Part shown: positions 1 to 41,448 of the stretch, in pieces
Position numbering within the stretch: position 1 is the first letter of the stretch
Layout: every line of letters starts with the position of its first letter
Source of the DNA: Candidatus Uhrbacteria bacterium GW2011_GWF2_39_13
Lineage (GTDB): Bacteria; Patescibacteriota; Patescibacteriia; UBA9934; GWF2-40-263
Assembly (NCBI GenBank): GCA_000993535.1
Contig: LBWG01000007.1
Span: 1-41,448 of the forward strand
Reading direction: 5' to 3'
DNA length: 41,448 nucleotides
Notes under the pieces: generated by a model
The model's input: only the letters and a program-made list of their open reading frames with translations
What the model was told of the DNA's origin: nothing
Databases searched by the model: none
Program-made: the position numbers and the translations under genes

Positions 1-44
1 AGATAAGACGCAAGAAGGTAATCAACTCGAGATGAGGTGGGTCT

Positions 45-91
45 AGCCCCTTTGCAGGGGCTTTCCTGACGCTACCGGCTTTGCCGGTAGC
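45..91. repeat. two adjacent hairpins (agcccctttgcaggggct; gctaccggctttgccggtagc)
   Basis: Perfect inverted repeats read directly at 45-62 and 71-91. Confidence 0.75.
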
Positions 92-160
92 TTGTTACTT
101 GATAATGTCTTGAATTTTGACTTTTGCTGATTTTTCTTGTAGTCTTTTGGCAAAACTAAG

Positions 161-181
161 ACACCGCCCGCAAGGCGGTGT
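161..181. repeat. GC-rich hairpin immediately upstream of the ABC-F gene
   Basis: acaccgcc-cgcaa-ggcggtgt inverted repeat ending about 18 nt before ATG 200. Confidence 0.7.
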
Positions 182-199
182 TTGCTTACACTCTTAACT

Positions 200-1660
200 A
201 TGACTAACAACACGACAGTCATTCGATTTGAAAATGTCTCTTTTGGGTATGATGACGATAATCCCATTTTGGATGAGGCAAGTTTTTCTGTTCCTGAAAA
301 TGGAAAGTTTACGGTCATGGGGCAAAACGGAGCAGGGAAGAGCACGATTTTTAAACTCATCACAGGCGAGCTTAAACCAGACGAGGGAAAAATTCACTTG
401 CCTTTGAATGCGACGACCGCTACAGCTAAACAGGTCATGGCTCGTGAACATCTGAACGAGACGGTTTTAGAATTTTTTGCTCATGCGTTTGCGGAAAAAA
501 AATATGATCTTGATCGCAGAATTCAAAACATTCTTGATACCGTTAATCTCACAACACCATTTGATAAAAAAATTGGAGAGTTTTCTGGTGGACAACAGGC
601 ACGATTGTTACTGGCGTATGCCTTGATTCAAGAACCAGATATTTTGCTTTTAGACGAGCCAACCAATAATTTGGATCGTGATGGAATTGATCATCTCACC
701 ACTTTTTTGATCATGTATGAAAAGACGGTATTAGTGATTTCTCATGATGCGGATTTTTTGAATGCCTTTACAGAAGGCGTCCTTCATTTGGATGTGTTTA
801 CCGGAAAAGTCGAGAAATACGATGGAAACTATACAGACGTGGTTGTAGAGATTTCCGCGCGAGTGGAACGAGATCGAATGCTCAACGCACGTCTTTTAAA
901 AGACATTCAGGATCGAAAAGACAAGATCAATTTTTTTGCACACAAAGGTGGAAAGATGCGAAAACTTGCGAGCAAGCTTCGAGATCAGGTTGCCGATGAT
1001 GAAGAAAATATGGTTGATGTAAAACGTGATGATAAGACGATTAAAGATTTTACGATTCCGGCCCAACCGTTTACGGATGTGATCGTTCACCTCACATCCG
1101 TTAAGGTGATCAAGAATCATGAGGCTCATGAAGTCGCGCTGGATCTCAAATTACGTAGAGGTCAACATCTTTTTGTTTCTGGTCCAAACGGTATTGGGAA
1201 AAGTACCCTGTTGCGGACCCTTTTTGAAGGAGTAGATCCTGGAGCCAAAATTACACTGGGAGTTCAGGTTGGATATTATCGCCAGGATTTTTCTGGTTTG
1301 GATTTTGAACAGACCGCCTATCAAGCGCTTGAATCGGTGATGGGAGTTCCCAATAACGAGACATTGCGTCGTACCGCTGCTCAGTTTCTTTTTGATTCAG
1401 ACGCTCTGCGCACAAAAGTGGGTGCGCTTTCTGAAGGACAAAAAGGGCTCCTTTGTTTTGCCCGTTTTGTTCTTCAAACTCCAGGACTTCTTATTTTTGA
1501 TGAGCCAACAAACCATATTAACTTCCGCCATCTTCCGGTGATTGCTCGAGCTTTGAATGAATATGAAGGAGCGATGATTGTCGTCAGTCACGCAGAAGAA
1601 TTTGTTGGTAGCATTCGTTTTGATCAAGAATTGGATCTCTCCACAAAGGTTTCTTCTTAA
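200..1660 (+). CDS. ABC-F family ATP-binding protein (two ABC domains)
   Basis: Two Walker A motifs (GQNGAGKST, GPNGIGKST), LSGGQ-like signatures (FSGGQQAR, LSEGQKG), two LLLDEPTNNLD / LIFDEPTNH Walker B motifs, no TM segments; ATG at 200 preferred over TTG at 182. Confidence 0.93.
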   Translation: MTNNTTVIRFENVSFGYDDDNPILDEASFSVPENGKFTVMGQNGAGKSTIFKLITGELKPDEGKIHLPLNATTATAKQVMAREHLNETVLEFFAHAFAEKKYDLDRRIQNILDTVNLTTPFDKKIGEFSGGQQARLLLAYALIQEPDILLLDEPTNNLDRDGIDHLTTFLIMYEKTVLVISHDADFLNAFTEGVLHLDVFTGKVEKYDGNYTDVVVEISARVERDRMLNARLLKDIQDRKDKINFFAHKGGKMRKLASKLRDQVADDEENMVDVKRDDKTIKDFTIPAQPFTDVIVHLTSVKVIKNHEAHEVALDLKLRRGQHLFVSGPNGIGKSTLLRTLFEGVDPGAKITLGVQVGYYRQDFSGLDFEQTAYQALESVMGVPNNETLRRTAAQFLFDSDALRTKVGALSEGQKGLLCFARFVLQTPGLLIFDEPTNHINFRHLPVIARALNEYEGAMIVVSHAEEFVGSIRFDQELDLSTKVSS

Positions 1661-1664
1661 AGAT

Positions 1665-2357
1665 ATGTTTGCTCCTACTGTTATTTACGAAGACAACCAT
1701 TTGTTAGTGGTTGAAAAACCGATCAACATACCCGTCCAAGAGGATGCCAGTGAGGATCCAGATTTGCTGACATTGCTTAAACAATGGATTAAAGAAAGAG
1801 ATCAAAAACCCGGCAATGTGTTTCTTGGGCTTGTTCATCGTTTGGATCGTCCTGTGGGAGGCGTGATGGTTTTTGCGAAAACCTCTAAAGCGGCTTCTCG
1901 GCTTGCCAAGCAGATGTATGCTCGGACGTTTGAAAAAGAATATCTTACCGTTGTGCGAGGCGTGCCAATGTTTGCCTCTGGAAGGCTTGTCCATTGGTTG
2001 CTCAAAGATGAAGATACAAATATCGTCCATTGTGTGCCTGAAGGAACGCCTGATGCCAAGCGTGCTGTTCTTGAATATGAATGTCTTGAAACACAGGATG
2101 GTTTAAGTCTTATCAAGATTCAATTGGAAACAGGCCGTTCGCATCAAATTCGTGTTCAGATGGCTGAAATTGGATGCGTGATTTATGGAGATCAAAAGTA
2201 CGGAGTTTGTGTGAACGAGCCTGGTCAACAGTTAGCTCTTTGGTCCACAAACATTCGTTTTTTCCATCCAACAAAAGATGAACCAATGATGTTTACAAGT
2301 ATTCCACCAAAAAAATATCCCTGGAATCTTTTTGCTGATCATCCGGAACTTCTTTAG
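1665..2357 (+). CDS. RluA-family 23S rRNA/tRNA pseudouridine synthase
   Basis: VIYEDNHLLVVEKP, LVHRLDRPVGGVMVFAKTSKAA, ETGRSHQIRVQMA motifs; start MFAPTVIYED. Confidence 0.92.
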   Translation: MFAPTVIYEDNHLLVVEKPINIPVQEDASEDPDLLTLLKQWIKERDQKPGNVFLGLVHRLDRPVGGVMVFAKTSKAASRLAKQMYARTFEKEYLTVVRGVPMFASGRLVHWLLKDEDTNIVHCVPEGTPDAKRAVLEYECLETQDGLSLIKIQLETGRSHQIRVQMAEIGCVIYGDQKYGVCVNEPGQQLALWSTNIRFFHPTKDEPMMFTSIPPKKYPWNLFADHPELL

Positions 2358-2377
2358 ATTGAAGCGTCCGGATTTTT
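2341..2377 (+). terminator. intrinsic terminator overlapping the 3' end of the pseudouridine synthase gene
   Basis: atccgg..cttc / gaag..ccggat stem followed by TTTTT. Confidence 0.55.
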
Positions 2378-2654
2378 ATTCCCCATTTACATAAAACCTC
2401 TGACCCCAGAAGGAGATGAAATAGTAATCTTCTGCGCAGGCGTCTACGTTTGCACCAAACGGCACCCAACGGACATTCAAGCAGGATCCGTCGCAGTCGC
2501 AGGTGTTTTTCGGTTTTTTGAAATTTTCAGCGTCGTTTCCACGGAAAAATTTACTTTCCATAATGTTTTCTCCATTATCCATCCAAAGCCATGGACTTGC
2601 GAAGGCGAGAGCGAAGAGAATGGTGGCACAGAGACTGATGATGATTTTTTTCAT
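2376..2654 (-). CDS. small secreted/lipid-anchored Cys-containing hypothetical protein
   Basis: N-terminal signal peptide (MKKIIISLCATILFALAFASP) and CDCDGSC motif. Confidence 0.6.
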   Translation of the reverse strand: MKKIIISLCATILFALAFASPWLWMDNGENIMESKFFRGNDAENFKKPKNTCDCDGSCLNVRWVPFGANVDACAEDYYFISFWGQRFYVNGE

Positions 2655-2664
2655 ACGTATGGAT

Positions 2665-2901
2665 TTACGATTTTTCTTGTGATGTTTCTATCAGTGCGAA
2701 TCGTTGAACATCTGTTCCATTTACGATGACGGTTTCAAGAAACATCGTCTTAGGCCGCACCCAGAGCGCTTGATCTCCATAGATTTCGTCGGCGTAGAGT
2801 GCTTGATAAACCACCAATTCTTCTAATGTTTCGCTATGGCGTGCTGTGCCGATGACTTCATAGAGACCGCCTTTATAATGTTGGTATGTGCCTGATTTCA
2901 T
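2665..2901 (-). CDS. DUF1653-like small protein
   Basis: [31 protein letters not shown]...[13 protein letters not shown] pattern. Confidence 0.85.
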
Positions 2902-2913
2902 AATTAAGAGATT

Positions 2914-5043
2914 TTATTTTTCAAAATCATACCTAAACAAATAGATCTGTCCGTCGCCCAGACTGCGCCAGTCGCTGGCGGTTGTCTTAGCCGTCTCGAT
3001 AATGCGCGGGGCGTCCCACCAGTAGCTGTTGACGAGGAAGAAAAGCGTGTTTACGTCTCCATGCATAGGAACAAGAGCAAGCGCTTGTTGGGCGGTTTCG
3101 CGCGTTGGGTGATCGTTCATGGCAAGGAAGTATTGGTACAATTTTTCACCGGTAGGAATGGGATAGAAAAAAAGGTCGCCGTAATAACGAAATCCGATTT
3201 CCTGGATGGCCCCGGCGGAAACAGATTGGTTGGCAAGAACCAGATAGGGCTTATCTTGGGCGAGCGTTTCCACAAGATGCACGGCATCAATGTCCGCCTG
3301 GCTTACGTTAAATCCTCGATTGGTTTCATAAGCGTCCCGTCTTGGATAACTTAAGTAGAAATGGCTTCCCATCATGACAACCAAAAGAAAAAGCACTCCA
3401 GTGCGCAGAACAAACGGCTGCTGTTTGATATTTACGAATACATGTCCAAGTCCCAAAATAACCAACGGAGCTAAGAAGAAGAGAATCAGTGGGAGTAGGC
3501 GATCGGCGTAATTAGAACGTTCGTAATTAATGAGAAAAGTAAATTCAAGAAGTCTGGACATGATGAAATAGTTCACGCCAAGAGCTACGACCATGATCAA
3601 CAGAATTCGAAACCGACGAGAGAGATCTGTGCGGTATTCCAACCAAGCAAAACCAGCAATGACAAAAAACAAAAGGAATGCGTTGAAACCGTAGAGATAG
3701 ATAAGATCTAACACAGGATCAAACCGATTTTCAAAAAAGATGGTGAGATTAAGTCCCTTGAGCCAGCTCAGAGGATTTAACGCGCTCCAGTTTATTCCCA
3801 GAGTTTGTCCACTGATGAGTGCGTTTGCCACAAAACTTAATGGAAGCACGATGCAGGAAAAAGCAATAAGACAGACTCGAATGATTTTATTTGTTTTGGG
3901 AGTACGGGGGTTGGTTCTGCTTGGGTCGGTCATCAGAAGCATAAAATAGAGCCCTGCAGGAATACCAGCAATAGGGTGAATGAGAAATGTGGCGAATGTT
4001 GTCAGACCAAGCACACCCAGGCGCGGGTGTTCCTTCTCAAACAGATAAGGAACAGACGCGAGAATTCCAAGCAAAATCCAAAGATTCGCCAGAGCTTGTG
4101 GGGTCGTCACGATAAATTGTGAGAGAGGAAGCAGGAATAGACCTGACAGGCATAACATGGACTCAGAACGAGTACGCAGAATATGTACGCACGCAAAATA
4201 CCAAGCCATGGGGAGCAGAAGGGCCGTTAATACCGGAACAAGAAAGGTATCGGTCAGATCAATCGAAAGGTCAAATCCGTGATGAAGGAATAACACCAAA
4301 ACATACTGGCCAATATAATAAAAAGGTTTTGGGGTGATCGTTCCAAAATTTGCAAGATGGACTTCCGTTGCTTTGTGAATAAATGAGTCAAATCCAAATC
4401 CAATAGGGAACACGATAGCGACAATACTTACGGTGGCAAATAAAAGACCGCAAACAAAGGTCAATGAGAGAGCCCGTTCTTTTCCTCGCCACAAGAGGGC
4501 AAGAATGAGCGCTGTCATGAGCAGATAGATAATAAAGATGTTTGTTGGCAGGCGTTCCCATACAGAACGAACAGCTTCTGTGATAGACGCATTTCCCAGT
4601 GTGATAAAAAACAACACGAATAAAAAGAGATAAAGACTGGAAACGAGCCAAACAATAGAAGGAATACGGTGGTGTTTTTCATGCCAGAGATCATGTAAAT
4701 GATTAAAAACCGTTTTTGTTTGGAAACGTTTTGTGATCCAAAGCATGATTGGTACAGTTAGAAGGATGACAATCGAAATGAGAGTCGGTGTAACCTGCCA
4801 AACGTAATAGGCAAAAGTCAGAACAATGAGAATGCAGGAAAGTAATGTCCAAAACCCAATCCACCAGCGTAAAATAGCTTTTTCAGAAAACACGAGGACT
4901 CCACCCAATTCCCAACCAAACACAACGGCGTAACAAATAAATAAAACAGATCCTAAGATTGCACAGTGCCAAATAGAGTTATTTAAAACAAAAAAAACTA
5001 GAAACAGGATACAAAAAATGGTAAGCTCAAAACGTCGTAGCAT
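2914..5043 (-). CDS. large polytopic membrane protein, possible GT-C-type glycosyltransferase-like
   Basis: 709 aa with many hydrophobic segments; family assignment is weak. Confidence 0.7.
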   Translation of the reverse strand: MLRRFELTIFCILFLVFFVLNNSIWHCAILGSVLFICYAVVFGWELGGVLVFSEKAILRWWIGFWTLLSCILIVLTFAYYVWQVTPTLISIVILLTVPIMLWITKRFQTKTVFNHLHDLWHEKHHRIPSIVWLVSSLYLFLFVLFFITLGNASITEAVRSVWERLPTNIFIIYLLMTALILALLWRGKERALSLTFVCGLLFATVSIVAIVFPIGFGFDSFIHKATEVHLANFGTITPKPFYYIGQYVLVLFLHHGFDLSIDLTDTFLVPVLTALLLPMAWYFACVHILRTRSESMLCLSGLFLLPLSQFIVTTPQALANLWILLGILASVPYLFEKEHPRLGVLGLTTFATFLIHPIAGIPAGLYFMLLMTDPSRTNPRTPKTNKIIRVCLIAFSCIVLPLSFVANALISGQTLGINWSALNPLSWLKGLNLTIFFENRFDPVLDLIYLYGFNAFLLFFVIAGFAWLEYRTDLSRRFRILLIMVVALGVNYFIMSRLLEFTFLINYERSNYADRLLPLILFFLAPLVILGLGHVFVNIKQQPFVLRTGVLFLLVVMMGSHFYLSYPRRDAYETNRGFNVSQADIDAVHLVETLAQDKPYLVLANQSVSAGAIQEIGFRYYGDLFFYPIPTGEKLYQYFLAMNDHPTRETAQQALALVPMHGDVNTLFFLVNSYWWDAPRIIETAKTTASDWRSLGDGQIYLFRYDFEK

Positions 5044-5077
5044 AAAAATTTCTAGGATTACATTATCACTTTACCAT

Positions 5078-5656
5078 ATGTTTGAGCGCAATCCGCAAAA
5101 GCTGTTTCCGCACGATCATCTCATGCGCTATACCGTGATTCCTTTGATTCCAACATTCATCACACCCAACATGGTCACGGTGTTTCGGATGATCATGACT
5201 CCTGTTGTCCTTTGGTTTTTATATCTTGAGCAGTTCACGATCGGTGTGCCGATTTTTTTGTTTGTTGCTTTTACCGATGCCATGGATGGCTCGTTGGCTC
5301 GTTTGCGTAATCAAATTACCCAATGGGGGACATTTTACGATCCGCTTGCAGATAAAATCCTTATTAGCTCTGTGATTTTGTTGGTGGTGGTTCAACATGT
5401 CAATGTTATTTTTGGAGTGTTGATTCTTGGCATTGAAGCTCTTCTTTTGATTGGAGGATGTATTAAAAAAATGAACGGAAAAATTATAGGGTCGAACATC
5501 TTTGGTAAAACAAAGATGTTTCTTCAGGTGACTGGGGTTTTACTCCTGCTGATTGCTCTTTGGGCAGGGTTTGATTTGTTTATTCCTCTTTCTGTTGGAA
5601 CGCTTTCCCTTGCGATCGTTTTTGCCGTGATCAGTCTTTTTACCTATGGTCTTTAA
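5078..5656 (+). CDS. CDP-alcohol phosphatidyltransferase family protein
   Basis: DAMDGSLAR...GTFYDPLADKI motif (D-x2-DG-x2-AR-x8-G-x3-D-x3-D) and TM helices. Confidence 0.9.
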   Translation: MFERNPQKLFPHDHLMRYTVIPLIPTFITPNMVTVFRMIMTPVVLWFLYLEQFTIGVPIFLFVAFTDAMDGSLARLRNQITQWGTFYDPLADKILISSVILLVVVQHVNVIFGVLILGIEALLLIGGCIKKMNGKIIGSNIFGKTKMFLQVTGVLLLLIALWAGFDLFIPLSVGTLSLAIVFAVISLFTYGL

Positions 5657-7286
5657 CAAAACAGAGGTCTCAATAGATCGTTGGAGAAAGATCGCTCTGA
5701 TCACTATTACCTGTGTTTTTTTTCTTGGAAGTTTAATTCTCGTTAATTGTTCTTTTCTTTTTGTCTCTCCTGATGAAACAGCGAATGCTTATTTTGCAGA
5801 ACTTTTTGCACAGTCTGCTTCATTTCAAGGTCCTTATAATGAATTAGCAGATGAATTTGATCGAATTCATCCTCGCAGTACGGTAAATAATCACGGACAG
5901 CTTTTGCCTGGGAGTTTTTTGGGACTTTCTTTTTTATACGGAATCATTTCGATCGTGTTTGGGAAATGGGTTTTTTGGATTTTGACACCTCTTGTTACGA
6001 TAGGTACGGCTTATGCATGGAGAAAACTGATCGCTCAATGGACAAACGAACAGATTGGGGCGATAACGTTTATTTTATTTTTGATTCATCCTGCAGTTTG
6101 GTATTACACCGCGCGTGGAATGATGCATAACGTTTTGTTTCTCGATTTGTTTATTTTAGGGTGTTGGATGTGGATGGTGCGACCTATCGCACGTAAAATG
6201 GGAGATTTGAACATGACCTCTGTTTCTTTAGATGATTTTTTTGCAGGTTTGCTTTTTGGATTGGCTCTATTTGTTCGTTCTAGTGAAGTCCTTTGGATTG
6301 CGGTTCTTTTGTGTTTGTCGATTTTGATTTGGTGGCGCTCGCTTGTGTGGCGTCGTTTGCTAGTGGGCTTGTGCGGATTATTTTTGGGGTTAGGATTCTT
6401 TTTTGTGATGAATACTTTAAGCTACGGCCATCCATTGACTACAGGCTATACATTTCAAGTCTTTTCACCACAAGTACTTTCTCAACAACAATTTTTTGAT
6501 ATGGAAACGCTGGCAGACACGGTAACCGTTCTTCCTTTTGGATTTCATCCTAAAGTCGCTTGGCAGCATTTTTCTTCTTATGTTGTAGAAATGTTTTGGT
6601 GGTTAAGCGTGTTGGTATTACCAGGATTTTTTATTCTGTGGTCACAAAAAACAGGCCGATGGACACTCCGATGGGCACTGATTCTTTCTTTGTTGGTCAG
6701 TGTTTGGTTGGTATTGATGTATGGCAGCTGGGAGATTCATGATAATCCTGACTCAACACAAACTACGATGGCTAATTCCTATGTTCGATATTGGCTTCCT
6801 TTATATGTTTTTTTAACACCCATAATGGCTGCGACGATTTATTGGGTGTCTCAACGTGGTCGCTCTCTTTTTTCTAAACGTCTTATAACAATTTCATTTA
6901 TTCTTTTGATTCTTGGATTTAATGTGAGAACGGTGTTTTTACAAGGTCAAGATGGTCTTCTAAAAATGCGTTCCCAATTACAACATTCAGAATCTATTCA
7001 AGCTTCCGTATTACGATATACCTCACCAGGGAGCGTTATCATCGTCGATCGTTCGGATAAACTTTTTTTCCCACACCGGCAGGTTTGGTATCCTTTACGA
7101 GATGAAGCAACCTATGCAGCCATGCCAAGGCTCGTTGAGAAAACACAACTGTATTATTATGGAATTACTTTTCCGCAAGCGGATATAGAGTATCTCAATA
7201 CAGATCGTCTTAAGAACCTCGGTCTTCAGATTGAACTGATTGAAACATTCCAACAAGAGTCTCTTTATCGTATTTCTTCTTTTTAA
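5646..7286 (+). CDS. polytopic membrane protein, GT39/ArnT-like glycosyltransferase candidate
   Basis: FVSPDETANAYFAELFA (acidic motif after TM1) and multiple TM helices. Confidence 0.7.
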   Translation: MVFNKTEVSIDRWRKIALITITCVFFLGSLILVNCSFLFVSPDETANAYFAELFAQSASFQGPYNELADEFDRIHPRSTVNNHGQLLPGSFLGLSFLYGIISIVFGKWVFWILTPLVTIGTAYAWRKLIAQWTNEQIGAITFILFLIHPAVWYYTARGMMHNVLFLDLFILGCWMWMVRPIARKMGDLNMTSVSLDDFFAGLLFGLALFVRSSEVLWIAVLLCLSILIWWRSLVWRRLLVGLCGLFLGLGFFFVMNTLSYGHPLTTGYTFQVFSPQVLSQQQFFDMETLADTVTVLPFGFHPKVAWQHFSSYVVEMFWWLSVLVLPGFFILWSQKTGRWTLRWALILSLLVSVWLVLMYGSWEIHDNPDSTQTTMANSYVRYWLPLYVFLTPIMAATIYWVSQRGRSLFSKRLITISFILLILGFNVRTVFLQGQDGLLKMRSQLQHSESIQASVLRYTSPGSVIIVDRSDKLFFPHRQVWYPLRDEATYAAMPRLVEKTQLYYYGITFPQADIEYLNTDRLKNLGLQIELIETFQQESLYRISSF

Positions 7287-7291
7287 ATTTC

Positions 7292-8701
7292 ATGTTTATT
7301 CTCCGTTTTCTACAATTGGTGATCATCAGTGTTCCCATTGCGCTTTTTCTTTGGTTGGGAAATCAGTGGTTTATTCCCTCTGGCATGTTTAAGATTTCTC
7401 ATATGGTTGGAGAATCGTCGCCGTTTATTGATGAACTCAGACCAGAAACCCGAGTTGGTTCTGTTGAAAAAAGTGAACAAGGAGAATCGATTCAATCTCT
7501 TTTTGCAGATCCGGTCTTTTTTTTCCTTCACCCGCACCGAGTTTTTAGTAAAATCAATCTGGAAGTTTGGTTTCAAAATGAATCCCTTCCGTTGATTGAA
7601 CTGGGAGCCTTGTCAAAAATCCATCCGGACGTGTACACACTTGCCCCTCTCCAGAATCGAATCATCGACGATTCTTCTTGGAATCGGTTAGAAAAAAATG
7701 GACTCGTTTTACTTCAGCGTCAAAAAAACTACGATTCATTAGACGATTTTTTTGCGAATCCTCCTGAACGGAATCAGGTCGCTATTTATCGAACTTCGTT
7801 TGAAAATCCATATCGTCTTCCAACATATCAACCTATAGACAAGACACAGATGATTGATGTTTCTTTGAGAGGACATCACGAATTTAAAACATATATTAAA
7901 AATGAGACCCTTTTTTTTCGCTTCTCTTTTATGGATATGAATCGGGACGAAGGGGAGGATGTTACGCGTTTGACGGTTTTTAACGAATTAGGGCAGCCTG
8001 TTGCCGAGGTGCGTGCCTCAGATGATGAAAACGTAAGCGATGATGCTCATGTGGTAGATGGACTCAGAACCATCGAACTTCGGACAGAGGGTTTATCAGA
8101 GGGTGTTTATAAAGTCGTTATGGATGCGCCGCGTGATATTTTTTTCCGAAAGATAGAAACATCTCAACAAAAAATACTTTTTTTAAACACTCTTTTTATT
8201 GGGGATGAAATTGGGTATCGAGAACCTGGCCAAGGAGCCACCTTTTATACTCAATCACAGCGACTGCGCTTTCAGACGCGACACGCAGAGGGCATTCAGA
8301 CAATTCACTCAGGTGGGAGCACTCTCACGATTGCCCAGCCTTATGAGTGGCACACTCTTTCTTTGGATGGGGAAGGACTCCAATCCATCACCCTTCCTAC
8401 AGGAGATGTAGAAATTGTTACCGAAGGTGGGATGTCATTTTCAAAAGATCAATTTTTTCAACCAGATCCTCCAACACTCAATGCGTATACGTCCTTGGAT
8501 GAGATGGGAGTCGATTATGTGTTAGCCCGTTATGTATCTCCACGTTTAGAAGGGGATTGGTGGGTTGCTCATGTGGAATTTCCAGTAAGTATTCTGTATA
8601 TAGATGACCAGACATGGAAATTTAGTTTTTCAACGCCAGGTATTGAAGAGATGAATACTGATTGGAAGATTCATCAAATCAACGCTCTGTTATATCGTTA
8701 A
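7292..8701 (+). CDS. membrane-anchored extracytoplasmic hypothetical protein
   Basis: N-terminal TM helix followed by a 440-aa soluble part; 5 nt after the upstream gene. Confidence 0.7.
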   Translation: MFILRFLQLVIISVPIALFLWLGNQWFIPSGMFKISHMVGESSPFIDELRPETRVGSVEKSEQGESIQSLFADPVFFFLHPHRVFSKINLEVWFQNESLPLIELGALSKIHPDVYTLAPLQNRIIDDSSWNRLEKNGLVLLQRQKNYDSLDDFFANPPERNQVAIYRTSFENPYRLPTYQPIDKTQMIDVSLRGHHEFKTYIKNETLFFRFSFMDMNRDEGEDVTRLTVFNELGQPVAEVRASDDENVSDDAHVVDGLRTIELRTEGLSEGVYKVVMDAPRDIFFRKIETSQQKILFLNTLFIGDEIGYREPGQGATFYTQSQRLRFQTRHAEGIQTIHSGGSTLTIAQPYEWHTLSLDGEGLQSITLPTGDVEIVTEGGMSFSKDQFFQPDPPTLNAYTSLDEMGVDYVLARYVSPRLEGDWWVAHVEFPVSILYIDDQTWKFSFSTPGIEEMNTDWKIHQINALLYR

Positions 8702-8704
8702 TGT

Positions 8705-9073
8705 ATGAGATGGTTTGAGACAAAAAAAAAGGCGATAGAACTATTGACTCGAACAGGATTTTTGACCTGTCTTATTTCTTATATTCTGTTTTGGTTTACA
8801 GATTTTTTGATTCCAGGTTTTGTTTCTCGTTATTTTTCTGTTCACGTTTTTTTGCTTATCGCCTTGGTTTGTGGTCTCTTATGGTCTCATGTCATTGAAA
8901 CCTATACGCAACACCCGCGATTGCGACGTTTTGTGGTCTCTTCTTTGGGTCTTTTGCTTGCTCTGTTAACATGGAAGTTCACTTTCGGGTTAGGATTTGA
9001 ACGTTTTTTTCTAGTTATGGTAGTCTTTTTTACTCCAAGTCTTCTTTCTTTTTTTCTTAACGACCCAGTATGA
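8705..9073 (+). CDS. small polytopic membrane protein
   Basis: 122 aa, 3-4 hydrophobic segments; overlaps the rmlB start (ATGA). Confidence 0.65.
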   Translation: MRWFETKKKAIELLTRTGFLTCLISYILFWFTDFLIPGFVSRYFSVHVFLLIALVCGLLWSHVIETYTQHPRLRRFVVSSLGLLLALLTWKFTFGLGFERFFLVMVVFFTPSLLSFFLNDPV

Positions 9074-10071
9074 AAATTCTTTTAACAGGTGGCGCAGGAT
9101 TCATGGGATCTAACATGATCCACTATCTTCTTCGTGAATATCAAGATATTGAAGTGATCAATTTTGATGATTTGACGTATGCAGGGAATTTAGAAAGTTT
9201 GACGGACGTGGCCCAAGACCCACGCTACACATTTGTAAAAGGAAATATTATCGATACAAACGCTGTGGAGACTGCTATTCAAGGAGTCGATGTGGTGATT
9301 AATTACGCTGCAGAAACTCATGTCGATCGTTCTATTTTAGATCCTCGTGCCTTTATCGATACGAATATCTATGGCGTTTATAATATTTTGGAAGCCGTAC
9401 GCAAACACAAAATTCATCGCTATATACAGATTTCTACAGACGAAGTGTTCGGAGCTGTCCTAGAAGGAGAAAGTGATGAACAGTCCAAGTTTGAACCTCG
9501 CTCGCCTTATTCTGCTTCAAAAGCAGCCGGGGATCATTTATGCGCGGCGTACGCCATTACCTACGGAGTTCCGGTCATTGTTACGCATTCCTGTAATTTT
9601 TACGGCCCCTATCAGTTTCCAGAAAAGCTCATTCCTTTGTTTACCATGAACTTGATTGAGGGAAAGAAGGTTCCTGTTTATGGAGATGGCCAGCAAGTAC
9701 GAGAGTGGATCTTTACCCATGATCATTGCCGAGCCGTTGACGTCATCATGCGCAAAGGCAATCCAGGTGAAATTTACAATATTGGAACAGGATATCGTGT
9801 GCCTAATTTGGAGGTTATCAAACAAATGCTTGATCTCACAGGGCGTGGAGAGGAAGCCATTGAATACGTGCTAGACCGTCCGGGGCATGATCGTCGGTAC
9901 GCCGTGAACTCAAATAAATTAAGAACCGAACTTGGTTGGGAACCTCAGGTAAGTTTCGAAGAAGGTCTTGCAAAAACAGTGGAATGGTACAAAAACAATC
10001 CAGATTGGATTAACCGTTGTCGGACAGGGGAATACAAAGAATATTATTTAAAACAGTACGGCAATAAATAA
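9070..10071 (+). CDS. rmlB: NDP-glucose 4,6-dehydratase
   Basis: GGAGFMGSN, NYAAETHVDRSI, STDEVFG, YSASKAAGDHL, NFYGPYQFPEKLIPLF. Confidence 0.93.
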   Translation: MKILLTGGAGFMGSNMIHYLLREYQDIEVINFDDLTYAGNLESLTDVAQDPRYTFVKGNIIDTNAVETAIQGVDVVINYAAETHVDRSILDPRAFIDTNIYGVYNILEAVRKHKIHRYIQISTDEVFGAVLEGESDEQSKFEPRSPYSASKAAGDHLCAAYAITYGVPVIVTHSCNFYGPYQFPEKLIPLFTMNLIEGKKVPVYGDGQQVREWIFTHDHCRAVDVIMRKGNPGEIYNIGTGYRVPNLEVIKQMLDLTGRGEEAIEYVLDRPGHDRRYAVNSNKLRTELGWEPQVSFEEGLAKTVEWYKNNPDWINRCRTGEYKEYYLKQYGNK

Positions 10072-10098
10072 AAAACCACCCGTCTCGTAAGAGGGTGG
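10071..10098 (-). terminator. intrinsic terminator of the minus-strand gene 10122..10709
   Basis: ccaccc...gggtgg stem with an A-run on + (T-run on -). Confidence 0.7.
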
Positions 10099-10121
10099 CT
10101 CGGAGATTGGAAGAGAGGGGA

Positions 10122-10709
10122 TTAGGCGAAAATCATCAAGGAACTGATGATTATCACTGCGACAAAAGCGACCGCATGTGCGATGGCCCAGTCGTCGACA
10201 TCCCAATTTCCCTTGGGATTGGGTTCAATGAGGGTGTATTCTTTTTCACCGAAGAATCCACCACCTCGTTTGGTCATAACTCGTCGGGGAAAACACAGAC
10301 GTCTGTAAGACCACAGAAGTGTCAGAGATGTCAGAAAAAAGAACGGAACGCCGACGATGGCTCCCATGAGTTTTTTGACGACGACGATCATGTCGTCCCC
10401 CATGATTTTCCAGGCGATCATCGCCATCGTGAACTGGCCTACGTCCGTATCGGCAAATTTTGCCACTTCGGTGTTCACGGCACCGAGAGCCCCAGATACA
10501 CCTTCGCCGATTTCTTTGCCGATGCCGGCATATTTGCCAGCTTGCTCGAGGTTGGTCAGAGCTTCCCCAGCCTTGATCTGCGCGATCTGACCTTCTGTCA
10601 GCTGACTCGCGGGCACTACATAGGTTACCCCCCCCTGTTCCTGAGCCATCACCATGAATGATGAGCAAAGCATGAGCGCGGTCAACAACATCATTACGAT
10701 CCTGGACAT
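10122..10709 (-). CDS. secreted/membrane protein of unknown function
   Basis: Signal peptide (MSRIVMMLLTALMLCSSFMVMAQ), two TM segments, SD (aaggaga) upstream, own promoter and terminator. Confidence 0.75.
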   Translation of the reverse strand: MSRIVMMLLTALMLCSSFMVMAQEQGGVTYVVPASQLTEGQIAQIKAGEALTNLEQAGKYAGIGKEIGEGVSGALGAVNTEVAKFADTDVGQFTMAMIAWKIMGDDMIVVVKKLMGAIVGVPFFFLTSLTLLWSYRRLCFPRRVMTKRGGGFFGEKEYTLIEPNPKGNWDVDDWAIAHAVAFVAVIIISSLMIFA

Positions 10710-10765
10710 GACTTCTCCTTAATTCTCCCCTTTGGTTGTTTTTACTGACGATAGTGGGAGGATCG

Positions 10766-10794
10766 AGACTATCTTAAAAAAGCTTTTTTGTCAA
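10766..10794 (-). promoter_or_regulatory. sigma70-like promoter for 10122..10709
   Basis: On -: TTGACA-N17-TAGTCT; spacer contains the palindrome aaaaaagctttttt. Confidence 0.6.
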
Positions 10795-10810
10795 TATTGT
10801 TACTAAAATT

Positions 10811-11728
10811 ATGAAAATTCTCATTTTTGGAAAAGGATATATGGGGGAACGCTGTGCGAGGGTATGGGCAGATGAAGCTATACTTTCTGAAGTACACATT
10901 AAATCCGTCGAAGACGCTTTAGAGGAAATTCAGCGCCATCAGCCAGACGCGGTTTTCAACGCGGCTGGGGTAAAAGGGAAACCTAATGTGGATTGGTGTG
11001 AAGATCATCCGTTTGAGACGATTCAGGGAAATACGCTGATGCCTTTGCTTTTGGCTTATGCATGCCAACAAGCTGGGGTGTATTTGTTGCACATGGGATC
11101 CGGATGTATTTTTTACGGAGATTCTCATCATGAAGATAAAGCGTGGAGAGAGGATGATTTTGGTAATCCAACTCCTGTGTATTCACGCAGCAAATGGGCC
11201 GCGGATTTGGCACTTTCAACCTTGCCCAACGTCGGCATCGCGCGCATTCGCATGCCTATTGACTGGATGCCTGCTCCTGGCAATTTGATCGACAAGCTCG
11301 CTGCGTTCCCTAAAGTGATTGACGTAGAAAATTCCGTGACGATCGTCGATGACATGGTGGACGTATTTTACCAATTACTGCAAAAGCAAGCTCCAGGCAT
11401 TTTTCATGTCACAAATCCAGGCACTATGCGCCACCGAGATTTGATTGAGCTTTACGAAGAACTAGTGGATCCAACTCATACAAACGAATGGATTCCAAAT
11501 GAAGAATTAGTCGCCAAGGGTCTAGCAACCAAAGGACGATCAAACAACAAGCTATCTTCGGAAAATTTAGCAAAGTTCGGAATCTCCATGAGACCTATCG
11601 AAGAAGCCCTACGAGAGACGCTGGAAAAATACGCCGCAGCCAAGAAAGAAGAAGAGCACGGTTGCGGAAACGGTGACAATTGTTGTGGCGGCGGATGTTG
11701 TGAAATAGGCGAGGGAGAGTGCTGTTAG
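10811..11728 (+). CDS. SDR sugar-nucleotide reductase resembling bifunctional NRS/ER-type 3,5-epimerase/4-reductase, with Cys-rich C-terminal tail
   Basis: NAAGVKGKPNVDWCEDHPFETIQGN, SGCIFYGD, YSRSK, RIRMPI, NSVTIVDDM, VTNPGTMRHRDLIELYEELVDP, GRSNNKLSSENL; tail EHGCGNGDNCCGGGCCEIGEGECC. Confidence 0.82.
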   Translation: MKILIFGKGYMGERCARVWADEAILSEVHIKSVEDALEEIQRHQPDAVFNAAGVKGKPNVDWCEDHPFETIQGNTLMPLLLAYACQQAGVYLLHMGSGCIFYGDSHHEDKAWREDDFGNPTPVYSRSKWAADLALSTLPNVGIARIRMPIDWMPAPGNLIDKLAAFPKVIDVENSVTIVDDMVDVFYQLLQKQAPGIFHVTNPGTMRHRDLIELYEELVDPTHTNEWIPNEELVAKGLATKGRSNNKLSSENLAKFGISMRPIEEALRETLEKYAAAKKEEEHGCGNGDNCCGGGCCEIGEGECC

Positions 11729-11823
11729 CGAGTTTCCTCCTCATATTCCCTGGGCGAGGAGTCATCGACGAGTCGAAGGGTGCAGACGTATTTTCTCTTT
11801 GAATCCGCTAAGAGGCCTATTCA

Positions 11824-11852
11824 TTGACGCGAAGAAATCTGCTTATTATACT
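11824..11852 (+). promoter_or_regulatory. sigma70-like promoter of the TA-like pair, near-leaderless
   Basis: TTGACG-N17-TATACT with ATG at 11863. Confidence 0.6.
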
Positions 11853-11862
11853 AAGTTATAAT

Positions 11863-12015
11863 ATGACTGAAGAAAATATATCTTATAGCTCTACCCAGGC
11901 AAGGAAGATTGTTGCTGAATATATTGATCAGTCAGCTTTGCGTTTGACCAAGAGATTAAAAAAGGCCTATTCGGAACAAAAAAAGCAGACCGTCAAAGTT
12001 CGGTCGTATGTTTAA
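11863..12015 (+). CDS. small hypothetical protein, antitoxin-like position
   Basis: 50-aa charged ORF overlapping the next ORF by 8 nt. Confidence 0.5.
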   Translation: MTEENISYSSTQARKIVAEYIDQSALRLTKRLKKAYSEQKKQTVKVRSYV

Positions 12016-12358
12016 GATCTATTATCGGGAGGCGGTTATTTCAGCTATTACAAGCTTCATTCGTGCATACGAAGAAGCTTTTTTTGAACTCTATCGAGAT
12101 AGTGGTTTAGTGACGGAACAACAAATCATTGAAAACTATCGACGTTCAGCTCAAAAGTTGAACGAGCAAATCTTTTCAGAAATCGAAAACTATTTGAGTG
12201 TAAGACATGTACTCGGAAGGAAAGAACACAGACAATGGCATGAGTTTACATTTTACGTTGGAAGTCGTTTGGTAACAGTTTATTACACGACCGAGGATGC
12301 AGAAGCATTGAGAATAGTTGAAATGATTGGGATTGAACGAAAGCCGATTATCTTTTAA
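12008..12358 (+). CDS. hypothetical protein, RelE/ParE-like toxin candidate
   Basis: 116 aa with terminal beta-rich stretch (EFTFYVGSRLVTVYYTTEDAEALRIVEMIGIERKPIIF); second gene of an overlapping pair. Confidence 0.5.
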   Translation: MFKIYYREAVISAITSFIRAYEEAFFELYRDSGLVTEQQIIENYRRSAQKLNEQIFSEIENYLSVRHVLGRKEHRQWHEFTFYVGSRLVTVYYTTEDAEALRIVEMIGIERKPIIF

Positions 12359-12433
12359 TGAATTGAGGAGTTGGCAAAAAAGATTTAAATCAAATTGACT
12401 TTTTAAAAGGAAAAAGAGTAAAGTCGACCTACT

Positions 12434-13516
12434 ATGAAAGCTCTTATTGCTGCAGGAGGTCACGCAACACGATTGCGGCCGATTACTTGGACACACAATA
12501 AGCATATCATTCCACTGGCCAATAAACCGATGCTTTGGTATGTCTTGAAGAAAATCACTGATGTCGGGATTAAGGACATTATTATCAATGTCAATCCTGG
12601 AGACGTGAAGTATATGAGTGACCATTTAGGAGATGGTTCTGAATTCGGGGCTCATATTACTTATTTAGAACAACGCGGAGGAGCCAAAGGTTTAGCGCAT
12701 GTGGTTGCAAACGCAGAAGAATATCTCAAGGGCGAGCGCTTCCTTTTTTTCTTGGGAGATAACATCATTTTGGGAAGTATCAATCAGTTTGTTGACCGAT
12801 TTGAACGAGAACAGCTCGATTGTATGATTGCTCTTTCACATGTGAAGGATCCACATCGTTTTGGAGTCCCAGAATTTAATCCAGATGGAACCCTTAAACG
12901 CACCATTGAAAAACCTAAAGATCCTCCTTCTTCCTTTGCTGTGACAGGAATTTATCTTTTCAACGAAAAGTTTTTTGACGCGTATAAAACGATCGAGCCA
13001 TCCGAGCGCGGTGAGTATGAAATTACCGATGTTATTACTTGGTATATCCAAAATGGGAACGTCGGGCACGAAGAAATTACAGGCTGGTGGAAGGATACCG
13101 GCACACCTGACGCTTTGATCGAAGGGAACGCGTCGATTATGGACGACACGCCTCGTGAAGAATTTTGTGTCAATTGTCAGCTACACGAAGATACTCAAAT
13201 TCAAGGACCTGTTTCTATTGGAGTAGGAACAATCATTTCTGCCGATTGTCTTATTCGTGGGCCTGTTGTTATTGGAAAGGAATGTAAGATTGTCTCAAGT
13301 TATATCGGTCCATACACTTCCATTGGAAACAATGTCGAGATTACGAATTCAGAAGTAGAACATTCTATTTTATTTGATGGAGCCAAGATTGATACGACCC
13401 GTCGAATTGTGAACAGTCTGATCGGACTTAATGCTCATCTGGTTGATTGTAAGCGTTCGCACCCAAAAAGCGGTCATAGACTTATTATTGGTGATAACAG
13501 TTTTGTAGAGTTATAA
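12434..13516 (+). CDS. rmlA: glucose-1-phosphate thymidylyltransferase, long form
   Basis: MKALIAAGGHATRLRPITWTHNKHIIPLANKPM nucleotidyltransferase motif plus C-terminal left-handed beta-helix-like repeats. Confidence 0.88.
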   Translation: MKALIAAGGHATRLRPITWTHNKHIIPLANKPMLWYVLKKITDVGIKDIIINVNPGDVKYMSDHLGDGSEFGAHITYLEQRGGAKGLAHVVANAEEYLKGERFLFFLGDNIILGSINQFVDRFEREQLDCMIALSHVKDPHRFGVPEFNPDGTLKRTIEKPKDPPSSFAVTGIYLFNEKFFDAYKTIEPSERGEYEITDVITWYIQNGNVGHEEITGWWKDTGTPDALIEGNASIMDDTPREEFCVNCQLHEDTQIQGPVSIGVGTIISADCLIRGPVVIGKECKIVSSYIGPYTSIGNNVEITNSEVEHSILFDGAKIDTTRRIVNSLIGLNAHLVDCKRSHPKSGHRLIIGDNSFVEL

Positions 13517-13543
13517 AAAACAAGAATTTGGCTCTTGTTTTTT
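13515..13543. terminator. bidirectional intrinsic terminator between convergent genes
   Basis: aaaaaacaagaatttggctcttgtttttt. Confidence 0.85.
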
Positions 13544-14879
13544 AGTTTTGTAATGGTCTTTGATACCAATCCCATTCAGAGAGTTTTTGTTGAAATAGAT
13601 GGAGAGTCTTTTCTTCCTTATCTATCCAGAAGATCCCTGGTAATTCTTTTAGAAGAACCGTTTGAGCAAGAATATGAGCACCGTCGAGGGTAAGTGCAAT
13701 AGTGTTCCCATGAGATTGATAGAGAACCGTTTTTCCTTCTGGATACCATTCTAGATGAGTAATAGGCTGACTCAATCGCAAAAGAGTGTTTGTTTCATGA
13801 TTGGTTTGAGCATACTGCTTAATATCATAACCACTTGAATAAAGCAGAGTCTCTCCGGAAACATCCCATTTCCACAAAGAGGCTTCTTCATTAAAGAGAA
13901 TAGGTTGTTCTTTATTGGTAGGGTCAATCAGAATAAGTCGATTTCGATGGTCATCATGCACACCGATCAGATTTTTAGGAGTTTCTACGAAAGTATATTC
14001 CCCGAGTGGAAGATACGTAATAATAGAAGCTGTTCCACTATCTTGGTAAGAGACAACGGTCTTAGTATGGCTCTGCGAAAGAGTAACTTCGTGTTCAGAG
14101 TAGCTCATGATATTTGAAGCTTTAAATGACAGAGGTGTTTGTTTTTGTGTTGAGAGAGAAAAACGCGAGATTTGATCTTCTGAAAGCAGATAAAGTTGAT
14201 CATTTTTACCCACATCCCACCAGATACGATCAATAGGATGTTCGGTTTCCGGGAGTTCAATCAGTTCTCCACTATTAACATGTGAAATCGTCATTTGAAT
14301 TTGTGATTCTTTGTGACGTTCAAGTGACAGAAAGGTTCCTTCTGCTGACCAAGAGAGGTTATAGCTACTTTTTGGATCATAAGGAAGTCGCATGAGAAGT
14401 TTTTTTTGAACATCTCCAACATGCACTCGCCAAACCTCAAGCCATGAACTTTCTTGTGTAATATAAGCGAAACTATCCGTTTTTGGATTGATCGACAGAC
14501 TCATCGGACTGATGATTTTTTCTTGTGTAGGCTGCTCATCTAAAAATAAGACAATATCATTGAGAATACGTGCTTCCCGACTCAAAAAAGAAAGTGAAGT
14601 TTCCCAAGGGAGATAACTTGTTTTTTGAAGTTGAATGAGATGTTCTCCAGGGACAATGGTATTGGTGACTATAGGAGTTCGATCTGCAGAAGGTATTTTA
14701 TCAATAAAAACAACAGCATTTCGAGGAATGCTTGAAATATTCAAGATAGCCGTGTGAACGATTCTTCCATGGGAAAGATCAAAACGGTAACCAGCGGTAT
14801 ACAGGACAATCAAAGGGGCTGAAATGAGAAAGGCAAACAAAAAGACAAGGAAGAGAATAAGACGAAAGGGTTTGGACAT
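13542..14879 (-). CDS. membrane-anchored PEGA-like protein with beta-propeller-like repeats
   Basis: N-terminal TM, LNISSIPRNAVVFIDKI...TPIVTNTIVPGEHLIQLQKTSYLPW PEGA-like segment; start MSKPFR preferred. Confidence 0.65.
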   Translation of the reverse strand: MSKPFRLILFLVFLFAFLISAPLIVLYTAGYRFDLSHGRIVHTAILNISSIPRNAVVFIDKIPSADRTPIVTNTIVPGEHLIQLQKTSYLPWETSLSFLSREARILNDIVLFLDEQPTQEKIISPMSLSINPKTDSFAYITQESSWLEVWRVHVGDVQKKLLMRLPYDPKSSYNLSWSAEGTFLSLERHKESQIQMTISHVNSGELIELPETEHPIDRIWWDVGKNDQLYLLSEDQISRFSLSTQKQTPLSFKASNIMSYSEHEVTLSQSHTKTVVSYQDSGTASIITYLPLGEYTFVETPKNLIGVHDDHRNRLILIDPTNKEQPILFNEEASLWKWDVSGETLLYSSGYDIKQYAQTNHETNTLLRLSQPITHLEWYPEGKTVLYQSHGNTIALTLDGAHILAQTVLLKELPGIFWIDKEEKTLHLFQQKLSEWDWYQRPLQN

Positions 14880-14911
14880 ATCAGATTCTATTGTATATCC
14901 TGTAGACATCT

Positions 14912-16207
14912 ATGGCGATAACATCACGATTTTTTCCGCGTTCTTTCTCCTTGCTTGTTCTTTGTTTGGTAACCATCATTACCTTCAGTCTTGGATTTTT
15001 TATTGGAGAATCCAGAGGCGTTCAATCGGTTGTGCCACAAGGACAAGGACAGGTATTGGGTCAGGATGAGGTTCCATCTTATCTCCAAGAAGATATTGAT
15101 TTTAAGCAGTTTTGGAATATTTGGAGTTTAGTGAAAGAAGAATTTTATCGTCAACCTGTTTCAGATATTGATTTATATTATGGAGCACTTAAGGGTTTGG
15201 TGGCAGGGCTAGATGATCCTTATTCTGTATATTTTGATCCAGAAGAAGCTGCAGAATTTGCTGCCAATCTAGAAGGTTCTTTTGAAGGAATTGGAGCAGA
15301 GATCGGGATTAAAGATGACAAGCTTCAAATCGTTGCTCCTCTTAAGGGGATGCCTGCGGAACTTGCTGGTCTTCTTCCTGAGGATTGGATTGTGATGATT
15401 GATGGAACAGAAACAACTGGTATGAGTGTTGAGAAAGCTATTTCGCTTATTCGAGGAGAAAAAGGAACGGAAGTTGTTTTAACCATTAGTCGTGAAGAAA
15501 CAGATGAATTAATGGAAATTTCTCTTGTTCGAGATAAAATTGTGGTTGATAGTGTTAAATGGATGACAGATGGACAAAATGTCATGACCATTTCTATCTC
15601 TACGTTTAATCATGATACGTCAGCTCTTTTTACTCAGGCAATACAACAAGCTCTTGAACAGAATGTTGTGGGTATTATTCTTGATTTGCGCAGTAATCCA
15701 GGAGGATTACTTACCACAGCCATTGATATTTCCTCAGCCTGGGTTGGTTATGATCCTGTTGTGATCGAGCGCACAAAACAAGAGGCTAATACTTTTAAAG
15801 GAATTATGCCGCCACGTATTCAGGGTATTCCTACTGTTGTTCTTGTGAACGGTGGAAGTGCTTCTGCTTCTGAAATCGTTTCAGGTGCTCTGCAAGATTA
15901 TGGATATGCCGTGGTTGTGGGAACCCAAACATTCGGAAAGGGTTCTGTACAAGATTATCAACAACTTCCCGATGGATCCTCTGTAAAAATTACAACGGCT
16001 GAATGGTATACTCCAAAAGGACGCACCATTAACAAAACAGGTATTTCTCCAGATGTTGAGGTCCCTTATTCTTTGGAAGAGTATAAAGCAGGGATTGATC
16101 CTCAACATGATGTTGCTTTAGAGATTATTTTTGGAACCTATGAGCCAAAACAAGATGCGAGTCAAGAAGTCGATGCCACAAAAGATCCAACAACGGGTAT
16201 CAACTAG
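14912..16207 (+). CDS. ctpA: S41 family C-terminal processing peptidase
   Basis: PDZ region, LDLRSNPGGLL, VLVNGGSASASEIVSGALQD, GTQTFGKGSVQ. Confidence 0.94.
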   Translation: MAITSRFFPRSFSLLVLCLVTIITFSLGFFIGESRGVQSVVPQGQGQVLGQDEVPSYLQEDIDFKQFWNIWSLVKEEFYRQPVSDIDLYYGALKGLVAGLDDPYSVYFDPEEAAEFAANLEGSFEGIGAEIGIKDDKLQIVAPLKGMPAELAGLLPEDWIVMIDGTETTGMSVEKAISLIRGEKGTEVVLTISREETDELMEISLVRDKIVVDSVKWMTDGQNVMTISISTFNHDTSALFTQAIQQALEQNVVGIILDLRSNPGGLLTTAIDISSAWVGYDPVVIERTKQEANTFKGIMPPRIQGIPTVVLVNGGSASASEIVSGALQDYGYAVVVGTQTFGKGSVQDYQQLPDGSSVKITTAEWYTPKGRTINKTGISPDVEVPYSLEEYKAGIDPQHDVALEIIFGTYEPKQDASQEVDATKDPTTGIN

Positions 16208-16682
16208 ACAGGTTCCTGAACGTTCTTTAAAAAAGGAACCAGTTCAACGAGAAGTATCTGCTGGAGGTATTGTTTTTCGTAAAGTAGGTAATACGATTTC
16301 TTTTGCGGTTATGAAAGATTCTTATGGGAAGTGGACATTTCCCAAAGGTCATGTGGAATTAGGTGAGGATTTAGAGGAAGCAGCCGCCCGTGAGACTCTT
16401 GAGGAATTAGGATTAGAACAAATTCGTTTATTGGATTATCTTGGGAAAATTGATATTTGGTTTCGGGATAAATTCTATAAAAAAGGACAGCTTATTCATA
16501 AAGATATTCATTATTATCTTTTTCAAACGCTTGCTGAGAGTGAACTTCATCCCGATCCTGAAGAACATGTCTATGAGGCAAAATGGGTCTCGTTGAGTAA
16601 AGTTGAGCGTGTCTCAAGTTATGCGGATATGGTTCCTATTGTGAAACGGGCTATTGAGATTTTGAAACAAACTCAAAAATAA
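16131..16682 (+). CDS. NUDIX hydrolase
   Basis: GHVELGEDLEEAAARETLEELGL Nudix box; exact start uncertain (overlaps the ctpA 3' end). Confidence 0.9.
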   Translation: MEPMSQNKMRVKKSMPQKIQQRVSTRQVPERSLKKEPVQREVSAGGIVFRKVGNTISFAVMKDSYGKWTFPKGHVELGEDLEEAAARETLEELGLEQIRLLDYLGKIDIWFRDKFYKKGQLIHKDIHYYLFQTLAESELHPDPEEHVYEAKWVSLSKVERVSSYADMVPIVKRAIEILKQTQK

Positions 16683-16692
16683 TCCATTGTTT

Positions 16693-17076
16693 ATGAAGTT
16701 GATGTTTAGTGGACGAGTAGAACGTGGAGAGGGGATGGCGACACGTTTGGGATGTCCTACAGCCAATATTGCTATTAAAGAAGGCCTTCTTATTCCAGGG
16801 TTTGGTGTTTATGTTGGTGAAACTGATTTGCAAGGTGTTCGATATCCTACTCTTATTTGTATTAGTGGTGGTCATACAGGATCAAATTTAAAAATGGAAG
16901 TCCATTTACTTGGATTTAATCAAGATCTGACAGGCAAGTATCTTCAGGTTCTTATTCATGAGAAATTACGTGACATCATTCCTTTTCCCGGAGAAGAAGA
17001 AATGGCTCGCATTATTCAGAACGATCTTTTTCAGGCTCAAGAATGGTTTAAACATACATCTGTGTCTGAATCATAA
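16693..17076 (+). CDS. stand-alone riboflavin kinase domain protein
   Basis: GRVERGEGMATRLGCPTANI, GVYVGE, EVHLLGFNQDLTGKYLQV, EKLRDIIPF match the RibF C-terminal domain. Confidence 0.85.
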   Translation: MKLMFSGRVERGEGMATRLGCPTANIAIKEGLLIPGFGVYVGETDLQGVRYPTLICISGGHTGSNLKMEVHLLGFNQDLTGKYLQVLIHEKLRDIIPFPGEEEMARIIQNDLFQAQEWFKHTSVSES

Positions 17077-17182
17077 ATAGAAATAGTTCTTCGAGGTTAT
17101 AAACATGTGCAAGAAGCCCCTGTTTTCAAATATTTAAGCTCATGTTACTATTATCCACATAAAAATTAAGTTTTCTATTTTT

Positions 17183-17464
17183 ATGGCAAAGATGACTAAG
17201 AGCCAATTCATGGCATCCTTTGGAGAGATGCTTGGTCTTTCAAAAAAAGAGGCAACAGAGAAGTGGGAGGCATTCGTCGAAATGGCTCTGAAAGAAGTTC
17301 GTCAAGGCGGGGAGTTTAATCTTCCAGGTCTTGGAAAGCTTATTAAAAAGACACGTGCAGCTCGTACAGGTCGAAATCCATTAACAGGTGCTTCTATCCA
17401 AATTCCAGCAAAGACGGTTGTTAAATTCCGTGTTTCAAAATCTGCAAAAGATTCCGTACTTTAA
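17183..17464 (+). CDS. HU-family DNA-binding protein
   Basis: GRNPLTGASIQIPAKTVVKFRVSKSAKD. Confidence 0.93.
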   Translation: MAKMTKSQFMASFGEMLGLSKKEATEKWEAFVEMALKEVRQGGEFNLPGLGKLIKKTRAARTGRNPLTGASIQIPAKTVVKFRVSKSAKDSVL

Positions 17465-17468
17465 TAAG

Positions 17469-17507
17469 AAATACAAAAGTCGCTCCTGTAGAGCGACTTT
17501 TGTATTT
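17469..17507 (+). terminator. intrinsic terminator after HU
   Basis: aaatacaaaagtcgctc-ctgta-gagcgacttttgtattt, 17-bp stem. Confidence 0.9.
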
Positions 17508-17598
17508 CATAGAGAATGTTCAGAGATAAAAGCTCCACAGTTATTCCCAGCAAATTTGCACTTGATCCATCCTTTAACTCATTTTTGCAGATTTATGA

Positions 17599-18207
17599 TT
17601 ATGAGTTCATTTGTTTTCTGCCTTTTAGGGCATCTCCTAAGGTTATTTCGTCTGCAAATTCCAGGGTTGCTCCTAGTGGAAGACCTCGAGCAAGGCGCGT
17701 GATGACTCGGCCTTGTGGGCTGAGTTGTTTTTGCAGGAAAAGCATCGTGGCTTCGCCTTGAACGGTAGGGGACAGAGCGAGGATCACTTCTTGAAGAGAA
17801 ACATTTTTTTCTAAACGTTGTTGAAGCTCTCTGTAACGAATCGTGTCGGGTGTGATTCCTTCAATAGGATTTAAATTGCCTCCAAGCACATGATAGAACC
17901 CTTGATACATCCCCGTTGATTCTATGGTGGAGATATCTCGTGCTTCTTCTACGACGCATAATTGTGAAGGATTTCTTTTTGAATCCAGACAGATCTCGCA
18001 GGTTTCTCGTTCTGTATAGGTAAAACATAAACGACAGACATGGATGCGTTCTCCTAATTGAATCAATGCACGTGCCATGACTTCAAGATCACTGTTGGGT
18101 TGTTGTAAAAGATAAAACACGTAACGCAGGGCAGTTTTTGGACCTACTCCTGGAAGACGAGCAAAGGCAGCAACAAGATTTGAAATAGGTTCTGGGAACC
18201 GACGCAC
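17599..18207 (-). CDS. recR: recombination protein RecR
   Basis: LPGVGPKTALRYVFYLL, four-Cys zinc finger, TOPRIM (CVVEEARDISTIESTG). Confidence 0.95.
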   Translation of the reverse strand: MRRFPEPISNLVAAFARLPGVGPKTALRYVFYLLQQPNSDLEVMARALIQLGERIHVCRLCFTYTERETCEICLDSKRNPSQLCVVEEARDISTIESTGMYQGFYHVLGGNLNPIEGITPDTIRYRELQQRLEKNVSLQEVILALSPTVQGEATMLFLQKQLSPQGRVITRLARGLPLGATLEFADEITLGDALKGRKQMNS

Positions 18208-18210
18208 AAA

Positions 18211-18516
18211 TTATTCTCCTGTTAAATTTTTTAGCATGTCTAACCCACCCATATCTTGCATTTTTTTAGCCAACTTCATTTGAAATTTGATTCCTGTGGC
18301 ATCTTTCCACGCTTCTTTTATTGCTTCTTCAAGTTTTGATTTATCTGAAAGCATGGATTCATCAATAGAGACTCCAACAAGATCACGATTTCCGTTGACC
18401 GTCAGTTTTACCTTACCCCAGGCAGCAGAACCTTCCTGTACAACCGTTCCTAATTCATTCTGCATCATTTTGCCTTGTTTTTTTAAATTTTTGATGTGTT
18501 TCAATTTGCTGAACAT
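18211..18516 (-). CDS. YbaB/EbfC nucleoid-associated protein
   Basis: Short basic/acidic protein adjacent to recR; KVKLTVNGNRDLVGVSIDE.. Confidence 0.9.
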   Translation of the reverse strand: MFSKLKHIKNLKKQGKMMQNELGTVVQEGSAAWGKVKLTVNGNRDLVGVSIDESMLSDKSKLEEAIKEAWKDATGIKFQMKLAKKMQDMGGLDMLKNLTGE

Positions 18517-18536
18517 ACGATTTAATGTTTTGACCG

Positions 18537-20024
18537 TTAATGAGTTATAGAGGGATTTGGATCAATCGGTGGAGGGACCATCGTCTCACTCGTTCGTTGT
18601 CTAGATGCTGATGCCAGTGGAGCGAATCCGCTCGTTGATTCTTCAGAACTGGCAGGGATTGACATACCTGAGCGTAACTCCAGATTTTGAAAAGAGGCTC
18701 GTTTTTTATCAAAGAACAGACGTATCATCCCTGTAGGACCATTACGGTGTTTAGCAATATGGACTTCAGCAATACCTTGTTCTTCGGGCGGAACGTCTTC
18801 TGGACGATAATTTCGATCCGCCGCTTTTCGATAGATGAACAACACGACGTCTGCGTCTTGTTCTATAGATCCGGAATCTCGCAAATGGGAAAGTCTTGGA
18901 ATCGCCGGTTTTGTCTGTTCTACAGCACGAGAAAGCTGGGCTAAGGCCAATACAGGGACATTGAGCTCTTTGGCAATCATTTTAAGTCCTCGGGAAATTT
19001 CTGAAACTTCCTGCACGCGATTGTCTGATCCTTTTTTGCTGCGACCTTCCATCAGTTGCAAATAATCTACCATAATCACCCCTAAACCATGTTCATTTTT
19101 GAGACGTCTGGCTTTTGTGCGCAATTGCATGACATTAAGTCCTGCTGCGTCATCAATAAAGATCGGTGCCTCAGAGAGTTCTCCCAGAGCGTTACCGATT
19201 CTTGGAAAATCATCATCACGGTCAGATAGGCGTCCTGTTCGTAGTTTCCAAAGATCAACGTTTGCCTGCGCACAAATCATACGGTCAACGAGCTGTTCTT
19301 TGCTCATTTCTAATGAAAAGAAACCGACCGGTAATTTGGTGTTTATCCCAATTTGACGAGCGATATCCAATGCAAGAGAGGTTTTTCCTACAGATGGTCG
19401 TGCTGCTAAAACGATAAGGTCAGATTTTTGAAGACCAGCTAACAAAGAATCAAGTTCTCGAAATCCTGTTGGAACTCCTCGGAGCTTACCCCTATCTCGA
19501 TGAAGTTCGTCAATGCGATCAAAGGCATCATGTAAAACAGAACGAATAGAAACGAAGGTATTTTTGTTAAATTTTTCTGATACGTTAAACAATGCTCGTT
19601 CTGCTAAATCAAGACTAGCCTCTACGTCCTCATCTTCTTCATATCCAATGCGTGTAATTTCTGTGGCTGCTTCAAGTATTCTTCTCAGAGTCGCTTTTTT
19701 TTGTACGATATCCGCATAGTGCACAATGTGCGCTGAAGTGGGAACCATGTTGGATAACTCAACCAGATACGCACGACCGCCAACCCTCTGAAGAAGTCCT
19801 TGTTCTTCTAAACGATTTCCTAACGAAAGGATATCGATTGGATCATGACGCTCGTACAGCTGAAGGATTGCTTCATAAATTTTTTGGTGAGATTCCCGGT
19901 AAAAATCTTCTGCTCGAGCCCGATCAGCAATTTTAATCATGGCTTCCTTGTCGATAAGGAGGGATCCAAGAAGCGATTGCTCGGCTTCTAGATTTTGAGG
20001 AGGAATTCTCTGTTGTAAAGCCAT
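18537..20024 (-). CDS. dnaB: replicative DNA helicase
   Basis: RIPPQNLEAEQSLLGSLLID, AARPSVGKTSLALDIA, GVIMVDYLQLM; start MALQQR. Confidence 0.97.
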   Translation of the reverse strand: MALQQRIPPQNLEAEQSLLGSLLIDKEAMIKIADRARAEDFYRESHQKIYEAILQLYERHDPIDILSLGNRLEEQGLLQRVGGRAYLVELSNMVPTSAHIVHYADIVQKKATLRRILEAATEITRIGYEEDEDVEASLDLAERALFNVSEKFNKNTFVSIRSVLHDAFDRIDELHRDRGKLRGVPTGFRELDSLLAGLQKSDLIVLAARPSVGKTSLALDIARQIGINTKLPVGFFSLEMSKEQLVDRMICAQANVDLWKLRTGRLSDRDDDFPRIGNALGELSEAPIFIDDAAGLNVMQLRTKARRLKNEHGLGVIMVDYLQLMEGRSKKGSDNRVQEVSEISRGLKMIAKELNVPVLALAQLSRAVEQTKPAIPRLSHLRDSGSIEQDADVVLFIYRKAADRNYRPEDVPPEEQGIAEVHIAKHRNGPTGMIRLFFDKKRASFQNLELRSGMSIPASSEESTSGFAPLASASRQRTSETMVPPPIDPNPSITH

Positions 20025-20111
20025 AGTCGCAAGGCATCTTAACACGCGAGAGGCTCAGAGCAAATGCAATTCATGGTATAATTTGCGTCTAACGTGTGGA
20101 TTCTTTTTTTC

Positions 20112-21266
20112 ATGCGACACGCCTCTCTCCCTTTTTTTCGGTCTCTTGGCATGATGATCGGCGCTATGATCGGGGTTGGGGTTTTTGGTTTACCTTACGC
20201 GTTTGCTCAAAGTGGTTTTGGTGTTGGGTTATTGCAGCTGTTTGTTTTAGGAGTCCTTTTAGTGATTCTTCAACTCATGTTTAGTGAGGTGGTTGTTCAA
20301 ACCCCAGGATCTCATCGATTGGTTTCTTATATAGGTCTTTATTTAGGTCCCGTTTGGAAGTGGGTGACTCTTCTTGCTTTTGCCTTAGGAATCTGGGGAG
20401 CCATGCTCGCTTACATGGTCGTTGGCGGAGAATTTCTTTACTCACTTCTTTTTCCTTTTTTGGGCGGTTCACCGTCCGTCTATGCGTATGCTGTGGCTGG
20501 TATTTCCTCTCTTTTTATTTTTGGTGGGTTAAAATACGTTTCTAAAATGGAGATTTTGATTATCTCTATTCTTCTTTTTCTCTTTCTGTTTATTATTCTG
20601 GCAAGTCTTCCTCATATTCAGTTGGAACATTATGCCACAATAGACCTTTCTCATTTTTTTGTTCCTTACGGTGTCATTCTTTTTGCTCTTGCGGGTTTAG
20701 GAATTGTTCCTGAAATTAAAGAAGTGTTGGGGAGTAATCATCTCCGACTTATGGCTCCTGTCATTATTTCCGGGATGTGCATCATTCTCTTCATCTATGC
20801 CTTTTTTTCTTTTGCTATTATCGGGGTCTCAGGACCGGCTACTACACCTACTGCTTTTGAAGGATTAGTTCCTTCTTTGGGAGAAACCTTCAGGATCGTT
20901 ACGGCAATGTTGGGATCCGTCACTATTTTTTCTATTTATCTGATTTTAGGGATTGAGCTTTTAAACACCTTTAAATTTGATTTTCATCGAAGCCACCGAT
21001 TTTCTTGGGTTTTAGTGTGTTTAGTTCCTATTCTTTTTTATTCTTTTGGATTTCGAGAATTTATTCACATCATTAGTTTTGTCGGAGGCGTCTTCGGAGG
21101 CATTTTGGGAATTCTTGTGGCACTCATGTATTGGGTGATGCGTCGAAGTTCTTTTTGCAAAACACATCATTGTCTTAATTTTCCAGCACCGCTTACATGG
21201 GCAATCATCGCAATTTTTTCTTTTGGTATCATTATCGAATGTCTCATGACGTTTAATCTTCTATGA
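20112..21266 (+). CDS. amino-acid transporter family membrane protein
   Basis: MMIGAMIGVGVFGLPYAFAQSGFGVG TM1 motif, about 11 TM segments. Confidence 0.8.
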   Translation: MRHASLPFFRSLGMMIGAMIGVGVFGLPYAFAQSGFGVGLLQLFVLGVLLVILQLMFSEVVVQTPGSHRLVSYIGLYLGPVWKWVTLLAFALGIWGAMLAYMVVGGEFLYSLLFPFLGGSPSVYAYAVAGISSLFIFGGLKYVSKMEILIISILLFLFLFIILASLPHIQLEHYATIDLSHFFVPYGVILFALAGLGIVPEIKEVLGSNHLRLMAPVIISGMCIILFIYAFFSFAIIGVSGPATTPTAFEGLVPSLGETFRIVTAMLGSVTIFSIYLILGIELLNTFKFDFHRSHRFSWVLVCLVPILFYSFGFREFIHIISFVGGVFGGILGILVALMYWVMRRSSFCKTHHCLNFPAPLTWAIIAIFSFGIIIECLMTFNLL

Positions 21267-21673
21267 ATTTTTCCTCTTTTCGTATCATGTTAACAAAACG
21301 TTGGCTTGGATTTTTCGCCATTTTTTTTCTTGTCTGGTATCCAGTTTCTCTTCTGATTGTAAGCGCCTACGAGGTCACAGGCCAGCCGTTATTGTTCATT
21401 ACTGGAAATGTCTTTACGCCTTTATGGACTCTGCTGGTGAGTTTTCTCTATTTCCGTAAAGCTCCAGACGATTGGGCATCGCGCTTTATCACAGCTTTCG
21501 GATGGATTATTTTAATGTTTCTTTTTTCCGCCATTCTTGTGAAGCCCATTTACGGTTATGATTGGACCAGCATTATTAACTTAGATGTGCTTAATGCAAA
21601 CTGGATAAATATGATCGCCATCGTGATCGGAGGATTTGCTGCGCATAAATCAAGCTCTATTACAAACGTTTAA
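21263..21673 (+). CDS. small polytopic membrane protein
   Basis: Four hydrophobic segments; starts inside the stop of the upstream gene (ATGA). Confidence 0.6.
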   Translation: MNFSSFRIMLTKRWLGFFAIFFLVWYPVSLLIVSAYEVTGQPLLFITGNVFTPLWTLLVSFLYFRKAPDDWASRFITAFGWIILMFLFSAILVKPIYGYDWTSIINLDVLNANWINMIAIVIGGFAAHKSSSITNV

Positions 21674-21703
21674 TGTTTTTGATTTTTTTGGATACACGTT
21701 TTT

Positions 21704-23743
21704 ATGAAGTTTGAAGAAAATCCTTTATTTTTGAAAAAGAAATATGATCTTCATGCGAGCACAGAGGTTGCCTCAGCTGCACAACGGACAGAAAAGCGGC
21801 AAAAGATGGAAGCGCCTTTTTCTCAAAATCCCGAGATCAGAATCCAAAATTATTTAGATCGATTTCAAGAATTATTAAATCGAGAAAACTTAGAAGATCG
21901 CGAACGGGGTATTAAAGCACTTAAGAAGGTTCTTCATAAAAAGTTTGTTATTAAGCCCGATGAGATTCCAAAGAGTTGGTTTGAGTGGCGTCGTTCAATA
22001 GGAGGGGATAATAAGGAACAACTTACAGATGAGGCTCTTACTCAAGCGGTTATTATCGATCAGGAGAGCACTATGGATCGATGGATTAATTATCTTTCAA
22101 GCGAACACGCGGCGTATCCTGATTGGTTTAAGTATTGGGTCATGCGTAATGCTCTCTCAATGGGAGATTATGATAAACAAAACAGAAGATTCAATAAGCG
22201 TTCTAAAGGCACGGTTTATGCTTTTCCTGAGCTGGACCATAAAGCCTTGAGGCTTGTCTTTGATTCTTTAAGTAAAAAAATGAGCAAAGAGTATTTAGAA
22301 ATAGAACATGAGATAAAACAGATTAAAGATCGTAAAAAAGAAGTAGAAAAGACAGATAAAATACCCCAAGATATTCAGCAGCATTTTGAGGACAATGTCT
22401 CAAAAGAGACTGTTCTTCAAGTATACGCTCGTATTATTGATCAATTGGAAGTAAAAAAGACAAAAACAATCCGTCCCATTGATTCTCTTAAAGAAGGTTC
22501 TGCTGAGCTTAATGATTTAGCTCAAAGATTATTAACGGAAGATTTTTCTAAACTGTATGTTTGGGCCATCGAACAGAGCCAGCCTGTTTCCAGAGAAATT
22601 TTAAGAAATACCAAGGGTGAGTGGGTTCCATATGAGCAGAATTCTGATTATATGAATCTTGTTCATTCCTTAGAGGGTCATCATACAGATTGGTGTACAG
22701 CTAAGGAGGGAACAGCAAGATTACATATAGGACTAGGAGATTTTTATGTTTTTTACTCTCAAGATGAGGAAAAGAAATACACGATTCCTCGTGTGGCCAT
22801 TCGTATGCACGGAAGTGGGAATATTTCTGAGGTTCGGGGTATTGGTGATGAACAAAATCTAGATCCTTACATTATTGAAACGCTTGAAAAAAAATTAAAA
22901 GATTTTCCTGATGGAAAAAGATACGAAAAAAAATTAAAAGGAGTAAAGGGTTTGAGAACAATTGATGAAAAAATTGATCGCGGAGAAAAACTCAACAGAG
23001 AAGATCTCGTGTTTCTTTACGAACTTAATGAGGTGATCGAAGGATTTGGCGAAGTGGAAAATTCAGAGGCGCAATGGCACGATCCTCATATTGCTGAACT
23101 TATAAAGACTCGTGATAAACGGGCAGACATACAAGTTATTTTTGGATATGCCAAAGAAGAGGTTGCTGCATCGGGCCGTGAAATTACAGAACAAACGAAA
23201 ATTTATGCAGGTCCATTAGAACCAGGCGTTCTTGATCGTCTGCCAGAAGGTATTGAAATTTATCTTTCTTTTCCAGACAAAAAAATTCGATCAAAAGTGA
23301 CTTTGAATGTGGAAACAAAAAGTCTAGAAGAAACTTTTCAGATGTTGAAAGACAGAGGGGTTCGTATTTCTTCTCAAGCAAAAGAAGTCATGAAAAATTT
23401 AGATTTTATAATGAGTAAAGAAACGGAAACGATGAACGTCGTTGCTGTGACGCTTGCTGATTTGGGTTTTTCAAAAAAGGCAAAGACACAGGAAGTTTAT
23501 GCAAAAGCGAAAGCATTAGGTCTTGAACCCTGTCCTGCGCATGCCGCTTTTTACTACGATCATTTTGAACACAATGGCGAAAGGTCATTTTTCAATCTAG
23601 CCATGGATCCTATCTCCGTCTCAGAAGGTGAGAATACTGTTTTTTTTAGTATTTTTTCTCAAGATGAAGATGTTCGCATTTCAACCACGATGTTTGACGA
23701 TGATCAATGGTCACCTTCTGATACGTTTCTTTTCCGTTGTTAG
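21704..23743 (+). CDS. 679-aa uncharacterised protein: central WCT-containing domain plus C-terminal domain shared with the 33.2-kb locus
   Basis: Single long ORF; LVHSLEGHHTDWCTAKEGTARLHIGLGDFYVFYSQDEEKKYTIPRVAIRMHG; Patescibacteria-style uncharacterised family by recall. Confidence 0.85.
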   Translation: MKFEENPLFLKKKYDLHASTEVASAAQRTEKRQKMEAPFSQNPEIRIQNYLDRFQELLNRENLEDRERGIKALKKVLHKKFVIKPDEIPKSWFEWRRSIGGDNKEQLTDEALTQAVIIDQESTMDRWINYLSSEHAAYPDWFKYWVMRNALSMGDYDKQNRRFNKRSKGTVYAFPELDHKALRLVFDSLSKKMSKEYLEIEHEIKQIKDRKKEVEKTDKIPQDIQQHFEDNVSKETVLQVYARIIDQLEVKKTKTIRPIDSLKEGSAELNDLAQRLLTEDFSKLYVWAIEQSQPVSREILRNTKGEWVPYEQNSDYMNLVHSLEGHHTDWCTAKEGTARLHIGLGDFYVFYSQDEEKKYTIPRVAIRMHGSGNISEVRGIGDEQNLDPYIIETLEKKLKDFPDGKRYEKKLKGVKGLRTIDEKIDRGEKLNREDLVFLYELNEVIEGFGEVENSEAQWHDPHIAELIKTRDKRADIQVIFGYAKEEVAASGREITEQTKIYAGPLEPGVLDRLPEGIEIYLSFPDKKIRSKVTLNVETKSLEETFQMLKDRGVRISSQAKEVMKNLDFIMSKETETMNVVAVTLADLGFSKKAKTQEVYAKAKALGLEPCPAHAAFYYDHFEHNGERSFFNLAMDPISVSEGENTVFFSIFSQDEDVRISTTMFDDDQWSPSDTFLFRC

Positions 23744-24579
23744 AGATACTTTTTTTGAAATTCGTAGGCTTTTAGAATGTTTACTAACAACATTGCGACT
23801 GTCATGGGACCTACCCCTCCTGGAACGGGGGTGATAGCAGAGGCGACATTTTTCACCGACTCAAAATCAACATCACCTACAAGTCCTTCTGACGTTCGAG
23901 TTGTTCCGACATCAATCAGAATCGCTCCTGGTTTCACGAACTCTTTTGTAATGAGTCCTGGTATACCTTCTGCAACAATCAATAGGTCGGCTTGTTTTGT
24001 TTTTTCAGAAAGATGCTTATCTTCTGCTTGCGTTATAACCGTTTGAACTCCTGATTCTTTTAAGAGAATTTCAAGAGGCTGAGCAAACAATGGAGAGGAA
24101 ACAATGACGGCGTGCGGAGGAAGACGATCTGTCCCAACCGATTCACGAATAAGCCGTACCACTCCCAATGCCACAGCAGATACGAGCGATGGTTGATGAG
24201 CTCGGAGTTTTTCAAGGTTAAACGGATGGAATCCGTCCACGTCTTTGAGAGGATCAATCGCAAAGATGACTCTATCAGCATTTTGAGAAGGCAGAGGAAG
24301 CTGGACTAAAATGCCATGGATATCGCTTCGAGCATTGAGCTCCTGAATTTTATCGATTAGAGTCTGTTCAGGTTGTGTGGAGGGATAGAGAAATAACTCA
24401 AAATGAATGCCGACCTCTTCGCAAGCCTTTCGTTTCAACTGGACATAAGTATGCGAGGCAGGATCTTCTCCAACCAGAAGAATGGCCAGTCCAGGCTTTG
24501 ATGGAAGGGATTCAACACGGGTTTGTATTTTTTTTTGAATCCGCGCAGCAAGCGCTTTTCCGTTTAGTATATGAGTCAT
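23740..24579 (-). CDS. folD: methylenetetrahydrofolate dehydrogenase/cyclohydrolase
   Basis: LLVGEDPASHTYVQLKRKACEEVGI, GILVQLPLP, DVDGFHPFNLEKL, TPVPGGVGPMTVAML. Confidence 0.96.
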   Translation of the reverse strand: MTHILNGKALAARIQKKIQTRVESLPSKPGLAILLVGEDPASHTYVQLKRKACEEVGIHFELFLYPSTQPEQTLIDKIQELNARSDIHGILVQLPLPSQNADRVIFAIDPLKDVDGFHPFNLEKLRAHQPSLVSAVALGVVRLIRESVGTDRLPPHAVIVSSPLFAQPLEILLKESGVQTVITQAEDKHLSEKTKQADLLIVAEGIPGLITKEFVKPGAILIDVGTTRTSEGLVGDVDFESVKNVASAITPVPGGVGPMTVAMLLVNILKAYEFQKKYL

Positions 24580-24666
24580 AAACCCTTAAAGAAAAGTACG
24601 TACAATTCGCTGAACGATTCAAGCGTTTCAACAAAAATAAAATGGGCGTTTTATAGACGATTTATT

Positions 24667-25908
24667 TTAATAGTGAAGATCTGGATAAAGAGGAAAGTGA
24701 CTTGTTAATTCTTTTACTTCTTCTGCAATCGCGTTCAGTTTTGTTTCGTCACTCCAGTGGGTGATGGCTTCATCAATCCACATTCCAATACGTTTCATTT
24801 CCTCTTCCTTCATTCCTCGGGTCGTGAGAGCTGGTGTTCCCAGTCGAATACCGGATGGATCCATAGGAGATCGAGTATCATCAGGGATCATATTTTTATT
24901 GACGGTAATTCCTGCTTTATTCAAAGCTGTCTCAGTCTGTTGTCCTGTGACTCCTTTTGGAGTGACGTCTACCAGCAACAAGTGGTTGTCTGTTCCTCCA
25001 AACATGAGTTTGTATCCTTTTTCTTGGAAAATTCCTTCGAGAATTTTTGCATTTTTTTTTATTTGTTGTGCGTACTGTTTAAATTCTGGAAGGGCTGCTT
25101 CTTTAAACGCAACCGCTTTTGCCGCAATAACATTTTCATGAGGGCCTCCCTGAAGACCTGGAAAAACGGCTTTATCAACCGCTTTTTTATGTTTTTCTTT
25201 GCAAAGAATCATTCCTCCACGAGGGCCTCGGAGAGTTTTATGAGTCGTGGTTGAGACAAGATCAAACAGAGGAACAGGATTATTCATTTCGCCTGATGCA
25301 ATAAGTCCGGCAATATGCGCGATGTCGGCCATGGTTAGGGCTCCTACTTCGTCGGCGATCGCTTTAATACGAGCGTAATCAATCTCTCGAGAATAGCCAG
25401 AATAGCCAACTAAGATTAAGTGCGGTTTATGTTCATGAGCCATTTTTTCAATTTGATCGTAGTCGATGATTCCTTCTGAGGTGGTTTTGTATCGGATAAA
25501 ATTCCACACCCCAGCAATAAACGTGACAGGATGTCCGTGAGTTAGGTGACCGCCGTGAGAGAGATCCATTCCTAAAATGGTTCCTCCCGCAGGCACAAGA
25601 GCCGCATAAGCTGCAAGGTTCGCTGGGGCTCCGGAGAGTGGTTGAACATTTACGTGTTCGGCACCAAAGAGTTGTTTTGCTCTATCAATAGCAAGCTGTT
25701 CAACAACATCAATCTCCTGGCATCCTCCGTAATACCGTTTTCCAGGATAGCCTTCTGAATATTTATTTGTGGCAATGGATCCCAGGGCTTCAAGCACAGC
25801 AGGAGAGACAAAATTTTCAGAAGGAATCATTTCAAGACCTGTCTGCTGTCGGATCAATTCTCGATTGAGGGCGGAAGAAAGATCTGGGTCAAAAGAAGAA
25901 AGTTTCAT
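24667..25908 (-). CDS. glyA: serine hydroxymethyltransferase
   Basis: EMIPSENFVSPAVLEALGSIATNKYSEGYPGKRYYGG, TTTHKTLRGPRGG. Confidence 0.97.
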   Translation of the reverse strand: MKLSSFDPDLSSALNRELIRQQTGLEMIPSENFVSPAVLEALGSIATNKYSEGYPGKRYYGGCQEIDVVEQLAIDRAKQLFGAEHVNVQPLSGAPANLAAYAALVPAGGTILGMDLSHGGHLTHGHPVTFIAGVWNFIRYKTTSEGIIDYDQIEKMAHEHKPHLILVGYSGYSREIDYARIKAIADEVGALTMADIAHIAGLIASGEMNNPVPLFDLVSTTTHKTLRGPRGGMILCKEKHKKAVDKAVFPGLQGGPHENVIAAKAVAFKEAALPEFKQYAQQIKKNAKILEGIFQEKGYKLMFGGTDNHLLLVDVTPKGVTGQQTETALNKAGITVNKNMIPDDTRSPMDPSGIRLGTPALTTRGMKEEEMKRIGMWIDEAITHWSDETKLNAIAEEVKELTSHFPLYPDLHY

Positions 25909-26089
25909 AATCGTTGTAAAACAAAAACATGAATTAAATAAGGATCATGTGTGTCTTACAAGAAAATTATGACATAAGGGTACAAATAGATCTTTCTTTA
26001 ATAAGTTTTATTCTACGAGACTTGAGATAGATTGACAAACTTTGCAAAATCACGTTTGAATTGAGCTTCTTATGCTAAAATAATCGTGT

Positions 26090-27460
26090 ATGTTTCAATC
26101 GTATCGTCATGTTCATTTTGTAGGAATCGCAGGTATTGGAATGTCAGCGCTTGCAAAGTGGTTTCTTCATGAAGGAATCAAAGTGAGCGGTTCTGATCTT
26201 TCTATCAATGCAACAACCCAAGATCTTCGAAAACGCGGAGTCACTTTTTTTTCAGGTCATGCCGTTTCCAATATAGCAGAAGATATTGATCTTCTTATCT
26301 ATACTTCAGCTATTCCAGAACACAATATTGAACGGCAGCACGCTCAAGAACGAGGAATCTCTCAAAAATCCTATTTTGAAACTCTGGGGGAGATTTCAAA
26401 GTCTTTTTCAACGATTGTCATCACAGGAACTAATGGAAAAAGTACAACAACCGCTATACTCGGGCTTTTATTGGAGGCCGCTGGATATGATCCAACGGTC
26501 CTTGTCGGTTCACTTGTCCCAGGATTTAAAGACGGGAATCTCCGTTTGGGTAAGGGTCGTTTTTTTGTGGTGGAGGGTTGTGAATATCGCGCGAACATGA
26601 TGAATCTTGATCCTGAGATGATTGTGCTTACAAATATTGAAGAAGATCATTTGGATTATTATCGTGATTTGAACCACATTCAACAAACTTTTCAAGCATT
26701 TGTCGATAAACTTCAAGGAAAGGGAATGGTGGTTTATAACGCCATGGATCCAGGCACAGCCGCTTTGCATTTTTCTCGAAGCGTTGGATATGGATTTGAA
26801 AAAGAAACAGATTACTTTGCTCGTCAGAGAACCGTGTCACAGGGAGCTCAGCAAGTAAGTGTGTATCGCCATGAGACAGACGAACTTTATTTAGGTGATT
26901 TAAAATTACAAATTCCCGGAGAATTTAATGTGATGAATGCTCTGGCTGCGATCTCTGCTGCGATGGAGCTTGGGATTCCTTTTGAAACGTGTTGTCGTGT
27001 TCTTGAACAATTTAAAGGCATTTGGCGTCGTTTTGAACGGGTGGGTGTTTGGAGAGGAGCGGATGTCATTTCTGATTACGGACACCATCCAACGGCTATT
27101 GCTCAAACCGTTCAAGCGGCAAGGGAATTTTTTCCAGGTCGTAGGATCTTATTGTGTTATCAGCCTCATCAGCATGATAGAACGAAAAAGTTATTTGATG
27201 AGTTTGTTGAAACACTTGCTCTTGCCGATCATGTGATTGTCGTAGAGATTTATGATGTGGCAGGACGCAATGAAGAGCATAATGTCAGTTCAAATGATCT
27301 CGTATTAGCGATCAAGAAAAAAGATTCTGCAAAAGATATTATGTACGCGGAAGATTTTGTTGCAGCAGAAAATTTATTGTGTGATGTCGTCCAATCTAAT
27401 GACGTGCTTCTTATTATGGGAGCTGGTGACATTGATTCTTTAGCAAGAAAACTCGTATGA
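26090..27460 (+). CDS. murC: UDP-N-acetylmuramate--L-alanine ligase
   Basis: HFVGIAGIGMSALA, ITGTNGKSTTTAILG, DYGHHPTAIAQTVQAARE. Confidence 0.95.
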   Translation: MFQSYRHVHFVGIAGIGMSALAKWFLHEGIKVSGSDLSINATTQDLRKRGVTFFSGHAVSNIAEDIDLLIYTSAIPEHNIERQHAQERGISQKSYFETLGEISKSFSTIVITGTNGKSTTTAILGLLLEAAGYDPTVLVGSLVPGFKDGNLRLGKGRFFVVEGCEYRANMMNLDPEMIVLTNIEEDHLDYYRDLNHIQQTFQAFVDKLQGKGMVVYNAMDPGTAALHFSRSVGYGFEKETDYFARQRTVSQGAQQVSVYRHETDELYLGDLKLQIPGEFNVMNALAAISAAMELGIPFETCCRVLEQFKGIWRRFERVGVWRGADVISDYGHHPTAIAQTVQAAREFFPGRRILLCYQPHQHDRTKKLFDEFVETLALADHVIVVEIYDVAGRNEEHNVSSNDLVLAIKKKDSAKDIMYAEDFVAAENLLCDVVQSNDVLLIMGAGDIDSLARKLV

Positions 27461-28419
27461 CTCTTTCTCAACAACTTACCATGATTGTTGGTAACCGGAT
27501 GTTTGAAAATGAACCTATGTTTAAACATACGAATTTTCGTATTGGCGGTCCTGCAAAATGGTTTGTTGAAATAAAATCTCTGGATGAACTTCAAGGAGTT
27601 TTGGAGGTGATTAAGGAAAATCAGTTATCCTTTTTTGTCTTGGGAGGTGGATCTAATATTCTCGTCAGCGATCAGGGGTTTGATGGTGTTGTTGTGAAAA
27701 TGGCTATGCGCACCTATGAAATTCAGGGCAAGCGTATTAAATCCGATGCCGGAGTTCTTGCAAGCGCTCTTGCGCGTGCAACGGCAACGCATGGACTCAA
27801 AGGACTTACTTGGGCTATTTCACTTCCTGGAACCGTTGGAGGAGGTGTACGAGGGAATGCTGGTTGTTTTGGTGGAGAAATGAAAGACTATTTTATAAGT
27901 GCTTTTGTCCTTCGAGATGGTGAGTTGATTGAACTCAAAAAAGAAGACTTAGCTTTTGGCTATCGTGAATCTGTCATTAAACATAATAACGATATTATTG
28001 TTTCTGCTACATTCGAGTTACAAGAAGGAGATCCAACGGAATTAAAAATAGAATTAGACGATAAACTTATGAGACGTAAAAAATCTCAGCCACTGGATGC
28101 GGGATCTGCTGGATGTCTTTTTAAAAATTATGAGATAAAAAACGACGAGGATGTGCAACGTCTTGCTTCTTATGCCGATATACCTCCAGAGATGTGGTCA
28201 GCCCGGCGGATTTCCGCCGGCTGGCTCATAGACAATCTCGGTCTTAAAGGTACACACATTGGTGGGGCAAAAATAAGTGAACAGCACGGAAATTTTGTCG
28301 TTAATACAGGTTCTGCCACGGCAGACGATGTTGTTCAGTTAGTAGCTCTTATAAAAACCCGCGCTCGTAACGAATATGGTATTGTATTGCAGGAGGAGGT
28401 TCAATACGTAGGTTTCTAA
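27457..28419 (+). CDS. murB: UDP-N-acetylenolpyruvoylglucosamine reductase
   Basis: HTNFRIGGPAKW, LGGGSNILVSDQGF, SLPGTVGGGVRGNAGCFGGE, SAGWLIDNLGLKG. Confidence 0.95.
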   Translation: MTLSQQLTMIVGNRMFENEPMFKHTNFRIGGPAKWFVEIKSLDELQGVLEVIKENQLSFFVLGGGSNILVSDQGFDGVVVKMAMRTYEIQGKRIKSDAGVLASALARATATHGLKGLTWAISLPGTVGGGVRGNAGCFGGEMKDYFISAFVLRDGELIELKKEDLAFGYRESVIKHNNDIIVSATFELQEGDPTELKIELDDKLMRRKKSQPLDAGSAGCLFKNYEIKNDEDVQRLASYADIPPEMWSARRISAGWLIDNLGLKGTHIGGAKISEQHGNFVVNTGSATADDVVQLVALIKTRARNEYGIVLQEEVQYVGF

Positions 28420-28576
28420 ACATTTTAAAATTCGCGATCTTGCGGCTTACGGGCGCCCGCTGACTCCGCTCTCCCTATTCTGAATAGGGGTCGCGCAGCT
28501 CAACCCGCCCGAACGAACGTTCGACGGTCGGGCGGGCAGCCCGTGCACCGCAATCTCATCGAATTTTAAAATGTTT
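28418..28576. repeat. 159-nt element with perfect 17-bp terminal inverted repeats and nested GC-rich hairpins
   Basis: aaacattttaaaattcg ... cgaattttaaaatgttt; inner ttgcgg/ccgcaa, acgggc/gcccgt, gcccgc/gcgggc; apical ccctattctgaatagggg and cccgcccga...tcgggcggg. Confidence 0.85.
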
Positions 28577-28619
28577 AAATTAAATGAGAATTCGAAAAGT
28601 TATAAATTTATTACTGTTT

Positions 28620-28967
28620 ATGCGTATTACTTCAATAAAAGGAACGAACATGCTTCTTACGGATGCAATTAAATCTCGAGTAACCTCCCAGGCTGTCGCT
28701 TTAGAGAAATTAACGAAAGATTTTGAACCAGTGGCAGAATTACGAGTAGAAGTTGGAAAATCCACAAAACATCATGCAAAAGGGCCTTTTTTTCTTGCAG
28801 AATTTCAGCTCCATGTTCCAGGAACCGAATTAAGAGCTTCTGTTCTGGAAGAAGATTTATACCACGCAATTTCTCAAGCTCGAGATCAAATACGACGACA
28901 ACTGAAAGGATATAAAGATAAGTTAAAAGAAAAGAGTCAGAAAAAAGAACGACCAGATAAAAAGTAA
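28620..28967 (+). CDS. raiA: ribosome hibernation/interface factor (HPF/RaiA family)
   Basis: MRITSIKGTNMLLTDAIKSRVTSQAVALEKL..., DLYHAISQARDQIRRQLKGYKDK; next to secA. Confidence 0.85.
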   Translation: MRITSIKGTNMLLTDAIKSRVTSQAVALEKLTKDFEPVAELRVEVGKSTKHHAKGPFFLAEFQLHVPGTELRASVLEEDLYHAISQARDQIRRQLKGYKDKLKEKSQKKERPDKK

Positions 28968-29003
28968 AATCAAACGACGGGGGAATCCCCGTCGTTTGAT
29001 TAA
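28967..29003 (+). terminator. intrinsic terminator between raiA and secA
   Basis: aatcaaacgacgggg-gaat-ccccgtcgtttgatt. Confidence 0.8.
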
Positions 29004-29033
29004 TTCATCAAAAAAGAGGATAATCATGCCCGT

Positions 29034-31817
29034 ATGTCAAAGATTTTGAAGGTTCTTTTTGGGGATCCAAACAAAAAATTGCTTAACGAATTACAAAAAG
29101 AAGTTGAAAAAATAAATGGATTTGAATCAACCATCCAACTTCTTTCTGACGAAGCATTAAAAGTTAAAACGCAGGAATTTAAAACAAAACTTTCTCAAGG
29201 AGTTCTTCTTGATAATCTTCTCCATGAGGCTTTCGCGGTTGTGCGTGAGGCAGCTCGTCGAACACTCGGACAGCGTCATTATGATGTTCAACTCATTGGA
29301 GGACTTGTGTTGCATCGCGGTCAAATTGCTGAAATGCGTACTGGTGAAGGGAAAACATTAACCTCTACTCTAGCCTTGTATACGAATGCTCTGCGCGGAC
29401 AGGGATGCCATCTTGTTACGGTCAACGATTATTTGGCCAGACGTGATGCTGTCTGGATGGGACAAGTGTTTCATTTTCTTGGGTTATCCGTTGCCTGTAT
29501 TCAGCAAGACGGTGGGCTACTCTATGACCCTTCTTTTAAGCATAAAGAAGGCGGGGAGATTGAACAAAAAGCGGATGAAGAACGTGATGAGACAGGTTCC
29601 TTTCATGTTCGTGAAGATTACTTGCGTCCTTGTTCTCGAAAAGAGGCCTATGGAGCGGATATTACCTATGGAACCAATAATCAGTTTGGGTTTGATTATC
29701 TTCGCGATAACATGGCATCTACCTTAGATCAGTGTGTTATGCGCGAACTTCACTACGCGATTGTCGATGAAATCGATTCTATTTTGATCGATGAAGCTCG
29801 TACTCCATTGATTATTTCTGCCGCGGCTGAAAAATCAAATGATCTTTATTATCGTTTCGCACAAATGACGAATGAGTTAAATGAGAAGGAACATTTTAAT
29901 GTTGACGAAAAAATGCGAACAGCCACGCTTACGGAAGCTGGAATTGAAAAGATCGAAAAAGTGTTAGGAATTGAAAATTTATACGCCATGGATCAAGGAC
30001 TCTATCAGCGTTTTGCTGATACGGCTTTGCGTGCGAAGGCAAACTATCAGCGCGATGTCCATTATGTCGTGAAAAATGGAGAGGTCATTATTGTAGATGA
30101 ATTTACCGGACGTTTAATGCCTGGTCGTAGATTTTCCGAAGGTATTCATCAAGCCATTGAGGCCAGAGAAGGTGTGGAGATAAAAAATGAGAGTCGAACC
30201 ATGGCGACGATTACCTTCCAAAATTTATTCCGCATGTATCACAAATTAGCTGGAATGACGGGTACGGCTGCCACAGAAGCAGAGGAGTTTTCAAAAATTT
30301 ATAATCTGGAAGTGGTGGAGATTCCAACGAATCAGCCTATTGTTCGTGTTGATGCGCAAGATCGTGTTTATAAAACAGAACTTGGAAAATTTTCTGCACT
30401 TGTGAATGATATTCGTGAATATCAACAAAAAGGTCAGCCTGTGTTAGTGGGTACAGTGAGTGTGGAAAAAAATGAACTTCTTTCCCAGTTGTTAACAAAA
30501 GCTGGTATTACCCATCAACTGTTAAATGCTAAAAACCATGTTCAAGAAGGGGAGATTATTGCACAAGCCGGACGCAAGAGTGCTGTGACGATTGCCACAA
30601 ACATGGCAGGGCGGGGAGTGGATATTAAACTTGGAGGAAACCCTCCAGTAAAAGAAGAGGAAGACGAGGTGAAAAGATTGGGAGGACTTCATGTGATCGG
30701 AACCGAAAGACATGATTCACGTCGTATCGATAATCAGTTGCGTGGACGCTCTGGTCGTCAAGGAGATCCTGGGTACACGCAGTTCTATCTTTCTATGGAA
30801 GATGGATTGATGCGGATTTTTGGATCTGATCGTGCAAAGGGGATGATGGATCGATTAGGGATACCTGACGATATGCCCATTGAAAATAGTTTTATTACCG
30901 GTTCTATTGAAAAAGCCCAGACACGCGTGGAAGGACACCACTTTGATGCTCGCAAACATCTGCTTGAATATGACGATGTTTTAAATAAACATCGTGAGGT
31001 GATTTACGCCCGTCGTCGAGAGATTTTAGAAACCTTTTCCAAAGAACCAGAAAAAATGCGAGATCGTATTTTGGATGTCATCGAGGGAGAGATTGAACAG
31101 ATCGTTCTTTTTCATTCTTCTGAAAATGCTGCAGACGGAACGTGGAATCTTAAAGAAATTATTGAGACACTCAATACCATCATTACTCTCTCAGATGAAG
31201 AATTGTCTGATTTTAAACAGATGGGCTTAGTGATCAAGCAAGACAAGGAACAACTCGCACAAATGCGTACTCAAGTGATTATTAAAATCATGGAAAGTAT
31301 CCGAGCCCACTATGATGCTCTGTATGATGTGTTTGAGGATCGCAAGAGTGTTTATAACATTGAACGCGGAGTTCTTTTGCGCGCTATTGATATGCTGTGG
31401 GTAGACCACCTGGCGGCTATGGGGGCTTTGCGTACCGGCATCGGGTTGCAGGGGTATGGTCAGCGAGATCCATTGATCGAATACAAAAAAGAAGGATTTA
31501 ACATGTTTCAGCATTTGCTTGGTTCCATTAACAACGAAATCACCAATACCTTCTTTAAGTACGCAAAACATGCAGTAGACATGAAAGTTCAGGTTGATTT
31601 GGGTAGATCTCTTTTTCAAAAAGCCGGTATTATTCTTCAAGGTCCAGCAAAAATCAGCAACGGAGGAACGGAAAAATCAATAACAGTAGAATCTCCTCAA
31701 ACAAACGAATCCAAAATTGGCCGCAATGATTCGTGTTTCTGTGGGTCAGGGAAGAAATATAAGCGTTGTGGATTAGTAAATACCATAGAGCATCAGAAAA
31801 ACTTGAAAAAAGTATAA
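29034..31817 (+). CDS. secA: preprotein translocase ATPase SecA
   Basis: MRTGEGKTLTSTLALY, VDEIDSILIDEARTPLIIS, GRSGRQGDPG, C-terminal CFCGSGKKYKRCG SEC-C motif. Confidence 0.98.
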   Translation: MSKILKVLFGDPNKKLLNELQKEVEKINGFESTIQLLSDEALKVKTQEFKTKLSQGVLLDNLLHEAFAVVREAARRTLGQRHYDVQLIGGLVLHRGQIAEMRTGEGKTLTSTLALYTNALRGQGCHLVTVNDYLARRDAVWMGQVFHFLGLSVACIQQDGGLLYDPSFKHKEGGEIEQKADEERDETGSFHVREDYLRPCSRKEAYGADITYGTNNQFGFDYLRDNMASTLDQCVMRELHYAIVDEIDSILIDEARTPLIISAAAEKSNDLYYRFAQMTNELNEKEHFNVDEKMRTATLTEAGIEKIEKVLGIENLYAMDQGLYQRFADTALRAKANYQRDVHYVVKNGEVIIVDEFTGRLMPGRRFSEGIHQAIEAREGVEIKNESRTMATITFQNLFRMYHKLAGMTGTAATEAEEFSKIYNLEVVEIPTNQPIVRVDAQDRVYKTELGKFSALVNDIREYQQKGQPVLVGTVSVEKNELLSQLLTKAGITHQLLNAKNHVQEGEIIAQAGRKSAVTIATNMAGRGVDIKLGGNPPVKEEEDEVKRLGGLHVIGTERHDSRRIDNQLRGRSGRQGDPGYTQFYLSMEDGLMRIFGSDRAKGMMDRLGIPDDMPIENSFITGSIEKAQTRVEGHHFDARKHLLEYDDVLNKHREVIYARRREILETFSKEPEKMRDRILDVIEGEIEQIVLFHSSENAADGTWNLKEIIETLNTIITLSDEELSDFKQMGLVIKQDKEQLAQMRTQVIIKIMESIRAHYDALYDVFEDRKSVYNIERGVLLRAIDMLWVDHLAAMGALRTGIGLQGYGQRDPLIEYKKEGFNMFQHLLGSINNEITNTFFKYAKHAVDMKVQVDLGRSLFQKAGIILQGPAKISNGGTEKSITVESPQTNESKIGRNDSCFCGSGKKYKRCGLVNTIEHQKNLKKV

Positions 31818-31878
31818 AATTGGGGCAGATAATAACGAAAAAGTGGAACTATCTACCCAAAAATTGTACTCAATCGAC

Positions 31879-31907
31879 TTGATAATCGTCTATTAATCGT
31901 CTATTAT
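31879..31907 (+). promoter_or_regulatory. promoter of fic with 11-bp tandem repeat in spacer/-10
   Basis: TTGATA-N17-TATTAT; aatcgtctatt x2 at 31884-31905; ATG at 31917. Confidence 0.55.
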
Positions 31908-31916
31908 ACGTATATA

Positions 31917-32966
31917 ATGACTAATCAAAGAATTCTCATGTTTAACCCAAAATATACGATAACAAATAAGCTTTTGGGTAATATCAAGCGCGTAGCGGAA
32001 ATTGTCACCGACCTAAATAGTCACAGTTTTCCCAAAGTGGTGCTTTTGGAAATGGAACGTCGTGCTCGGGAAATATCTGCTTATTCCTCAACCAGCATTG
32101 AGGGTAATCCTTTGCCGCTGACGGACGTTAAAAGGATTCTCAAAAACAGACCGGAGTATATTCGTGATTCTGAAAAGGAAGTTTTAAATTACAACAAGGC
32201 CTTGATTGAATTGGATGAGCTGATTAGGGAGAAAAAAATAGCTCTCAATATTGATTGGTTGGAAAAAATTCAGAAAATGGTCATGGACGGTCTTATAGCA
32301 GAACATCGCTCTGGTCATATCCGAAAAGAGCCGGTTTTTGTCAATGATCCAAGGATCAGAAAAACCATATATTGGCCGCCGGATCATCAGGAAGTAATAT
32401 CCCTGCTTAACGATTTGTTTGAATTTTTGGAAAAAAATAATCAATCAGTCGACCCATTGATTTTGGCTGGTATTTTTCACAGTCAATTTGTGATCGTTCA
32501 TCCGTTCATTGATGGCAATGGGCGCACGGCGCGCCTGGCGACTAAAGTTTTGTTGGCGAAAATGGGTCTCAACACATTTAACTTATTCAGTTTTGAAAAT
32601 TATTATAATCAAAATGTTACCCGCTATTTTGAGGAGGTTGGCTTGCTGGGTAATTATTATGATCTGAAAGACCAAATTGATTTTACTTCCTGGCTGGAAT
32701 ATTTCACGGATGGGATTATCGATGAACTTTTGCGAGTGGAAAAGGAGTTGGAAAAAGAAGCCATCAATCCCGATACGGCTCTGAAAGAGTATCATCAGAA
32801 AATAATTGATTTTATCAAAGAAAAAGGTTTTATTACCGATAAGGATTACTCTGTGCTCACTGATCGCGCCAAACCGACAAGAAACTTGGATTTCAGAAAA
32901 CTTATTGATTTAGGAATTATTGTGAAGGCTGGCAAGGGCAAGGCGACTTATTACAAATTGAAGTAA
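31917..32966 (+). CDS. Fic domain protein (AMPylator-like) with N-terminal inhibitory motif
   Basis: SSTSIEGN inhibitory motif and HPFIDGNGRTARLATKVLL Fic motif; C-terminal winged-helix-like part. Confidence 0.93.
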   Translation: MTNQRILMFNPKYTITNKLLGNIKRVAEIVTDLNSHSFPKVVLLEMERRAREISAYSSTSIEGNPLPLTDVKRILKNRPEYIRDSEKEVLNYNKALIELDELIREKKIALNIDWLEKIQKMVMDGLIAEHRSGHIRKEPVFVNDPRIRKTIYWPPDHQEVISLLNDLFEFLEKNNQSVDPLILAGIFHSQFVIVHPFIDGNGRTARLATKVLLAKMGLNTFNLFSFENYYNQNVTRYFEEVGLLGNYYDLKDQIDFTSWLEYFTDGIIDELLRVEKELEKEAINPDTALKEYHQKIIDFIKEKGFITDKDYSVLTDRAKPTRNLDFRKLIDLGIIVKAGKGKATYYKLK

Positions 32967-32992
32967 GATTTTTCTTAATTGACTGAATTTTT

Positions 32993-33046
32993 ATGCCAAA
33001 TATAGTCATAAAAGGCGCTAGGACTCACAATTTAAAAAATATCTAG
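32993..33046 (+). pseudogene. 5' remnant of uvrA (17 codons then stop)
   Basis: Translates MPNIVIKGARTHNLKNI*, the characteristic UvrA N-terminus, then diverges. Confidence 0.75.
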
Positions 33047-33048
33047 GG

Positions 33049-33076
33049 AAGGCGATCTCAATCTCGAGGTCGCCTT
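33049..33076 (+). terminator. hairpin after the uvrA remnant
   Basis: aaggcgatctc-aatctc-gaggtcgcctt. Confidence 0.6.
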
Positions 33077-33247
33077 TATGTTTTCCCCTGACCGTATGGT
33101 TTTTGACTGTTTGATGCCTGTATTAACTCATGTTTCTTAGATTTTCTTATGTCGATGGTTGACGAAATTGCTATTTTATGGAACATTTAGATATCAATAT
33201 AGATTGACTTTGGCAATAAGTTGCTCTAAATAGGGCGATTTTTTGCC

Positions 33248-33959
33248 ATGGTAGATCTATTGGTCAGCTTCTTTTTCTGAGAGAGAAGCTTTTTCACAAC
33301 TCCAAGTCTATCAGGCTTGGAAAGAAACTGGCTATCAGCCGGAAGGAGTACAAGAGTCTCAGAATTGGTTTGAGGCGATCGTCAATAAGCTCGGTGGCGA
33401 GGAATCTGCCGAACGCTTCCTTAGGGGCGAATTGGTCGTCCTCGAGGATACCGTCAAACGCTGGCGTGAAGTCGATGGTATCATCTACCTTACCGTCACC
33501 CTCGACAAGCCAACAAGCGGTGAGGGGTGGATTTATCGGACGGAAGAAAAAGGAAATAGGGTAAGAACCTACGCCAAGAGCGTGCTTCGTTCGAAAAAAT
33601 TTACTTCCTCCACTGCTGGTACGTACGAGATCGTCATCCTCAAGGGTTCGCTCTTCGAGGATAATGATCGCATGACCAGCAATATCCGTGCCAAGGCGGA
33701 TGGTATGGGGCTCGTGAAGCCCAACGCCGACATCGCCTGCCTTATCCGTGAACAGTTCTCGGACAAGGAGATCGAAGCCATGGGTCTTTGGTGGATCGTT
33801 GCCATGCACGAGCCTATCAAAGATTCTGACGGCGATCCGAGCCTCCTTTCGGCTCATCGTGTTGTTGATGGTCGTTGGCTCCATGCGTGCCGCGGCTATC
33901 CTGGCCGCAGGTGGGATCGTGAGGACGGCTTCGCGTTCCTTGTCCCGCAAGTGTCTTAG
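33248..33959 (+). pseudogene. frameshifted hypothetical protein sharing a C-terminal domain with 21704..23743
   Basis: Frame open 33255-33959 (...SEREAFSQLQVYQAWKETGYQPEGVQESQNWFEAIVNKLGGEESAERFLRGELVVLEDTVKRWREVDG...FAFLVPQVS*); ATG 33248 in another frame, joined by one extra T in the T5 run 33272-33276; promoter TTGACT-N17-TAAATA at 33204-33232. Confidence 0.6.
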
Positions 33960-34070
33960 CACTCAGTTCTTTGAACCTTGTGCATGGGCACTTTGTTCCT
34001 TAGTCCTTTGCACTAACTGCGCTGTACCCTTGTTGATTGTCAACATTGGGTGCGGCGTCTTTTTGTTTTC

Positions 34071-34084
34071 CTGCCTACCGGCAG
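34071..34084. repeat. hairpin ctgcctaccggcag
   Basis: 5-bp stem within cctgcctaccggcagacagg. Confidence 0.5.
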
Positions 34085-34097
34085 ACAGGTGTGATAA

Positions 34098-34123
34098 ACC
34101 ACGTCGCTCGCGAGCGACGTGGT
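34098..34123. repeat. perfect 26-bp palindrome
   Basis: accacgtcgctcgcgagcgacgtggt is its own reverse complement. Confidence 0.95.
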
Positions 34124-34252
34124 AAACTTATTTTGGAAGTAGGTGAATATGTTAAAGACGAAAATTTGATACAATAAACCCGTTGTAAAATAGTCTTACG
34201 TCTGCAAAATGCTATATTCGGCTGCAAGCTATTTTCGAAAACATCAAAAGAT

Positions 34253-35623
34253 ATGATCCATCTTTATAATACCCTCACTCGTCAAAAGGAAGAGTTTATT
34301 TCTATTCATGAAGGCAAAGTCGGGATCTACAGCTGTGGTCCTACAGTGTATTGGTTTGCTCACATTGGAAACATGAGAAGTTTTTTGTTTGCAGATATTT
34401 TGCGTCGAACACTTGAACTTAACGGATATGAGGTAAAGATGGTGATGAATATTACTGATGTGGGTCACCTCACAGGAGATCTGGACGATGGTGAAGATAA
34501 AATGTTGGTGGCGATGCGTCGTGAAGGAAAAACAGCTGAAGAGATCGCATTGTTTTATACTCAAGCGTTCATGAAGGATTTAGCACAGCTCAATATCAAA
34601 CCAGCCAACATTTATCCAAAGGCAACCGATCATATCCCTGAACAAATTCAGATGGTACGACAGTTAGAGAAAAATGGATTTACCTATAAGACTTCTGATG
34701 GAATTTATTTTGACACTTCAAAACTTTCTCAGTACGGACGTCTTTCGGGTCAGAAGAGTGAAGAGAAAAAAGCTGGTGCACGCGTAGAGATGGGGGAAAA
34801 ACGAAATACGACGGATTTTGCTCTTTGGAAATTTTCTCCTCAAAACAGTTCGCGAGACATGGAATGGGATTCTCCCTGGGGAGTAGGATTTCCGGGTTGG
34901 CATTTGGAATGTTCCGCCATGTCCATGAAATATCTTGATGTCCCTTTTGATATTCACACCGGAGGCGTGGATCATATTGCGGTCCATCACGAAAATGAAA
35001 TCGCTCAAACACAAGCAGATGAAGGAGTCTTGGAGGCAAATGTTTGGATGCATAGTGAATTTCTTACGGTCAATGACGGAAAGATGTCCAAGTCGTTGGG
35101 AAATCTTTATACCGTGGAAGATTTGCAAGATAAAGGATTTGATCCTTTGGTTTATCGGTATTTTGTTTTGGGTGCTCATTATCGATCAAAATTAAATTTT
35201 ACCTTTGAAGGACTTGAGGCTGCGAAAAATGCTCTTTATAAACTTCGTGAAACAGTACGAGAGTGGAATCAACCAGAGGATGGATCTTCAGAATTAGAAG
35301 AAGCATTTATAAAAGCTTTAAATGATGATCTGAATACCCCCCAGGCTCTTGCTATTGTTTGGGAGCTTGTAAATGCTCCATTGCCTTCTTCCATAAAAGC
35401 TCATTCGCTTTTGTGGATGGATAAAGTGTTAGGGTTACGTTTAGAAGAGTTTATTGCTCAACCTGTTCAGATTCCTTTAGAAATACAAGAGTTAGTGAAC
35501 GAACGGGAAGAGGCGCGTATTCAGAAAGATTGGGCGAAATCGGATGTTCTTCGTAAGGAAATAGAACAACGAGGATATTTCATTGAAGATACTCAACAAG
35601 GAACGAAGGTAAAAAAAAATTAA
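34253..35623 (+). CDS. cysS: cysteine--tRNA ligase
   Basis: YSCGPTVYWFAHIGNMRSF, GFPGWHLECSAMS, HHENEIAQTQA, KMSKSLGN. Confidence 0.97.
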   Translation: MIHLYNTLTRQKEEFISIHEGKVGIYSCGPTVYWFAHIGNMRSFLFADILRRTLELNGYEVKMVMNITDVGHLTGDLDDGEDKMLVAMRREGKTAEEIALFYTQAFMKDLAQLNIKPANIYPKATDHIPEQIQMVRQLEKNGFTYKTSDGIYFDTSKLSQYGRLSGQKSEEKKAGARVEMGEKRNTTDFALWKFSPQNSSRDMEWDSPWGVGFPGWHLECSAMSMKYLDVPFDIHTGGVDHIAVHHENEIAQTQADEGVLEANVWMHSEFLTVNDGKMSKSLGNLYTVEDLQDKGFDPLVYRYFVLGAHYRSKLNFTFEGLEAAKNALYKLRETVREWNQPEDGSSELEEAFIKALNDDLNTPQALAIVWELVNAPLPSSIKAHSLLWMDKVLGLRLEEFIAQPVQIPLEIQELVNEREEARIQKDWAKSDVLRKEIEQRGYFIEDTQQGTKVKKN

Positions 35624-35659
35624 CATTTTCTGGTTTTTATTAACACTTCTGTCGACACA

Positions 35660-35690
35660 CCGCATAAGTATGACTTATGCGGTTTTTCTT
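35660..35690 (+). terminator. intrinsic terminator after cysS
   Basis: ccgcataagt-atg-acttatgcgg followed by a T-rich tract. Confidence 0.85.
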
Positions 35691-35713
35691 TTTGTGGTAA
35701 AATAATTCATGAT

Positions 35714-36268
35714 ATGCCTAAAGATGCACGATTTATTGATTCAGAGTCATCCAAAAAAAAGAGAGGTCGTGTTGAAACTCGGGATGTGTCTGTTCCTTCC
35801 ACACCTGAGACGATTCCGGAGATTCCCTCTACATCTGAGACCAAACAGGAACAGCCAGAGCGTTTCTTAGAAGCAGAGAAGGAAACTCAACAGGACGAAG
35901 CCTCATTACCAGGTCGTTTTTCAACCACTCAGAAGACTCTTGCGAAGAAAAAAGTGCAAGAAGATCGCCTTGAGGAAGAAATTGAGGATATTTTAGAAGA
36001 AGATTTAAAAGATTTGTATCTTTCTCTTCCTCCTAAAAAACAAGCAGAATTTCGTTTAAAAGGAGAAGAAATACGTTCGCGAATTCGTCAACTCACTAGT
36101 TCTGTTAAAATTAACGCAAAAAAGATTTTTCAACTCATTCGTTCGTGGTTAAAGGTGATTCCTGGGGTGAATCGATTTTTTCTTGAACAGACAGCTAAAA
36201 TAAAAACAGATAAAATTTTGATGGTGGCGGAAGAAGAACAAAAACGAACACAAAAAGAACTCATGTGA
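35714..36268 (+). CDS. charged hypothetical protein
   Basis: 184 aa, low-complexity E/K/S/T-rich N-terminus; overlaps the next gene by 4 nt. Confidence 0.6.
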   Translation: MPKDARFIDSESSKKKRGRVETRDVSVPSTPETIPEIPSTSETKQEQPERFLEAEKETQQDEASLPGRFSTTQKTLAKKKVQEDRLEEEIEDILEEDLKDLYLSLPPKKQAEFRLKGEEIRSRIRQLTSSVKINAKKIFQLIRSWLKVIPGVNRFFLEQTAKIKTDKILMVAEEEQKRTQKELM

Positions 36269-38802
36269 TGTCTTTATTACAATTTGGTTTAGAAACAGAC
36301 CCTCAGTTGATTAAAACCGTAACAGCGTCGGCAGATTTTTCCATACCCCCATTTATGTTGTGGGGATTGGGGTTATTGGTTTTGTTTGTTTGTTTGTTAT
36401 ACGTATTGCGATTTTTTTTCAGACGTCTTTCACTTGCTCGTCAAGCCACGTTTCATCGCGTGACCTTACTCATTACTTTGCCAAAATTTAGGCGCGAAGA
36501 AGAAAGCGAGCGTGGTCCTTCTAAAGATCAAGTGAAAGAAGCGATTGCAGCTTCGGAATCTTTTTTTTCTGCTCTTGGAGGATTAAGCGTTCATCATGGT
36601 TTTAAATCTTGGCTTTTTGGACGCCATGACGAATTTTCTTTTGAGATTGTTGTTGAAAAAAAATTGATTAAATTTTTCGTGACTGTTCCTGTTGAATTAC
36701 GAGATTTTTTGGAACAACAATTATCGGCTGCTTATCCAGATGCGTTTACAGAAGAAGTCCAAGATTACAATATTTTTAAACCGGACGGCGTTATTTTAGG
36801 AAGCTATCTTGTCTTGCGCCGTATCAGTTCTTTTCCTATTAAGTCTTATATTCAATTAGAGAAAGATCCTCTAAATGCTATTACAAACGTTTTGTCGAAA
36901 ATACCAGAAGGAGACGGAGCTGCCTTTCAATTTCTCGTACGATCTTCTCAGGGGAAATGGCGTAATAAAGGGATAAAGATCGCCTCCAACATGCAACAAG
37001 GGATGAAACTTGAAGAGGCTCTTCGAGGAAAAAAGAAAGGGAAGAGCAGCAGCTGGATGGAGTTATCTGGTTTGAGCAGTCCTAATAAATCTCAAGAACC
37101 ACAGAAAGATTACCGTCTTTCTCCTTTAGAAGAACAAGTCGTGAAAGGTTTGGAAGAAAAAGCCAGTAAAGCGGGAATGGACGTGTGTATTCGACTTGTG
37201 ACTTCTTCCAAGTCTCCTGCAGCCGCTCAAACACTCTTACAAAACATGCTTAATGCCTTTGCTCAGTATAACATTTATGAGTATGGGAATTCTTTTGTAA
37301 AGTCCCTTCCTCATCGTAAAACACGCTTGATTAAAGATTTTATTTATCGGGCGTTTGATGAACAGCGAACGATTATCCTCAACGCAGAAGAGATGGCGAG
37401 TTTGTGGCATCTTCCTCTTCCTTGGACAGAGACTCCTAATATTAAATGGTTAGGATCTCGAAAGGGTCCAGCACCTTCCGGAATTCCTGGACCAGACGAA
37501 GGAGATATTGAATTGGGTTATAACATGTTTCGTGGCATTAAAACCCCTATTTGGATGAATACCATTGATCGTACGCGTCACATGTATATCGTAGGAAAGT
37601 CTGGTTCTGGTAAATCTGAACTTATTGCTAGGCTCGCCATTCAAGATATTAAAGCAGGGCATGGAGTGGCAGTGGTGGAACCACATGGAGATTTGGTGGA
37701 AAGGATTTTAAGAAATATTCCGAAAGAACGCGTGGACGATGTTATTTTGTTTGATCCTTCTGATTTGGAACGACCCATGGGTCTGAACATGCTTGAAGCA
37801 CCCACGGAAACCATGAAAGATTTTGCGGTTCAAGAAATGATTTCGGTTTTTTATAAATTATTTCCGCCAGAAATGATTGGTCCAATGTTTGAGCATCAGA
37901 TGCGCAACTTCATGCTCACCTTGATGTCTGATTTTGAAAATCCGGGAACCATTGCTGAGATTCCCCGCATGGTGACAGATAAAAAGTTTCAAGATAAATG
38001 GCGTGCGAAATTAAAAGACCCTGTGGTGCGAAGTTTTTGGGAGGATGAAATTGATAACACCAGCGATTACCATAAATCAGAAATGATGGGATATCTTGTT
38101 TCCAAAGTAGGGCGATTCGTGGAAAACGAGATGATGCGTAATATTATCGGCCAATCAAAATCTAGTTTTAGTTTTCGTGAAGTGATGGATCAGAAGAAAA
38201 TTTTGTTGGTGAATCTTTCCAAAGGAAAAACAGGAGATGTAAATGCCGAGCTGTTGGGTTTGGTCATTGTCTCTAAGTTGCAGATGGCAGCGCTCACACG
38301 CGCGGATATCCCAGAGGATCAGCGCCATGATTTTTATTTGTATATCGACGAGTTCCAAAATTTTATTACTGATTCTATTGCGACTATTTTGTCTGAGGCC
38401 CGTAAGTATCGTTTGAACTTGATTATTGCTCACCAATATATCGGACAGCTTGTGAAGAATAACGATACAAAAATTCGGGAAGCTGTTTTTGGAAACGTGG
38501 GAACAAACTTTGTGGCCCGTATTGGTCCTGAAGACGTAGAAATATTAGGTAAAATTTATTCTCCTGAGTTTTCTGGATATGACTTGATCAATTCAGATAA
38601 ATTTACCTGGTACGTAAAGATGATCGTTGATAACGCTCAACAAAAACCATTTACGTTGAATTTTACTCCTCCTCCTAAAGGAGATGCGGAATTAGCTTCA
38701 GCTATCAAACAATTATCTCGTTTGAAATACGGGAGAGATCGTGCGTTGGTAGAAGCCGAAATTATGGAACGAACGCAGTTAGATGGTTCAGGACGTCTCT
38801 AA
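36265..38802 (+). CDS. TraG/TraD/HerA-like membrane-associated ATPase
   Basis: N-terminal TM, Walker A GKSGSGKSELIARLA, VVEPHGDLVERIL, Walker B FYLYIDEFQNF. Confidence 0.88.
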   Translation: MMSLLQFGLETDPQLIKTVTASADFSIPPFMLWGLGLLVLFVCLLYVLRFFFRRLSLARQATFHRVTLLITLPKFRREEESERGPSKDQVKEAIAASESFFSALGGLSVHHGFKSWLFGRHDEFSFEIVVEKKLIKFFVTVPVELRDFLEQQLSAAYPDAFTEEVQDYNIFKPDGVILGSYLVLRRISSFPIKSYIQLEKDPLNAITNVLSKIPEGDGAAFQFLVRSSQGKWRNKGIKIASNMQQGMKLEEALRGKKKGKSSSWMELSGLSSPNKSQEPQKDYRLSPLEEQVVKGLEEKASKAGMDVCIRLVTSSKSPAAAQTLLQNMLNAFAQYNIYEYGNSFVKSLPHRKTRLIKDFIYRAFDEQRTIILNAEEMASLWHLPLPWTETPNIKWLGSRKGPAPSGIPGPDEGDIELGYNMFRGIKTPIWMNTIDRTRHMYIVGKSGSGKSELIARLAIQDIKAGHGVAVVEPHGDLVERILRNIPKERVDDVILFDPSDLERPMGLNMLEAPTETMKDFAVQEMISVFYKLFPPEMIGPMFEHQMRNFMLTLMSDFENPGTIAEIPRMVTDKKFQDKWRAKLKDPVVRSFWEDEIDNTSDYHKSEMMGYLVSKVGRFVENEMMRNIIGQSKSSFSFREVMDQKKILLVNLSKGKTGDVNAELLGLVIVSKLQMAALTRADIPEDQRHDFYLYIDEFQNFITDSIATILSEARKYRLNLIIAHQYIGQLVKNNDTKIREAVFGNVGTNFVARIGPEDVEILGKIYSPEFSGYDLINSDKFTWYVKMIVDNAQQKPFTLNFTPPPKGDAELASAIKQLSRLKYGRDRALVEAEIMERTQLDGSGRL

Positions 38803-38839
38803 GAGAAGAGATTTGTAAAAGTTTTGTAAAATATTTTTT

Positions 38840-39457
38840 ATGCAGGAATACGACATGGATGAAACTCTTTTTGATTGCGAGCCCGATGTGGAAGTTCATG
38901 CCAATAAGCGTGAGTATGCTGATACACGTAATCGATTAGCTCTCCAAATGTTGAAACAGACACGGGACAGTCTCAATCACGTGATTCAACTGCTAGAGGA
39001 AGGAGATACCGTCAAAGCTACGCGGCAGTTGGTGGATTTTGTTTCTCGTAAAAAGACCACAGAAGCAGATTTGGAATCGAGCATCGGTTCTCGGATTATT
39101 GAAGGTGTATTTGATGGACAAGGAATGGTTGGAGGAGACGGAATTCGATATCTTGTTCCAGAAAATTACGCTTCTAAATCTAAGCTTGTGGAGGGGGATA
39201 TGCTTAAACTAATTATTCAATCAGATGGAACGCATATTTTTAAACAAATAGGGCCAGTTGAGCGCCGTCGGATTGTTGGAACGCTCTCACAAGATTCATC
39301 CACACAAACCCCTGTTGTTGTCTGTGACTCAGACGTGTATAAAGTACTAGCAGCAAGTATTTCTTATTTTAAAATTATTCCTGGAGACGAGGTCGTGATT
39401 CTTCTTCCTGCAGGTGGAACTTCTGTTTGGGCGGCTATTGAGCGTTTGAACTTTTAA
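38840..39457 (+). CDS. conserved hypothetical protein
   Basis: 205-aa ORF between ATPase and dnaX; IIEGVFDGQGMVGGDGIRYLVPENYASKSKLVEGDMLKL. Confidence 0.7.
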   Translation: MQEYDMDETLFDCEPDVEVHANKREYADTRNRLALQMLKQTRDSLNHVIQLLEEGDTVKATRQLVDFVSRKKTTEADLESSIGSRIIEGVFDGQGMVGGDGIRYLVPENYASKSKLVEGDMLKLIIQSDGTHIFKQIGPVERRRIVGTLSQDSSTQTPVVVCDSDVYKVLAASISYFKIIPGDEVVILLPAGGTSVWAAIERLNF

Positions 39458-39486
39458 TTCCTTGATCTAAAATTTTCTTTATTATT

Positions 39487-40923
39487 ATGGCAAAAGTGCT
39501 TTATCGTGTTTATCGACCATCAACATTTCAGGAGGTAAGCGGACAAGAGCACGTCGTTTTGACCATTCAAAATCAATATGCTTCTGGATCTTTGGCTCAT
39601 GCTTATTTATTTACTGGACCTCGTGGAGTTGGAAAGACAACCATGGCACGTCTTATAGCCAAGTTGGTTAATTGTCAGACTCCTCAAGGAAATGAACCTT
39701 GTAATGTTTGTTCTTCTTGTCTTGCGATTACTGCAGGACAAACGCTAGACATTTATGAGATCGATGCAGCTTCTCATACGGATGTTGATAATGTTCGTGA
39801 GAATATTATTCAATCGGTTCGTTTCATTCCAAATCAGTTAAAGAAAAAAGTATATATTATTGACGAAGCACACATGCTTTCGTCCTCTGCGTTTAATGCA
39901 TTATTGAAAACGCTTGAGGAACCTCCTGAGCATGTGTTGTTTTTGTTAGCTACAACGGAAATTCACAAAGTTCCAGAAACGATCATCAGTCGGTGTCAGC
40001 GTTTTGATTTTAAGCGCATTAGCTCACAAGAACTTGTGAAGAGAATGCAGGGGATTGTGAAGGAGGAAGGAATAGATGTCGATATAGAAGTTCTTGAAGA
40101 AATTGCGCGTCATAGTGGGGGATGCGCGCGTGACGCAGAAAGTCTGCTTGGACAAGTGTTGGCTTTAGGCGACAAACAGATCACTCTAGACCAAGCTCGG
40201 TTGGTTTTGCCTGCCACTCAACGTGTGTTGATTGAGTCCTTTACTCATGCATTACAAAATAAACAAGCGGCTCAGACGATTCTGTTATTAAATACGTATC
40301 TCGAACAAGGTGTTGATCTGGATTATTTCATTTCCGATGTGATTGGATGGTTTCGGGATCGTTTATTAGACGCTGTCTCTACAACACCTACATCTGAGCA
40401 AATACCTTTTTTTCAGTATGCTCTTGAACAATTGTTACGAGCTCAAAAAGAAAGTGGACGTGAACAGATTCCCCAACTTCCTATTGAATTAGCGATTCTC
40501 AGGATTTGTGGAAAAGAATCTTCAAAAGAACCTTTTGAATCACAAAAAAAAGAAGAAGAACCTGTTCTTCCGGAAGTCACCAAAACCGTTTTTGATACGG
40601 TTCCTGTGTTGAGTCTGGAACAGGTAAAAGAAAAGTGGCCTGAGGTGTATGCTCAAATTAAAGCATGTAATGCTTCTTTACCACTCATAATGCAGTCTTG
40701 TGAGGTCTCTCGTCTTGACGGAGATCATATGGATCTTGGGTTTGAGTATGATCTTTACGTTCAAACCGTGAACCAAGAAAAAAATCGTCTCGTGATCGAA
40801 GGGGTATTGGAAAAAGTTTTAGGTAGACGTTTTCGTGTTCGGGCCATTCAGTCCAAGAATAAACCTGAACAGGATGAGACGATACAGAGTCTTGTACAGG
40901 AATTTGGAGGAAGTCTTATTTAG
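39487..40923 (+). CDS. dnaX: DNA polymerase III subunit gamma/tau
   Basis: LYRVYRPSTFQEVSGQEHV, HAYLFTGPRGVGKTTMARLIAK, four-Cys zinc site, VYIIDEAHMLSSSAFNALLKTLEEPP. Confidence 0.97.
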   Translation: MAKVLYRVYRPSTFQEVSGQEHVVLTIQNQYASGSLAHAYLFTGPRGVGKTTMARLIAKLVNCQTPQGNEPCNVCSSCLAITAGQTLDIYEIDAASHTDVDNVRENIIQSVRFIPNQLKKKVYIIDEAHMLSSSAFNALLKTLEEPPEHVLFLLATTEIHKVPETIISRCQRFDFKRISSQELVKRMQGIVKEEGIDVDIEVLEEIARHSGGCARDAESLLGQVLALGDKQITLDQARLVLPATQRVLIESFTHALQNKQAAQTILLLNTYLEQGVDLDYFISDVIGWFRDRLLDAVSTTPTSEQIPFFQYALEQLLRAQKESGREQIPQLPIELAILRICGKESSKEPFESQKKEEEPVLPEVTKTVFDTVPVLSLEQVKEKWPEVYAQIKACNASLPLIMQSCEVSRLDGDHMDLGFEYDLYVQTVNQEKNRLVIEGVLEKVLGRRFRVRAIQSKNKPEQDETIQSLVQEFGGSLI

Positions 40924-41024
40924 AAAAATTCGTCATGGTTTATAGACGGGTCTATCTGCTTGAAAGAAAAAGGGAGATTAGGTACTATTTTGTCGTTAAA
41001 AGAGATATTCAAGTTCGTATAGTA

Positions 41025-41197
41025 GTGAGCTTACATCCCGGATCTGGCTAGGCGCCAGATTCCGGTCGCTCACTCGGGAAAGATCAAACTCTGAGTTTGC
41101 TCTTTCCGCTCGTTCGCTCCCGGATCTTGTGGGACAAGATTCCGCTCGTTCGCTCGGAAGAAATCAAACTAGGAGCTTGATTTCTTCTCTCGCTCAC
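41025..41197. repeat. A-B-A'-B' array of four hairpins joined by CGCTC-type linkers, directly abutting tRNA-Gln
   Basis: Hairpins 41038-41065, 41078-41106, 41122-41143, 41157-41187; linkers cgctcactc / cgctcgttcgctc / cgctcgttcgctc / cgctcactc. Confidence 0.88.
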
Positions 41198-41271
41198 TCC
41201 CGGATCGTCTAACGGCAGGACGACTGGTTCTGGTCCAGTTAATCGGGGTTCGAATCCCTGTCCGGGAACCA
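41198..41271 (+). tRNA. tRNA-Gln (anticodon CTG), CCA encoded
   Basis: Acceptor tcccgga/tccggga, anticodon arm actgg-ttctggt-ccagt, T-arm cgggg-ttcgaat-ccctg, then A-CCA. Confidence 0.93.
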
Positions 41272-41307
41272 ACAAAATAACTCACCCGATTGGTGAGTTA
41301 TTTTGTT
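41271..41307. terminator. bidirectional intrinsic terminator after tRNA-Gln
   Basis: aacaaaataactcacc-cgatt-ggtgagttattttgtt, 16-bp perfect stem. Confidence 0.9.
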
Positions 41308-41390
41308 TCATATACGGACAGAGATTTTAAATATCTAGCCCCCATTTCTGGATCAAGCGTAAATTTGCTGGGGTAGCCTCCGTTACCCAT
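41298..41390 (-). CDS. possible 30-aa micro-ORF MGNGGYPSKFTLDPEMGARYLKSLSVYETK
   Basis: ATG..TAA on -, start overlaps the stop of an upstream frame running off the window (ATGGGTAA). Confidence 0.3.
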   Translation of the reverse strand: MGNGGYPSKFTLDPEMGARYLKSLSVYETK

Positions 41391-41448
41391 AAAGCTTAGC
41401 GACTCGAAAGAGGAAGAACTTTATGTCTCTCACCCCTCTGACGAGTGC

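Follow-up and report, generated by a model that had tools for sequence, protein, structure and literature searches.

A family of mobile-looking small hairpin repeats in Patescibacteria includes a tandem array before a tRNA-Gln gene

Introduction

The BOX elements of Streptococcus pneumoniae are small intergenic repeats built of hairpin-forming modules, the inner of which occur in a variable number of tandem copies (PMC3049150), and REP sequences and BIMEs are imperfect hairpins of 20–40 bp with unpaired constant flanks that lie in intergenic DNA (PMC3733652). Here, we analyzed a stretch of 41,448 nt from Candidatus Uhrbacteria bacterium GW2011_GWF2_39_13 (contig LBWG01000007.1; hereafter the window), in which an array of hairpins precedes a tRNA-Gln gene, and found that this array is a member of a previously unannotated family of dispersed, mobile-looking small hairpin repeats in Patescibacteria. 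A literature search returned no paper describing such a hairpin-repeat family in this phylum. The unit of the family has the layout X–hairpin A–L1–hairpin B–L2–X, in which the first X is a copy of a gene edge, hairpin A ends in the complement of X (X′), and L1 and L2 are linkers; one to three tandem units are found per locus.

The nearest kinds to this repeat are MITEs and the modular BOX elements. As in MITEs, the units are short (about 80–200 nt, less than about 600 bp), noncoding, palindromic, and strongly base paired, and they have flanking direct repeats (z = 19.4) and a precise empty/filled site (genomes G008 and G026); however, the direct repeat varies in length and the element holds the complement of its own target. 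With respect to the terminal inverted repeats of MITEs, X′ complements X but is locus specific, and a search confined to Y1 transposases found no parent transposon. The likeness to BOX elements lies in the modular hairpins, whereas the phylum is another one and the sequence, for which Rfam gave no bacterial repeat match, differs as far as seen; the free stems, constant linkers, mostly tRNA-edge sites, and opening copy of the adjacent gene edge are further differences. REPs and BIMEs (GTAG and CGTC super-families) share imperfect hairpins and unpaired constant flanks in intergenic DNA, but here the stem sequences are unconserved, neither tag is present, and the distribution of Y1/RAYT genes does not follow that of the copies. 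Finally, integrative elements at tRNA genes are similar in their insertion in the T-loop or 3′ end of a tRNA or tmRNA gene and in the displaced copy of the tRNA end, although the units described here are only about 80–200 nt long, have no integrase gene, and are also found at tRNA 5′ ends and at non-tRNA sites.

Structure of the Array

The array lies downstream of a gene that ends at 40923 and that we take to be dnaX from the kind of relatives found; its closest named relative is from Candidatus Uhrbacteria nzgw366 (65% identity). A consensus scan detected a promoter-like site (TTGAAA-17-TACTAT) at 40960–40988, which is also present 5′ of the array in genome G005, and a weaker second one (TTAAAA-16-TATAGT) at 40996–41023, which is not clearly conserved in G005 and ends 12 nt ahead of the first copy of X. 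Between the promoter-like site and the tRNA-Gln (CTG) gene, two units of about 80 nt at 41025–41197 repeat the order A–L1–B–L2 with a period of 80 nt and 77% identity over 70 nt (all features are on the forward strand). Coordinates, spacing, and folds agree that the four hairpins in two units described in the first-pass annotation are real.

In the first unit, a copy of X (41036–41044) opens hairpin A (41038–41065), which is supported by its fold and by X′–X complementarity over 114 units, and is followed by L1 (TCGCTCACTCGG; 41066–41077), hairpin B (41077–41107), and L2 (GCTCGTTCGC; 41108 to about 41117–41119). The second unit comprises a copy of X (41118–41126), hairpin A′ (41121–41144, from its fold), L1 (41144–41155), hairpin B′ (41157–41187, an inverted repeat of 93%), and L2 (41188–41197). 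Linkers were placed by conserved alignment columns and the linker consensus, and both B hairpins lie within matches to R1, a covariance model of L1-B-L2 that was built from an alignment of 24 B units (41063–41118, E value 6.8e-6, with covariation at 13 of 13 helix pairs, and 41143–41198, E value 1.3e-7). The linkers had been called constant; this largely stands, but within the array they are near-constant (CGCTCACTC, CGCTCGTTCGCTC, CTCGCTCACTC).

The tRNA-Gln gene occupies 41198–41271 (ARAGORN; 56 bits with the Rfam tRNA model), and its first 9 nt, TCCCGGATC at 41198–41206, are the sequence that opens both A and A′. All three occurrences are exact, as had been reported, and the last linker, which ends at 41197, does run straight into the tRNA. 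The copy at the tRNA start is presumed to be the original target. The 3′ arm of hairpin A (X′) is complementary to its own copy of X and also to the later ones. A perfect 16-bp inverted repeat with A/T-rich arms on both sides follows the tRNA (41271–41307; inverted-repeat search) and is likely a terminator. Elsewhere in the same genome, G000:C1:911-963 is a 93% identical copy of window positions 41255–41308, which comprise the tRNA-Gln 3′ end and this inverted repeat.

The 173-nt strand of the array folds with a z score of −4.2 relative to dinucleotide shuffles, and leader, tRNA, and terminator together reach −7.3 with the tRNA intact. Because the minimum free energy fold nests A′ inside an alternative pairing of B with B′, the four-hairpin fold has several near-equal alternatives; four simple hairpins are seen in the centroid once the tRNA is included. 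Located between a promoter-like site that also stands before the G005 array and the tRNA gene, the array would be expected within the primary transcript of the tRNA.

A Repeat Family in Patescibacteria

In a BLAST search of its own genome the array retrieved only itself and weak short matches, and the only two R1 matches in that genome are the two units of the array. At tRNA-Gln loci of many relatives, the same layout is found with other stem sequences. R1 matches are present in 27 of the 43 genomes of the family, in 4 of 30 other genomes of the order, and, in a patchy distribution, in 14 of 287 genomes sampled across the phylum, two of which have 12 and 17 copies. Outside the phylum, R1 had no match at an E value of 0.1 or less in 25 genomes, a set that has no internal positive control, the model itself matching in Patescibacteria. 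A family of repeats, which the first-pass annotation had proposed as one expanding from the tRNA 5′ edge, is therefore borne out by the other genomes, but its sites extend beyond tRNA 5′ edges.

The stems of the family differ and yet stay paired, as had been noted for the array: in the 24-unit B alignment, 83% of cells are paired compared with 38–50% in slid controls, and all 13 pairs show changes on both sides. A pattern that specifies the linkers and leaves the stem free identified 11 places in the 43 family genomes, every one of which pairs 6–8 of the outer 8 positions. The same pattern gave 66 matches in viral contigs, which average 4.0 paired of the outer 8; as a group these do not form the stem, and we took them as chance matches rather than family members. 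In Rfam, only tRNA exceeded the gathering score in the window and the sampled loci, the other matches being weak ones to unrelated eukaryotic models.

The linker consensus is ..YTCGYTCG for L1 and.CTCRCTC for L2, and on the opposite strand the linkers read as CGAG/CGAA/TGAG repeats, that is, (C/T)GA(G/A). In the best register, about 91% of cells in the opposite-strand linkers are Watson–Crick, wobble, G.A, or A.A pairs, versus 58% unpaired on the sense strand; because the linkers are nearly invariant and have a 4-nt periodicity, this pairing is a structural suggestion to which covariation does not speak.

Genomic Sites of the Units

Of the 79 family matches, 53 have an intact tRNA gene or tmRNA no more than 200 nt away, with tRNAs of 14 amino acids represented; this tally is biased toward tRNA because tRNA-Gln loci were the main training set of R1. 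Further matches adjoin displaced tRNA- or tmRNA-like ends (L177, L208, L221, L222, and L223). In the 5′ type, to which the window's array belongs, a promoter is followed by one or more units and the tRNA (Gln, Lys, Val, Ile, and Asp). In the 3′ type, an intact tRNA and its terminator are followed by a shortened tRNA-like copy with a unit in its T-loop, and this copy closes with the CCA-bearing 3′ end of the tRNA, after which comes another terminator; examples are His, Leu, Glu (three in tandem at L207), Lys, Cys, Gly, and Arg. The third layout is a direct 3′ duplication, as for tRNA-Pro at L213, whose last 25 nt are found again behind the unit.

Copies do not always abut tRNA genes: units are also found at tmRNA 3′ ends, near 16S rRNA, and at start codons and terminators. 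The latter two kinds of site are seen in copy-rich genomes from other classes, where units lie directly ahead of start codons or, reversed, directly behind terminator-like sequences. The genes behind the former look to us like rplX, rpmJ, gapA, and trmD, names that we assigned by eye.

Several individual loci are worth describing. In two species of one genus (L172 and L176; G028:C44 and G010:C1), a unit interrupts the T-loop of a tRNA-Lys (TTT) copy, beside which lies an intact tRNA-Lys. At L207 (G003:C15), three tRNA-Glu-like fragments stand in tandem; every one of them has a separate terminator and a separate T-loop unit, and when folded the fragments might resemble acceptor/T-arm minihelices ending in CCA. 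Units in L222 and L223 (G008:C5 and G008:C4) adjoin tmRNA-like 3′ ends (GTCCACCA), so tmRNA genes are apparently used as sites too. In L264–L279 (G127, G310, and G327), units stand right before start codons, apparently including those of ribosomal protein genes, and the start codon falls within the duplicated or paired segment, which could possibly affect translation. Units L280–L283 are in G311, from another family of the phylum, and some of them lie inside a long inverted repeat, which in L283 measures about 20 bp.

The Gene Edge within the Unit

The copy of TCCCGGATC that opens the window's array illustrates a wider rule, namely that units tend to open with a copy of the sequence that follows them. 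In 114 nonredundant units, X, as read after L2, recurs on the upstream side (z = 19.4 versus permuted partners), and X′, as read before L1, is complementary to X (z = 17.5 versus permuted partners). X tracks the gene: it is TCCCGGATC or TCCGGGATC in Gln variants, GGGTCAGTA for Lys, and GGGCGTTTAGC for Val. Its length varies from about 4 to 25 nt, unlike that of a fixed target-site duplication.

Empty and Filled Sites

Two genomes of one genus provide an empty and a filled site. In both G008 and G026, the promoter region of tRNA-Gln (TTG) is common up to TATTATTCC; in G008, 12 nt separate TATTATTCC from the tRNA, whereas in G026 TATTATTCC is followed by 12 nt, an 81-nt unit that opens with TCCCGG, and the tRNA, so that the insert lies exactly at the tRNA 5′ end. 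These distances were counted from the sequences, the gap in the MAFFT alignment falling a few bases off. More generally, the distance from promoter to tRNA-Gln is mostly 10–43 nt without an array (65 nt in L029) and 96–220 nt with one. At the dnaX–tRNA-Gln locus, the array is present in the window's genome (G000), G003, and G019; in G002 only CTTGCGTTCGCTCAC is left, and G017 and G043 lack the array.

In G003, four loci, among them tRNA-Cys, tRNA-Gly, and tRNA-Glu, have one 97-nt core in common, whereas their hairpin A varies with the locus, and the units of L207 have identical A hairpins and linkers with different B stems. Cores shared across loci and empty and filled sites fit copying between loci and recombination at linkers better than vertical inheritance alone. 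The G005 locus is 80% identical to that of the window over 350 nt, and its hairpin A has CTGAC/GTCAG where the window has CTGGC/GCCAG, a double compensating change. This similarity suggests that the window's array was inherited vertically; together with the two matches in the window's genome, it means that the window shows no recent movement.

A Second Palindromic Repeat

The window also contains, at 28422–28566, a second palindromic repeat that is apparently unrelated to the hairpin array and consists of a nested hairpin with the internal motif GATGAG...AAGATCGC and an outer stem of free sequence. In G000, it is found directly 5′ of the tRNA genes for Arg, Leu, Cys, Ser, and His (L142, L146, L149, L156, and L157) as well as elsewhere. 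With one query, BLAST gave 17 matches in this genome, a figure in which a single place is sometimes counted in pieces or on both strands. The query also matched 1–6 times in each of four further genomes of the genus but had no match in three genomes from other families of the order, and the repeat has no Rfam match.

Discussion

We consider it probable that the array consists of two tandem units of a small noncoding, nonautonomous palindromic interspersed element of Patescibacteria (MITE/REP/BOX-like) that inserted at a tRNA edge. The point of entry would have been precisely the 5′ end of tRNA-Gln, downstream of the promoter, and insertion would have left a copy of the target (TCCCGGATC) upstream, so that the tRNA gene stays whole; the copied target and its complement would have become the outer part of hairpin A, and a tandem duplication of the unit would have followed. 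The primary transcript would thereby gain a hairpin leader of about 160–200 nt, presumably cut off by RNase P. Family membership, covariation, target copies, X′–X pairing, the empty/filled pair of one genus, and the core shared across tRNA loci are all observed; enzymatic insertion, tandem growth via the repeated X and linkers, and normal processing of the leader are what we infer in addition. The variation of hairpin A among loci around a common core counts against a clear mobile boundary. As for a mobilizing enzyme, no transposase, integrase, or autonomous partner emerged, which counts against this reading: a search for Y1 transposases (PF01797) had no match in the copy-rich genomes G171, G127, G129, G310, and G327, and the stretch between two units in L220 holds one 600-aa membrane-protein-like frame and, by eye, no evident transposase.

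It is rather unlikely that the array is instead a selected leader RNA of tRNA-Gln, in which hairpins with constant unpaired linkers would serve to bring in a protein or to control processing, while X′ could switch between the copy of X in hairpin A and the tRNA acceptor strand. The first-pass suggestion of a structured precursor in the tRNA leader is supported in part, by the position between promoter and tRNA, which recurs in many genomes. Stems that covary while linkers stay, the complementarity of X′ to both copies of X, and the retention of the array in G000 and G005 with a compensating change would suit such an RNA; nevertheless, several relatives make the same tRNA without an array (L028, which is nearly empty, L030, L037, and L043), Rfam offers nothing beyond weak unrelated eukaryotic models, and units also turn up in the opposite orientation behind tRNAs, ahead of start codons, and behind terminators, which leaves them without a shared RNA strand or gene class. 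A leader function is not needed to explain the sequence of the array. Regulation specific to Gln (T-box-like or codon related) is rejected because units occur at both Gln anticodons and at tRNA genes for 13 other amino acids.

The linker pairing on the strand opposite the tRNA sense raises a further idea, which we regard as speculative and improbable: a new transposable hairpin that would move as a folded single strand and build the complement of its target into itself (X′-L1-B-L2-X), forming one continuous hairpin through Watson–Crick and tandem G.A pairs in the linkers that a recombinase would recognize.

A reading without either mobility or RNA function, which we judge quite unlikely by itself, is that local tandem duplication and template-switch repair of quasi-palindromes, copying arm onto arm, gave rise to the seemingly compensatory stems by mutation alone. 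Template switching reportedly both generates and preserves hairpin stems, with multibase compensatory changes (PMC8794818), and quasipalindrome mutations have been reported in Escherichia coli (PMC7202029). Since template switching alone can make and keep paired stems (PMC8794818), covariation is no proof of RNA function. The process would account for the mirroring of X by X′, and tandem units with different B stems between identical linkers do exist, but it does not account for the recurrence of the linkers at unrelated loci and across distant classes of the phylum, or for one core at several different tRNA genes of one genome. Template switching may well act on top of insertion of the element.

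Movement by a Y1 (REP-associated) transposase in a REP/RAYT system is very improbable and largely refuted: imperfect hairpins with constant single-stranded flanks in intergenic positions, sometimes at convergent gene ends, recall REPs (PMC3733652), but the linker consensus (TCGYTCG / CTCRCTC) has no consistent GTAG or CGTC tag, and Y1 genes do not track the copies, being absent from the five copy-rich genomes but common in copy-free genomes such as G017 and G011. A tandem pseudo-tRNA origin of the 5′ type is likewise rejected, the unit of about 80 nt being near tRNA size but matching only in the X segment.

A family of tRNA-edge elements with gene-sparing duplication of the edge and stems that stay paired while changing freely would be a natural test bed for target choice by palindromic elements, and it would also test whether compensatory changes in hairpins reflect selection or template switching. 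In such genomes, annotation pipelines pass over the long structured leaders or interrupted copies of many tRNA genes.
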